Source of the DNA: an uncultured Oscillospiraceae bacterium
Lineage (GTDB): Bacteria; Bacillota; Clostridia; Oscillospirales; Oscillospiraceae
Length of the DNA: 53,099 nucleotides
Assembly (NCBI GenBank): GCA_944386855.1
Contig: CALXCR010000030.1
Location: forward strand, 1 to 53,099
Reading direction: 5' to 3'
Numbering within the stretch: the first letter of the stretch is position 1; each line of letters begins with the position of its first letter. Under the pieces are notes generated by a model, which was given only the letters and a program-made list of their open reading frames with translations, ran no database searches and was not told the DNA's origin. The position numbers and the translations under genes are program-made. This document shows, one piece after another, positions 1 through 53,099 of the stretch.

Positions 1-1318
1 TCTGTACCGACGTTTCGGAGCTGAACGTGACGCACTCAAGCTCCGCCTCGTATTCAAAGCCAAATTCATCCGTGACTTCAACCACAAGGGAATAGACGTC
101 GCCGGCTTCCGGTTCAAACGCGTCGAACTCAAATTCGGTATGGAATATGGTACTGCCGTTTGACTTTCCGATCGTAAGCGTCCTGTTGTCATACGGATAA
201 TAGGGGCATGTATATGTGAGCGAGTTAGACCACTTATCGTCCGATATGTCGAGCGGCATCGTACTGAGCAGTTCTCCGTTTAAATAGAGTGAAACCGATA
301 TCTCCGTGATATCCGGCCTGATGACATCATAGCTGTCATGGCAGTTTAAAATTATCGTCCCGCGCGGCCGGTAAAGCATCGGCGGTGACTCGACAGGATT
401 GGCATAGTCGTTGGAATTTGAAAACCAGTACAGACCGATATTTGCCGCAAACTGCTCTTTTTTCGTAGAAAAACCGGAGAGTTCCTCGCTTCGGAGAGTG
501 CCGTTGTCCGTGACTGACGCCATTACTGTAAAATCGCGGTCAACGGGCAGAGAGACATCGGCCGAAAACGACGCAAGCTCCCCGCGCTCCGCTGTAAACC
601 GCAGCTGTTCGCCTGTTTGCGTGTCGGTAAAGACAAATTCAAGCGCCGCGCTGTCCGACAGTTCCTTGACGGTCGCGAAAAGAGTGACATTACATATGTC
701 TCCGCCGTCGTCAAGTCCCGCGATCTCATATTCTATGTCGTAAAACAGGCTGTTCTGTTGCCTTAAAAGATCCGTGATGCTGTTCTCCATGCCGTTTAGA
801 CGCAGATTGAGGTCGTTGTTGCCGGCGACGATGTCAGACGACAGAGACGAGAGCCTGTTGTTTAACCGCGAGATATTTGCGGCGGCAAAAACAAAAACCA
901 CGACAAGCATGACGCCGAGAACCGCCGCCACTGCTAAACTGCGCCTGTTCAGCGCACGGTACTCATCATCGCGGCGCGAGGCCTCGTCCTGGTAAGCGTC
1001 GAAATAGCTTTTATAAAGTCTGTTGCGCTCGTCCTGCTCCTTGGCGTATCTGTTTATGATCTCTTCAAGCTCCTCGCGCCGGTATCCGACGCTTTCGGCG
1101 GCTGACGGCCCGTTCGCTTCGTCGTCAAGTCCGAGAAGCTCCGACAGCGTGACGCCGAACAGCTTCGACAGCGCGAGCACTTTATCAAGCTCCGGCACGG
1201 CCGAGCCGTTTTCCCATTTCCCGACGGCCTGCCGTGACACACCGAGCCTGCCGGCAAGTTCTTCCTGAGAAAGACCTGCCCCGCGGCGAAGTGTATAGAT
1301 TTTCTCGTTAAGTTTCAT
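1..1318 (-). CDS. Membrane-anchored XRE/HTH transcriptional regulator (3' end outside window)
   Basis: The frame is open from an ATG at 1318 to the left edge, giving 439 residues without a stop. Residues about 5-60 form a helix-turn-helix of the XRE/Cro type (LSQEELAGRLGVSRQAVGKWE). Residues about 128-149 form one strong membrane segment, followed by a short heptad-like stretch (150-190) and a beta-rich domain of at least 250 residues that would lie outside the cytoplasm. A GGAGG sits 8 nt before the ATG. The layout suggests a regulator that reads an envelope or external signal and acts on DNA at the membrane. The outer domain was not recognised. The HTH assignment is firm; the signal is unknown. 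Confidence 0.85.
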   Translation of the reverse strand, partial: MKLNEKIYTLRRGAGLSQEELAGRLGVSRQAVGKWENGSAVPELDKVLALSKLFGVTLSELLGLDDEANGPSAAESVGYRREELEEIINRYAKEQDERNRLYKSYFDAYQDEASRRDDEYRALNRRSLAVAAVLGVMLVVVFVFAAANISRLNNRLSSLSSDIVAGNNDLNLRLNGMENSITDLLRQQNSLFYDIEYEIAGLDDGGDICNVTLFATVKELSDSAALEFVFTDTQTGEQLRFTAERGELASFSADVSLPVDRDFTVMASVTDNGTLRSEELSGFSTKKEQFAANIGLYWFSNSNDYANPVESPPMLYRPRGTIILNCHDSYDVIRPDITEISVSLYLNGELLSTMPLDISDDKWSNSLTYTCPYYPYDNRTLTIGKSNGSTIFHTEFEFDAFEPEAGDVYSLVVEVTDEFGFEYEAELECVTFSSETSVQ

Positions 1319-1341
1319 GCAGATCGCCTCCATACAGCAAG

Positions 1342-1396
1342 TGTACAGTACATACTGCGGTTGCCGCAACCAATTTAAGCTTGCAAAACGGCAACC
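1342..1396 (-). promoter_or_regulatory. Palindrome cluster upstream of the HTH regulator gene
   Basis: Just upstream of the HTH gene start are TGTAC-A-GTACA (1342-1352), GGTTGC-C-GCAACC (1359-1371) and a further inverted half-site CGGCAACC (1389-1396). TTACAT-ttc-ATGTAA follows at 1402-1416. Their position fits operators for autoregulation by the HTH protein. This is inferred from symmetry and location only. Confidence 0.4.
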
Positions 1397-1422
1397 TGAG
1401 ATTACATTTCATGTAAATCGGT

Positions 1423-1454
1423 GAAAAAGAGCGCGCTGCCGTGCGGCAGAGCGC
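1423..1454 (-). terminator. Rho-independent terminator after the DedA gene
   Basis: The stem pairs 1431-1441 with 1444-1454 and has one internal mismatch. On the minus strand it is followed by a T-rich run (plus-strand A run at 1424-1428). It lies about 40 nt past the DedA stop. Its core is shared with the terminator at 2343-2374. Confidence 0.7.
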
Positions 1455-1492
1455 CCACAATTTAAATTTTAGCTTCTGCGGCCGGCCAAACG

Positions 1493-2149
1493 TCACCTTC
1501 TGTCTCCGGCACGCGATTTTTCCTCCGCCGCGATCCGCCGGCGTCTCCGCCTGCGCAGGAGATACACCGCGGCCGCCGCCGCGCACACGATGACAAGAAC
1601 TATTACGGCGACAGTCGTATACTTATCGATATACGGCAAAGCCGTTTTCCACGATTCGCCGAGAAACGCGCCGATGCTGACAAGCACGGAGTTCCATACG
1701 GTGCTGCCGATCGCCGTGTATATAAGAAACCGCGCCATATTCATTTTTGCAAATCCTGCGGGAATGGAGATCAGGCTGCGCACTATCGGTATGCAGCGGC
1801 ATATCAGTACGGCCTTCCCCTCGTAACGGGAAAACCACCTTTCGGCTTTGTCGATATGGCTTTGATGGAGATGAAGCGCGCGGCCGATTTTGCTGCCGAT
1901 AATCTTTTTTATGCGTTCCGACTGGAATATATAACCGAACGCGTACAGCAAAACGGCGCCCGCAAGAGAGCCGAGCGTGGCGGCGATTATTACACCAACG
2001 GGGTGCATGGAGGACGATGCGCACAGCGCGCCGCCAAATAGGAGTACTACCTCCGACGGTATCGGCGGAAATACGTTTTCTATGAATATAAGAAGGAAAA
2101 TACCGATATATCCATAATCGTTTGCAACTGAAAGCAGGAAATCGTTCAC
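1493..2149 (-). CDS. DedA family (SNARE-associated/VTT) integral membrane protein
   Basis: This 218-residue protein carries the DedA hallmarks: an N-terminal hydrophobic helix with ENVFPPIPSE (about 24-33), a central region with RCIPIVRSLISIPAG (about 117-131), and a C-terminal membrane helix followed by an arginine-rich tail (RRRRRRR). DedA proteins are undecaprenyl-phosphate or phospholipid translocases; some members help recycle the wall lipid carrier or maintain membrane potential. The start is GTG at 2149, preceded by GAGG. A promoter lies at 2269-2297 and the leader is about 110 nt. The family call is firm; the lipid substrate cannot be told from the sequence. Confidence 0.9.
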   Translation of the reverse strand: MNDFLLSVANDYGYIGIFLLIFIENVFPPIPSEVVLLFGGALCASSSMHPVGVIIAATLGSLAGAVLLYAFGYIFQSERIKKIIGSKIGRALHLHQSHIDKAERWFSRYEGKAVLICRCIPIVRSLISIPAGFAKMNMARFLIYTAIGSTVWNSVLVSIGAFLGESWKTALPYIDKYTTVAVIVLVIVCAAAAAVYLLRRRRRRRIAAEEKSRAGDRR

Positions 2150-2268
2150 AAAATCAACCTCATTTTGTTATATTAGAGCGCTGCAAAACGATCTGCCGCT
2201 CTATGCGGAAAAGACGGACGCCGCGCTGCGGTGACAAAGGTCGCGGCTTTTTGTAGTTCCGCTTCACT

Positions 2269-2297
2269 ATATTAAGCTATACAGCGCTTTTTTTCAA
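2269..2297 (-). promoter_or_regulatory. Sigma-A promoter for the DedA gene
   Basis: On the minus strand TTGAAA (2297-2292) is separated by 17 nt from TAATAT (2274-2269). The roughly 110-nt leader contains complementary segments GCCGCG and CGCGGC that could fold. Confidence 0.6.
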
Positions 2298-2337
2298 GAG
2301 GGTTTATGCGCACATTTATGCAAAAGCAGAGAATCGC

Positions 2338-2374
2338 ATTAAAAAGGCGCGCTACCGCACGGCAGCGCGCCTTT
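2338..2374 (-). terminator. Rho-independent terminator after the carboxylesterase gene
   Basis: A perfect 11-bp stem pairs 2343-2353 with 2364-2374, with a further CCG/CGG pairing inside the loop. On the minus strand it runs into TTTTT. The esterase stop is at 2389. Confidence 0.85.
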
Positions 2375-2388
2375 AAGCTTAAAACAGA

Positions 2389-3789
2389 TTATTTTTCGCC
2401 CTTGAGATCTTTTTTAAGTGCGATCATCTCGGGAGTCTCCGGGATCTTGATCATCCTGCGGTTTGCGGCGATCTCATATGCCATGGGTGAGTCGGCTGTA
2501 AACGGCGTCCACTCAAGGTAATGCTTATCCGCGGGATTGGGGTTGCCGGTCTTCATAAACGAGGCCCATCTGTCGGCGAGCTCGTTTGACAGATCCCAGT
2601 CAAAGCCGGTATACGGCCTGTGGGAACGGAGCAGCGTCTGGAAGACGTAATGATGCTCAACAGAGTGGTGAGCGTTTGCAGCTCCCGGCGGAACATATGT
2701 AAAATACATGAGATAGCTCGGCTTGCGTCCAAGCTTTATCTCGTTCTCGGCGAACGCGAGGTTCTGAACGGTCGTCATGATGCCCTCACCGGACGTCGAG
2801 GTGAGCATATAGTCGCGCTCCTTGTGATTGCCGTGCAGGCATATGTCGATCGGATTTTCCGGGAATATGTATCCGTCGGCGAGCAGCGGGGCAAAGCGCA
2901 TGTATTTGCCGCCGAGACCGGGCTCTTCATCGTCGCGAATCTTGATCTGGTTGAATCTTGAATAGCCGTCAAGTATCTCTTCTGCGGAAGCGGCTCTCGC
3001 CTCGGCGAGGTTCTTGAAGCCCATGAACTCAAAGAACTTGACACCGGCTTCTTCAGCATTTTCAAGAGACGCCGCCCACATGCTGTACGGCTTTCTAAGG
3101 CCGCCGCCAGACTGCATGATAGCCCTATGAATAAGGTCGTTCGTAAGCGGGGAGGTGCACATTGCCTGAACGGACGATGCGCCGCCGGACTGACCGAATA
3201 CGGTGACGTTTTCAGGGTCGCCGCCGAATGCCGCGATGTTTCTGTGAATCCACTCAAACGCCGCGACCTGATCGCGCAGGCCGTAGTTGCTCGAATAGCC
3301 GTTGCCCTCGGCCGTGAGCTCGGGATGGGCGAGGTTTCCGAAAACATTGAGGCGGTACGGGATCGTGACCATAACAATGCCGCGCTTTGCAAAGCCTTCG
3401 CCGTCGTAGCAGTTTAAGTAGCTGTAGCCCGTCTGATGGCCGCCGCCGTGGATATATACGGCAACAGGGAGCTTCTCGTCGGGATCGTTTGCGGGAGTCC
3501 ACACGTTAAGGTAGAGACAGTCCTCGCTCTTCTGGTAATTGCCGACGTAAAATTCGGTGCCGATGATGTCTCCGCCCTCGGAAACATAGCCCTCCTGCAT
3601 AGCCATCGGAGCCCATTCAAGGCACGGACGGACGCCGTCCCACGGCTCACACGGCTGCGGGGCTTTCCAGCGCAGATCGCCGACAGGGGGCGCTGCAAAA
3701 GGAACGCCCTTAAAGATGGTTATCGCCTGATTCCAGCCCGGTGTGCCTCTGATAAGGCCGCTTTCAATTTTGGTTTCAAGTAATGCCAT
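2389..3789 (-). CDS. Type-B carboxylesterase (alpha/beta hydrolase)
   Basis: This 466-residue protein has the full carboxylesterase type-B layout: EDCLYLNVW (89-97), the oxyanion-hole HGGG (114-117), the nucleophile elbow GQSGG with Ser201, an acidic residue in STSGEG (Glu335) and the catalytic His in AHHSVEHHYVF (about His374). The elbow is GQSGG where GESAG is usual. There is no signal peptide, so the enzyme is probably cytoplasmic. It should hydrolyse ester bonds of small carboxylic or aryl esters; the natural substrate is unknown. It is a single gene with its own promoter (3852-3880) and terminator. Confidence 0.92.
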   Translation of the reverse strand: MALLETKIESGLIRGTPGWNQAITIFKGVPFAAPPVGDLRWKAPQPCEPWDGVRPCLEWAPMAMQEGYVSEGGDIIGTEFYVGNYQKSEDCLYLNVWTPANDPDEKLPVAVYIHGGGHQTGYSYLNCYDGEGFAKRGIVMVTIPYRLNVFGNLAHPELTAEGNGYSSNYGLRDQVAAFEWIHRNIAAFGGDPENVTVFGQSGGASSVQAMCTSPLTNDLIHRAIMQSGGGLRKPYSMWAASLENAEEAGVKFFEFMGFKNLAEARAASAEEILDGYSRFNQIKIRDDEEPGLGGKYMRFAPLLADGYIFPENPIDICLHGNHKERDYMLTSTSGEGIMTTVQNLAFAENEIKLGRKPSYLMYFTYVPPGAANAHHSVEHHYVFQTLLRSHRPYTGFDWDLSNELADRWASFMKTGNPNPADKHYLEWTPFTADSPMAYEIAANRRMIKIPETPEMIALKKDLKGEK

Positions 3790-3851
3790 TTAGATGTCCT
3801 CTCTTTCTTAGGTGATGTATGCGGCTTTTCGCCGCTGTCGTTTATAAATCA

Positions 3852-3880
3852 AGTATACTATAATCGCCCGCCGCGGTCAA
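3852..3880 (-). promoter_or_regulatory. Sigma-A promoter for the carboxylesterase gene
   Basis: On the minus strand TTGACC (3880-3875) is separated by 17 nt from TATACT (3857-3852). The start codon lies about 55 nt beyond the expected transcription start. Confidence 0.75.
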
Positions 3881-3988
3881 TTACACAATTTCGGCAGTGT
3901 AACAAAAATCTTTTACAAGAATTATTGAAAATGACGAAGCGCGGTCATGCGTGAAGGCTCAAAAAGACGGGGACACATGATATAAGGG

Positions 3989-4023
3989 CAAAAAAATACC
4001 TTTGATCGGCAGATCAAAGGTAT
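3989..4023 (-). terminator. Rho-independent terminator after rpmB
   Basis: A perfect 12-bp stem (3996-4007 with 4012-4023) has a 4-nt loop. On the minus strand it is followed by seven T residues. It lies about 40 nt after the rpmB stop. Confidence 0.92.
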
Positions 4024-4061
4024 CTATCGGTATCTGGTATACAACTTAGCAGTAAACGCAT

Positions 4062-4250
4062 TTACATAGCACGGGTAACCTTGCCGCTGCGGAGGCATCT
4101 TGTACATACATAAACGTGGCGGGGAGTACCGTCCACAATAGCCTTAACACGCTTTACATTTGGTTTCCATGTACGATTGCTGCGTCTGTGCGAGTGGCTG
4201 ACCTTGATCCCGAACGCAACGCCCTTATTGCAAAATTCACACTTTGCCAT
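4062..4250 (-). CDS. rpmB: 50S ribosomal protein L28
   Basis: This 62-residue protein is the large-subunit ribosomal protein L28 (bL28). It shows the family pattern: N-terminal MAKCEFCNKG, the central SHSHRRSNRTWKPNV and the C-terminal VCTRCLRSGKV. The CxxC pairs near both ends match the zinc-binding form. The frame stays open 48 nt further upstream, but the ATG at 4250 is chosen because AGGAGGT lies 7 nt before it and the product then begins as L28 normally does. The gene stands alone between its own promoter and terminator. Confidence 0.95.
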   Translation of the reverse strand: MAKCEFCNKGVAFGIKVSHSHRRSNRTWKPNVKRVKAIVDGTPRHVYVCTRCLRSGKVTRAM

Positions 4251-4329
4251 TTGCCGCACCTCCTTACTTGCGCTCATAATATCGCCGTAAATCATCAATT
4301 TAATGATAAATCCCTAAACAGCGAATACC

Positions 4330-4358
4330 ATAATAACAGAATAAACCGGAAAAAGCAA
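4330..4358 (-). promoter_or_regulatory. Sigma-A promoter for rpmB
   Basis: On the minus strand TTGCTT (4358-4353) is separated by 17 nt from TATTAT (4335-4330). The leader to the rpmB ATG is about 70 nt. Confidence 0.7.
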
Positions 4359-4501
4359 GAAAAATTTTTACAATACGGGATAAAATTTGTATCGGGCGGC
4401 AAACATTCGGACTAGACGTATTCGGATCGGAAAGCGGCGAAACAGCGTGGCGGGGACTTGCCGGATATTCTATGAAAAAAGCTAAAAACACAGCAAATTT
4501 G

Positions 4502-4530
4502 TTGCAAAGACGGAAGAAGTCAGTTAAAAT
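4502..4530 (+). promoter_or_regulatory. Sigma-A promoter for the hprK-dnaE operon
   Basis: TTGCAA (4502-4507), a 17-nt spacer and TAAAAT (4525-4530) lie 40 nt before the hprK start. No other good promoter is apparent before dnaE, so this probably drives all six genes. Confidence 0.7.
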
Positions 4531-4569
4531 TTAGGTATATAAATACTATAAGAAAGGGCGGCGGAGGAC

Positions 4570-5523
4570 ATGGCGCTAAAATACAGCATAAAGCTCAGCC
4601 AGCTTATGGATATGGCGAGGAGCAAGATAGAGATAGAGGATGTAAGGCGTTCAAGCGATTATGACAGCGTCCTGATTGACGACTCGAACTTAAACCGCCC
4701 CGGCATCCAGCTTGCGGGATTTTACGATTTTTTCAATTCAAAGCGGATACAGCTTATCGGCAAAATGGAGACGGCGTACCTCGCGACCCTACCTCCGGAG
4801 GAGCGCCGCGCGAGCCTCGGAAAGCTGTTTGCGTATAAATCGCCGGCGATAATCGTCTGCCACGGTATGGAGCCGTACCCGGAGTGCGTGGAGATGGCGG
4901 CGGCTTACGACGTTTCGCTTTTTAAATGCGATATGGACACGTCGGAGGTCTTGGCGTTTATGATGACACTCCTCAAGGAGGAGATTGCGCCGCGCATAAC
5001 GAGGCACGGCGTGTTCGTCGAGGTGTACGGCGAGGGCATACTGATCCTGGGCGAGAGCGGCATAGGAAAGAGCGAGACGGCCGTGGAGCTTATAAAGCGC
5101 GGACACCGTCTCATTGCGGACGACGCCGTCGAGATAAAGAAAATAGGTCCGAATACACTGATCGGCAGCGCTCCGGAGCTCATAAGGTATTATATCGAGC
5201 TCCGCGGCATAGGCATAGTCGATATACGGAGCATATTCGGAAGCGGCGCTGTAAAGCTGAGCGAGCAGATAGATATGGTCATAAGCATGGAACACTGGAA
5301 CGAGAACCAGAATTATGACAGAATGGGCACGGACGAGAAGCTTATAGATATCCTGGGTGTAAAGCTGCCGCATATAACAATACCCGTGACGCCGGGGCGT
5401 AATCTCGCCGTTATTTTCGAGGTCGCCGCGATGAACAACAGGCAAAAGAAGATGGGGTACAACTCGGCCGTCGAGTTTACAAAGCAGCTTGACAAGCATT
5501 TTGAGCTCGACCCGGGCATATAG
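4570..5523 (+). CDS. hprK: HPr kinase/phosphorylase
   Basis: This 317-residue protein phosphorylates and dephosphorylates Ser-46 of HPr (and Crh), the switch for CcpA-dependent carbon catabolite control. The N-terminal regulatory domain (1-130) is followed by the kinase domain with Walker A GESGIGKS (161-168), then DDAVEI (about 184-189) and the HprK signature LRGIGIVDIRSIFG (about 209-222). Length is normal for the family (about 310). GGAGG lies only 2 nt before the ATG, which is tight. It is first in the operon with murB, rapZ, yvcK, whiA and dnaE. Its presence implies a CcpA/HPr system elsewhere in the genome. Confidence 0.96.
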   Translation: MALKYSIKLSQLMDMARSKIEIEDVRRSSDYDSVLIDDSNLNRPGIQLAGFYDFFNSKRIQLIGKMETAYLATLPPEERRASLGKLFAYKSPAIIVCHGMEPYPECVEMAAAYDVSLFKCDMDTSEVLAFMMTLLKEEIAPRITRHGVFVEVYGEGILILGESGIGKSETAVELIKRGHRLIADDAVEIKKIGPNTLIGSAPELIRYYIELRGIGIVDIRSIFGSGAVKLSEQIDMVISMEHWNENQNYDRMGTDEKLIDILGVKLPHITIPVTPGRNLAVIFEVAAMNNRQKKMGYNSAVEFTKQLDKHFELDPGI

Positions 5524-5572
5524 ACCGCCGCGATGCCGCTTATGCGGCCCGAACGGCTGAATGGAGAGACAT

Positions 5573-6487
5573 ATGGATAAATTTGAATCTTACTCGGAGC
5601 TCGTAAAGAAAAATTGCAGAATGGCAAAGGTCATGTTAGACGAGCCGATGAGTGCGCACACGTCATTTCAGATAGGAGGCCCTGCAAGGGTCATGGTCGT
5701 GCCGGAGACGGTGCAGGATGTATCCTTTGTGGTTAGTACGGCGAAGGAGATGGAGCTCGATACGCTTGTTATCGGCAAGGGCACGAATCTGCTTGTGACG
5801 GACAGTCCGCTTGATAAGGTCGTAATAAAGCTGTACGGCGGACTCGACGACATAGGGAGCGTCGACGACGAGACTATATACGCGCAAAGCGGCGCGCCGT
5901 TATCGCGGATCGCCGTATTTGCGATGAACAGCGCGCTTACGGGGTTTGAGTTTGCGCACGGCATACCCGGTACGCTCGGCGGCGCCGTCGCGATGAACGC
6001 CGGAGCTTACGGCGGGGAGATGAAAGACGTCGTCGTAAAGACGACGTATCTGGGTGCTGACGGACAGGTGCGTACGATAGAGGGCGCGCGCCATAATTTC
6101 GGCTACAGGCGAAGCTGCTTTTCGGGAACGGACGATATAATACTGTCGTCGGAGATGAAACTGTCTAAAGGGAATATGCTCGCCATAATGCTGAAAATGA
6201 AGGAACTTGCCGCTAAACGGAGATCGAGTCAGCCGCTCGACATGCCAAGTGCCGGAAGTACATTCAAAAGGCCCGCGACGGGTTATGCCGCCGCGCTTAT
6301 AGAGGAAGCGGGTCTCAAGGGGCAGGGCTTTGGCGGCGCGTGCGTGTCGGAAAAGCACGCCGGCTTTGTCATAAACCGCGGCGGCGCAACGTTTGACGAC
6401 GTACTGAAAACGATGGAGCTCATACAGAAGACCGTTTACGAAAAATTCGGGGTCGAGCTTGAGCCGGAGGTAAAAATAATCAGATAA
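5573..6487 (+). CDS. murB: UDP-N-acetylenolpyruvoylglucosamine reductase
   Basis: MurB reduces UDP-GlcNAc-enolpyruvate to UDP-MurNAc with NADPH and FAD, the second committed step of peptidoglycan synthesis. Visible motifs are the FAD-binding GKGTNLLV (68-75), GIPGTLGGAVAMNAGAYGGE (about 130-149), GYRRSCF (177-183) and PSAGSTFKRP with the catalytic Ser at about 229. The C-terminal EPEVKIIR carries the conserved acid. The motifs fit type II MurB. An in-frame ATG exists 12 nt upstream (5561), but GGAGAG precedes the ATG at 5573, giving 304 residues. It lies 49 nt after hprK. Confidence 0.95.
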   Translation: MDKFESYSELVKKNCRMAKVMLDEPMSAHTSFQIGGPARVMVVPETVQDVSFVVSTAKEMELDTLVIGKGTNLLVTDSPLDKVVIKLYGGLDDIGSVDDETIYAQSGAPLSRIAVFAMNSALTGFEFAHGIPGTLGGAVAMNAGAYGGEMKDVVVKTTYLGADGQVRTIEGARHNFGYRRSCFSGTDDIILSSEMKLSKGNMLAIMLKMKELAAKRRSSQPLDMPSAGSTFKRPATGYAAALIEEAGLKGQGFGGACVSEKHAGFVINRGGATFDDVLKTMELIQKTVYEKFGVELEPEVKIIR

Positions 6488-6527
6488 TGCCGCGGTTTTT
6501 TCATACGCAAAACAGAGGGGGCAGGAT

Positions 6528-7385
6528 ATGGAACTTTTAGTGATTTCAGGGCTTTCCGGGGCGGGCAAATCGAATGCCGCCGCGATACTGGAGGATTATG
6601 ACTATTACTGTGTAGACAATATGCCGATAGAGCTGATGCCCAAGTTTGTCGAACTGTGCTTAAAAGCCGACGGGAAATACGAAAAGGTCGCGCTCGTCAT
6701 GGATGTGCGCATGCAGGAGCCGTTTGACAAGCTGTTCAATACGCTCGACCAACTTAAAGAGATGGGATGCCGGTACAGCGTGCTGTATATGACGGCGTCG
6801 GTCACGACGATAGTTAACAGATATAAGGAGACGCGCCGCCCGCATCCGCTTATGACAAATGGGCTCAGCCTGGAGCTTGCGATAGAGCGGGAGAGAAATC
6901 TCCTGAGGAGCGTGCGCTCGAGGGCGTCGTATATACTTGATACCACGGGGTTTACGCTTGCGATGCTGCGCAGCAAGCTGCGTGATATGTTTATATCGGA
7001 CAGCGCCGGCGCTAAAATGAGCGTCAATATAATTTCGTTCGGATTTAAAAACGGGCTGCCGCTCGACGCAGACCTCGTGTTTGACGTTCGGTTTTTGCCG
7101 AACCCGTATTATGAGACGGAGCTCAGAGAGCTGACGGGCTGTGATCAGGCAGTAAAAGACTATGTTTTCAGCCATCCCGATTCGCTTAAATTTATGGAGA
7201 TTTTTGAAAACGCCGTGAGCTTCCTGCTGCCGAAATACGCGGAGGAGGGCAAATCCGCGCTCACAATGTGCTTTGGGTGCACGGGCGGGCATCACAGATC
7301 CGTCGCTATAGCGGAAAGGGCAGGGGAGTTTGTCGGCAATATGGGTTATCCGGTCAGCATACGCCACCGCGATATCGAATCTTAA
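6528..7385 (+). CDS. rapZ: RNase adapter / nucleotide-binding protein RapZ (YvcJ)
   Basis: This 285-residue protein has the P-loop GLSGAGKS (8-15), YYCVDNMP (about 26-33) and the C-terminal signature CTGGHHRSV (about 250-258) of the RapZ/YvcJ family. In enteric bacteria RapZ senses glucosamine-6-phosphate and guides RNase E to the GlmZ RNA; in Firmicutes YvcJ is a nucleotide-binding protein linked to competence and wall metabolism, with a less settled role. It lies directly before yvcK (12 nt) and whiA, the classic rapZ-yvcK-whiA trio. The identity is firm; the role here is inferred. Confidence 0.95.
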   Translation: MELLVISGLSGAGKSNAAAILEDYDYYCVDNMPIELMPKFVELCLKADGKYEKVALVMDVRMQEPFDKLFNTLDQLKEMGCRYSVLYMTASVTTIVNRYKETRRPHPLMTNGLSLELAIERERNLLRSVRSRASYILDTTGFTLAMLRSKLRDMFISDSAGAKMSVNIISFGFKNGLPLDADLVFDVRFLPNPYYETELRELTGCDQAVKDYVFSHPDSLKFMEIFENAVSFLLPKYAEEGKSALTMCFGCTGGHHRSVAIAERAGEFVGNMGYPVSIRHRDIES

Positions 7386-7397
7386 CGGTGATGAGCC

Positions 7398-8405
7398 ATG
7401 AGTGATGAAATTGAAAGATCATACCCGAAAACGGTATGCATAGGCGGGGGAACGGGGCTTTCTACCATGCTTCGCGGACTGAAGCTGTACACGCCGGATA
7501 TAACGGCGATAGTGACGATGGCCGACGACGGCGGAGGATCGGGAGTGCTGCGGGAGGAGCTCGGTATGCTGCCGCCCGGAGATGTGCGCAACTGCATAAC
7601 CGCGCTTGCAAATATCGAACCTGCCATGGCAAAGCTGATGACGTACCGTTTCGACAAAGGCCACTTAAAGGGGCAGAGTTTCGGAAACCTGTTTCTCGCA
7701 GCGATGTACGGGATATGCGGTTCGTTTGAAGAGGCCGTTACCCGTATGGGCGACGTTTTGGCGATAACCGGAAAAGTACTACCCGTGACGACAGAGGATG
7801 TGCGCCTTTACGCGGAGTTTGAAAACGGGGCGGCCGTACTGGGAGAGTCGAAGATACTCGCCGTAAAAAAGCTCAGCAATTGCCGTATAAGGCGTGTAAA
7901 GCTCGTCCCTGAGCATCCTAAGGCCCTGCCGCAGAGCATAGAGGCAATAAACGAGGCGGATCTCATTCTGATCGGTCCGGGGAGTTTGTATACGAGCATC
8001 ATCCCGGCGCTTTTGGCCGACAGTATAGCCGATGCGGTGAAAAATTCGCCGGCTGTTAAGCTCTACATAGCGAATGTGATGACTCAGGACGGCGAGACCG
8101 AGGGGTATACCGTGTCGGACCATGTGAAGTCGCTTTTCGACCACTGCGGCGGACGGATATTTGACAAGTGCCTTACAAACAATAAGGTCTTGCCGGAGGA
8201 AGCACTTGAAAAATACAAGGAAGAGGACGCAGAGCAGATATTTGCCGATATGGATGAGCTCAAGAGGCTCGGAATGACAGTGTACGAGAGGCCGGTTGCA
8301 GGTATATACGACGGCTACATAAGGCACAACCCGCGCCTGCTGGCTAAAGAGATAATGGGGATATACGCGGACATATCAAAAGAGAAAGGAGCGGAGATGC
8401 CGTAA
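7398..8405 (+). CDS. yvcK: Gluconeogenesis/cell-shape factor YvcK (CofD-like fold)
   Basis: This 335-residue protein belongs to the YvcK/CofD-like family. CIGGGTGLSTML (13-24) forms the nucleotide-binding loop, and VTMADDGGGSGVLREE and PPGDVRNCI are the next conserved blocks. YvcK binds UDP-sugars and is needed for growth on gluconeogenic carbon and for normal wall synthesis; it is a target of Ser/Thr kinases in some Firmicutes. The stop codon shares one base with the whiA ATG (TAATG), so the two genes are translationally coupled. GGTGATG precedes the start. Confidence 0.95.
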   Translation: MSDEIERSYPKTVCIGGGTGLSTMLRGLKLYTPDITAIVTMADDGGGSGVLREELGMLPPGDVRNCITALANIEPAMAKLMTYRFDKGHLKGQSFGNLFLAAMYGICGSFEEAVTRMGDVLAITGKVLPVTTEDVRLYAEFENGAAVLGESKILAVKKLSNCRIRRVKLVPEHPKALPQSIEAINEADLILIGPGSLYTSIIPALLADSIADAVKNSPAVKLYIANVMTQDGETEGYTVSDHVKSLFDHCGGRIFDKCLTNNKVLPEEALEKYKEEDAEQIFADMDELKRLGMTVYERPVAGIYDGYIRHNPRLLAKEIMGIYADISKEKGAEMP

Positions 8406-9307
8406 TGTCTTTTTCATACGATACGAAAGAAGAACTTTGCAGGGACGCCATAACCTCAAAGTGCTGCGCGCTTGCCGAGGCATACGGCATACTCCTGTAC
8501 TGCAATACATTTTCTGCCCGCGGGATAAAAATAATCACGGAGTCGCGTCCGTTCGTCAAAAGGCTGCCCAAGCTGTTTAAAAAGGCGTTCGGCGTCACGT
8601 TCGACATTCTGCCGGAGGATGACGGCAAAATGTCAAAGCTGTCGCTCGAGATAACAAACCGCGAAAAACTAATTAAAATTTTTGACTCCTGCGGATACGA
8701 TATCGACAGGACTATAGCGCAGCATATAAACCTCGCCGTTCTGGAGGAGGACTGCTGCCGTCAGAGCTTTATAAAGGGCACGTTCCTCGCCGGAGGGAGC
8801 ATAACCGATCCGCAGAAGAGGTATCATCTCGAGCTTGTTACGGCGCATTACAATGTCAGCCGCGAGACATACGCGATGCTGCTCGACATGGGATTTAATC
8901 CGAAAAGCGCCCCGAGAAAGGGCAACTATATAACATATTTTAAAAGCAGTACGGAGATAGAGGATTTTCTGACGACAATCGGAGCGCCCGTTGCCGCCAT
9001 GGAGATAATGTCGACAAAAATAGAAAAGGACATGAAAAACAGCGTAAACCGCAAGGTGAACTGCGATACGGCAAACGCGACAAAGATTGTAGAGGCTGCG
9101 CAGGAGCAGGTAGAAGCTATACAGCGGCTGGAGGAGCGGGGAGAACTTAAAAATCTCTCCGAAAAGCTCCGGCAAACGGCGGCGCTCCGCATGGAGAACC
9201 CGGAACTGAGCCTCGCGGAGCTTGCCGCAATTGCCGAGCCGCCCGTAACGAAATCGTGCTTAAATCACAGACTTAGAAGGCTTATAGAGATATCAAGAGA
9301 AAACTGA
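8405..9307 (+). CDS. whiA: DNA-binding protein WhiA
   Basis: This 300-residue protein has the WhiA two-domain layout: an N-terminal LAGLIDADG homing-endonuclease-like fold (FIKGTFLAGGSITDP, about 122-136) and a C-terminal helix-turn-helix (SLAELAAIAEPPVTKSCLNH, about 273-292). In Actinobacteria WhiA controls sporulation septation; in Bacillus it affects chromosome segregation and division without acting as an obvious classical regulator. It overlaps yvcK by one base and is followed by dnaE after 8 nt. Confidence 0.96.
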   Translation: MSFSYDTKEELCRDAITSKCCALAEAYGILLYCNTFSARGIKIITESRPFVKRLPKLFKKAFGVTFDILPEDDGKMSKLSLEITNREKLIKIFDSCGYDIDRTIAQHINLAVLEEDCCRQSFIKGTFLAGGSITDPQKRYHLELVTAHYNVSRETYAMLLDMGFNPKSAPRKGNYITYFKSSTEIEDFLTTIGAPVAAMEIMSTKIEKDMKNSVNRKVNCDTANATKIVEAAQEQVEAIQRLEERGELKNLSEKLRQTAALRMENPELSLAELAAIAEPPVTKSCLNHRLRRLIEISREN

Positions 9308-9315
9308 GGTGGAAA

Positions 9316-12300
9316 ATGGGATTTGTACATCTGCACGTCCATAGTGAATACAGCCTTTTGGACGGCGCCTGCCGCATAAAAGGGCTTGCGGCGCGTGCGG
9401 CTGAGCTCGGACAGAACGCTGTCGCGATAACCGATCACGGCGTCATGTACGGCGTCATAAACTTTTATAAAGAGTGCAAAAGCCGCGGGATAAAGCCGAT
9501 AATCGGCTGCGAGGTGTATGTTGCTGCAAATTCCCGCTTTGACAGGGAATACGGCAAAGACTCGTCGGGATATCACCTCATCCTGCTGTGTAAAGACAAT
9601 ACGGGGTATAAAAACCTGTGCAAGCTCGTGAGTCTTGCGTTTATCGAGGGGTTTTATGTAAAGCCGAGAATAGATATGGATCTTCTGCGCGAAAACTCCG
9701 AAGGGCTGATAGCGCTTTCCGCGTGCCTCGCCGGCAAAATACCGAGTCTGCTGCTCGAGGGGAGATATGACGACGCAAAACGCGAGGCGCTCGAGATGCG
9801 CGAGATATTCGGAGAGGACTCATATTATCTGGAGCTTCAGGATCACGGCATAGACGAGCAAAAAGCCGTAAACCGCGACCTTATGCGCCTGTCGAGAGAG
9901 ACGGGAATACCGCTTGCCGTTACAAATGACGCGCATTATCTGACGCGCGCCGACGCGTACGCGCAGGACGTTCTGCTGTGTATGCAGACAGGGAAAAAGG
10001 TAGACGACAACGACCGGATGAAATTCGAGACGGACGAGTTTTATATAAAGTCGGAGGACGAGATGCGCGCTCTGTTCCCGGAGTATCCCGAGGCCGCCGA
10101 CAACACGGTAAAAATTGCCGACATGTGCAACGTCGAGATAGAGTTCGGCCATTACCACCTGCCGGAGTTCAAACTTCCGAAGGGGGTCGACGCTTATGAC
10201 TATCTGCGCGAGCAGTGCTATAACGGGTTTAAAACGCGCTATGAGCCCGACAGGGACGACGTGAAAAAACAGCTCGAGTACGAGCTTGAAATGATAAAGC
10301 GCATGGGATTTGTCGACTATTTCCTGATCGTAGCCGATTTTGTAAACTACGCAAAAAACGAGGGCATACCGGTAGGGCCCGGCAGAGGTTCCGCCGCCGG
10401 AAGCGTCGTGTCATACTGCCTTGGCATAACCGATGTCGATCCGATAAAATATTCCCTGTATTTTGAGCGGTTTTTGAACCCGGAGCGTGTCAGCATGCCC
10501 GATATAGACATGGATTTCTGCGAGAGACGGCGCGGAGAGGTCATCGACTATGTAAAACGCAAATACGGCGAAGACCGCGTCGCGCAGATAGTGACGTTCA
10601 ACACGCTCAAGGCGAAAAACGCGCTGAGAAACGTGTCAAAGACAATGGGCCTCACGTTTGCGGAGGAAAACGAACTTGTAAAAACAGTGCCGCGTGCGCT
10701 TAACATGACGATAGATCAGGCGCTCGAGGTGTCAAAGCAGTTCAAGGCGATGTATGATTCAGACGAGCGTATAAAAAAAGTCGTCGATACGGCGAAGGCA
10801 CTCGAGGATATGCCAAAGGACTCGGGCACGCACGCGGCGGGCGTCGTTATAACTAAAGACCCCGTGTACACATATGTGCCGCTCACACTATCGAAAAAGG
10901 ATAACTCGATATCGACGCAGTACGTTATGACGACACTCGAGGAGCTGGGACTGCTCAAAATGGACTTTTTGGGGCTTCGCAACCTTACGGTAATCGATGA
11001 CGCCGTAAAAAGCATAAAAAAGACGGATTCGTCCTTTTCCCTGAAGGATATTTCCGACGATGACGCCGCGACATACGAGATGCTGTCGGCAGGAAAGACC
11101 TCAGGCGTATTTCAGATGGAGTCCGCCGGCATAACAAACGTGTGTACGTCGCTCGGCCCGCAGAGCATAGAGGACATAACGGCTATTATAGCGCTCTACC
11201 GCCCGGGCCCGATGGACTCCATACCGAAATTTATAGCCAGCAAGAAAAACCCGGGCAAGATCCGGTACAAGCACCCGCTTTTAGAGCCTATATTAAACGT
11301 CACATACGGATGTATTGTGTATCAGGAGCAGGTTATTGAGATATGCCGCCGCCTCGGCGGATACTCGCTCGGACAGGCCGATAATATCCGCCGCGCAATG
11401 TCGAAGAAAAAGCACGACGAGATCGCGCGCAACAGGGACATATTCATAAACGGAGATCCGGAAAACGGCATTTGCGGTGCCGTGAAAAACGGCGTGCCAA
11501 AAGACGTAGCCGGCGAAATATATGATGAGATACTCGACTTTGCAAATTATGCGTTTAACAAAGCGCACGCTGTGGCCTATGCCATAATATCGTATCAGAC
11601 GGCGTATTTAAAATGCCACTACCCGCGCGAGTACATGGCGGCGCTGATGAGTTCTGTGCTGGACAGCCCCGAAAAAGTCGCGGAGTACACGGCGCAGTGC
11701 AAGGAGATGGGCATCGCGGTATTACCGCCCGACGTAAACGAATCGGATGACAATTTTACCGTGTCCGGCGACCATATAAGATATGGGCTTGTGGCCGTGA
11801 AAAACATAGGGCGCGGCTTTATCAAGGCGCTCATGGCGGAGCGCGAACAAAACGGCAAATTTAAGACGTTTGAGGAGTTCTGCGACAGGATGTACGGACA
11901 GGAGCTGAACCGCCGTGCTATTGAGAGCCTCATAAAATGCGGCGGGTTTGACAGTATGGGCTACAGAAGAAGCCAGCTTATGGCCGTATGTCAGATAGTC
12001 CTCGACAGCGTCGCCGACAGCCGGCGGAAAAACGTCGAGGGACAGCTTGATTTGTTCGGCGGGTTTTCTCAGCAGGACGAGGAAAAACAGAAGATGAAAA
12101 TGCCGGACATACCCGAATACTCCCCGCGAGAGATGCTCAATATGGAGCACGAGATAACGGGGCTGTATCTGTCCGGCCACCCGATGGAAGAGTACCGTGA
12201 CGCGGCAAGGCGTGCAGGTGCTGTCACATTGCGCAGCATATTTGACGATTTCCAGAGCGATGACGGTAATGGAATATATAGCGACGGACAGAGAATAACA

Positions 12301-12810
12301 GTCGCCGGTATTATAACGGCCGTAAAGACCAAAGCAACGAAAAACAACACACTGATGGCGTATATAACGCTTGAGGACGGGACGGCAAATATGGAGGTCC
12401 TCGCCTTCCAGAGAACACTTGACAACTGCGGCGCATATATAAAAGAGGATATGCCCGTTGCAATAACGGGCAAGATATCGGCGCGCGATGAAAACGAGCC
12501 GCAGATAGTGGCCGATACCGTCTCGCCTCTCGACGCCGTAAAAAGCAGGCAGAGCGGCGGCGCTTCGCCGGCCCGTGTTGAAAACATAGATTTTTCACGC
12601 GATCAGAAGCTGTATGTACGCCTGAAATCCGAAAATGACAGCGCTTATGAAAGAATAAGGTCAATTTTATTCATGTTTCCCGGAAAACAGCAGATGGTGA
12701 TATACTTTGAAGATACCGGAAAAAGGGTAGGCGCACACTGCGTTATTCACAAGGCGCTTGTAAAAGAGTTGCAGAAAATGCTTGGAGATGGCAATGTAGT
12801 GACAAAATAG
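9316..12810 (+). CDS. dnaE: DNA polymerase III subunit alpha (DnaE)
   Basis: This 1,164-residue replicative polymerase begins with a PHP domain (HLHVHSEYSLLDGA, from residue 5). The polymerase core has GPGRGSAAGSVVSY (about 354-367) and PDIDMDF (about 394-400) with catalytic aspartates. GVFQMES, YRPGPMDSIP and the tandem helix-hairpin-helix region follow, then an OB-fold domain with ITVAGIITAVKTK (about 995). The length matches DnaE, not the longer PolC with its built-in exonuclease; Firmicutes usually carry both. GAGGTGG precedes the ATG and whiA ends 8 nt upstream. No clear terminator is seen before the gdhA promoter. Confidence 0.97.
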   Translation: MGFVHLHVHSEYSLLDGACRIKGLAARAAELGQNAVAITDHGVMYGVINFYKECKSRGIKPIIGCEVYVAANSRFDREYGKDSSGYHLILLCKDNTGYKNLCKLVSLAFIEGFYVKPRIDMDLLRENSEGLIALSACLAGKIPSLLLEGRYDDAKREALEMREIFGEDSYYLELQDHGIDEQKAVNRDLMRLSRETGIPLAVTNDAHYLTRADAYAQDVLLCMQTGKKVDDNDRMKFETDEFYIKSEDEMRALFPEYPEAADNTVKIADMCNVEIEFGHYHLPEFKLPKGVDAYDYLREQCYNGFKTRYEPDRDDVKKQLEYELEMIKRMGFVDYFLIVADFVNYAKNEGIPVGPGRGSAAGSVVSYCLGITDVDPIKYSLYFERFLNPERVSMPDIDMDFCERRRGEVIDYVKRKYGEDRVAQIVTFNTLKAKNALRNVSKTMGLTFAEENELVKTVPRALNMTIDQALEVSKQFKAMYDSDERIKKVVDTAKALEDMPKDSGTHAAGVVITKDPVYTYVPLTLSKKDNSISTQYVMTTLEELGLLKMDFLGLRNLTVIDDAVKSIKKTDSSFSLKDISDDDAATYEMLSAGKTSGVFQMESAGITNVCTSLGPQSIEDITAIIALYRPGPMDSIPKFIASKKNPGKIRYKHPLLEPILNVTYGCIVYQEQVIEICRRLGGYSLGQADNIRRAMSKKKHDEIARNRDIFINGDPENGICGAVKNGVPKDVAGEIYDEILDFANYAFNKAHAVAYAIISYQTAYLKCHYPREYMAALMSSVLDSPEKVAEYTAQCKEMGIAVLPPDVNESDDNFTVSGDHIRYGLVAVKNIGRGFIKALMAEREQNGKFKTFEEFCDRMYGQELNRRAIESLIKCGGFDSMGYRRSQLMAVCQIVLDSVADSRRKNVEGQLDLFGGFSQQDEEKQKMKMPDIPEYSPREMLNMEHEITGLYLSGHPMEEYRDAARRAGAVTLRSIFDDFQSDDGNGIYSDGQRITVAGIITAVKTKATKNNTLMAYITLEDGTANMEVLAFQRTLDNCGAYIKEDMPVAITGKISARDENEPQIVADTVSPLDAVKSRQSGGASPARVENIDFSRDQKLYVRLKSENDSAYERIRSILFMFPGKQQMVIYFEDTGKRVGAHCVIHKALVKELQKMLGDGNVVTK

Positions 12811-12856
12811 ACTGTATTTTTGCAAGATTGAGTTTATATTTATTCAAAATGACATA

Positions 12857-12885
12857 TTGCACGACGAAAACTCCTGTGCTATAAT
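12857..12885 (+). promoter_or_regulatory. Sigma-A promoter for the first gdhA
   Basis: TTGCAC (12857-12862), a 17-nt spacer and the consensus TATAAT (12880-12885) lie 55 nt before the start codon. The consensus -10 suggests strong expression. Confidence 0.85.
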
Positions 12886-12940
12886 TATTGCAAGTTCGCA
12901 AGATCAAATATGCAAATTTTAATCATAGGAGGAAGAAGTT

Positions 12941-14197
12941 TTGTCACAACAATACAATCCGTTCGACAACGTAGTGGCCGCAATCAAAAAGGCGGCAGCC
13001 ATTTTGGAGTATTCAGAAAACGATTATACCCGCCTGCTCCACCCGGAAAAAGAGCTTAAAGTTTCGCTTCCGATAAAGATGGACAATGGTGAAGTAAAGG
13101 TTTTTGACGGATACAGAGTCCAGTATTCCTGCACGAGAGGCCCCGCAAAGGGCGGCATCAGATACCATCAGAACGTAAATATCGATGAAGTAAAGGCTCT
13201 CGCAGCATGGATGGCGTTTAAAAACGCTATAGCCGACATTCCGTTCGGCGGCGGTAAGGGCGGCATCACCGTCAACCCGAAGGAACTCTCTGCAGGTGAG
13301 CTTGAAAGGCTTACGAGACGTTATACATCATCCATGTCCTACATGATCGGCCCTGATAAGGACATCCCTGCGCCGGACGTCGGAACGACTCCGCAGGTCA
13401 TGGGTTGGATAGTTGATACATACAGCATGATAAACAGGATCTATTCCCCCGCTGTTGTAACAGGCAAGCCCCTTCCGCTCGGCGGTTCTCAGGGAAGAGT
13501 AGAGGCGACCGGCCTCGGTGTTTTCAGAACTGTTCTTAATATCCTCAAAAAACTCGACATGGATCCGAAGCGCGTCACCGTCGCAGTACAAGGTATGGGT
13601 AATGTCGGCAGTTACTCGGCGAAGTTCATGTATGAAGAAGGTGCGGAAGTCGTCGCGGTAAGCAACTCCTCCGGTGCTGTATACCTGAAGACAGGCCTTA
13701 ATATCCCCGAAATCATCGAGCATATTGAGAGCGGGAAAAAACTTTGCGACTACAATGCAGAGGGCGTAGAACATATCACGAACGAAGAACTTCTGACTCT
13801 CGACGTAGATGTCCTCATCCCGGCTGCACTTGAAAATGCAATCAATGAGGACAATGTAAACGACGTAAAGGCAAAAGTCATCGTAGAGGGCGCTAACGGT
13901 CCTGTTACTGTCGCTGCAGACGATATTCTTTCAGCCCGCGGCACATACATCGTACCTGATATCCTTGCTAACTCAGGCGGTGTTATCGTATCGTATTTTG
14001 AGTGGATTCAGAACCAGCAAAACTACTACTGGACGCTTGAAGAGGTCAACACAAAGCTCCTCGAAAAGATGGACAAAAATTTCGAGGATCTCTGGACTCT
14101 CAGCAAAGAGAAAAATATTACGCTCAGAGAAGCCGCGTATGTTATCGCGCTGGAGCGTATTGCCGAGGCCGCAAAGCCGAGAGGAATCTGGCCGTAA
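12941..14197 (+). CDS. gdhA: Glutamate dehydrogenase (first paralogue)
   Basis: This 418-residue protein is a hexameric-type glutamate dehydrogenase that interconverts 2-oxoglutarate plus ammonia and glutamate. Motifs include KGGIRYHQNVN, the glycine-rich IPFGGGKGGI, GPDKDIPAPDVGT and the Rossmann AVQGMGNVGSYSA (about 211-223); ANSGGVIVSYFEWIQN follows. The cofactor (NAD or NADP) is not assigned. The start is TTG at 12941 with AGGAGG 8 nt upstream. Its own promoter and terminator (14232-14265) make it a single transcription unit. A second, clearly homologous copy follows at 14469. Confidence 0.95.
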   Translation: MSQQYNPFDNVVAAIKKAAAILEYSENDYTRLLHPEKELKVSLPIKMDNGEVKVFDGYRVQYSCTRGPAKGGIRYHQNVNIDEVKALAAWMAFKNAIADIPFGGGKGGITVNPKELSAGELERLTRRYTSSMSYMIGPDKDIPAPDVGTTPQVMGWIVDTYSMINRIYSPAVVTGKPLPLGGSQGRVEATGLGVFRTVLNILKKLDMDPKRVTVAVQGMGNVGSYSAKFMYEEGAEVVAVSNSSGAVYLKTGLNIPEIIEHIESGKKLCDYNAEGVEHITNEELLTLDVDVLIPAALENAINEDNVNDVKAKVIVEGANGPVTVAADDILSARGTYIVPDILANSGGVIVSYFEWIQNQQNYYWTLEEVNTKLLEKMDKNFEDLWTLSKEKNITLREAAYVIALERIAEAAKPRGIWP

Positions 14198-14231
14198 AAA
14201 AAGCAAAAGTGTCAAAAAAACTCCTGTTAAA

Positions 14232-14265
14232 ACGAAAAAGCCGGGTTGTAACCCGGCTTTTTCGT
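14232..14265 (+). terminator. Rho-independent terminator after the first gdhA
   Basis: A nearly continuous inverted repeat (14232-14247 with 14250-14265) has a GC-rich core CCGGGTT/AACCCGG flanked by A and T runs. It could act in both directions. Confidence 0.92.
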
Positions 14266-14383
14266 GCCTATACAGGCAAATAGCTAAATTATGTCCGTGC
14301 TGAATAGAAGGATATGTGTTGAAAGTGACGAAATAAACGGTGTCAATAGAGTTTTGGATAAATAGAATATAGCCACGGGTTAT

Positions 14384-14413
14384 TTGACATAAGAATTATA
14401 GCTCTGATATAAT
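14384..14413 (+). promoter_or_regulatory. Sigma-A promoter for the second gdhA
   Basis: Consensus TTGACA (14384-14389) and TATAAT (14408-14413) are separated by 18 nt. The leader to the start codon is about 50 nt. Confidence 0.88.
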
Positions 14414-14468
14414 TTCTTCAATACACAAAGCTATTTATTGATAATAGCAGGCAATTGGAGGAAGAAAA

Positions 14469-15731
14469 ATGGCAAAACAACACAATCCGTACGATACCGT
14501 ACTGGCGGCGGTAGAAGACGCCGCAAAAATTCTGGGATACTCAGAAGGAGAATATGAAAGGGCCAAATATCCTGAGCGTGAAACAGTCGTACATTTTCCC
14601 GTGGAGATGGACGACGGAAGTGTCAGAATATTTACCGGCTTCCGAGTACAGCACTCCACTGCCCGAGGCCCGGCAAAAGGCGGTATCAGATATCATCAGA
14701 ACGTAAATATCGACGAGGTAAAAGCCCTCGCCGCGTGGATGGCATTTAAGGTAGCTATTGCGAATATCCCATACGGCGGCGGCAAGGGAGGAATAATTGT
14801 CGACCCGTTTACGCTCTCCGATAAAGAGCTTGAAAGGATGACGAGGGCGTACACGATGATGATCGCACCCGTTATTGGACCTGATAAAGACATTCCTGCG
14901 CCCGATGTCGGCACAACGCCGGAGACAATGGCGTGGATGGCCGACGAATACGCTAAGATAAACGGATACTACAACCCCGCTATTGTCACAGGCAAACCGA
15001 TTGAAATAGGCGGCTCTGAAGGCAGGGTCGAGGCAACCGGCCGCGGCGTAGCGCGCGCCCTTATGAATGTCCTTAAAAAACGTGACATGCATCCTGAAGA
15101 CATAACGGTTGCCATACAGGGAATGGGAAACGTTGGCAGCATCACTGCTCTGACTCTTAGCGAGCTTGGCGTCAAAGTCGTAGCGGTAAGCGATGTATCC
15201 GGCGGCATATATAAAGAGTCCGGCCTGAACATCAAGGACATCACGGAATATCTCTCGCAGAACAGGAAAAACCTCCTCTCAGGATATGAAGCGAGCGGTA
15301 TAAAGAGAATAACGAACGAGGAAATACTTCTTCTTGACGTCGATGTCATTGTGCCTGCCGCGCTTGAGAATCAGATCGACGAGACGAACGCCGGCGACAT
15401 AAAGGCAAGGATTGTGCTTGAGGCCGCGAACGGGCCGACGACCCCGGAGGCCGACGCGATACTGAAAGACCGCGGCGTTATCATTGTTCCGGATATATTT
15501 GCAAATTCCGGCGGCGTCATCGTATCATATTTCGAGTGGGTTCAGAACAGACAGGGCTATTACTGGAGCGAAAAAGAGGTCAATGAACGCCTCATGTATA
15601 AAATGGATAAAAACTTTGAGGATCTCTGGGCGCTTAGCAAGGAGAAAAACATCACCCTCAGGGAGGCAGCTTATTGCATCGCGCTCGACCGCATTGTAAA
15701 AGCCGCAAATAAAAAGGGAAGACTCGCCTAA
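14469..15731 (+). CDS. Glutamate dehydrogenase (second paralogue)
   Basis: This 420-residue protein is co-linear with the preceding glutamate dehydrogenase and shares KGGIRYHQNVNIDEVKALAA, PYGGGKGGI, GPDKDIPAPDVGTTPE, IQGMGNVGSITA and ANSGGVIVSYFEWVQN. The two copies differ in spacer residues throughout, so the duplication is not recent. Separate promoters suggest different conditions of use, for example ammonia assimilation and glutamate breakdown, or different cofactors; the sequence alone does not settle this. GGAGG lies 8-9 nt before the ATG. Confidence 0.94.
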   Translation: MAKQHNPYDTVLAAVEDAAKILGYSEGEYERAKYPERETVVHFPVEMDDGSVRIFTGFRVQHSTARGPAKGGIRYHQNVNIDEVKALAAWMAFKVAIANIPYGGGKGGIIVDPFTLSDKELERMTRAYTMMIAPVIGPDKDIPAPDVGTTPETMAWMADEYAKINGYYNPAIVTGKPIEIGGSEGRVEATGRGVARALMNVLKKRDMHPEDITVAIQGMGNVGSITALTLSELGVKVVAVSDVSGGIYKESGLNIKDITEYLSQNRKNLLSGYEASGIKRITNEEILLLDVDVIVPAALENQIDETNAGDIKARIVLEAANGPTTPEADAILKDRGVIIVPDIFANSGGVIVSYFEWVQNRQGYYWSEKEVNERLMYKMDKNFEDLWALSKEKNITLREAAYCIALDRIVKAANKKGRLA

Positions 15732-15748
15732 ATTTGTCCCTTATAAGC

Positions 15749-15780
15749 AAAACCGAAGAAGCATTGCTTCTTCGGTTTTT
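15749..15780 (+). terminator. Bidirectional terminator between the second gdhA and the HAD gene
   Basis: A 14-bp stem (15749-15762 with 15766-15779) has the loop ATT and is followed by T residues on the plus strand. The A run on the other side could serve the convergent minus-strand operon ending at 15806. Confidence 0.9.
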
Positions 15781-15805
15781 CATTTAATGAGACTATGCGG
15801 TGAGC

Positions 15806-16456
15806 TTAGAGCAAAACAGCGCTTATATCATCGGCTGAGTCTGCTATATATGTCGCGCCTGCGGCCTCGAGCTCCTCGCGGTTGCCGTAGCCAAAGAGTA
15901 CGCCGATAGAATCCATGCCGAGCTTTTTCGCGCCGATTATATCGTATTCGCGGTCGCCGATCATGATCGCGCTGTCCGCAGATGGAACAGCGGCCGATTC
16001 GAGCGCGTAAGCGATTACCTGATCCTTGTAGGCACGCGTGCCGTCCATTTGCGATCCGGCTATGTATGTGAAATACTGCGCGATGCCGAAATGCTCCAGT
16101 ATCGCCACTGCAAATTCCTCCGGCTTGGATGTAGCCAAAATAAGCTTTTTGCCGGCGCTGTGGAGCTTTTTGAGCAGTTCTTCGATACCGGGATACACTC
16201 TGTTTTCAAAAATCCCGGCTACGGCGAAATACTCACGGTAAAATTCCGTCGCCTCGACCGCCTGCGTGCGCGGAAACCCGAAGTATTTCATAAAAGAATC
16301 TATGAGCGGCGGACCGATAAATTTGTAAAGCGTTGTTTTGTCGCCGACGACGATGCCGTATTTCTTCAGTGCGTAGGCAACGGAATTTGTGATGCCCTCG
16401 CCGGGATCTGTAAGCGTCCCGTCGAGGTCAAATAAAATAAAATCATAATTTTTCAT
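15806..16456 (-). CDS. HAD-family hydrolase, phosphoglycolate phosphatase-like
   Basis: This 216-residue protein carries the HAD motif I FDLDGTLTD (9-17, two catalytic Asp), motif II ILATSKPEEF (about 109-118), a conserved Lys in the cap-distal region and motif IV MIGDREYDIIGAKK (about 164-177). The helical cap after motif I is that of Gph/PGP-type (subfamily I) enzymes. It should dephosphorylate a small phosphometabolite; substrate unknown. It is last in the minus-strand operon after the M29 aminopeptidase, with a 129-nt gap. The ribosome binding site is weak (AGG, 9 nt before the ATG). Confidence 0.9.
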   Translation of the reverse strand: MKNYDFILFDLDGTLTDPGEGITNSVAYALKKYGIVVGDKTTLYKFIGPPLIDSFMKYFGFPRTQAVEATEFYREYFAVAGIFENRVYPGIEELLKKLHSAGKKLILATSKPEEFAVAILEHFGIAQYFTYIAGSQMDGTRAYKDQVIAYALESAAVPSADSAIMIGDREYDIIGAKKLGMDSIGVLFGYGNREELEAAGATYIADSADDISAVLL

Positions 16457-16585
16457 ACTAATATACCTATTTCATAAGGCCGCCCGCGCCGCTTTATTAT
16501 GCGCCGTGCCGCATAGGCGCTCTGTCTGAACAGATACACAGTGCGGCATAGCCGTCAAAGTCTTTGCCGGGCGGCCGGTTTGTTA
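16457..16585. other. GC-rich intergenic stretch with inverted repeats
   Basis: Between the aminopeptidase and HAD genes lie GGCCGCCCG (near the left end) and CGGGCGGCC (near the right end), and inside them TGCCGCA and TGCGGCA. Together they could fold into a long branched hairpin in the transcript. There is no T run, so it is more likely an mRNA-processing or stability element than a terminator. Confidence 0.35.
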
Positions 16586-17812
16586 TCAAAACGCAAAATT
16601 TCCGTCTGTAAACACGGGGATCTCTTTTCCGTCATGAGTGATGCCGGTGATAGAGAGGTCTTTTGTGCCGACCATAAAATCCTCGTGCGTTATAGACGCG
16701 TTGATACCGAATTTGTCGAGTTCCTCGCGCGTCATGTCGTTGCCGCCCTTAACACACGGATATGCGTCGCCGAATGCGAGATGGCAGGACGCATTTTCAT
16801 CAAACAGCGTGTTGTAGAACAGTATGCCGGAATTTGATATCGGAGAGTCGTACGGCACGAGCGCAACCTCGCCGAGGAACGACGCACCCTCGTCGACAGT
16901 GGTTGCCGTCTCGAGAAGCTCCTGTCCTTTTTCGGCGTGGATATTTACGATCTTACCGTCTTTAAACTTAAAACAGAAATTCTCCGCAATATCGCCGTTT
17001 ACAACGAGTGGTTTGCTTGCGTAGACGATGCCGTTTACGCCGTCACGCTTGGGGGAGGTGAAGACCTCCTCTGTCGGCATGTTTGCGTTAAACATATGGC
17101 CGGCGGCGCATTTTTCCTCGCCGCCGACCCAGATATGGGACTCCGGCAGTTCGATCGTGAGATCAGTGCCGAGCGAGTTTTTGTATTTGAGATATTTGAA
17201 GTTGTACGCGTTTAGCGTATCGGCGCGCTTCCTGAGGTTTGCGTTGTGTTTTTTCCACTCTTCGACCGGATCGGTATCATCGTATACGCGTACGGCGTCG
17301 AGTATCTTCTCCCAGAGCGCCGCGACGGCGTCTTCCGCCGACAGTTCCGGGAAGACCTTTTTCGCCCATGCCTTTGTCGGTATTGAGGCGACGCACCACG
17401 GGAAGAAGTTTGACATCTGCCTGTCACGAAACGGCTTTAAGGCTTTGCCGCCGGCCGCGTCATCGCGCGTGATCCTGTCGGGATCGACGCCGGAGAGCGC
17501 CTCCGGATCTGACGCGGCTATCGAAAGCCACGCGACGCCGCCTGCCGACAGGTCGTTATGCATATCGGAGACCCAGCGCGGCACTTCGTCAAATACGGAG
17601 TCGTCCGCATGAAGATATTTTTCTCGTGTAAGCTCGTCATCCGTCCATCTGACGATGACTTCGCGGCAGCCGGCCGCGTACGCCTTTTTGGCGCAGAGAC
17701 GTGCAAAAGGCGCACAGTCGACAGGGCAGGAGATAACGACATTTTGCCCCTTTTGGACGTTGAGGCCGGATCTGATAAGCAGATCGGCGTATTTTTCAAT
17801 CCTGTTTTCCAT
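16586..17812 (-). CDS. M29-family aminopeptidase (AmpS/PepS-like)
   Basis: This 408-residue protein matches the M29 metallo-aminopeptidases of the thermophilic/staphylococcal AmpS type, cytoplasmic enzymes with a two-metal site. Conserved blocks are FNANMPTEEVFTSP (about 242-255, metal-binding Glu), FLGEVALVPYDSPIS (about 313-327) and FYNTLFDENASCHLAFGDAYP (about 332-352), with His and Asp ligands in ITHEDFMVGTKDLSITG near the C-terminus. It overlaps the end of trmD by 17 nt, and its GGAGG lies inside trmD. It probably degrades peptides from turnover or uptake. Confidence 0.94.
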   Translation of the reverse strand: MENRIEKYADLLIRSGLNVQKGQNVVISCPVDCAPFARLCAKKAYAAGCREVIVRWTDDELTREKYLHADDSVFDEVPRWVSDMHNDLSAGGVAWLSIAASDPEALSGVDPDRITRDDAAGGKALKPFRDRQMSNFFPWCVASIPTKAWAKKVFPELSAEDAVAALWEKILDAVRVYDDTDPVEEWKKHNANLRKRADTLNAYNFKYLKYKNSLGTDLTIELPESHIWVGGEEKCAAGHMFNANMPTEEVFTSPKRDGVNGIVYASKPLVVNGDIAENFCFKFKDGKIVNIHAEKGQELLETATTVDEGASFLGEVALVPYDSPISNSGILFYNTLFDENASCHLAFGDAYPCVKGGNDMTREELDKFGINASITHEDFMVGTKDLSITGITHDGKEIPVFTDGNFAF

Positions 17813-18572
17813 TATTATCCTCCTCCTTTTTGTTCAGTTCTTCTTCTATCTCAGCGAGCAGTTTTTTATCCTGCTTCGTCGTAAATTCAAGTTTTTCATA
17901 CATATCCGGACGGCGCAGCCTTGTGCGTATGATCGCCTGTTTCCGCCGCCATTTTGCAATGTTTGCGTGATGGCCCGACAGCAGTATTTCCGGCACTTTC
18001 CGACCATTCCACACCTCCGGCCGCGAATACTGCGGATATTCCAAAAGTCCGCTCCAATGGCTCTCGTCGGTGTAACACTCCTCGTCCGACAAAACGCCCG
18101 GGACAAGGCGGCACACGGCGTCGGCCAGAGCCATTGCAGGTATCTCGCCGCCGGTCAGGACAAAATCGCCTATCGATATCTCCTCGTCGACACATTCATC
18201 GATAAATCTCTCGTCGATGCCCTCATAGTGGCCGCAGACAAGTATTAAATTTGTGTAATTATCCTTCAAGCGCACGGCGTCGGCCTGAGTGAACACGCGG
18301 CCGCACGGCGACAGATATATCGTGTGTGCACGAAACCCTATCTCGCCGCATATATGCTCCCAGCACGCGTGCAGCGGCTGGGCCTGCATAATGCAGCCGT
18401 GACCGCCGCCGTACGGGTAATCGTCAACCTGATTTTGCTTGTTCGTCGTGTAATTGCGTATCTGATGGCAGTGTATTTTGATTATACCTTTTTTCTGCGC
18501 CCTGCCGATAATGCTCTCGTTCATCATCGCATAAACGGCGTCGGGAAACAGCGTCATTATATCGATGCGCAT
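17796..18572 (-). CDS. trmD: tRNA (guanine-37-N1)-methyltransferase
   Basis: TrmD methylates G37 of tRNAs with S-adenosylmethionine and so prevents frameshifting. The protein starts MRIDIMTLFPDAVY, as the family does, and has the trefoil-knot SAM-binding blocks IYLSPCGRVFTQ, ILVCGHYEGIDERFID and DFVLTGGEIPAMALADAVCRL. The frame opens 6 nt earlier with GTG, but the ATG at 18572 has GAGGGG at 8 nt and gives the standard N-terminus (258 residues). A charged C-terminal tail (about 25 residues) extends past the usual end. It follows rimM after 2 nt and overlaps the next gene by 17 nt. Confidence 0.95.
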   Translation of the reverse strand: MRIDIMTLFPDAVYAMMNESIIGRAQKKGIIKIHCHQIRNYTTNKQNQVDDYPYGGGHGCIMQAQPLHACWEHICGEIGFRAHTIYLSPCGRVFTQADAVRLKDNYTNLILVCGHYEGIDERFIDECVDEEISIGDFVLTGGEIPAMALADAVCRLVPGVLSDEECYTDESHWSGLLEYPQYSRPEVWNGRKVPEILLSGHHANIAKWRRKQAIIRTRLRRPDMYEKLEFTTKQDKKLLAEIEEELNKKEEDNNGKQD

Positions 18573-18574
18573 AT

Positions 18575-19069
18575 TCACAGCCCCTCGATAAGGCGGACTC
18601 TGACAAATCCGCCGTCAATGTTTTTCTCAAGTATAAATTCGCCGACGGCAGGCAGCAGCAGCTCGCTGCCGTCATCTTTTTTCACGACGTATACGTCGTT
18701 TGCGGGAAGAGTGAGAACGTCCGCAAGAACGCCGAGCCTTCCTCCGTCGGTGTTGTTTATAACGTTAAGGCCGATCAGATCCTGGATGAAAACGCTCCCG
18801 TCCTCAAGCTCTACGTCGTCCCTGTCGATAAATACGATCTTGTTTTTGAGGGCTATCGCGCCGTCGAGCGTATCGATACCCTCTATTGCGGCGATGACCG
18901 ACGTTTTCTGTACACGCGACCGCAGTATTTTAAACGGCTTGCCGTCTATATAAACGGTGTGAAATTCCGTAAAATCATCTGCGCTGTCGCACCACGGCTG
19001 GATCTTCACCTCGCCGCGCACGCCGTGCGTGTTTACGATTTTTCCTGCCTCCAAATATTTCTTCTTCAT
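18575..19069 (-). CDS. rimM: Ribosome maturation factor RimM
   Basis: This 164-residue protein helps assemble the 30S head around S19. It has the RimM N-terminal beta-barrel (GKIVNTHGVRGEVKI, about 8-22) and the C-terminal PRC barrel (LIGLNVINNTDGGRLG and FILEKNIDGGFVRVR). The frame is open for 29 more codons upstream, but the ATG at 19069 has GGAGGTCC directly before it and gives the family's usual N-terminus. It sits between khpA and trmD, the order normal in Firmicutes. Confidence 0.95.
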   Translation of the reverse strand: MKKKYLEAGKIVNTHGVRGEVKIQPWCDSADDFTEFHTVYIDGKPFKILRSRVQKTSVIAAIEGIDTLDGAIALKNKIVFIDRDDVELEDGSVFIQDLIGLNVINNTDGGRLGVLADVLTLPANDVYVVKKDDGSELLLPAVGEFILEKNIDGGFVRVRLIEGL

Positions 19070-19148
19070 AGGACCTCCAACGTATATCAAACCGCAGGCG
19101 GCCGTATATAACGATACGCCGCGCGGATATAAACGGCCGACAGACTTT

Positions 19149-19174
19149 CGGCGCATCCAAAAATGGATGCGCCG
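19149..19174 (-). other. Hairpin between khpA and rimM
   Basis: A perfect 10-bp inverted repeat (19149-19158 with 19165-19174) has a 6-nt loop and sits just after the khpA stop. There is no T run after it, so full termination is unlikely. It may be a processing site or a partial attenuator that sets the level of rimM-trmD relative to khpA-rpsP. Confidence 0.6.
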
Positions 19175-19181
19175 TAAACGA

Positions 19182-19412
19182 TTAATCCATGATGTCTACG
19201 CTGACGCGTTTTCCCTGCTTCTGCGCGACCGAGCGCATGAGTATGCGTATCTGTTTTGCTATCTTGCCGTGATGGCCGATGACTTTCCCCATATCCGATG
19301 GGGCGACACGCAGCTCAAACACTGTCTCGCCGCCGTCTTCGCGCTCAACAACCGAGACCTCGTCCGGATTATCAACGAGGTTCTGCGCGATGTAAATTAA
19401 AAGATCTTTCAT
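19182..19412 (-). CDS. khpA: KH-domain RNA-binding protein KhpA (YlqC)
   Basis: This 76-residue single KH-domain protein has the RNA-binding loop GHHGK (about 46-50) inside PSDMGKVIGHHGKIAKQIR. KhpA pairs with KhpB/Jag in other Firmicutes and affects division and cell length through RNA binding. It lies between rpsP (15 nt away) and rimM, as is usual. Confidence 0.94.
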   Translation of the reverse strand: MKDLLIYIAQNLVDNPDEVSVVEREDGGETVFELRVAPSDMGKVIGHHGKIAKQIRILMRSVAQKQGKRVSVDIMD

Positions 19413-19427
19413 TAAACATGGCCCTCC

Positions 19428-19667
19428 TTAGAGTGCGCCGGCAATTTTAAGCAGTTTCTTTACCGTATCGGTCGGCTGAGCGCCGTTCTTTACCCAGTAT
19501 TGGGCGCGCTCGGCGTCAACGGTAATTACGGACGGCTCTGCAAGCGGATTGTATGTGCCGATCTCCTCGATGAACTTACCGTCGCGCGGGGCGCGTGAAT
19601 CAGCAACTACTATTCTGTAAAAAGGAGCTTTCTTAGCGCCCATTCTGCGAAGTCTGATTTTAACCAT
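19428..19667 (-). CDS. rpsP: 30S ribosomal protein S16
   Basis: This 79-residue protein is bS16, an early 30S assembly protein. It shows [25 protein letters not shown] and the C-terminal [12 protein letters not shown], and its length is typical. GGAGGTGAC lies before the ATG. It follows ffh after 62 nt. Confidence 0.97.
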
Positions 19668-19729
19668 TACAAGTCACCTCCATGTGTATTTGTGTTATAT
19701 GTCAAATATCCGGTTAGATATATGATCAC

Positions 19730-21094
19730 CTAAAAACCGAAGAACCCACGTCCGCGACCGCGGCCGCGTCCTCCTCCGCCCCCGAACAGGCCGGAGAGTT
19801 TGCCCTTTGACATCTGCTTTGTCATCTTCTGCATAAGCTCATACTGCTTTAAAAGCCTGTTTATATCGACGACCTGCGTGCCGCTGCCTGCGGCGATCCT
19901 CTTTTTACGGCTGTTGTTCAGGATAGAGGGATTATCACGCTCTTTCTGCGTCATAGAGAGGATGATGGCCTCTGTATGCGCAAGGGCCTTTTCGTCGATC
20001 TGAGCACCCTGAAGCGCTTTTGCGTTCATTCCGGGTATCATTCCTGCGATCTCCGAAAAATCGCCCATGGATTTTAGCTGTATGAGCTGATCGTAATAAT
20101 CGCTCAGCGTAAATCTATTCTTTTTAAGCTTCTCGGCGAGCTCGGCCGCTTTTTTCTCGTCAAAATTCTGCTGAGCTTTCTCGATAAGCGTCATCACGTC
20201 GCCCATGCCGAGGATACGGGAGGCCATGCGGTCCGGGTGGAACGGCTCTATATTGTCGAGCTTTTCTCCCGTGCCGACAAATTTTATCGGCTTGCCCGTA
20301 ACGGCGCGTACCGAGAGCGCTGCGCCGCCTCGCGCGTCGCCGTCGATCTTTGTAAGCATAACGCCGGTGATGTCGAGCGCCTCGTCAAACGCCGATGCGG
20401 CGTTTACGGCGTCCTGACCGGTCATCGCGTCAAGCACGAGAAGTATCTCGGCCGGATCGGTTGCCGCCTTTATGGCTTTGAGTTCATCCATCAGCTCTTC
20501 GTCTATGTGAAGCCGGCCGGCGGTATCAAGGAATACCATATCGTTGCCGTGGCGTTTTGCGTGTTCGATGCCGGCTTTTGCAATCTCGACGGGGTCTGAC
20601 TGCCCCATTTCAAATACGGGTATATCGAGCTGTGCGCCGACAGTCTGGAGCTGCTTTATCGCGGCGGGACGGTATACGTCACACGCGACGAGCAGAGGAC
20701 GCTTGCCGTTTTGACGGCGCATGAGAGCTGCGACCTTAGCGCCGTTCGTCGTCTTGCCGGCGCCCTGAAGGCCGACGAGCATAACGACGCTCGGAGATTT
20801 TGAAGATATATTTATCTTCGCGTTTTCACCGCCCATCAGAGCGGTCAACTCCTCGTTTACGATCTTTATGACCATCTGCGCCGGAGTAAGGCTCTCAAGC
20901 ACATCCTGGCCGACGGCGCGCTCGCTCACGGTTTTCACGAAATCGCGGACGACCTTGTAGCTGACGTCGGCTTCAAGCAGAGCCATGCGGACTTCGCGCA
21001 TTGCTTCTTTTATATCGCTCTCGGTAAGTCTCCCTTTTCCGCGCAGTTTTTTAAACGCGGCGGAAAGCTTTTCGGACAGACCTTCAAATGCCAT
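19730..21094 (-). CDS. ffh: Signal recognition particle protein Ffh
   Basis: This 454-residue GTPase binds signal peptides and the SRP RNA and delivers ribosomes to FtsY at the membrane. The N domain (1-85) is followed by the G domain with GLQGAGKTT (108-116), DTAGR, TKIDGDARGGAALS and GTGEKLDNIEPF. The methionine-rich M domain (about 325-430) includes GMIPGMNAK and the RNA-binding SRKKRIAAGSG. The last 20 residues form a Gly/Arg tail (GRGRGRGRG) ending in FFGF. It follows ylxM after 5 nt. The matching SRP RNA gene is not in the window. Confidence 0.97.
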   Translation of the reverse strand: MAFEGLSEKLSAAFKKLRGKGRLTESDIKEAMREVRMALLEADVSYKVVRDFVKTVSERAVGQDVLESLTPAQMVIKIVNEELTALMGGENAKINISSKSPSVVMLVGLQGAGKTTNGAKVAALMRRQNGKRPLLVACDVYRPAAIKQLQTVGAQLDIPVFEMGQSDPVEIAKAGIEHAKRHGNDMVFLDTAGRLHIDEELMDELKAIKAATDPAEILLVLDAMTGQDAVNAASAFDEALDITGVMLTKIDGDARGGAALSVRAVTGKPIKFVGTGEKLDNIEPFHPDRMASRILGMGDVMTLIEKAQQNFDEKKAAELAEKLKKNRFTLSDYYDQLIQLKSMGDFSEIAGMIPGMNAKALQGAQIDEKALAHTEAIILSMTQKERDNPSILNNSRKKRIAAGSGTQVVDINRLLKQYELMQKMTKQMSKGKLSGLFGGGGGRGRGRGRGFFGF

Positions 21095-21099
21095 AATAC

Positions 21100-21456
21100 C
21101 TAACCTTTCAAACTCTTAAGCTTCAGCTTCATGTCCTCGGCCGTGCGGCACAGAACACTGTTACCGTCCGATGCGTCTATGATAAGCTGTACGTCTTTTT
21201 CAAGCTCGCTTATTAGCTTGTTCATACTTTCAAAACGTTCGACAATACCCGTCTTTTCCTCGAGCTCGCACAGCGCAGCCTCCGCACGGACGATATTGTC
21301 GCGCACGGCCTGACGCGATATGCCTCGATACTCCGCGATCTCGGAAAGGGAGAGATCGTCGTTGTAGTACAGGTCGAAACAGTCGCGCTGCTTGTCGGTC
21401 AAAAGCTCACCGAAAAAGTCGAAAAGCATTGCCATCGTAACCACTTTTTCATCCAT
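21100..21456 (-). CDS. ylxM: YlxM-family HTH protein (SRP-associated, UPF0122)
   Basis: This 118-residue protein has a sigma-70 region 4-like helix-turn-helix (LTDKQRDCFDLYYNDDLSLSEIAEYRGISRQAVRDNI, split as about 18-37 and 38-54) and a C-terminal coiled helix. YlxM homologues are encoded next to ffh and bind the SRP, stimulating its GTPase in streptococci. A TTG 12 nt upstream is in frame, but GGAG lies 6 nt before the ATG at 21456. It is the first gene of the operon, directly after a hairpin leader. Confidence 0.92.
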   Translation of the reverse strand: MDEKVVTMAMLFDFFGELLTDKQRDCFDLYYNDDLSLSEIAEYRGISRQAVRDNIVRAEAALCELEEKTGIVERFESMNKLISELEKDVQLIIDASDGNSVLCRTAEDMKLKLKSLKG

Positions 21457-21469
21457 AATATTCTCCAAA

Positions 21470-21495
21470 GGTGTAAAGTGTTTTCCCTTTACACC
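21470..21495 (-). promoter_or_regulatory. Leader hairpin between promoter and ylxM start
   Basis: GGTGTAAAG (21470-21478) pairs perfectly with CTTTACACC (21487-21495) across an 8-nt loop. On the minus-strand transcript the hairpin lies right after the promoter and ends a few bases before the ylxM Shine-Dalgarno sequence. It could affect translation or stability of the whole operon mRNA, or act as a DNA operator. Confidence 0.55.
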
Positions 21496-21500
21496 GCGGT

Positions 21501-21529
21501 ATTTTACTTCATATTTTACCGGTTGTCAA
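21501..21529 (-). promoter_or_regulatory. Sigma-A promoter for the ylxM-ffh-rpsP-khpA-rimM-trmD operon
   Basis: Consensus TTGACA (minus strand, 21529-21524) and TAAAAT (21506-21501) are separated by 17 nt. It is the only strong promoter seen for the eight minus-strand genes down to 15806. Confidence 0.85.
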
Positions 21530-21597
21530 GAGCGGCGGGCGAATATTTACGCTATTTCATGGAAAAAATGTAAAACACTAACCCAAAGAGGAGGCAT

Positions 21598-24500
21598 TTG
21601 AAAATAATGTCGGAAACGCATTCGGGAGAATATATAAAACTGGAAAAACTGGGAGATTATGCTCTGGACGTATCCAAAAGCATCAGGATGAGCGGCTATG
21701 AAAAAGGACTCCGCTCAGCGGAGGAGGTACTGCATGAGCTGAGTAAAATAAAGAAGGATATAACGCGGATATCAAAACGCGAAAATACGGAAAACGATAC
21801 GCCGAAAGCGGCGGAATGGCTGCTGGACAACTGGTATATAGCCGAGCGCGAGGGTAAAGAGGCGGCTCTTGAGCTCAGAAAGATCAAGAGAATCCGCAAA
21901 AGCGGCAGTGAAAGCATAATAGGGCAGCTAGCCTCGTCGCTTGTACGCGCCGGAAACGGCAGTGTCGACGATAAACGCATAGGCAAATTCCTCGACGCAT
22001 GTCAGGAGAATATCGTTTTGAACGAATATGAACTCGCCGCGTTCGTACCGATGCTTAAAGCAAAGCTTATCGGCCTGCTCGGAGAAGCATCGGGAGATAT
22101 AACGGCCGACGGCGCGGAAGAGCTCTTCGAAAACATATTCACGTCGCTTCGCTTTTTAAGCGGCTTTGATATGGGTAAAACACTCGAAAACGTAAACCGC
22201 GTGGAACGGGAGCTGTATCTCGACCCGGCGGGCGTCTACCCGCGCATGGACGAGACGACGCGCCGCGAGTACAGAAACGAAATAGCGAAACTTGCGCGGA
22301 AAAAGCGCTGCACGGAGTATAAGGCCGCAACATATATACGCAAAGCGGCGGAACTCGACGGACGGCACATAGGTTACTATATTTTCAAAAAACCGTTCGG
22401 ACATGAGAAGAAAGAAAAAGACGGCAGCATTTATATCGCCTCGATCGTTCTGGCAAGCCTGTTTTTTACGATATTGACAGGCTATGTGCTGGAGGCGCCT
22501 ATAGCATGCGCACTTTTGCTGTTCCCGATATCGGAAATAGTAAAAAACATCGTTGACTTTACAATTATAAAGACAGTGCGCCCAAAACACATACCCAGAA
22601 TGGGAATGAAAAAGGGCGTACCGGCGGAGGGGCGGACCGTATGCGTCATATCTGCACTCTTAAACTCAAAGGAAACTGTTCCGATATATGCCGCACAGCT
22701 GGAGGAATACTACCTCGCCAATCGGAGTGCCGGAGGAAACCTGATTTTCGGTGTACTCTGCGACCTCCCCGAGAGCAGGACGGAGCAAAACAAAGACGAC
22801 GATGAGATCATCGAAAAAATGAGGGCCGAGATCGACGGGCTGAACGAAAAATACGGCGGAAAGTTCTATTTCTTCTGCAGGCCTAGAAAGTATAACGAGT
22901 CGTGCGCGCGCTATATGGGATGGGAGAGAAAGCGCGGCGCGATTTTGGAGCTTGTAAGGCTCATAAAAGGCCGCGACAGCGGGATAGACGTCATATGCGG
23001 CGAAAAACGAGACCTTTGCAGCGTAAAATATATAATAACGCTCGACAGCGACACAACGCTTGAGCCCGACACGGCGATGGAGCTTATAGGCGCAATGCTG
23101 CACCCGTTAAACCGGGCCGTCGTAGACAAAAGGCGAAAAATTGTAAAAGAGGGCAGCGGGATAATACAGCCGCGCGTGTCGGTAAGCCTTGAGGCAGCCA
23201 ACAAGTCCGACTTTACGAGGATATTTGCCGGCAGAGGCGGTACAGACCCGTACGGAGGAACGGTGTCCGACGTATATCAGGATATATTCGGCCGGGGCAG
23301 TTTCAACGGCAAGGGTATAATCGACGTAGAAGCGTATTACGAGTGCCTGGACGACAGATTTCCTGAAAACGCGATACTGTCGCACGATCTGCTGGAGGGA
23401 GCGTATCTGCACTGCTCATATATGGGGGAGTGCGAGCTGACAGACGGATACCCGTATAAGGTGACGTCGTATTACGACCGTATGCATCGATGGGTTAGGG
23501 GCGACTGGCAGACGATACCATGGCTCGGCAGGAAAGTGAAAAACGCAAACGGCGAGACGATAGAAAACCCAATATCGGAGATAGACAAGTGGAAGATAGC
23601 AGACAATCTCAGGCGCAGCCTTACGCCTGTTTTCACATTTGCGGCGATAGTAACGGGGATGTTCACCTCGGGACAGGATTTTGCATGGGCGTGCTTTATC
23701 GCCATACTTTCGGCCGTAAGTGCACTTTTGATATCGTCGGCGGATCTGGCCCTGAGGCATGACGACGAGCTGAAGCTGCGCTATCAGTCGACCGTTGTAT
23801 CGGGCTTTGCCGGATGCTTCTTGCAGACTGTAATAAGGCTGATATTCCTCCCGTACGAGGCATGGACGGCCTTTTCCGCGATCGTCACGGCATTGTACCG
23901 GATGACGGTGTCGCATAAAAATATGCTCAGCTGGGTGACGGCGGCCGAAACCGAGAAAAAGACAAAGGGCAAATGGAGCGCGGCATATGCCAAAATGTGG
24001 CAGTGTATAGCCATAAGCGCGGTGATATGGATATTTTCTCCGTATCCGGCAGCGTATGCCGTCGGCATAATATGGTTTTTCGCCCCGCTGTACGCCGCGA
24101 TCATAAGCGGCGAGACAAAACAGCCGATAAAACTCACGCCGTCGGAGCGAAATTATGTTTTAAACGCCGCGGCAGATATATGGCGGTATTTCACCGACTT
24201 TGTAACGCCCTCTGAAAATTATCTCCCGCCGGATAACTGGCAGGAGCAGCCGGCGGCCGGAGTTGCGCACAGGACGTCTCCGACGAATATAGGGCTTGCG
24301 ATGATGTCGGCGCTTGCGGCGTTCGATATGGGTATCGCGAACCGCCAGACCGCGCTGGGCATTATAGAGAATATGCTTGCGACGGTAAAGCGCCTGCCGA
24401 AATGGAACGGGCATCTGTACAACTGGTACGATACGCGCACGCTTAACATACTCCGCCCGAACTACGTCTCGACGGTCGACAGCGGAAACTTTGCCGCGTC

Positions 24501-27500
24501 CCTTATTGTCGTGCGCGAGGCTATGTACGAGCTGGGCGCGGACAAACTCGCGGAGGATATAACGCGGCTTCTCGACGGCATGGATTTCGGCGTGCTGTAC
24601 GATAAGACAAGGCGGCTGTTTTATATCGGATGGGATGACGAGAAAAATGCGCCGACCGAAGGCTGGTATGACCTGATGGAGAGCGAGGCAAGACAGACAA
24701 GCTACGTCGCGATAGCGCGCGGAGACGTACCGCGGAAGCATTGGCGTCAATTAAGCCGCGTGATCGTGGCGCAGGACGACTACAGCGGGATGGCATCGTG
24801 GACAGGCACGATGTTTGAATACCTCATGCCGAATCTGATACTGCCGTGCTATAAAAATTCGATGATATACGAAAGCTCGAAATTCTGCGTGTACGCGCAG
24901 AAGAGGGCGGCGCGGGATATACCGTGGGGTATGTCCGAAAGCGCGTTTTACGCGTTTGACCAGTCGCTAAGCTACAGATATAAGGCGCACGGCGCTCAGA
25001 AGCTCGCGCTCAAAAGGGGGATGGATGCCGACCGCGTAATATCCCCGTACTCGTCATTTCTCGCGATGACGGTAGAACCGAAACAGGCCATAAAAAACCT
25101 GCGACGCATGGACGAAATGGGGCTCTGTTCGCGGTATGGGTTTTACGAGGCGGCCGATTTTACGCCGGACAGGACGGAAGGCAAACGATTCCGCCCGGTA
25201 AAGACGTTTATGGCGCACCATTTGGGCATGAGCATAATAGCCGCGGACAACGTTGTAAACGACAATATAATGCAGGCGCGCTTTATGAGGAACAGGGAGA
25301 TGTCGGCGTATAAGAGCCTGCTGCAGGAAAAAGTAGTGGCGAGCGGCATAATGATAAAACGTGTTGTGGACATTCCCGAAAAACCGGGCAGAAACGAGAT
25401 AGCCGGCTGGTCGTATGTAAGCGACAAGCCGAACGCGTTTGATCCTATGTGCTGCCTTCTTTCAAACGGCTCGTATACGGTCATGGTCACAGAGAGCGGG
25501 CTCACGCGCTCTAAATGGCGCGATACCGATATGTTGTCATTTGACACAAGCCAAATATCGCCGCACAGCGGCATGCTGTACACTTTTAGAACCGAAAAGG
25601 ACGAATTTCCTCTGACATTTGCGCCGTATTTTGACCGCGAGTCGAGCTACTCGGCGGAATTTTCGGGCGCGATAGCGAGACTCACAAGCCGACGCGGCGC
25701 GCTCACGTCAAGCCTTGAGATTAAAGTGCCGCGCGACGATATGGGAGAAAAACGCGAGGTCGAGCTGCTCTTGGGAGCGGGCGGCGATATACGCGGGAAG
25801 CTCGTGTGCGATTTTGAAGCGGTACTCGCAAAGCTCCGCGATTTCTACGCTCATCCGGCGTATTCAAGACTGTCGCTGGAGATAAAAGCGTATGAAAATG
25901 CGCTCGTGATAAAGCGGAGAAGCTCATCCGGCGAGATTGAAAAATATATGTGCATCGCCGTATCGGCACCGTCGGAGTTTTACTGCGGCGGTGAGAGAGG
26001 GCGCGTCCGTCCTCTCATGCCGGGCAAAAAATACTGTGCCCCTGAGCCGCCCGTGACAATAGAGACCCCCGTATGCGTCGGAAGAAGCGCGGTGAAGATC
26101 AAATATGCCGTCGCCGCGGCGTATTCGGAGAAAGATGCTGTAGACTCGGCCGTCAGGATACTGATTGGCGAGGACGAAAAAAACTCATATATTGATAAAA
26201 CGGCGTCGCGGATGAAGCTCACGGCCGGCGACATACAGCGTGCGCTTAAAAAGGTGAGCGCACTCACTTTCATTACCGACGCACGAAAGGCGGCGGCCGA
26301 GGATATACGCACCTATTGCAGAGGGCAGCGCGGGCTTTGGAAGTTCGGCATATCGGGAGACGTGCCGATAGTTACGGCGGAGATCGACGGAGAAAACGGC
26401 ATAAAAACGGCTAAAGCGCTTGTTTCCGAGCATCTGCTGCTCAAGTCATGCGGCTTGGAGTACGATCTCGTACTTTTCAGCGGTGATATGGGCGATTACA
26501 GAGCGCCTGTTAAGAGTGCCGTGTCAGAACAGCTCCATCGACTGGGCTGTGAAAACGCGCTCGGAGGGCGCGGAGGCGTGCATATAATAGACGCTGCCGC
26601 GGAAGACGGCCGCTGCGTGAAGGCTATGGCATCACTGCATGTCGGAGCGGAAAGCGCCGCGCCGAGGCTGGCCTCGCCGCTGCCTGTACAGCCCATAAAA
26701 AGGGATATTGAGAGCGGAGTGACATGGCAGATCGATGAACGCGGATATTTTGTGTTCGACACCCAAGGCACACTGCCGGAGTATGTGTGGAGTCTACCGC
26801 TTGCAAACTCAGATTACGGATATATAGCGACGGATACGGGCAGCGGCCATATGTGGCATCTCAACTCACGCGAAAATAAAATAAACCGCTGGACCAACAG
26901 ACCGGCATCACCGGACGCAACCGAAGAGCTTAGTTTTGAGCGCGGCGGCAGGCGGTACTCGCTGTTTGCGGCAAACGACGGCATAAACTGTCATGTGACG
27001 TTCGGATTTGGCTTTGCCTCATGGCAAAAGGATATCGACGGGGTCAAAACCAAGGTCACGTCGTTCGTATTGCCGGACGAGCCTGCGCGCATTATGCTTG
27101 TAGAGCTTGAAAACGCCGACGCCGACGATAAGATCAGGTATTTTACGGAGCTTGTCATGGGAGACGGCGTGTCAAAAAGCGCAAGTGTCGTCACGGAGGA
27201 GAAAAACGGAGTTATTTCGGCCGAAAACCCTGGAAATACAGAGTTTGCGGATACGGTGTTCAGAGTGGCCGCGTCCCAAATGCCGGAGGGATTTACCTGT
27301 GACAGGCTTTCCTGGGCCGCGGGAGAGCTTGATGCCGCCGCGGGCGGCGGGCATACGCCGTGTATCGCGGCGGTTTACCGCGCAGAGCCGAGATTCGTGC
27401 TGGCGGCGGGCTGCCTGAGCGAAGAAAAAATGCGGGAGCTCACCATATATGAAACGGCTTGTAAAGAGTTTGAACGCACTAAAGCATACTGGGATGATAT

Positions 27501-28920
27501 AATAGGGAGAGTGCGTATTAAGACGCCGTCGAAGGTACTTGACGACTATATAAACGGTTGGGCTCTCTATCAAAATATCGCCTGCCGCATGCTGTCAAGG
27601 ACTTCCGCCTATCAGTGCGGCGGCGCATACGGCTTCCGCGACCAGCTGCAGGATGTATGTGCGCTCACGGACATCTTCCCGGAGCTTACAAAAAAACAGA
27701 TCCTTATGTCGGCGGCACATCAGTTTACGGAGGGCGATGTGCAGCACTGGTGGCATAAATCGGAGGACGGACAAAGCGCCGACAAAGGCGTCAGAACGAG
27801 ATGCACGGACGACCTCATATGGCTTGTTTACGCTGTGTGCGAATATACAAACCGCAGCGGGGACTACTCAATATGCGGCATAGAAGTGCCGTATATATCG
27901 TCCGAGCCGCTGAAAAACGGAGAACACGAGCGCTATGAGCATCCGCGTGTTTCAGAGCTCTCCGAAAATGTGTTTATGCACTGCATAAGGGCTGTGGAAC
28001 TTGTTATTGCGCGCGGCACGGGAGAGCATGGCTTATGCTATATCGGCACAGGTGACTGGAACGACGGCATGAATATGGTCGGCGTCGAGGGCCGCGGCGA
28101 GAGCTTGTGGCTTCAGTGGTTCTTCTCAATAGTCTTGAGGCGCTTTGCATCACTGTGCGAAACGCTCGGCTACAAAGAGAGAGCGCAGCGTTACGGCGAG
28201 ACAGCGGAGTCGCTTGTCCGCGCGGCAGAAAAATCATGGGACGGCGGCTGGTATCGCCGCGGATACTACGACGACGGCAAACCCCTCGGAAGCGCCGAAA
28301 ACGATGAATGCCGCATAGATTCAATAGCACAGAGCTTTTCCGTTTTTGCAGACGCTGACAGTTCTCGCCGCCGTACGGCGCTCGAAAATACCGACAAATA
28401 CCTCTTTGACAGAGAGCACAAGGTGATAAAGCTGTTTACCCCGCCGTTTTCAGACGGAGACACTACCCCCGGATATATAAAGGGGTACTGCCCGGGGTAT
28501 CGTGAAAACGGCGGACAGTATACCCATGCCGCAATATGGCTCGCCATGGCATTTATCGAAAACGGCGGTGCTGACCGCGGATGGGAGATGCTGTATTCGA
28601 TACTGCCTCAGTCGCACGATATATCGGAGTATAAAAAAGAGCCGTTTGTAATACCAGCCGACGTCTGTTCAGACCCGGAACGTGTTGGGATGGGCGGCTG
28701 GACGTGGTATACAGGTTCTGCCGGCTGGTACTACAGGGCGGCCGTCGAAACGCTGCTCGGCATAAAGCTCAAAGACGGAAACCTCACCGTTAATCCGAAT
28801 CTGCCGTCACACTGGGACAGCTACGAGGCGGAGATAAAGCTCTCCGATACCGTGTATAAGATAAAAGTTAAAAAAGGGTTAACAGGAGAGTACACTGTTG
28901 AAATAGACGGTAAAAAGTGA
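21598..28920 (+). CDS. Giant cyclic beta-1,2-glucan synthase-like protein (GT84-GH94, NdvB/ChvB-type)
   Basis: This 2,440-residue protein has the layout of cyclic beta-1,2-glucan synthases. A helical N-terminal part (1-270) and two membrane helices (about 277-322) precede a GT84 glycosyltransferase domain with DSDTT (483-487) and RMHRWVRGDWQ (about 628). Further membrane helices follow (about 690-785), then a glycoamylase-like middle domain (about 845-1300) of the kind that cyclises or transglycosylates the chain. Last is a C-terminal GH94 phosphorylase-like domain (from about 1705) with YGFRDQLQDV and GDWNDGMN (about 2151). It should use UDP-glucose at the membrane. The start is TTG (21598) or ATG (21607); the GAGGAGG spacing fits neither perfectly. 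It is shorter than the roughly 2,800 residues of proteobacterial members. Confidence 0.9.
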   Translation: MKIMSETHSGEYIKLEKLGDYALDVSKSIRMSGYEKGLRSAEEVLHELSKIKKDITRISKRENTENDTPKAAEWLLDNWYIAEREGKEAALELRKIKRIRKSGSESIIGQLASSLVRAGNGSVDDKRIGKFLDACQENIVLNEYELAAFVPMLKAKLIGLLGEASGDITADGAEELFENIFTSLRFLSGFDMGKTLENVNRVERELYLDPAGVYPRMDETTRREYRNEIAKLARKKRCTEYKAATYIRKAAELDGRHIGYYIFKKPFGHEKKEKDGSIYIASIVLASLFFTILTGYVLEAPIACALLLFPISEIVKNIVDFTIIKTVRPKHIPRMGMKKGVPAEGRTVCVISALLNSKETVPIYAAQLEEYYLANRSAGGNLIFGVLCDLPESRTEQNKDDDEIIEKMRAEIDGLNEKYGGKFYFFCRPRKYNESCARYMGWERKRGAILELVRLIKGRDSGIDVICGEKRDLCSVKYIITLDSDTTLEPDTAMELIGAMLHPLNRAVVDKRRKIVKEGSGIIQPRVSVSLEAANKSDFTRIFAGRGGTDPYGGTVSDVYQDIFGRGSFNGKGIIDVEAYYECLDDRFPENAILSHDLLEGAYLHCSYMGECELTDGYPYKVTSYYDRMHRWVRGDWQTIPWLGRKVKNANGETIENPISEIDKWKIADNLRRSLTPVFTFAAIVTGMFTSGQDFAWACFIAILSAVSALLISSADLALRHDDELKLRYQSTVVSGFAGCFLQTVIRLIFLPYEAWTAFSAIVTALYRMTVSHKNMLSWVTAAETEKKTKGKWSAAYAKMWQCIAISAVIWIFSPYPAAYAVGIIWFFAPLYAAIISGETKQPIKLTPSERNYVLNAAADIWRYFTDFVTPSENYLPPDNWQEQPAAGVAHRTSPTNIGLAMMSALAAFDMGIANRQTALGIIENMLATVKRLPKWNGHLYNWYDTRTLNILRPNYVSTVDSGNFAASLIVVREAMYELGADKLAEDITRLLDGMDFGVLYDKTRRLFYIGWDDEKNAPTEGWYDLMESEARQTSYVAIARGDVPRKHWRQLSRVIVAQDDYSGMASWTGTMFEYLMPNLILPCYKNSMIYESSKFCVYAQKRAARDIPWGMSESAFYAFDQSLSYRYKAHGAQKLALKRGMDADRVISPYSSFLAMTVEPKQAIKNLRRMDEMGLCSRYGFYEAADFTPDRTEGKRFRPVKTFMAHHLGMSIIAADNVVNDNIMQARFMRNREMSAYKSLLQEKVVASGIMIKRVVDIPEKPGRNEIAGWSYVSDKPNAFDPMCCLLSNGSYTVMVTESGLTRSKWRDTDMLSFDTSQISPHSGMLYTFRTEKDEFPLTFAPYFDRESSYSAEFSGAIARLTSRRGALTSSLEIKVPRDDMGEKREVELLLGAGGDIRGKLVCDFEAVLAKLRDFYAHPAYSRLSLEIKAYENALVIKRRSSSGEIEKYMCIAVSAPSEFYCGGERGRVRPLMPGKKYCAPEPPVTIETPVCVGRSAVKIKYAVAAAYSEKDAVDSAVRILIGEDEKNSYIDKTASRMKLTAGDIQRALKKVSALTFITDARKAAAEDIRTYCRGQRGLWKFGISGDVPIVTAEIDGENGIKTAKALVSEHLLLKSCGLEYDLVLFSGDMGDYRAPVKSAVSEQLHRLGCENALGGRGGVHIIDAAAEDGRCVKAMASLHVGAESAAPRLASPLPVQPIKRDIESGVTWQIDERGYFVFDTQGTLPEYVWSLPLANSDYGYIATDTGSGHMWHLNSRENKINRWTNRPASPDATEELSFERGGRRYSLFAANDGINCHVTFGFGFASWQKDIDGVKTKVTSFVLPDEPARIMLVELENADADDKIRYFTELVMGDGVSKSASVVTEEKNGVISAENPGNTEFADTVFRVAASQMPEGFTCDRLSWAAGELDAAAGGGHTPCIAAVYRAEPRFVLAAGCLSEEKMRELTIYETACKEFERTKAYWDDIIGRVRIKTPSKVLDDYINGWALYQNIACRMLSRTSAYQCGGAYGFRDQLQDVCALTDIFPELTKKQILMSAAHQFTEGDVQHWWHKSEDGQSADKGVRTRCTDDLIWLVYAVCEYTNRSGDYSICGIEVPYISSEPLKNGEHERYEHPRVSELSENVFMHCIRAVELVIARGTGEHGLCYIGTGDWNDGMNMVGVEGRGESLWLQWFFSIVLRRFASLCETLGYKERAQRYGETAESLVRAAEKSWDGGWYRRGYYDDGKPLGSAENDECRIDSIAQSFSVFADADSSRRRTALENTDKYLFDREHKVIKLFTPPFSDGDTTPGYIKGYCPGYRENGGQYTHAAIWLAMAFIENGGADRGWEMLYSILPQSHDISEYKKEPFVIPADVCSDPERVGMGGWTWYTGSAGWYYRAAVETLLGIKLKDGNLTVNPNLPSHWDSYEAEIKLSDTVYKIKVKKGLTGEYTVEIDGKK

Positions 28921-28959
28921 GATAATCATATCTATAAAGACTAGCGCTCGCAGAAGGCT

Positions 28960-28991
28960 GCGGCGTCCGCTTGTACGACGGCGGACGCCGC
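28960..28991 (+). other. GC-rich hairpin between the glucan synthase and M16 genes
   Basis: A perfect 11-bp stem (28960-28970 with 28981-28991) has a 10-nt loop. It is flanked by the shorter outer arms CGCTC and GAGCG. The run after it is AAAAA, not T, so on the plus strand it is not a standard terminator. Confidence 0.6.
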
Positions 28992-29028
28992 ACGGAGAGC
29001 GAAAAATGTTGGGGGAGGATAGACGGAA

Positions 29029-30327
29029 ATGAAAGAGATCCTGCGAAAAGAGATCATGCCAAATGTCCGGCTGACGCATCTTCAAACAGACAAGTTCAAA
29101 ACCGGTGTGTTTTCGGCTACCATCCTTACGGGACTTGACAGGGAAAACGCGTCTAAAAACGCGCTTCTGCCGTATGTCCTGCGCAGAGGGACGGTTCTCC
29201 ATAACGATATGGACAGCATCGCCGCACTTTTAGACGACGCATACGGCGCCGTGATAGAGCCTGTCGTGCGTAAAAAGGGAGAGACGCATTGTATCGGCTT
29301 TTATGCCGACTTTGCGGACGACTTTTTCCTCAACGGCAAAGAATCGGTGCTGGAAAAAGTCATAGGCCTTACGGCTGAAATCATGACAGCGCCGGCGACG
29401 AAGAGCGGGACTCTCCTGCACGAGTATGTAGACGGGGAGAAAAACCGCCTGCTCGACGAACTGGAAGCGCAGGTAAACGACAAGCGCTCCTATGTGCTGT
29501 CACGCAGCTTAGAGCTTATGTGCGCAAAGGAAAATTACGGCATAAACAGGCTGGGCAGAGAAAGTCAGATAAAAAAGGTCACGGCTGCAGGCCTTACAAA
29601 GCATTACCGCAAGCTTATTGCGGGCGCGCCGATAGAGCTGTTTTACTGCGGAAGCGCCGGTTATGACAGGGTGGAAAACGCGGTATTGGAGGCTTTTGCA
29701 GCTCTGCCGAGGACAGGCTTTATACCGATACCGCAGACAGAGATATTGACACGGCCTGTAAAAAGCGAGCCGCGCGTATTTATAGACAGGATGGATGTAG
29801 GTCAGGGAAAGCTTGTTATCGGTTTCCGCATGGGAGAGGCGGCACTCCATCCGAACCATCCCGCGCTTCTCGTGTTCAACGCGCTGTACGGCGGCGCGCC
29901 GACATCGAAGCTATTTGTGAACGTGCGCGAACGCATGTCACTATGCTATTACGCAAGCTCACAGATCGACAGGCACAAGGGAGTTATGCTCGTGTCGTCC
30001 GGCATAGAGTTTAACAAGTACGAGGTCGCAAAAAACGAGATACTCGCGCAGCTCGAAGCGATAAAAGGCGGCGATATAAGCGAAGCGGAGCTTGAAAGCG
30101 CAAAAAAAACAGTGATGAACGCGTATAAAGCATCGATGGACAGCCAATCTTCACTCGAGGGGATATACCTTGACAACTGCCTGTCCGATATAAGATATTC
30201 ACCTGATGTCATGGCGGCGCTTGTCTACGATGTGACGAAGAAAGACGTTATGGACGTCGCGGCCGGAGTTTGTGCGGACGCGGTATATTTCCTGACGGGA
30301 AACGGAGGAGATACGGATGAAAGTTAA
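29029..30327 (+). CDS. M16-family peptidase-like protein, inactive partner (YfmF type)
   Basis: This 432-residue protein has the M16 (insulinase/processing peptidase) two-domain fold but no HxxEH zinc motif where it should occur; that region reads LPYVLRRGTVLHNDM. The C-terminal half has the conserved substrate-binding block (SKLFVNVRERMSLCYYASS, about 288-306). In Bacillus, the YfmF/YfmH pair combines such a non-catalytic subunit with an active one. The active partner follows at once, overlapping by 11 nt. GGGGGAGG lies before the ATG. The substrate is unknown. Confidence 0.88.
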   Translation: MKEILRKEIMPNVRLTHLQTDKFKTGVFSATILTGLDRENASKNALLPYVLRRGTVLHNDMDSIAALLDDAYGAVIEPVVRKKGETHCIGFYADFADDFFLNGKESVLEKVIGLTAEIMTAPATKSGTLLHEYVDGEKNRLLDELEAQVNDKRSYVLSRSLELMCAKENYGINRLGRESQIKKVTAAGLTKHYRKLIAGAPIELFYCGSAGYDRVENAVLEAFAALPRTGFIPIPQTEILTRPVKSEPRVFIDRMDVGQGKLVIGFRMGEAALHPNHPALLVFNALYGGAPTSKLFVNVRERMSLCYYASSQIDRHKGVMLVSSGIEFNKYEVAKNEILAQLEAIKGGDISEAELESAKKTVMNAYKASMDSQSSLEGIYLDNCLSDIRYSPDVMAALVYDVTKKDVMDVAAGVCADAVYFLTGNGGDTDES

Positions 30328-31579
30328 AGACTATACCTCCATAGGCGAGAGAGTTTTCCATGAAAAGCTTTTAAACGGGCTGCCCGTGTATGTCGTATCA
30401 AAGCCGGGCTATTCAAAAGGGCGCGCTTTTTTCGCTGTCAATTACGGCGGCGCAGACAGAAGATTTAAGGCAAACGGCAAATGGCTCAACACACCTGCCG
30501 GCATCGCCCATTATCTGGAGCACAAAATGTTCGATATGGAGGACGGGAACGCGCTCGGTGTCCTTTTTGCAAACGGCGCATCGGCAAACGCGTTTACATC
30601 GTCCGATATGACGGCATATCATTTCGAGTGTACGGAAAACTTTGAACAGAATCTGAGGACACTGCTGAAATTTGTGTCAACACCGTATTTCACCGAGGAG
30701 AGCGTCGAAAAAGAGCGCGGCATAATTGGGCAGGAGATCAGGATGACGGAGGACAGCCCGGAAACAGCAGGGTATTTCGGGCTTCTGAAACTCATGTACA
30801 AAAAACATCCGATGCGCGACTCGATCGTCGGTACGGTAGATGATATAGCGCAGATAACGCCGCAGATGCTTTACGACTGCCACGGGACGTTTTATACTAA
30901 TACAAACATGGTTTTATGCGTCGTCGGCGATGTCGACCCCGATATGGTCGCACGCGCCGCAGAGGAGATACTGCCTAAAGCGCGCGGCGAAGCGCCAATA
31001 AAAGACTACGGACGCGACGACGCGCCCTCAGGGAAAAAGCGCAGTGTGAAAGCGCAGATGGCCGTTGGGATGCCGCTTCTTTTTGCTGGAGCAAGACTTG
31101 AAAAAGTGCCGAATGAGCGTATCCTACAGCAGGAGATAACGGCGCAGGCGGCGCTAAGGCTACTTATAGGCAGATCGTCGCCGCTTTATATGGACCTTTA
31201 CTCGAGAGGGCTTATCGGGCGTGATTTTCTGGGCCAGTATGACCGTATTGCAGGGCAGGCTATGCTGATTTTCTCAGGAGAGAGCCGCGATCCGGAAGCC
31301 GTCGCTGAGGCGATATCGGAGAGAGCGGAGAGTATTTTGAACGAGGATTTTTCGGAGGCGTTCGAGCGGCAGAAAAAGGCGCTTATCGGAGCGAGATTAA
31401 GGGAATTGAATTCCTTCTCCGATGTGTGCTATAATGTCGCAAAGGGATGCTTTGACGGGTATGACCCGTTTGAGGCTATATCCGCACTGCAGGGCATCAC
31501 GGCCAAATCGGTGAGAGACATGATATCGGAGAGCTTGTCGCCTGAAAAGCTCATGGTGTCGGCCGTTGTGCCTAAATAA
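30317..31579 (+). CDS. M16-family zinc metallopeptidase, catalytic subunit (YfmH type)
   Basis: This 420-residue protein carries the inverted zinc motif HYLEH (about 69-73, in AGIAHYLEHKMF) and the downstream zinc-binding Glu region EKERGIIGQEIRM (about 132-144). It should form a clam-shell heterodimer with the preceding protein, whose gene it overlaps by 11 nt, and degrade peptides in the cytoplasm. No signal peptide is seen. lgt follows 23 nt downstream, so the three genes probably share a transcript. Confidence 0.93.
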   Translation: MKVKDYTSIGERVFHEKLLNGLPVYVVSKPGYSKGRAFFAVNYGGADRRFKANGKWLNTPAGIAHYLEHKMFDMEDGNALGVLFANGASANAFTSSDMTAYHFECTENFEQNLRTLLKFVSTPYFTEESVEKERGIIGQEIRMTEDSPETAGYFGLLKLMYKKHPMRDSIVGTVDDIAQITPQMLYDCHGTFYTNTNMVLCVVGDVDPDMVARAAEEILPKARGEAPIKDYGRDDAPSGKKRSVKAQMAVGMPLLFAGARLEKVPNERILQQEITAQAALRLLIGRSSPLYMDLYSRGLIGRDFLGQYDRIAGQAMLIFSGESRDPEAVAEAISERAESILNEDFSEAFERQKKALIGARLRELNSFSDVCYNVAKGCFDGYDPFEAISALQGITAKSVRDMISESLSPEKLMVSAVVPK

Positions 31580-31602
31580 TAAAACAGATCGAGGGGATTC
31601 CC

Positions 31603-32478
31603 ATGGGAAACGCGGTGATCGGGTTTAATCTGTTCGGACATGAGATACAGATAGACCCGCAGGGGTATTTTACGGTGTTTGGATTAACCATACACTGGTA
31701 CGGCGTGATAATAACGCTAGGAATGCTCGTCGCGATAATATACGCAATGCGCAGAAGCAGGGCGTTTGGCCTGACAGAGGATAATATAATCGATATGATC
31801 CTTGTGATAGTGCCGCTCGGCGCGATAGGGGCAAGGGCGCAGTATGTAATATTCAACTGGGCGTCGTTTAAAGACGATCCGGCGGCTATTTTCAGGATAT
31901 GGGAAGGCGGCATGGCGATATACGGCGGAATTGCGCTCGCCATAGGCGGCATGTATATTTATACCCGCCGCAAAAAGATGCCGCTCGCCCCGTTTCTCGA
32001 CATAGCGGGACTGGCTCTGCTCATAGCGCAGTCGATAGGGCGATGGGGCAACTTCATAAACAGGGAGGTCTACGGAACGCCGACGGATCTGCCTTGGGCC
32101 ATGTATTTTACGCAAAACGGCGAAACGATAAGCGCGCATCCGCTGTTCCTGTATGAATCGCTTTGGAATGGTGTCGGATTTGTGATACTTCATATCTACT
32201 CTAAAAAGAGGAAATATGACGGGCAGATTTTTGCACTGTATGTGTTGTGGTACGGACTTGCACGCTATATGCTCGAGCCGCTGCGCGTAGACTCGGTGCT
32301 GTACTTATTCAATACCGACATACGTGTGTCACAGCTCATAGGGATATTGTCCGTAGCCTGCGCATTTGCATATATGGTGAAAAAAGCGATGCAAAAGCCG
32401 CGGCCGCTCTACGTTGATACTGTAGGTGCGGATAACGGCGGGGAAGACGGCACGAAACCGACAGAAAGCAATACATAG
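31603..32478 (+). CDS. lgt: Prolipoprotein diacylglyceryl transferase
   Basis: This 291-residue multi-pass membrane enzyme transfers diacylglycerol from phosphatidylglycerol to the lipobox cysteine of prolipoproteins. The Lgt signature GRWGNFINREVYG (about 144-156) is present, with HWYGVIITLGML near the N-terminus, GGMAIYGG (about 105-112) and about seven hydrophobic helices. GAGGGG lies before the ATG. A lipoprotein substrate for such an enzyme is encoded at 37747-38271. Confidence 0.96.
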   Translation: MGNAVIGFNLFGHEIQIDPQGYFTVFGLTIHWYGVIITLGMLVAIIYAMRRSRAFGLTEDNIIDMILVIVPLGAIGARAQYVIFNWASFKDDPAAIFRIWEGGMAIYGGIALAIGGMYIYTRRKKMPLAPFLDIAGLALLIAQSIGRWGNFINREVYGTPTDLPWAMYFTQNGETISAHPLFLYESLWNGVGFVILHIYSKKRKYDGQIFALYVLWYGLARYMLEPLRVDSVLYLFNTDIRVSQLIGILSVACAFAYMVKKAMQKPRPLYVDTVGADNGGEDGTKPTESNT

Positions 32479-32483
32479 CGAAA

Positions 32484-32505
32484 GTCCGCCAAAAGAGCGG
32501 CGGAC
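32484..32505 (+). other. Short hairpin after lgt
   Basis: GTCCGCC (32484-32490) pairs with GGCGGAC (32499-32505). No T run follows, so it is at best a weak terminator or processing site between lgt and the next gene. Confidence 0.45.
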
Positions 32506-32568
32506 GTATAATCGTACAAACTCATTTCAAAAAAAAGACCGAAGAAAATATAAATGGAGGTAAATAAG

Positions 32569-33042
32569 ATGAAAGATTTCAACACTATCAGAGACACAGT
32601 TATACAGAAGGCGGTAGGCGTAGTAGATAAGACAAAAGAATTTGCAAAGGTTGCCACAGACAAGACTAAGACACTTGCAAGGATTACAAGACTTACTGCG
32701 GAAAACGCCACGGACAGAGATCTCATCAAGCAGAACATGACTGAGCTTGGCAGACAGTATTATGAGAGATACAAAGACGGCGAGACAGTTGAGTTTGCAC
32801 AGCTCGTCGAGGAAATCAAAGCGGCAGAAGAGCGTATAACCGCGAGAAAAGCCGAGGTGGAGGCCCTCAAGGCGGAAAACAACGACGATGATATAGAAGT
32901 GGAGTTCGTTGAAGAGTCGGAAGGCATGGAGCCGGAGATAATAAGTTATGCAGAAGCAGAAATCGAGGCTGAGGAGCAGACAACGACAGACACTGCCGCG
33001 CAGGCAGAGGAAGATGCCTCTGAAGATGAAGAGGTAAAATAA
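32569..33042 (+). CDS. Hypothetical acidic, helical cytoplasmic protein
   Basis: I do not recognise a named family. The 157-residue product is predicted to be almost wholly helical. Its amphipathic N-terminal half is Lys/Thr-rich (KTKEFAKVATDKTKTLARI). A middle segment has LIKQNMTELGRQYYERYKDGE, and a coiled-coil part (about 83-105) leads into a very acidic tail (about 50 residues, mostly E, D, A and T). The frame opens 15 nt earlier, but the ATG at 32569 has GGAGG about 8 nt upstream. It has its own terminator at 33056-33096. A role as a scaffold or envelope-stress-type protein would be guesswork. Confidence 0.8.
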   Translation: MKDFNTIRDTVIQKAVGVVDKTKEFAKVATDKTKTLARITRLTAENATDRDLIKQNMTELGRQYYERYKDGETVEFAQLVEEIKAAEERITARKAEVEALKAENNDDDIEVEFVEESEGMEPEIISYAEAEIEAEEQTTTDTAAQAEEDASEDEEVK

Positions 33043-33055
33043 TAGGAAACAGGGC

Positions 33056-33096
33056 AAAATAACCGGCGCTGAGAGTTAAGTGCCGGTTATTTTTTT
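33056..33096 (+). terminator. Rho-independent terminator after the acidic protein gene
   Basis: A 12-bp stem (33056-33067 with 33082-33093) has a GC core CCGGC/GCCGG and a 14-nt loop, and runs into a string of T residues. Confidence 0.92.
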
Positions 33097-33148
33097 GAAA
33101 AACGTACAAAAAAGATAAAATTATAGTAAAAAATTTTTAGGAAAATAG

Positions 33149-33178
33149 TTGACAAGACTGAATAAATGCTGGTAATAT
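33149..33178 (+). promoter_or_regulatory. Sigma-A promoter for the ROK regulator
   Basis: Consensus TTGACA (33149-33154) and TAATAT (33173-33178) are separated by 18 nt. The start codon lies about 75 nt past the expected transcription start. Confidence 0.75.
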
Positions 33179-33259
33179 TAAGGTGTATGCTGTTATTTTT
33201 ACGCATATATGGATATAATTGTGTCAAATATATAAAATCGTGTTTAAGGTGGGATAAAT

Positions 33260-34438
33260 TTGAAGAAAAAGGAACATATCAGCTCATTTGAAATAATGAG
33301 AAGAACAAATCTTGAGAAGGTGTATCTGACTATATTGGCGCATCATCCGATATCGAGGATAGATATCTCGACAAAAACGGGACTTAATAAGATGACCGTA
33401 ACAAACTGCGTCCGCACTCTGCTCGAGGCAAAGCTTATATTTGAATGGGAAGTGGCGGAGACGTCGACCGGCAGACCGCCGATCTATCTCGAACTCAATT
33501 ATAATTATGGTATATTTATAGGTATAGAGATAAACTACTTATCTACGAAAATACTCGTCACCGATATCGTAGGGCGCGTGCTTGAGCAGCGCGTCGATCC
33601 CGATGTCGCCCAAAGGCCGAGAAACTTCATCATCGAGGTGTCCGAGTTTGTTAAAAAATACCAGCATGGATATCCGCAGTTTGAAAACGGCGTTGTCGCC
33701 GTAAGTATTGCCCTGCCCGGAAATTACGATGAAGAGACCGGGATGGTAGAATTTATTGCCAATATGCCGCAGTGGAACGGTTTTAATATACGCGAAGAAC
33801 TGAAAAAAGAGATCCCGAAAATACCGCTTTTCTTCCAAAATACGGGACGTGCCGGCGCAAAGGGAGAGGTGTTCTCCAGAAAGGTTGCGGCGGAGACGAA
33901 TCTTGCGTACATTCAGGGATCTAAAGGACTTGGACTTTCAATTTACAGCAGAGGAAGCGAAATAATCAGTTCTACGGGGTATCAGGGCAGGTTCGGCCAT
34001 ATGATAATAGATGTCGACGGCAGGGAGTGTTCCTGCGGCAACCGCGGCTGCCTTGAGCGCTATGCCTCGATAGACGCACTCGGAGATATGCTGTACCCGG
34101 GTGAGCCGATGGATAACGAGCTTTGCGCAGAGATAATCAGGCGGGCCAAAAATCCCGATAAAGAGATGACGGCGGCGCTTGAGACGGTGATAAAATACCT
34201 GTCCGTCGGCCTTGCCAATATCATAAACTGCTTCAATCCGCAGAAGATATGTATAGGGAATTATCTCGGAATGGCGCTGAAGGGCAAGGAGAAGGATATA
34301 AACGAAGCGGTAAACAGGCTTCTTGTCCCGTTTATACGCGATCCGCATAAGGTATATATATCGGATCTCGACGAATGGGGCGCGTCTTACGGCTGTATTG
34401 CACTTGTCAGGGGAGAGATGCTGTACAAGGCGCTCTGA
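33260..34438 (+). CDS. ROK-family transcriptional regulator (NagC/XylR type)
   Basis: This 392-residue protein joins an N-terminal winged helix (ISRIDISTKTGLNKMTVTNC, about 31-50) to a ROK sugar-kinase-like domain. The ROK zinc site is seen in CSCGNRGCLERYAS (about 257-270) with the preceding GHMIIDVDG. Family members sense a sugar or amino sugar and repress uptake and catabolic genes. The start is TTG at 33260 with AAGGTGGG 6 nt upstream. GtrA follows after 30 nt and may share the transcript. No sugar-use genes flank it, so its targets are elsewhere. Confidence 0.92.
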   Translation: MKKKEHISSFEIMRRTNLEKVYLTILAHHPISRIDISTKTGLNKMTVTNCVRTLLEAKLIFEWEVAETSTGRPPIYLELNYNYGIFIGIEINYLSTKILVTDIVGRVLEQRVDPDVAQRPRNFIIEVSEFVKKYQHGYPQFENGVVAVSIALPGNYDEETGMVEFIANMPQWNGFNIREELKKEIPKIPLFFQNTGRAGAKGEVFSRKVAAETNLAYIQGSKGLGLSIYSRGSEIISSTGYQGRFGHMIIDVDGRECSCGNRGCLERYASIDALGDMLYPGEPMDNELCAEIIRRAKNPDKEMTAALETVIKYLSVGLANIINCFNPQKICIGNYLGMALKGKEKDINEAVNRLLVPFIRDPHKVYISDLDEWGASYGCIALVRGEMLYKAL

Positions 34439-34468
34439 TCGATCGTCACAAAAGCAAAAGGTGGTTTA

Positions 34469-34951
34469 ATGGAATTAAAAAGCGACCACAAGGATATATT
34501 TGACCGCATTATGGATCTCGCGCCGTTTCGGAGGTTTGCTCCGATGTACAAAAAGCATAAAAGAGTACTGCTGTATCTGTTTTTCGGCGCGCTTGCCTAT
34601 GCGGTCAGTATGACGTCGTACTGGGCGTTGAATATACGTCTTGGCATCGATGCGCTCATCGCAAACGTACTCTCATGGGTTATAACGGTGTCGTTTGCAT
34701 TTGTAACGAACAAGACATGGGTATTTTCCGCACATGCAGACGGTGCAAATTCACTTTTAAGACAGCTGACGTCATTTTTCGGCGGGAGAGTTGTCACGCT
34801 CCTGATAGAAGAGGCTATACTCGCCGTGTTCATAACGTGGCTGGGATTGAACAGTATGCTTGTAAAAGCGGCGGCACAGTTTATAGTGATAGTTCTAAAC
34901 TATATTATAAGCAAGGTGTTCGTATTCAGACACCGGAAAAGCAAAATTTAA
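34469..34951 (+). CDS. GtrA-family membrane protein
   Basis: This 160-residue protein has about four hydrophobic helices (from about 31, 57, 101 and 123) and the GtrA pattern NVLSWVITVSFAFVTNKTWVF (split across about 69-89). It ends in the typical FIVIVLNYIISKVFVFRHRK. GtrA proteins are thought to help move lipid-linked sugars across the membrane for surface polysaccharide or teichoic acid glycosylation. No glycosyltransferase partner adjoins it. A strong terminator overlaps its stop codon. Confidence 0.92.
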   Translation: MELKSDHKDIFDRIMDLAPFRRFAPMYKKHKRVLLYLFFGALAYAVSMTSYWALNIRLGIDALIANVLSWVITVSFAFVTNKTWVFSAHADGANSLLRQLTSFFGGRVVTLLIEEAILAVFITWLGLNSMLVKAAAQFIVIVLNYIISKVFVFRHRKSKI

Positions 34952-34981
34952 AAGGAGATGCAATTTTTGCATCTCCTTTTT
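34950..34981 (+). terminator. Rho-independent terminator after the GtrA gene
   Basis: A perfect 14-bp stem (34950-34963 with 34967-34980) has a 3-nt loop and ends in a T run. It overlaps the GtrA stop codon. Confidence 0.93.
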
Positions 34982-35172
34982 GCGGCCAGACGCCTGACTT
35001 TCGGCGGAAACTGCGGTTGCTCGTGCATGAGTTCCGCCGGTGATGCAGGCTCAAAATACGCCGATCTGTTGTTACACCATGCCGCCTCCTTACAGCAGGT
35101 CATGATATACCGCCGCTGTGAGGCAAGCCGTATTTACCGCAGCGCCTGTCTGCCTTGCCTCGTGGCGGTGGA
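34982..35172. other. Gene-free, highly structured island between convergent terminators
   Basis: This stretch of about 190 nt lies between the GtrA (+) and DHHW (-) terminators and holds no gene I can support. It is rich in nested complementarity. CGGCGGAA (35002-35009) pairs with TTCCGCCG (35032-35039). ACCGCC (35109-35114) pairs with GGCGGT (35164-35169), and inside that GAGGCAAG (35120-35127) pairs with CTTGCCTC (35154-35161). On the minus strand AGGAGG (35085-35090) is followed by ATG-GTG-TAA, a two-codon frame. It could be a structured RNA, a dispersed repeat or a decayed gene. Confidence 0.5.
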
Positions 35173-35173
35173 A

Positions 35174-35210
35174 TATAAAAGCTCCGAAAGCATATCGCTT
35201 TCGGAGCTTT
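35174..35210 (-). terminator. Rho-independent terminator after the DHHW gene
   Basis: A perfect 14-bp stem (35178-35191 with 35197-35210) has a 5-nt loop. On the minus strand it is followed by TTTTATATT. It lies 15 nt after the stop codon. Confidence 0.9.
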
Positions 35211-35224
35211 CGCGTTTTATCTCG

Positions 35225-36325
35225 TTATCTCATAAGCATCGAACTGTTGAGCATCGACGCGGAATAGAGGAAAAGCACATCCTGATCCGCAAAGGTGACA
35301 TAGTCCTCGATGAATGAAGAGTTGATGTAGCGCAGATCGATGAGCGTTATCTTCGAGTAAGCACCGGTAAACAGCGGGGCGATACTTGAGCCGAACGAAT
35401 CGCGGAATATAATAAGCTCTCTGTCGGACCTCGCGTCGGGGCACTCAAGCGTCAGCACGGACTGCGCACCGGACAGAAAGAGATCGTATCCGTCAAGTCC
35501 GTAAAACCTGTCTACGGGGTACACAAGCTCCGACGATGTGCCCTCAATGCCGGTGACGGTCGTGGCATCGGTAAAATCGCTGACACAGTATACGAGGGTG
35601 TCCGCATCCGAGCTCAGCGCCGCCTGACCGTAGTATACGCCGTAAAACGGGGAGAGTTCATGCTTTTCGTAATCGCCCTCCGGCGTCATAAGTTCCGCGA
35701 TACCCATACCGTCAGCCAAAGCCATCGCAGTGTCAAAAATCTTGTCCTGAGACCAGTGCGAGTCGGTTCGGTAGTAGTCGTCGAGTGACAGAGTATTAAA
35801 AATGTCAATATACTCAACGTCTATGAGGTTTTCGTTCATAATATCGACAAGACGGTTGTAATCGAATTCGGAGTCGTTGTTACCCAGGAAATAATTCTTA
35901 TCGGGCACGACTGAAAAATAGACGTCGGCGTCGATTAGGAGCGTCTCGCAGAGCCAGTTTATGAGGTTTGCACCGTATAGGAGCTGCGTCTCGTCGAGCG
36001 GTGATTCTTGTTTAAAAATATGACCGTTTTCGATCCAGTAGCCGTTTACATCCTGCTGACGGAAAATGTCAAGGCGCACAAAAGAGTGGAAACGCCGGAA
36101 CAGCTCGCGCAGCGGAAATTGATCGAGCGCGTACTCCTCAAGTTCGGACGACAGTTCGCCGGACAACAGAGCATCGGCCGTAAGATCGGGCATCTGCGCA
36201 AGCTTTCTCCGCTCCGACAGCGAAAGAGAACCGTCCGGCATGAGGATATGTGCGGCAAACAGGCCGAAAATGATTGAGCAGATCAGTATTATAGTAAAGT
36301 AGTCTTTAAATTTTCTCATCGTCAA
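35225..36325 (-). CDS. DHHW-family protein (AlgJ/AlgX-like, polysaccharide acetylation)
   Basis: This 366-residue protein has one N-terminal membrane helix (about 8-29), so the rest lies outside the membrane. The DHHW motif is present as RTDSHWSQ (about 185-192), and FRDSFGSSIAPLF (about 303-315) supplies the serine block of the SGNH-like fold. AlgJ/AlgX relatives finish the transfer of acetyl groups onto exopolysaccharide. The start codon overlaps the stop of the MBOAT gene (ATGA), which supports joint work: MBOAT moves the acetyl across the membrane and this protein places it. The target polymer is unknown. Confidence 0.88.
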   Translation of the reverse strand: MTMRKFKDYFTIILICSIIFGLFAAHILMPDGSLSLSERRKLAQMPDLTADALLSGELSSELEEYALDQFPLRELFRRFHSFVRLDIFRQQDVNGYWIENGHIFKQESPLDETQLLYGANLINWLCETLLIDADVYFSVVPDKNYFLGNNDSEFDYNRLVDIMNENLIDVEYIDIFNTLSLDDYYRTDSHWSQDKIFDTAMALADGMGIAELMTPEGDYEKHELSPFYGVYYGQAALSSDADTLVYCVSDFTDATTVTGIEGTSSELVYPVDRFYGLDGYDLFLSGAQSVLTLECPDARSDRELIIFRDSFGSSIAPLFTGAYSKITLIDLRYINSSFIEDYVTFADQDVLFLYSASMLNSSMLMR

Positions 36326-37710
36326 AACCTAAAATACAAAAATGGGTTGAACGAGCCGTTTATTATAAACGCCGTCGACGCTATCAAAATACACGCTGAG
36401 CCGACCGGCGACAAAACGGCGTCCACCGCTTTCGGAACAAACCTGTGCCAAAGCGTGACTGCGACGGGCGTCGCACCAACAGCCGCTATGATAATTGGCA
36501 CGGCATAGCTTTTGAGATAATACAGCGTCGTGCCGGTGCAAAACGGGAGTGACCCCGCTCCGAAAAGGCCGGAGAAATCGGATACGACACCGCCAAGGCC
36601 GTCTGCATTGAACACCACAAAGCTCAAAAGTACGACGAGACATGTGTAGATGTGCGAAAATCCGGCTGGCAGCTTTTCAAAAAGTTTTGCGAGCCAAAGC
36701 TTTTCCAAGATCAGAAAAACCGCGAATATACCTCCCCAGAGAACGAAGTTCCATGCCGCGCCATGCCAGAAGCCTGTTATGAACCAGACGATAACGATGT
36801 TTCTAATCCATTTCGCCCTTGTAGTGCGGTTTCCGCCGAGCGGGATGTACAGATAGTCGCGAAACCAGCTGCTCAGCGTCATGTGCCAGCGCCGCCAGAA
36901 TTCCGTGACGGAGCGCGATATGAACGGGTAGTTGAAGTTTTCCGGAAAGTTGAAACCGAATATATGGCCGAGACCGATCGCCATATCGCTGTAGCCCGAA
37001 AAATCGAAATATATCTGCAGAGAAAACGCAAGCGCGTATATCCAGTAAAACAGCACGCTCTTTTCGTCGGCCGCGCGGAACGCGGCACAGAGTTCACCCA
37101 TTACGTTGGCGATAAGGACCTTTTTGCCGAGTCCGATGCAAAACCGCGATATCCCACAGGAGATGTCCGGTATAGTGTTTTTGCGGCTGTCAAGCTCCGC
37201 CGCAACATCAGTATACCGCACGATAGGCCCTGCTATAAGCTGCGGGAACAGCGCGACAAACGTCGTGAGGGTAGCAAAGTTTTTCTGCGCCGGGCAGTCA
37301 TTTCTGTATACGTCAATCGTGTAACTCATCGTCTGGAAAGTGAAAAAGCTTATGCCGATAGGCAGCGCGATGCCGGTGAGCGGTATGTCCGTCCGGAATA
37401 CGGCGTTTACGGTGTTTATGAAAAAGTCTGCGTATTTAAAAAATCCCAGAAGTGCGATGTTGATAACGACCGAAGATATAAGCGCGCGCTTTGCAGAGAG
37501 TTCGCCGCGGTGACGCTCGATATAAAGCGAGTGCAGCCAGCCGGAAAACGCGGTAAAAAGCAGCAGAAGTGTGTAGACCGGCTCGCCGAAGAAGTAGAAA
37601 AACAGGCTCGCTGCCAGCAGCAGGTGATTTCTCCATCTGTCAGGTATCAGGAAATATACGCCGAGCAGCGGCAGGAAAAAATAGATAAATATAGCGCTTG
37701 AAAATAACAT
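36322..37710 (-). CDS. MBOAT-family O-acyltransferase (AlgI/DltB-like)
   Basis: This 462-residue polytopic membrane protein has the MBOAT core: FWRRWHMTLSSWFRDYLYIPLGG (split across about 268-290) and the catalytic-His block GFWHGAAWNFVLWG (about 313-326). The N-terminus (FSSAIFIYFFLPLLGVYFLIP) and about eleven hydrophobic helices fit the AlgI type. It should pass acetyl groups from acetyl-CoA to an extracellular partner for O-acetylation of a surface polymer. It lies 36 nt after the DUF4358 gene and overlaps the DHHW gene by 4 nt. Confidence 0.94.
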   Translation of the reverse strand: MLFSSAIFIYFFLPLLGVYFLIPDRWRNHLLLAASLFFYFFGEPVYTLLLLFTAFSGWLHSLYIERHRGELSAKRALISSVVINIALLGFFKYADFFINTVNAVFRTDIPLTGIALPIGISFFTFQTMSYTIDVYRNDCPAQKNFATLTTFVALFPQLIAGPIVRYTDVAAELDSRKNTIPDISCGISRFCIGLGKKVLIANVMGELCAAFRAADEKSVLFYWIYALAFSLQIYFDFSGYSDMAIGLGHIFGFNFPENFNYPFISRSVTEFWRRWHMTLSSWFRDYLYIPLGGNRTTRAKWIRNIVIVWFITGFWHGAAWNFVLWGGIFAVFLILEKLWLAKLFEKLPAGFSHIYTCLVVLLSFVVFNADGLGGVVSDFSGLFGAGSLPFCTGTTLYYLKSYAVPIIIAAVGATPVAVTLWHRFVPKAVDAVLSPVGSACILIASTAFIINGSFNPFLYFRF

Positions 37711-37746
37711 AATCCTATCCTTCCGCGCAGCATTCCGCGCTGTAAC

Positions 37747-38271
37747 TTATTTGAGCGCGAGGAAATTTTCGGTGATGGCGTCGGTCGTGGCCTCGCTCGA
37801 CATAACAAGGAGGACAAGGCGTCCGTTCGTGCTGACGGACACTTTTTCCGCCTCGACGCAGAGCCATTTGCGCGGGTCGGCATTTGCCTCGATATCGTCT
37901 GCGATCTCCTGGACATCAGTTCCCTCCGGTACGCGGAGCAAGACGACGGAATGCGCTATAGCGTTTATGGCCGCGTCGCTCGAGACAGCTTCCATGCCGT
38001 CGATGTAATCGGTAAACGCGACATACGGGAATGACTGTTTCATTTCATCGGTCGTGAGGTCGGTGTCGAGAAGCGGATCGGGCAGATCGGCGACGCCGTC
38101 GAGTATCTCTGCCATAAGATCCGTGAGCGGGGTGGAATCAAGTCTTGAATCCTCTGAGGACGAAGAACTGCCTCCGCAGGCCCAAACCGATGAGGACGAA
38201 GAACTGCCTCCGCAGGCCGAAACCGATATGAGCATCATTACTGAAAGTAGAAGTGCGGTAATTTTTTTCAT
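37747..38271 (-). CDS. DUF4358-like lipoprotein with duplicated lipobox segment
   Basis: This 174-residue protein has a lipoprotein signal peptide (residues 1-20, MKKITALLLSVMMLISVSAC) with lipobox VSAC. A Ser-rich linker follows and then a mature domain with the pattern of DUF4358 proteins (TDEMKQSFPYVAFTDYIDGMEAVSSDAAINAIAHSVVLLRV, split as about 83-100 and 101-123). The function of DUF4358 is unknown; here it heads an apparent operon with MBOAT and DHHW genes, so a part in polysaccharide acetylation is inferred. The first 12 residues after the signal core are duplicated in tandem (see the repeat entry). AAGGAG lies about 11 nt before the ATG. Confidence 0.82.
   Translation of the reverse strand: MKKITALLLSVMMLISVSACGGSSSSSSVWACGGSSSSSEDSRLDSTPLTDLMAEILDGVADLPDPLLDTDLTTDEMKQSFPYVAFTDYIDGMEAVSSDAAINAIAHSVVLLRVPEGTDVQEIADDIEANADPRKWLCVEAEKVSVSTNGRLVLLVMSSEATTDAITENFLALK
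38156..38227 (-). repeat. Tandem 36-bp duplication inside the lipoprotein gene
   Basis: Two adjacent 36-bp units (38156-38191 and 38192-38227) differ at a single base. They encode SVSACGGSSSSS and SVWACGGSSSSS, so the lipobox cysteine and Ser linker occur twice in frame. The second copy has Trp where the lipobox needs a small residue. Confidence 0.93.
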
Positions 38272-38366
38272 TTGAAATAAAACTCCTTCATGTCTTTTGA
38301 TATAGCAGAAGATATCCCTGCCACTAGTATTAGAGTCAAAAAAGCCTGTTTTGTTCCAAAGAGTTT

Positions 38367-38400
38367 AAAAAAATTCCCACAATAAAATTGCGGGAATTTT
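38367..38400 (-). terminator. Rho-independent terminator ending the rex-adhE-hydrogenase operon
   Basis: A 14-bp stem (38368-38381 with 38387-38400 approximately) contains a G-U wobble on the minus-strand RNA but an A-C mismatch on the plus strand. It ends in seven T residues on the minus strand, so it works in that direction. It lies about 55 nt past the hydrogenase stop. Confidence 0.82.
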
Positions 38401-38452
38401 AAGTGATATAAGCTAAATCTGCGCATCTGCTGTGTTGAAAGACACCGAGAGG

Positions 38453-39880
38453 TTATTTAAGCAGGGATATTGCGTCGGAGATAGTCTTTTCATATGCCTC
38501 ACGGCCATATTTATCAACCTCAGCTTTGTTCTTTTCACCGTGGGTAAGACATCCTGCGCCGCCTATGCAGCCGCCGACGCAGGCCATGCCCTCAATAAAA
38601 TTAGCGTCGAGGACATTTTTGCTTTTTTTCGTGAGGGCAAGCTTGCACGCCTCGATACCGTCGCATGCGACAGGCTTGAAGTCAAAGTCGATGCCGTGTT
38701 CTTTAAGGCCCTGTGCCACGGCGTCTGTCAGACCTCCGCTACGGGCGAATATCCTGCCGAAATACGACGCGTTGTCAAGCACGTCCTCCTCAAGCGTCGT
38801 AATATCTATATCGCGGCTGTCAAAGAGAGCCTGAAGCTCTTCAAAAGTAAGCACCGCATCGATATAAGGTTTTACGCTCTCTTTCTGGATCTCCATTTTT
38901 TTAGCGGTACAAGGACCGATAAATATAATTTTAGCATTTTCGGTTGTGTCCTTTATATATTTCGCAATGGTCGCCATCGGAGAGAGATTGTGCGATATGT
39001 ACTGCTCAAGCTCCGGGAAAGATTTTGATATGTAATCGACAAAAGCGGGACAGCATGAGCTTGTAAGGAAGCCCTTTTCCGCGAGTTCCTTCGACTCAGC
39101 GCTTGCGACCATGTCGGCGCCCAAAGCCGCCTCAACGACCGTGTGGAAGCCAAGTTCTTTAAGGCCGGTTATTACCTGACCGAGCTTTGCGTACCTGAAC
39201 TGGCTTGCTATAGACGGCGCGACAATCGCGTAGAGCTTGTAATTTTTGCCCTGACTGCTCTTCTTTAACAGGTCGATCACGTTCAAGATGAACGATTTAT
39301 CCATTATCGCACCGAACGGGCACTGATAAACACACGCCCCGCAGGCGATACACTTGTTGTTGTCGATGGCGGCGGCCTTGTTGTCGTTCATTGATATCGC
39401 CTTGATTTTGCAGGCGTTCTGGCACGGACGCTTTCTGCTTACGATCGCCGTATATGGGCAGACCTTGGAACATGCGCCGCACTCTTTGCACTTTGATTTG
39501 TCTATATGGGCAACGTGCCGGTGGTCAAATGAGATAGCGCCAAAGCGGCATACATCCTCACAGCGGTGCGCAAGACAGCCGCGGCAGGCGTTTGTGACCT
39601 CATACCCGCCGACGGGGCACTCGTCACAGGCTATTTCGATGACCTCAATAACGTTCGGATTGTTCTTATTACCGCCCATAGCCAGCTTGACGCGCTCGCC
39701 TAATATAGCGCGTTCTTTATAAACACAGCAGCGCATCGTCGGCGTCGTACCCGGCACGATAGTCATGGGGATATCGAGGAGATTTTCAAGCAGCGTGTCG
39801 TCCCACGCCTGCTTTGCCACCTCGCGCAGGACTTTATATTTTAAGTACTGTACTTTGGTATCGAATTTTCTAATGCACAT
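38453..39880 (-). CDS. [FeFe] hydrogenase, group B-type, with ferredoxin domains
   Basis: This 475-residue protein has the H-cluster motifs of [FeFe] hydrogenases: L1 TSSCCPAF (273-280), L2 GPCTAKK (322-328) and L3 EGMACVGGCIGGAGC (430-444). The N-terminal 200 residues carry several cysteine clusters: CDECPVGG, CRGCLAHRC, CKECGACSKVC (131-141) and CIACGACVYQC (177-187), enough for two or more [4Fe-4S] clusters. The opening MCIRKFDTKVQYLKYKVL and TSSCCPAF in place of TSCCPxW fit group B (B1/B3) enzymes, whose physiological role is poorly known. It is last in the operon, 16 nt after the SpoIIE phosphatase. It may take electrons from ferredoxin and release H2. Confidence 0.9.
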   Translation of the reverse strand: MCIRKFDTKVQYLKYKVLREVAKQAWDDTLLENLLDIPMTIVPGTTPTMRCCVYKERAILGERVKLAMGGNKNNPNVIEVIEIACDECPVGGYEVTNACRGCLAHRCEDVCRFGAISFDHRHVAHIDKSKCKECGACSKVCPYTAIVSRKRPCQNACKIKAISMNDNKAAAIDNNKCIACGACVYQCPFGAIMDKSFILNVIDLLKKSSQGKNYKLYAIVAPSIASQFRYAKLGQVITGLKELGFHTVVEAALGADMVASAESKELAEKGFLTSSCCPAFVDYISKSFPELEQYISHNLSPMATIAKYIKDTTENAKIIFIGPCTAKKMEIQKESVKPYIDAVLTFEELQALFDSRDIDITTLEEDVLDNASYFGRIFARSGGLTDAVAQGLKEHGIDFDFKPVACDGIEACKLALTKKSKNVLDANFIEGMACVGGCIGGAGCLTHGEKNKAEVDKYGREAYEKTISDAISLLK

Positions 39881-39896
39881 ATTTTATCCACTCCGC

Positions 39897-41069
39897 TTAA
39901 AAATAACTTACCTTGATGCGTTTTCCCATCTGCTTCAGACATTTGGACAATTCTTCGACGAGATTCATTTTTATACTGAAATTGATGGGCAGATCCGGAT
40001 TCTGATGGGCCGGGTTTATCGCCCGCCCAACGTAAAAGTTTATATCGGTGGCCTCTTCAAAAAGCATACGGCAAATGAGTGAAGCTCCGTCGTGCTTATA
40101 TCCCCACTGCTCATAGCTCTCGTTTCCGGCAAGGTAATCCTTAGCGTAGGTCAGGACCTTATTGATGGTTATGACGCCCTCGGTAACGAGGTCGACGCCT
40201 TCTATCTCTCCGATAGGCGGGACATCGCTGCGCTCAAAGCTTAGCGTAGCTTTCAGTGGTTTGCCGAGATATTTAGCGGCAATAGACGACGTGGTTCCAC
40301 CGCAGACTATATGTTTGCCCTCTTTCGAGAAGAAAAGCGACATCATCCTGTCACAGTCATCGCGGTTAGACGGAGGGCCAAACAGCAGGTTCATCGGCAC
40401 ACGCTTTCTTATGCGCACGACACACGCCGTAGCGTCGTCGCCCGGCTTATCGCCGTAAAGCTTATTGCACTCGTCCACAAGTATGGTGGAGAGTGTTTTC
40501 GCCGTATATCCGACGTTCGACAGCGGCTCCATGAACGATATGATATCCTCGCGCTTCCAGCCAAAGTTATACGCAAGCCCTATCCCGGCGTGGGGGCAGC
40601 CGTCGCTCATAGCGATAAAAACGTCGTTTTCGCACAGCTTTATCGTCGAACGGTATATCTTTTTGCCGTCGATGTTGAGCTCGGTTTTCGGATAATCATA
40701 GTTTTTGCCGTCGCGGAAGAGTATGACATGCGGATTGTCGTACTGCATAAGCTCCGCGACCTCGTTGTTGATCAGCTGTATGATCGTAAACGTGGAATAG
40801 GCGACGCCGCGCACAGAACATATGGGCAGTGTGGCGGCGATAGTCTCAACGCAGTCCTCAAGGGACAGCCCCTCGGACATCATGGTCGAGATGATCTTGG
40901 ATGTGAGCGTAGACAGTATACTGGCCTTAACGCCGCTCCCAAGACCGTCGGCGAGGACGACGACAACAGAGCCGTCGTCCTGCTCGATGATATCAACGTG
41001 ATCGCCGCAAAGCTGCTCGCCGTAATGGTTTATGCTTTTGTACCCGATATCAGAACATAGATCATTCAT
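39897..41069 (-). CDS. SpoIIE-type PP2C protein phosphatase with unknown C-terminal domain
   Basis: Residues 1-222 form a SpoIIE/PP2C-like phosphatase domain with metal-binding ADGLGSG (40-46, Asp41), MSDGCPH (154-160) and GDDATACVV (210-218). Residues about 226-390 form a second domain that I do not recognise, with GPPSNRDDCDRMMSLFF, HIVCGGTTSSIAAKYLG and a Lys/Glu-rich end. No HAMP, response-receiver or membrane segment is present. It should dephosphorylate Ser/Thr on a protein, in the manner of partner-switching systems. It overlaps the HydS gene by 8 nt with AAGGAG inside that gene, which suggests coupled expression and a shared pathway. Confidence 0.87.
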   Translation of the reverse strand: MNDLCSDIGYKSINHYGEQLCGDHVDIIEQDDGSVVVVLADGLGSGVKASILSTLTSKIISTMMSEGLSLEDCVETIAATLPICSVRGVAYSTFTIIQLINNEVAELMQYDNPHVILFRDGKNYDYPKTELNIDGKKIYRSTIKLCENDVFIAMSDGCPHAGIGLAYNFGWKREDIISFMEPLSNVGYTAKTLSTILVDECNKLYGDKPGDDATACVVRIRKRVPMNLLFGPPSNRDDCDRMMSLFFSKEGKHIVCGGTTSSIAAKYLGKPLKATLSFERSDVPPIGEIEGVDLVTEGVITINKVLTYAKDYLAGNESYEQWGYKHDGASLICRMLFEEATDINFYVGRAINPAHQNPDLPINFSIKMNLVEELSKCLKQMGKRIKVSYF

Positions 41070-42738
41070 CCGTAATACTCTCCTTCAGCTTGGAAAGGGC
41101 GATCTTCGTCTCTGCAGCCGTCTCACCGAGTAGCGAGGCGATCTCCTGAACGATACGCATCTGCTTATCGACGACCTTATCTGCGATCTCAACGGTCTGG
41201 CGGCTGATGCTCTCCTTCTTTTCGCGTTCCGTCTCCTCGTCGGTAACATCGCGCATGATGCAGATGAGAAGATGATATTCCGCATCGTGTATAACGGTCT
41301 GCTCGACATATTTTTTATACTCGGCGAGATACAGCCGCTTGTCGCGGACGTTTCTGCCTGTCTGAAGGACGTCCATAAATATTTTCGGATCGAGGATACG
41401 GATTACCTGTTCTCCGAGGACGTCGGACGCGTAGCGTATATTCATGATTTTCAAGGCGGCGCTGTTTATCTGCTGCACCTCGAGATTTTCGTTTAAAACT
41501 ATAAGGCCGTTCGGCGTGTTGTTTACGATGTTGTCGGAGAAGCTCTCTGCTCTGTCCTTGAGATACGGCAGGCACATTGATATCTCCGCCTTGCCCTGAT
41601 AAATGGCGACAGCCTTGTCGCGGCATGTGTTGTAGCCGCACGATCCGCAGTTTAACTCGTCCGAGGGTTTAAATTTGCCCATCTGGCGCAGTATCGTCTG
41701 TATTTCGGTATCGGTCGGCATTTGGAGCTTCCGATCGATCATCTCAAACGACTTCCTGAGGGACAGCGCCTCCGGCTGAGCAATATTAAAGTCACGCTTG
41801 CCGGCATACTGCGCAACAGCCGCGTAATCACGCACGGGGGAGCGGTGGTGCTTCTCCATGACAGGGCCGCCGACACAGCTTCCTACACAGGCGGACATCT
41901 CAATAAAGCAGTGGTGTATATTGCCGTTTTTGATCTCTTCAAGCGCGTCGATGCAGTTTTCAACGCCGTCGAGCGCGAGATATGTATATCCGGGGGCGTC
42001 CTGAACCATCGTTTTGAGTATGCCTCCCGTTGTCGGGAAAAATCTGGCGCGGCTCTCTTCGTCATGATCCGTCTCATTTTCTATTTCGACATTTTCATTC
42101 TCAAGCCATGCCGTCAGCTCTTCAAATGTCAAAACGGCGTCGACAAAGCCCTCGTAGTGATCCGCCTCGTCTTTTTTTGAGACGCACGGTCCTATAAAGA
42201 CGGTCTTGGCATTGGGATATCTGCGTTTTATGTCCTGACAGTGGGCCTGCATAGGTGAGAGGACATCGGCAAGATACTCAAGCAAACTTGGAAAATATTT
42301 CTGAATAAGCAGATTGATAGAGTGGCAGCAGGAGGAGATGATTATATCGCGATTATCCTCACGGAGCATACGTTCGTATTCTGTCTTGACGACGGATGCA
42401 CCGCGTGCCGTCTCCTCGACATCGAAAAAGCCGAGCTTTTTAAGAGCGCTGCGCATCGCGCCTATACCAATACCGCCGTAATTTGCTACGAACGACGGCG
42501 CGGGGCTTACAAAGACAGGGTCACCCGTCTGGAGAAGCACCTTGACGTTTTTCGTCCCGTCGACGATCTGTTTTGCGTTTTGCGGGCAGACGACAAAGCA
42601 CTGACCGCAGAGAATGCACTCGTCCCCGATGATATGGGCCTGATTGCCCGAAAAACGTATCGATTTAACGGGGCAGTGGCGTATACATTTATAGCAGTTT
42701 TTGCAGTTTGATTTTTTCAGAGTCAAATATTCAGCCAT
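41062..42738 (-). CDS. Putative sensory [FeFe] hydrogenase with PAS domain (HydS, group C type)
   Basis: This 558-residue protein starts with a two-cluster ferredoxin domain (CKNCYKCIRHC, 12-22; CILCGQCFVVC, 41-51). The H-cluster domain has L1 SSCCHS (135-140), L2 GPCVSKK (183-189) and L3 MSACVGSCVGG (281-291). Another Fe-S motif follows (Cys 364, 367, 372 and 389), then a PAS domain (about 400-500) and a coiled C-terminal helix. Group C hydrogenases of this layout are known as low-activity H2 or redox sensors. There is no kinase domain; the next gene, a phosphatase, is the likely output. The start is the ATG at 42738 (AGGTGA about 9 nt upstream); another ATG lies at 42747. Confidence 0.88.
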   Translation of the reverse strand: MAEYLTLKKSNCKNCYKCIRHCPVKSIRFSGNQAHIIGDECILCGQCFVVCPQNAKQIVDGTKNVKVLLQTGDPVFVSPAPSFVANYGGIGIGAMRSALKKLGFFDVEETARGASVVKTEYERMLREDNRDIIISSCCHSINLLIQKYFPSLLEYLADVLSPMQAHCQDIKRRYPNAKTVFIGPCVSKKDEADHYEGFVDAVLTFEELTAWLENENVEIENETDHDEESRARFFPTTGGILKTMVQDAPGYTYLALDGVENCIDALEEIKNGNIHHCFIEMSACVGSCVGGPVMEKHHRSPVRDYAAVAQYAGKRDFNIAQPEALSLRKSFEMIDRKLQMPTDTEIQTILRQMGKFKPSDELNCGSCGYNTCRDKAVAIYQGKAEISMCLPYLKDRAESFSDNIVNNTPNGLIVLNENLEVQQINSAALKIMNIRYASDVLGEQVIRILDPKIFMDVLQTGRNVRDKRLYLAEYKKYVEQTVIHDAEYHLLICIMRDVTDEETEREKKESISRQTVEIADKVVDKQMRIVQEIASLLGETAAETKIALSKLKESITDE

Positions 42739-42740
42739 AG

Positions 42741-43007
42741 TCAGCATTCACCTGCTTCCCTGAGAACTTTTAAGATTTTATCTTCAAAAAATTCTTTAAA
42801 ATTTTCCGGTGTGATGCCGGTATAGACATCATCGTTCACAGTAATAGTAACACCCTCGCGGTTGCACCGGCCGGAGCAGAAGCTCCCGGCAAGAGTAACG
42901 CAGTTCATAAGTTTATACTCCTCTACAGCTTTTTGAAACAGTTCAATAACTGCCTGAGAACCCTTTAAGTAGCAGGAACTGCCGATACATATTTGAACGA
43001 TAAGCAT
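42741..43007 (-). CDS. Thioredoxin-like [2Fe-2S] ferredoxin domain protein (second copy)
   Basis: This 88-residue protein resembles the NuoE/HoxE C-terminal thioredoxin-like [2Fe-2S] domain. The four likely ligands are Cys7 and Cys12 (CIGSSC) and Cys44 and Cys48 (CSGRC). It is a paralogue of the protein encoded just upstream (43011-43250), sharing CIGSSCxxKGS. It starts 4 nt after that gene's stop and ends 2 nt before HydS, so it probably carries electrons to HydS or another redox partner in the operon. Confidence 0.88.
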   Translation of the reverse strand: MLIVQICIGSSCYLKGSQAVIELFQKAVEEYKLMNCVTLAGSFCSGRCNREGVTITVNDDVYTGITPENFKEFFEDKILKVLREAGEC

Positions 43008-43010
43008 GGC

Positions 43011-43250
43011 TTACACCTTCTGAAGAATCTCGTTTTGGAAAAAATCGCCGACAGTGTCAGGGGAGACGGAGAAAAAATCGTCGTCAACCGTCACGCAGAC
43101 GCCGTGCTGGCATTTCCCCATGCAGAACGTCCCGCCAAGCTCGACCTTGTCGTCGAGGTTGTTCTGCGAGATCAGATACTGGAGCTGTTCAACAACCTGC
43201 CTTGAGCCCTTTATATGGCAGGAACTGCCTATACATACTACGACTTTCAT
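43011..43250 (-). CDS. Thioredoxin-like [2Fe-2S] ferredoxin domain protein (first copy)
   Basis: This 79-residue protein has Cys6 and Cys11 (CIGSSC) and Cys43 and Cys47 (CMGKC) in the pattern of a NuoE-like [2Fe-2S] cluster; an additional Cys52 is nearby. The frame is open 23 codons further upstream, but AAGGAGG lies 8 nt before the ATG at 43250 and the longer version has no family resemblance. A small electron carrier or regulatory subunit is the best reading. Confidence 0.88.
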   Translation of the reverse strand: MKVVVCIGSSCHIKGSRQVVEQLQYLISQNNLDDKVELGGTFCMGKCQHGVCVTVDDDFFSVSPDTVGDFFQNEILQKV

Positions 43251-43263
43251 TATAGATTCCTCC

Positions 43264-44013
43264 TTAAACGTAGTCAACAACTGTAGCCCAGGAGAGCAAA
43301 AATTCGCGCTCTTTTTCATTCCCGGCGACAGACTGTGCAGCTGCGACTATCGGCATCCATTTTTGCACATAGCGTTTTTCAGTGTTAGATTTTTCACAGA
43401 AGAGGTCAAGATATCTCTGCGCGCCCTCTATATCGCCGTCAAGCCAGAAGAGAAGATATGTGCGAGCGGCATCGGCGGAGGCGTTGCCCTGGGTGGCGTG
43501 CGACCAGTCGAGGATATACGGTGTACCGTCGTCGGTAATGATGATATTCGACGGGTTGAAATCACCGTGGCACAGCTTAGTGTGCTTCGGCATACTCTCA
43601 AGGCGCGTCCTGAGATCATATCTCGTCGTGGCGTCAAGCTCCGCAATCCCGATCTTCATATCCATCTTATCCTTGAGCTTGTTGAGCAGCGGGCAGCTCT
43701 GCTTTGTCACCGTGAGCTGCAGATCGACGAACCTGTCGAGATACTCTTCCTTTTTGTCCGGATTTTCACTCATAAGCTGAGCAAGCGTTTTGCCCTTGAT
43801 ATACTCGGAAACTATCGCCCATTTCCCGTCGATCGTTGTAACTTCGATGATCTTCGGTATATGAAGCGGGGTCTCCTCGACCCTTGCGGTGTTAAGAGCC
43901 TCGTTCAAAACGTCCGCCTTGGAATAATGGCTGTCAAAGACCTTTATACAGAGATCTCCGTCACGGTACACCGTTTTAGAGTTACGCACAGCAATAACCC
44001 TATCAAGCTTCAT
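43264..44013 (-). CDS. APH/choline-kinase-fold phosphotransferase
   Basis: This 249-residue protein has the small-molecule/protein kinase fold of the aminoglycoside phosphotransferase superfamily. A likely ATP-binding Lys24 lies in DLCIKVF, the catalytic loop is HGDFNPSN (149-156, Asp151 as base) and the metal-binding Asp169 is in ILDWSHA. No transfer of antibiotic resistance is implied; family members phosphorylate many substrates, and some act on proteins. It sits between adhE (21 nt) and the [2Fe-2S] genes (13 nt), so it is part of the redox operon. A role as the kinase opposed to the SpoIIE phosphatase is possible but not shown. Confidence 0.85.
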   Translation of the reverse strand: MKLDRVIAVRNSKTVYRDGDLCIKVFDSHYSKADVLNEALNTARVEETPLHIPKIIEVTTIDGKWAIVSEYIKGKTLAQLMSENPDKKEEYLDRFVDLQLTVTKQSCPLLNKLKDKMDMKIGIAELDATTRYDLRTRLESMPKHTKLCHGDFNPSNIIITDDGTPYILDWSHATQGNASADAARTYLLFWLDGDIEGAQRYLDLFCEKSNTEKRYVQKWMPIVAAAQSVAGNEKEREFLLSWATVVDYV

Positions 44014-44034
44014 TGCTCATTCCTCCTTACAGTT

Positions 44035-46752
44035 TTAGAGTTTTTTGTAAACGCCGTTTTTTGCAAAACGATACGCCTGTTTAACTTCATCTGTATCAGA
44101 GCTTTTCAAAACGGTATTGCTTGTCGGCATATCCTTTTCGACAAAATGCTTCCCGTAATAGGCGTTGAGATACATCTGCTTGATTTCACTCATAAGAGGA
44201 TACCGCGGATTTGCGCCCGTACACTGATCGTCAAACGCCTGCTCGACCATCTCGTCAAGAGTGTTCAAAAAGTCGTTTTCGTCAATGTTGTAATCTCTGA
44301 TCGTTTTCTTGATACCGACCTTTTCCTTCAGGTCGTTTATAGCTTTAATAAGGCCTTCGAGCTTTTCTGAGTCTGTCTTGCCTTTTATGCCCAGTGCGTC
44401 CGCGATCTCCGCGTATCTTGAAAGAGTATGCGGATGGTCGTACTGCGAAAATGTGCCCATTTTTTCCGGCGCTTCGCTCGCATTAAAGCGCAGCACCTCT
44501 TCGATCATAAGGGCGTTGGCAACGCCGTGCGGGAGGTGATGGAAAGCGCCGAGCTTATGCGCCATGGAGTGGCACACGCCGAGGAACGCATTTGCAAATG
44601 CCATACCGGCCATCGTGGCGGCATTTGCCATCTTTTCACGCGCCTCGACGTCCGTCTGGCCGTTTTCATAAGCGCGCGGCAGATATTTAAAGATTATCTT
44701 AAGCGCCTGAAGCGCAAGCCCGTCGGTATAATCCGTCGCGAGCATCGCGGCATAAGCCTCGACCGCGTGCGTAACGGCGTCGATACCTGACGCTGCCGTA
44801 AGGCCTTTGGGCGCCGTCATATGGAAATCGGTGTCGATGATCGCCATGTTCGGCATGAGCTCGTAGTCGGCGAGCGGATATTTGATCCCCGTGTTCTCAT
44901 CGGTGATGACAGCAAACGGGGTAACCTCAGAGCCTGTGCCGGCCGATGTTGGGATAGCGATGAAGTACGCCTTTTCGCCCATCTTCGGGAACGTGTAAAC
45001 ACGCTTGCGTATATCTATAAAGCGCATCGCCATATCCATAAAGTCGGCCTCGGGATGCTCATACAATACCCACATGATCTTTGCGGCGTCCATTGCGGAG
45101 CCGCCGCCGAGGGCGATGATGCAGTCGGGCTTAAACGAGAGCATCTGTGATGCACCTGCCTTAGCGGAGGCGAGCGTCGGGTCGGGTTCTACGTCGAAGA
45201 ACGTCGTGTGAACGATTCCCAGCTCGTCGAGCTTATCGGTTATCGGTTTTGTGTAACCGCTTGTGTAAAGGAAACTGTCCGTTACGATAAACGCCCTCTT
45301 TTTGTTCATAACGGTTTTAAGCTCGTTTAATGCGACGGGCAGGCAGCCCTTTTTCATATATACTTTCTCAGGTGCTCTGAACCAAAGCATGTTCTCTCTC
45401 CTTTCGGCGACTGTCTTGATGTTTAAAAGGTGCTTTATACCGACGTTTTCGGAAACGGAATTTCCGCCCCATGATCCGCATCCGAGCGTCAGCGAGGGGG
45501 CCAGTTTAAAGTTGTAGAGGTCGCCGATGCCGCCTTGTGACGACGGAGTGTTTACGAGAATACGGCAGGTTTTCATCCTTGCCGCGAATTCATCGAGCTT
45601 TTCCTTCTCCGTAACGGCGTTGAGGTAGATAGAGGATGTGTGTCCGTATCCGCCGTCGGCAATAAGGTGCTCCGCCTTGTCAAAGGCATCCTGGATATCG
45701 TGAGCCCTGTACATGGCGAGAACGGGGGAGAGTTTTTCATGTGCAAATTCTTCGGAGAGATCTACGCTTTCGACCTCGCCGATCAGGATCTTCGTCCCCT
45801 CGGGGACGTCTACGCCGGCAAGCGTCGCGATAGTGTGCGCAGACTGGCCGACTATCTTAGCGTTCAGCCCGCCGTTGATGATTATCGTCTTGCGAACTTT
45901 TTCGGTCTCAAACGGATCGAGGAAATAGCATCCTCTTGCCGCAAATTCGCTCTTTACGGCGTCGTATATGCCGTCGAGAACGATAACCGACTGCTCGGAA
46001 GCGCAGATCATACCGTTGTCGAAAGTTTTGGAGTGTATGATCGAGCTGACCGCCATGACTATGTCGGCGGTATCGTCGATTATGGCCGGGGTATTGCCCG
46101 CACCGACGCCGAGCGCCGGCTTGCCGCTCGAATATGCCGCCGTAACCATACCCGGACCGCCCGTGGCGAGGATGATATCGGCCTCGTGCATGAGCAGATT
46201 CGTCATCTCAAGCGTGGGGATGTTGATCCATGCGATTATGTCCTCCGGCGCTCCGGCGGCAACTGCCGCCTCAAGCACGACCTTGGCGGCGGCTATTGTG
46301 GACTCCTTAGCACGCGGATGCGGGCTTATGATAATGCCGTTGCGCGTTTTAAGGGAGATCAGTGTTTTAAAAATAGCGGTAGAAGTGGGGTTTGTCGTCG
46401 GAATGACGGCCGCTATAACGCCTATCGGTTCCGCAATCTTTTTGATGCCGTACGCCGTGTCCTCTTCGATAACGCCGCAGGTTTTAGCATCCTTATAGGC
46501 GTTGTAAATATATTCGGCGGCGTAGTGGTTTTTTATCACCTTGTCCTCGACGATGCCCATGCCGGTCTCCTCAACGGCGAGCTTCGCGAGCGCGATCCTC
46601 TGCGTATTCGCGGCGGATGCGGCGGCAAGGAAGATCTTGTCTACCTGCTCCTGAGAGTAGGTGGCAAAGGTCTTTTGCGCCTTTCTCACACGCTCAAGAG
46701 TGGCTTCGAGCTTTTCTACGCTGTCAACGATTTCATAATTCTTTACGTCCAT
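44035..46752 (-). CDS. adhE: Bifunctional acetaldehyde-CoA/alcohol dehydrogenase
   Basis: This 905-residue protein converts acetyl-CoA to acetaldehyde and then to ethanol, using two NADH. The N-terminal aldehyde dehydrogenase domain (1-440) has GVGAGNTP and the catalytic Cys250 in DNGMICASEQ. After a linker, the iron-dependent alcohol dehydrogenase domain (about 470-880) has ALGGGSAMDAAK (NAD binding) and the metal ligands in ASGIDAVTHAVEAY and FHHLPHGVANA. AdhE assembles into spirosomes. It lies 46 nt after rex and leads into the redox genes, so the cell seems to dispose of NADH through ethanol when Rex is released. Confidence 0.97.
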   Translation of the reverse strand: MDVKNYEIVDSVEKLEATLERVRKAQKTFATYSQEQVDKIFLAAASAANTQRIALAKLAVEETGMGIVEDKVIKNHYAAEYIYNAYKDAKTCGVIEEDTAYGIKKIAEPIGVIAAVIPTTNPTSTAIFKTLISLKTRNGIIISPHPRAKESTIAAAKVVLEAAVAAGAPEDIIAWINIPTLEMTNLLMHEADIILATGGPGMVTAAYSSGKPALGVGAGNTPAIIDDTADIVMAVSSIIHSKTFDNGMICASEQSVIVLDGIYDAVKSEFAARGCYFLDPFETEKVRKTIIINGGLNAKIVGQSAHTIATLAGVDVPEGTKILIGEVESVDLSEEFAHEKLSPVLAMYRAHDIQDAFDKAEHLIADGGYGHTSSIYLNAVTEKEKLDEFAARMKTCRILVNTPSSQGGIGDLYNFKLAPSLTLGCGSWGGNSVSENVGIKHLLNIKTVAERRENMLWFRAPEKVYMKKGCLPVALNELKTVMNKKRAFIVTDSFLYTSGYTKPITDKLDELGIVHTTFFDVEPDPTLASAKAGASQMLSFKPDCIIALGGGSAMDAAKIMWVLYEHPEADFMDMAMRFIDIRKRVYTFPKMGEKAYFIAIPTSAGTGSEVTPFAVITDENTGIKYPLADYELMPNMAIIDTDFHMTAPKGLTAASGIDAVTHAVEAYAAMLATDYTDGLALQALKIIFKYLPRAYENGQTDVEAREKMANAATMAGMAFANAFLGVCHSMAHKLGAFHHLPHGVANALMIEEVLRFNASEAPEKMGTFSQYDHPHTLSRYAEIADALGIKGKTDSEKLEGLIKAINDLKEKVGIKKTIRDYNIDENDFLNTLDEMVEQAFDDQCTGANPRYPLMSEIKQMYLNAYYGKHFVEKDMPTSNTVLKSSDTDEVKQAYRFAKNGVYKKL

Positions 46753-46798
46753 GATTTGCCTCCTGTGTCCATAGTCGCTTTTATTTACATTATTTTTT

Positions 46799-47407
46799 TT
46801 ACTGATTTAGATACGCCAGCGATAACGCCAAATTCTCCTGCTGGACAACTACGTTATCCGGGACATGCAGAATCTCAGGCGCAAAATTCCATATGGCGGA
46901 AATATTGTTTTTCACCATGAGATCGCATATCTCCTGCGCGGCGCTTTTGGGAACCGTTATAACACCGATCTTAATGTCGCACTTGTAACAGAACCCCTCA
47001 AATTCTCTCATCGGATAGATTGGTTTGCCAGACTCCGAAAACGTCACGTCGTCGACTGCCAAGTCAAACGCGGCGACTATCTCAAGGCCGTAGTCTGAAA
47101 AGCCCTGATAATCAAGAAGCGCGCGCCCGAGCTTACCGGCCCCGACGATTACCACCTGACAAAGATTGTTGCGCCCGAGACAATACTCAAGCCGCTCGAT
47201 AAGCTCGCTCGTGACATAGCCGATCTTAGGTTTGCCCTTGCCGCTTACGGCACCAAGATCCTTGCGAACCTGCACTTCTCCGAATCCAAGGTATTTTGCT
47301 ATGACCGTAGCGGAGATAGTTTGATGCTCTTTCTCGATCGATTTTAAAAGCCGAAGATACTCCGGAAGCCTTCCGAGCGTAGCTTTGGATATACTGTGAT
47401 CACTCAT
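46799..47407 (-). CDS. rex: Redox-sensing transcriptional repressor Rex
   Basis: This 202-residue repressor reads the NADH/NAD+ ratio. It has the N-terminal winged helix (GRLPEYLRLL and GFGEVQVRKDLGAVSGKGKPKIGY, about 12-64) and a Rossmann domain with VIVGAGKLGRALLDY (about 86-100). The C-terminal helix used for domain swapping is present. High NADH normally releases Rex from adhE and hydrogenase promoters. GGAGGTG lies before the ATG. It is the first gene of the operon; no perfect Rex box (TTGTTAA-type palindrome) was found upstream, but other palindromes occur (47424-47503). Confidence 0.96.
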   Translation of the reverse strand: MSDHSISKATLGRLPEYLRLLKSIEKEHQTISATVIAKYLGFGEVQVRKDLGAVSGKGKPKIGYVTSELIERLEYCLGRNNLCQVVIVGAGKLGRALLDYQGFSDYGLEIVAAFDLAVDDVTFSESGKPIYPMREFEGFCYKCDIKIGVITVPKSAAQEICDLMVKNNISAIWNFAPEILHVPDNVVVQQENLALSLAYLNQ

Positions 47408-47423
47408 GACCTTTCACCTCCCA

Positions 47424-47440
47424 GCTAATAAAATATTAGC
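47424..47440 (-). promoter_or_regulatory. AT-rich palindrome just before the rex ribosome binding site
   Basis: GCTAATA (47424-47430) and TATTAGC (47434-47440) are perfect inverted arms around AAA. It ends a few bases before GGAGGTG and could be a DNA operator or a weak hairpin hiding the start. Confidence 0.4.
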
Positions 47441-47470
47441 ATCAGAAAGCGATTTTGAGAATTGTGACTT

Positions 47471-47503
47471 TGATATATCGGTAATGTATTTATCGATATA
47501 TCA
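47471..47503 (-). promoter_or_regulatory. Long inverted repeat upstream of rex (operator candidate)
   Basis: TGATATATCG (47471-47480) and CGATATATCA (47494-47503) are perfect 10-bp arms 13 nt apart, centred about 80 nt before the rex ATG. The spacing places the two half-sites about two helical turns apart on one face of the DNA. The binding protein is not known; candidates are Rex and the neighbouring LysR proteins. Confidence 0.5.
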
Positions 47504-47566
47504 CCGCGCTATTTAATGCGGCCTGTAATATAGTGTAAATAAAAAGCGTGGAACATATACGGAAGG

Positions 47567-48490
47567 CTATAAATATTTTCGTTTTTTTCCGCAAAGCTCC
47601 GTGATAAAAAGATTGTCAAGCTCTGTTAAACGATACCCCTTTCTGTATATAAGCATATCTTTAAACTGCCCGGCCTTGCCGGAGCAGTTTTTTTGAAGCA
47701 GATCATATTTTTCAAGTATTTCGGCCGGCATCGGCTCTGTCACGGCAAATGTGCCGTGATTTAAAAGAAGTATAGCGGCAAGACTTGCCCGGTCAGACAC
47801 AAGGATAAGCTTAGATGTGTCATGTCCGGCTTTTTTTCCATTTTTTTTCGACGGGGTTTCCGTCTGCGCGAATGCGTCGGAATATGCGACTTCGATCATA
47901 TTTTTTAAATCTTTTTCTGCAATCTCTGCCATGCCGGCGAGCGGATTTGACGCGCTCATCGTGACCTGAGCGTCAAATTCTGCGGCGATCTCATACGAGA
48001 GCCCCTTTTCGTCGAGCAGATTTTTGAAAAACCTGCTGTTTGCGGCGGAAAAGCGTATGATCCCAAGCTTACACTCCGAATCCGTGACGAGCTGTATCGT
48101 AGAAAGTGCACCGTCCTCCCTGTATGAGAGCTCAATCGGCAGCGTCTCGTCGAGCTGTTTTGAAAAGCAGGCGAACGCTTCCGCGATGTAGCGGGAGTGC
48201 GGCACGGATATTGTAAAGCGCTGATTTACCGGTGCGCCGTCTCTGTAGATTGCCTCTACCGCCTCTATTTTCTCGAGGATTTGTTTTGCATATTGCAAAA
48301 ATTGTTCGCCCTCGGGAGTTACGACCATGCCCTTTGCCGAGCGGTCGAATATCGTGATACCCAAGGAAGCTTCAAGCTCCTTTATTGCCCGGCTCAGATT
48401 CGGCTGGCCCATATACAGATTTTCTGCCGCTTTGTTAAGCGAGCCTGTCTGCGCTATTTCCAATGCGTATTTAAGATGTGTGATATTCAA
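47567..48490 (-). CDS. LysR-family transcriptional regulator (1)
   Basis: This 307-residue protein has the LysR N-terminal winged helix (SLNKAAENLYMGQPNLSRAIKELE, about 17-40) and a substrate-binding effector domain. The open frame extends 25 codons further upstream, but a TTG at 48490 preceded by GGAGGG at 5 nt gives the normal LysR start (MNITHLKYALEIAQTG). It lies on the same strand as rex, 159 nt upstream of it, with its own promoter at 48623-48651. It could regulate the redox operon; no effector is evident. Confidence 0.9.
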   Translation of the reverse strand: MNITHLKYALEIAQTGSLNKAAENLYMGQPNLSRAIKELEASLGITIFDRSAKGMVVTPEGEQFLQYAKQILEKIEAVEAIYRDGAPVNQRFTISVPHSRYIAEAFACFSKQLDETLPIELSYREDGALSTIQLVTDSECKLGIIRFSAANSRFFKNLLDEKGLSYEIAAEFDAQVTMSASNPLAGMAEIAEKDLKNMIEVAYSDAFAQTETPSKKNGKKAGHDTSKLILVSDRASLAAILLLNHGTFAVTEPMPAEILEKYDLLQKNCSGKAGQFKDMLIYRKGYRLTELDNLFITELCGKKRKYL

Positions 48491-48531
48491 AAAATCCCTC
48501 CACAATAGACAGCGGACGAGACAGCGCATAT

Positions 48532-48545
48532 GAAAAGCGCTTTTC
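48532..48545. promoter_or_regulatory. Perfect 14-bp palindrome, catabolite-response-element-like
   Basis: GAAAAGCGCTTTTC shares its central ten bases (AAAGCGCTTT) with the ideal CcpA site TGAAAGCGCTTTCA. It lies about 70-85 nt after the LysR transcription start, where CcpA could block elongation. It is weaker than a true consensus because its outer bases differ. Confidence 0.4.
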
Positions 48546-48622
48546 CCAATTCGCGGCATACCCAAAAGCAGGGAATACCGCGGTTAAGACGTGCCGTACC
48601 GCACCTTATACTTACTTTTTAT

Positions 48623-48651
48623 AGTGTACCATATTAGCGATATATGGTCAA
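48623..48651 (-). promoter_or_regulatory. Sigma-A promoter for the LysR (1) gene
   Basis: On the minus strand TTGACC (48651-48646) is separated by 17 nt from TACACT (48628-48623). The leader is about 125 nt and includes the palindrome at 48532-48545. Confidence 0.65.
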
Positions 48652-48694
48652 TGAAACTGCTGCAAATACATAAAAAATGACCTTTTGATATTTT

Positions 48695-49642
48695 TCACTC
48701 TTCGGTGTCAAACGGCAGCTCAAAATAGTTCATCGCGTGATTCCAGAAATCTATGGCCTGAGCGGACAGAGCGGCTCGCCGCCGCCGTGCCAGCATTATG
48801 TGCTGTTTAAGGTCGATGCCGTCAACATGGAACGACCTAAGGGACGCGTCGTACTTTTTAGCGAACGGCATACACGATTTAGATAAAAACGTGACGCCGA
48901 TGCCGCTTGATAAAAAGCTCAGCTGATGCACGAGATCGGAGACTTCGATTATTCTTGCCGGCTGGACGCCGGTTCGGCTGATTAGAGAATTCCACAGTTT
49001 AAATTCAAGCGAATTTGCCGTAAAAGCGCTGTTGGTCAGGATGAATGTACAGTTTCTTATTTCATCCATCGCAATTGTGCGTTTATTCTCGGGAAACTCG
49101 ATATAGCGCGGAGATACGATGAGCAGATATTCATCTTCGAGTATGCGCTTTTTTACGGGAAACTCATCTGCCGAAACCTCGCTGCTCAGACCCGGTATAG
49201 ATCTCATGAGCATCAGGTCAGAATTGAAAGATATATTGCCGGGTTCGCTTGATATGCCCAGAGTACCCTGCTTAATAAACCGGAAATTGACATACGGGGA
49301 TTTGGCGCAGTAAGCGTTGATACAGCCGCTCAAGACCCCGCTGAATACGCTTGAAGTTATGGCAATGGTTCCGAGCATCTCGTTTCGCAGGGACATTATC
49401 AGGTTCGCGCCCTCCGCTATAGTTTTTGTGGCGTCATAAGCGTATTTGTAAAACGATGCACCGTTTTCATTCAGTGCCAGTCCGCGCCCAATCCTGTCAA
49501 AAAGCTTGGTGTTCAGTTCTGCCTCGAGCGACGATATTGCCTTGCTGAGCGTCGGCTGTGACACGTTCAGATAATCGGCCGCTTTCTGCTCGACTCTGTT
49601 GTCGACCATAGCCATAAAGCATTGAAGCTGAAACATATTCAT
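48695..49642 (-). CDS. LysR-family transcriptional regulator (2)
   Basis: This 315-residue protein has the LysR winged helix (VEQKAADYLNVSQPTLSKAISSLE, about 16-39) and an effector-binding domain ending in ARRRRAALSAQAIDFWNHAMNYFELP. It is paralogous to the LysR encoded at 50652-51584 (compare GFLTAVCLPFAKKYD there with FLSKSCMPFAKKYD here). The start is the ATG at 49642 with AAGGAGG 8 nt upstream; the frame extends 12 codons further. The target is unknown; the pair brackets an unknown membrane protein gene. Confidence 0.9.
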   Translation of the reverse strand: MNMFQLQCFMAMVDNRVEQKAADYLNVSQPTLSKAISSLEAELNTKLFDRIGRGLALNENGASFYKYAYDATKTIAEGANLIMSLRNEMLGTIAITSSVFSGVLSGCINAYCAKSPYVNFRFIKQGTLGISSEPGNISFNSDLMLMRSIPGLSSEVSADEFPVKKRILEDEYLLIVSPRYIEFPENKRTIAMDEIRNCTFILTNSAFTANSLEFKLWNSLISRTGVQPARIIEVSDLVHQLSFLSSGIGVTFLSKSCMPFAKKYDASLRSFHVDGIDLKQHIMLARRRRAALSAQAIDFWNHAMNYFELPFDTEE

Positions 49643-50075
49643 AATTAATGCCTCCTTATCATAAAATGACGATATCAAAGTGCTTCATAGATGCGGTATG
49701 CGCCTGCAAATAAAACATATTGGCAGGCTGCACTCATAAAATATACTGCAACAAAAAGATTATTCCCATTAAGAATAAATAGGACAAATTACTTTCACGA
49801 TTTGTACTTATAAACCATATTCAGTTACATGACGATAAAATTATCAAATCTAACAAAAGCATATACTATAGCGCGATAATTTACAAGCGGTTTTACACAA
49901 GTTTTTTAATTTTAAAAAACAAAATATATCGTTTTTGTTAAAACATCGCAGGCGATCATTCTGATATTGCATAAGCTATTAAAATTACAGTAATAGATTT
50001 TTAACAATAACCCTGTTAGCATTTAAACATGTTAGAAGATAGTTTCATTTTGTGAATAAGTTGGATGGTGTAACG
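49643..50075. other. AT-rich divergent intergenic region with a LysR-box candidate
   Basis: This 433-bp stretch holds no gene I can support. At 49762-49776 ATTC-N7-GAAT forms a T-N11-A LysR box. GCCTGC and GCAGGC form a further short inverted repeat near 49710-49735. The right half is very AT-rich (poly-A/T tracts near 49905-49945) and may bend. Promoters for the two divergent genes probably lie here, but none is close enough to consensus to call. Confidence 0.5.
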
Positions 50076-50624
50076 ATGAGCATATTAAACGACGGAAACA
50101 TTGCAGCAAACCGATACCGCGACAGAGAGCTTATTCAACAGAGAAAAGACAGAAACTACGAGTTGGCGTCAAAGCCGGTTGTTCCCAGGCTGAACAATGT
50201 GCTTTTCGCCATGATGGTCGTCTGCGCCGCGGTCTGCGCGCTTTCGGAGTATTTTTCGGCGGTAAAGGCGCAGGCGGACGGATATGAGAAGTTTTACAGC
50301 ATCGGCGTATCGGCATATTCGGCGTTCATCATGTGGACGGCTATAGGAATTGCTGTACTTCTGTGCTGCGTACTTGAATGGCACAGTTACAAAAGGTATG
50401 AAGCTGATTATAAAGAGAGGGAGGCCGAGTGGGAAAAGGCCGAAAAGAAAAAAGCGTCTATACCGCCGGAACTGCGCCGTGACGCCGATGAGGTGAGCCG
50501 TATAAGTGCGGCAAAGAAGGAGAAAAAACGCAGAGAGCGAGAGATTGCCCGCGCAAAAATTTTTGCCTGTGTCACGGCAATAGGTGCGGCGGCGCTCGGT
50601 ATAGCGTCAGCTGTGCTGAGATAA
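50076..50624 (+). CDS. Hypothetical membrane protein
   Basis: I do not recognise the family. The 182-residue product has two central membrane helices (about 33-54 and 76-102) and one at the C-terminus (about 161-182). A highly charged cytoplasmic loop between the second and third helices is rich in Lys, Glu and Arg (YKEREAEWEKAEKKKA, KKEKKRRERE). A GTG 24 nt upstream is in frame, but the ATG at 50076 has the better ribosome binding site (GGATGGTG, still weak). It lies between LysR paralogues and 27 nt before LysR (3), which may be co-transcribed with it. Confidence 0.7.
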   Translation: MSILNDGNIAANRYRDRELIQQRKDRNYELASKPVVPRLNNVLFAMMVVCAAVCALSEYFSAVKAQADGYEKFYSIGVSAYSAFIMWTAIGIAVLLCCVLEWHSYKRYEADYKEREAEWEKAEKKKASIPPELRRDADEVSRISAAKKEKKRREREIARAKIFACVTAIGAAALGIASAVLR

Positions 50625-50651
50625 CCTCGGAACGAGGTTTGGGAGAGATTT

Positions 50652-51584
50652 ATGGATCTGTTTCAGCTTGAATGTTTTAAGCGGGTAGTACAGTGCGGTA
50701 CGGGGGTGCAGGCGGCCGATCAGATGCACATATCGCAGGCGACGCTCAGCCGCGCTATATCGTCGCTCGAATCGGAGTTGGGAGTGAAGCTATTCGAGAG
50801 GATAGGCAGAAAGCTCATCTTAAACGAGCACGGCAAACTTTTTTATAAGTATATATACAAGGCGCTGGATATCATAGCTCAAGGTACTGAAATGGTCAAA
50901 GCGACGCCGTACGAGAGCGAGGGATTTGTGGGGATAGGCTGCATGGGCTTCAACGGGATACTTACGGAGTGCATACGCAGTTACTGTGCCGAAAATCCGA
51001 GAACTAGTTTTCGGTTTGACAGGTTTGACAGAAACCGCGGGGGAACGGAGAGGCTATACAGCATGGATATAATCATGACATTTTCGATGTGGGGCAAAGA
51101 TAACGGGTCAGACGAGTTCCCTGTCACAAAAGAGTTGTTTGACGATGTCTACTACCTTGTCATGTCGGATAAATATATGTCGTTTCCGGAGAATAAAAAG
51201 AGCCTTAAACCGGAGGAAATAAAGGATCTTACATATATTCTTATGCCGACAGCATTCGAGCCGGATAATATGTCGTATCTGATCTGGCAGGAGTTTAGGA
51301 GGCTGACGGGAAATGACTCGCCGAGGATCGTCGAGGTTATAGATTTCGCACAAAAGCTCACACTTTTATCAAACGGAACTGGAGCGGGCTTTTTAACGGC
51401 CGTATGCCTGCCGTTTGCAAAAAAATACGACCCGAGGCTTCGAATATACGCTATCGAGGGGCTGGAACTTCAGCGCAGGATGGTCATCTCGCGGCGCAGA
51501 AGGGACAAAATGTCGCACCAGAGCGCGGACGTCTGGGATTATATGCTCGATTATTTTAATCTTCCGCCGGATATGGAAGATTAG
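50652..51584 (+). CDS. LysR-family transcriptional regulator (3)
   Basis: This 310-residue protein has the LysR winged helix (GVQAADQMHISQATLSRAISSLES, about 18-41) and an effector domain. Its end (RRRRDKMSHQSADVWDYMLDYFNLPPDMED) matches that of LysR (2), so the two are paralogues. GGGAGAG lies before the ATG. It is 107 nt upstream of, and on the same strand as, the ABC permease genes, which makes peptide uptake a plausible target; that is inference. Confidence 0.9.
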   Translation: MDLFQLECFKRVVQCGTGVQAADQMHISQATLSRAISSLESELGVKLFERIGRKLILNEHGKLFYKYIYKALDIIAQGTEMVKATPYESEGFVGIGCMGFNGILTECIRSYCAENPRTSFRFDRFDRNRGGTERLYSMDIIMTFSMWGKDNGSDEFPVTKELFDDVYYLVMSDKYMSFPENKKSLKPEEIKDLTYILMPTAFEPDNMSYLIWQEFRRLTGNDSPRIVEVIDFAQKLTLLSNGTGAGFLTAVCLPFAKKYDPRLRIYAIEGLELQRRMVISRRRRDKMSHQSADVWDYMLDYFNLPPDMED

Positions 51585-51691
51585 AAATATAGACAGAAAA
51601 AACCGATTGCAGTGCGTAAAGGGGGGATAAACAGGGCAAAAACGTTTCAAGCGCCGCAAAAATAACGAAATATTAGGAGGCACGACACATA

Positions 51692-52675
51692 ATGGTACGA
51701 TTTATCCTTAAAAGATTGCTTATGATGCTGCCTGTGCTGTTTGGGATCACCTTAATAGTGTTTTTGATGCTTCATTTTACTCCAGGTGATCCGGCAAGGG
51801 CAATGCTCGGCAATACAGCGACACAAGAGGAACTGGAGGAGTACAGAGAGATGCTTGGCCTGAACGACCCGCTGATTGTTCAGTACGGCAGATATATGTA
51901 CGACCTGATCTTTAAGTTTGATCTGGGCAACTCCTATGTCAGCAGAAGACCGATCATGGACGAAATTTTAGCGCGCTTCCCGAATACGATACTGCTCACC
52001 TGCGTAGGTATGCTCGTAACGGTGGGCGTCGGCGTCCCGACCGGCATAATCTGCGCGATCAAACAAAATTCATGGATGGACAAAATAGCAAACCTCATAG
52101 GGCTTATCGGCGTATCCATGCCGGCGTTTTGGATTGGATTGCTACTTTCAAAATGGTTCGCCTTAGACCTGGGGTGGTTGCCGGCGACGGGGTGGTATGG
52201 TCCGAAATACTGGATCTTGCCGGCAATCACCGTAGGCATCAACACATCGTCGCTTATCATGAGGATGACGCGCTCGACAATGCTCGAAGTAATACGTCAG
52301 GACTACATAAGGACGGCAAGGGCAAAGGGCGTTCCCGAAAGAGTTATAACGATGCGCCATGCGCTTAAAAACTGCCTAATCCCGCTGATAACGATAATAG
52401 GGCTGCAGGTCGGTTCTCAGCTCGGCGGAGCGATGGTTACCGAGACCATATTCTCGATACCGGGGCTTGGTAAGCTGATGGTCGATTCGATAAACACAAG
52501 GGACTACCCGATGATACAGGGCGGCGCTTTGTATATAGCGGTCGTATTCAGCTTCGTAAACCTGCTCGTCGACATACTTTACGCGTATGCCGATCCGCGG
52601 GTTAAAACGCAGTATGTAAAGAAAAAGACCAAATCGAGCAGAAAGCTTGCCGCGGCGTCGGAAGGAGGGGAATAG
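51692..52675 (+). CDS. Oligopeptide/dipeptide ABC transporter permease, OppB/DppB type
   Basis: This 327-residue protein is the first inner-membrane permease of a peptide (or nickel) ABC importer. It shows the family N-terminus (FILKRLLMMLPVLFGITLIVFLMLHFTPGDP, split across about 3-33), about six helices and the ATPase-coupling EAA loop YIRTARAKGVPERVI (about 210-224). AGGAGG lies 11 nt before the ATG. The second permease follows after 1 nt. Peptide, dipeptide and nickel transporters cannot be told apart without the binding protein. Confidence 0.94.
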   Translation: MVRFILKRLLMMLPVLFGITLIVFLMLHFTPGDPARAMLGNTATQEELEEYREMLGLNDPLIVQYGRYMYDLIFKFDLGNSYVSRRPIMDEILARFPNTILLTCVGMLVTVGVGVPTGIICAIKQNSWMDKIANLIGLIGVSMPAFWIGLLLSKWFALDLGWLPATGWYGPKYWILPAITVGINTSSLIMRMTRSTMLEVIRQDYIRTARAKGVPERVITMRHALKNCLIPLITIIGLQVGSQLGGAMVTETIFSIPGLGKLMVDSINTRDYPMIQGGALYIAVVFSFVNLLVDILYAYADPRVKTQYVKKKTKSSRKLAAASEGGE

Positions 52676-52676
52676 C

Positions 52677-53099
52677 ATGACAAGTCAGGTTGCAGGCAGC
52701 AGGATGGAAAATATGACCATTGATGAGGTAGCCGATAAAAAAACGAATCAGTTTCTCGTTGTGCTCAGGCGCTTTTTAAAGCATAAGCTTGCCGTTATAG
52801 GCGCGTGCATAATAATTTTCATGATACTTGTTGCAGTTTTTGCACCGATGCTTGCCCCATATCACTATGAGGAACAGCATCTTCAGGATACCCTCGAGGC
52901 GCCCAACAGCACATATTGGTTCGGCACGGACCAGTACGGACGCGATATCTTCAGCAGGATTATATACGGGGCAAGGACGTCTCTGCTCGTGGGGTTCGGC
53001 TCGGTATCGGTCGGCGCGGTATTCGGCAGCCTTATAGGCATCATAGCCGGATACTTCGGAGGGAAGATAGATAACCTCCTTATGAGGTGTATGGACGTT
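52677..53099 (+). CDS. Peptide ABC transporter permease, OppC/DppC type (3' end outside window)
   Basis: The first 141 codons run to the right edge. They show the OppC N-terminus: a cytoplasmic lead, a membrane helix (LAVIGACIIIFMILVAVFAP, about 38-57), the periplasmic-type motif WFGTDQYGRDIFSRIIYGAR (about 78-97) and the next helix (GSVSVGAVFGSLIGIIAGYFGG). AAGGAGGGG lies before the ATG, and it starts 1 nt after the first permease. ATPase genes are expected beyond the edge. Confidence 0.93.
   Translation, partial: MTSQVAGSRMENMTIDEVADKKTNQFLVVLRRFLKHKLAVIGACIIIFMILVAVFAPMLAPYHYEEQHLQDTLEAPNSTYWFGTDQYGRDIFSRIIYGARTSLLVGFGSVSVGAVFGSLIGIIAGYFGGKIDNLLMRCMDV

Follow-up and report, generated by a model that had tools for sequence, protein, structure and literature searches.

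Gene order and coding potential of the locus

The window, i.e., the whole analysed stretch of 53,099 nucleotides, contains two convergent genes at the site of interest. According to the ORF list, the upstream gene is gtrA-like (34469..34951, plus strand, 160 aa) and presumably encodes a membrane protein of that family. Its convergent partner (35225..36325, minus strand, 366 aa) encodes a DHHW-like protein and lies directly downstream of an MBOAT-like gene; we assigned all of these names from the sequence. The gene ends at 34951 (plus) and 35225 (minus) leave an intergenic spacer of 273 bases. The first intrinsic-terminator-like hairpin (34950..34980) consists of 14 perfect pairs, with TTTTT following on the plus strand, and the second (35178..35210) serves the minus-strand gene and is terminator-like on the plus strand too. 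The island between both terminator hairpins (34984-35178) is about 195 bases long, with a G+C content of 57% vs 51% for the window. The window as a whole contained no tRNA, and the island had no tandem repeat. Elsewhere in the window, two near-perfect 36-base tandem copies (38155-38227) are located in the 5' part of a lipoprotein-like gene (174 aa, 37747-38271).

The hexamer scores were negative in all six frames of the island, the best being -0.07 per codon vs a coding mean of 0.52, and a Pfam search of the island gave no match. The original description of the island as gene-free and structured is correct. Relatives of the DHHW gene were detected in 77 of 119 genomes. At the 19 homologous loci read, with up to 1.5 kb of downstream sequence, gtrA never followed the DHHW gene; mostly a terminator was found and then different genes. 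The gtrA-DHHW junction is therefore lineage-specific. None of the 19 spacers convincingly matched the island, and a same-junction comparison failed because no relative among the loci read keeps the junction.

Stem-loops and fold statistics

The minimum-energy fold of the plus strand of the island contains 61 pairs (54 Watson-Crick and 7 G-U) arranged in three stem-loops. Stem-loop A (34992..35050) has an outer stem, GCCTG/CAGGC (34992-34996/35046-35050), and a core (35001-35009/35032-35040), within which the previously reported 8-bp pairing 35002-35009/35032-35039 (CGGCGGAA/TTCCGCCG) is exact. Stem-loop C (35063..35101, arms 35063-35072/35092-35101), absent from the original list of pairings, has 10 pairs, two of them G-U, and a 19-nt loop. 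In stem-loop B (35105..35176), which has a 26-nt loop, 22 of 23 positions are paired (18 Watson-Crick, 4 G-U): a short piece, 35105-35108/35173-35176, is joined to 18 uninterrupted pairs, 35110-35127/35154-35171, which on the plus strand comprise 14 Watson-Crick and 4 G-U pairs. The nested pairing described earlier as 6 bp plus 8 bp is present, but its parts are not separate and belong to one longer helix (35105-35176). The arms of stem B (35105-35127/35154-35176, 78% complementary) form a long inverted repeat of the kind sought in REP and MITE elements; they do not sit at the ends of the island.

Hairpin B had a z score of -4.51, and none of 200 shuffles was equally stable, while hairpin A reached a z of -2.57 against its shuffles. 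For the whole island, the z scores were -2.85 on the plus strand and -1.11 on the minus strand, with folding energies of -78.3 vs -68.8 kcal/mol; this plus-strand advantage of 9.5 kcal/mol was reached in one of 150 shuffles. Read on the plus strand, every wobble position in stems B and C is a G-U pair. Helices of 18 pairs like that of B occurred at about 0.25 per 409 kb of simulated sequence. Considering both strands and loops of up to 40 bases, the helix of B ties for the longest in the 53-kb window, the other one being AT-rich, and all other helices of at least 18 pairs in 409 kb of the own genome have short loops except that AT-rich one. Stem-loop B is the feature of the island least explicable by chance.

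The minus strand carries the sequence AAGGAGG-CGGC-ATG GTG TAA (35072..35091), in which the ribosome-binding-site-like AAGGAGG (35091-35085) and CGGC precede ATG (35080-35078), GTG, and TAA. The strong binding site and two-codon frame noticed originally are thus present, and a Shine-Dalgarno sequence plus start was found in only 0.3% of shuffles. Since this site falls within the loop that the middle stem closes, the plus strand shows an anti-Shine-Dalgarno sequence there: in the predicted fold, loop C (35073-35091) holds CAUGCCGCCUCCUU, complementary to a Shine-Dalgarno sequence plus AUG, and its C-rich stretch is unpaired, as looked for in anti-Shine-Dalgarno small RNAs.

To place the island in its genomic background, 409 kb of own-genome stretches with 148 predicted spacers were used, many of which contain GC-rich stretches and strong folds. 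By whole-length fold z, the island ranked 236 of 528 intergenic windows on the plus strand (398 on the minus strand), a ranking somewhat unfair to it since its terminators were excluded and the other windows keep theirs. Taken as a whole, the island is average: its degree of structure does not exceed that of the genome's other spacers. The view that convergent gene ends need no such structure fits this genome poorly, where structured spacers are common.

Search for copies and relatives

A BLAST search of the own genome (a draft of 174 contigs, 94% complete) with E values up to 10 returned the island itself and otherwise matches of 14-22 nt. Likewise, a covariance model spanning the island's full length, weak because it was built from a single sequence, found only the island in this genome. 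By both methods, the island is a single copy, which speaks against the dispersed repeat proposed earlier. DNA searches of 60 relatives, 400 family genomes, and 394 order genomes (overlapping groups) revealed no relative; the count of weak matches was near the chance expectation, and those inspected (14-41 nt) lay mostly inside unrelated coding genes. The best match among them (L005, 34 nt at 88% at a gene end) was rejected, with about 0.1 such matches expected over the genomes searched, and a 21-mer found in both a phage scaffold and a family genome proved to belong to one unrelated locus. Translated searches on both strands yielded nothing real. The island was absent from class relatives, phages, plasmids, and viral contigs, and exact-pattern scans of viral contigs and 85k species genomes (GTDB) were empty or at chance level. 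Targeted translated and pattern searches for a suspected dispersed repeat with translations recurring in Clostridia databases were also empty.

Rfam 15 gave no match in the window, and the island produced only noise below the gathering threshold. Outside the own genome, the best covariance-model match scored 23.7 bits over 159 genomes (some 300 Mb), which is unremarkable given that about 13 bits are already reached in single own-genome stretches of tens of kilobases. Two such matches were discarded, one (L077) being antisense to a coding gene and the other (L076) intergenic, but with a chance-level score and broken stems. The lack of homologues, one of the three results that had been named together as grounds for abandoning the original prediction, thus holds within the collections searched, and consequently no covariation can be shown. 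Comparison with other genomes gave no support to the proposed new structured RNA, as neither DNA, translated, nor covariance-model searches found a homologue.

Several dispersed hairpin families occur in the spacers of the own genome, convergent-gene spacers included, and the island matched none of them. In one family, the core GGACAYGYGCC is constant, and the arms vary between copies yet remain complementary (TTTTCGTAC../..GGACGAAAA; AATTCCGG../..TCGGAATT); its copies are at L142:16849 (minus), L150:3538 (plus), L151:3642 (plus), L152:9879 (minus), and L136 about 12590 (minus). Rfam gave no match on the stretches holding this hairpin, which looks like a covarying structured element. An element of roughly 250 bases is present between convergent genes in two copies with 92% identity (L142:16698-17029 and L136:12399-12760), each bracketed by two near-identical terminator hairpins of locus-specific sequence, resembling the outcome of an insertion into the terminator or of its duplication by the element. 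Another dispersed family of hairpins (ACCRTTTCTTTT..AAAAGAAAYGGT) was found at L144:16529 and 16924, L148:1798, L150:15078 and 15473, L151:18075, and L152:3211 and 5378.

Interpretation and likeness to known systems

With slightly better than even confidence, we read the island as a lineage-specific non-coding spacer with a genuine inverted repeat, most likely a relic and having at most a passive role. A one-off spacer is most likely, rather than a new RNA family. In this lineage, two gene clusters may have ended up in convergent orientation, leaving the island as the spacer between them. The relic could derive, for example, from a small hairpin-bearing insertion or a palindrome without surviving sister copies, and if either terminator were read through, hairpin B might act as an extra structured barrier between the convergent transcripts. 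The relic origin and passive role are what we infer, and no other reading of the island is as economical as a relic. Against it stand the strand-asymmetric fold and the plus-strand G-U wobbles in stems B and C, which would fit selection on a plus-strand RNA, and also the anti-Shine-Dalgarno sequence neatly placed in a hairpin loop. Signs of insertion at the island, such as terminal repeats, a target duplication, or a transposase, were not seen; the island may still be the decayed mobile fragment suggested originally, for which the inverted repeat is the one positive sign.

An unlikely reading, and the most interesting one left, is a species-specific small regulatory RNA. It would be read from the plus strand through the three stem-loops, end at the 35178-35210 terminator, and pair through CAUGCCGCCUCCUU of the middle loop with the Shine-Dalgarno and start regions of its targets, blocking translation. 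The strand-asymmetric stability, the z score of hairpin B, the anti-Shine-Dalgarno plus anti-AUG sequence in the predicted loop, and the terminator-like site right after the island are consistent with such an RNA. However, no sigma-70-like promoter site was found on either of the island's strands, and immediately before it stands the strong gtrA terminator. Genome sites matching the loop C complement with up to three mismatches were not enriched (92 vs 124 for the reversed control), the lack of homologues leaves no covariation, and the asymmetry and loop statistics were picked after the sequence was seen. That the RNA was recently born, its loop making it a candidate translation repressor, is rather unlikely; if the small-RNA reading were true, it would exemplify a translational repressor of recent, species-level origin. 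In this genome, spacers that are structured and GC-rich are routine, and a set of good-looking hairpins counts for little as evidence for an RNA when it has no relatives.

It is likewise unlikely, and a shade more so, that the island is a degenerate lone copy of a dispersed intergenic repeat, with the other copies lost, diverged too far, or located in the part of the genome that the draft misses. The incomplete assembly and the dispersed hairpin families in the same genome's spacers, some between convergent genes, would suit this origin, but the island resembles none of these families, and neither BLAST (beyond 22-nt matches) nor the covariance model found another copy. A remnant of a decayed protein gene is very improbable: the G+C content is coding-like and frames are open by chance on both strands, but the best hexamer score is far from the coding mean, and neither a Pfam match nor a translated relative was found. 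A minus-strand leader or minimal ORF (ATG GTG TAA) acting in translation control is scarcely credible despite its strong Shine-Dalgarno sequence and start, as it is located after the DHHW gene's terminator and no minus-strand gene follows, only the antisense of gtrA.

The island, as a spacer that is probably a relic, was compared with known systems. Bidirectional intrinsic terminators between convergent genes also have the spacer bracketed by terminator hairpins, two in this case; unlike in those systems, the 195-base island is extra between the hairpins, and hairpin B has no U-tract. The Firmicutes small RNAs RsaE and LhrC have a hairpin loop with a C-rich stretch that is the complement of Shine-Dalgarno sequences. 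Loop C is similar in this respect, but the island differs from them in lacking a promoter, conservation, and enriched targets and in having CCUCCUU instead of the UCCC motif. REP/MITE-like elements differ from the island, which is a single copy in which neither transposase-type ends nor a target duplication was seen, and for which no relatives were found; with them and with orphan intergenic inverted repeats, it shares its non-coding, intergenic nature, a long imperfect inverted repeat, and flanks formed by gene ends.
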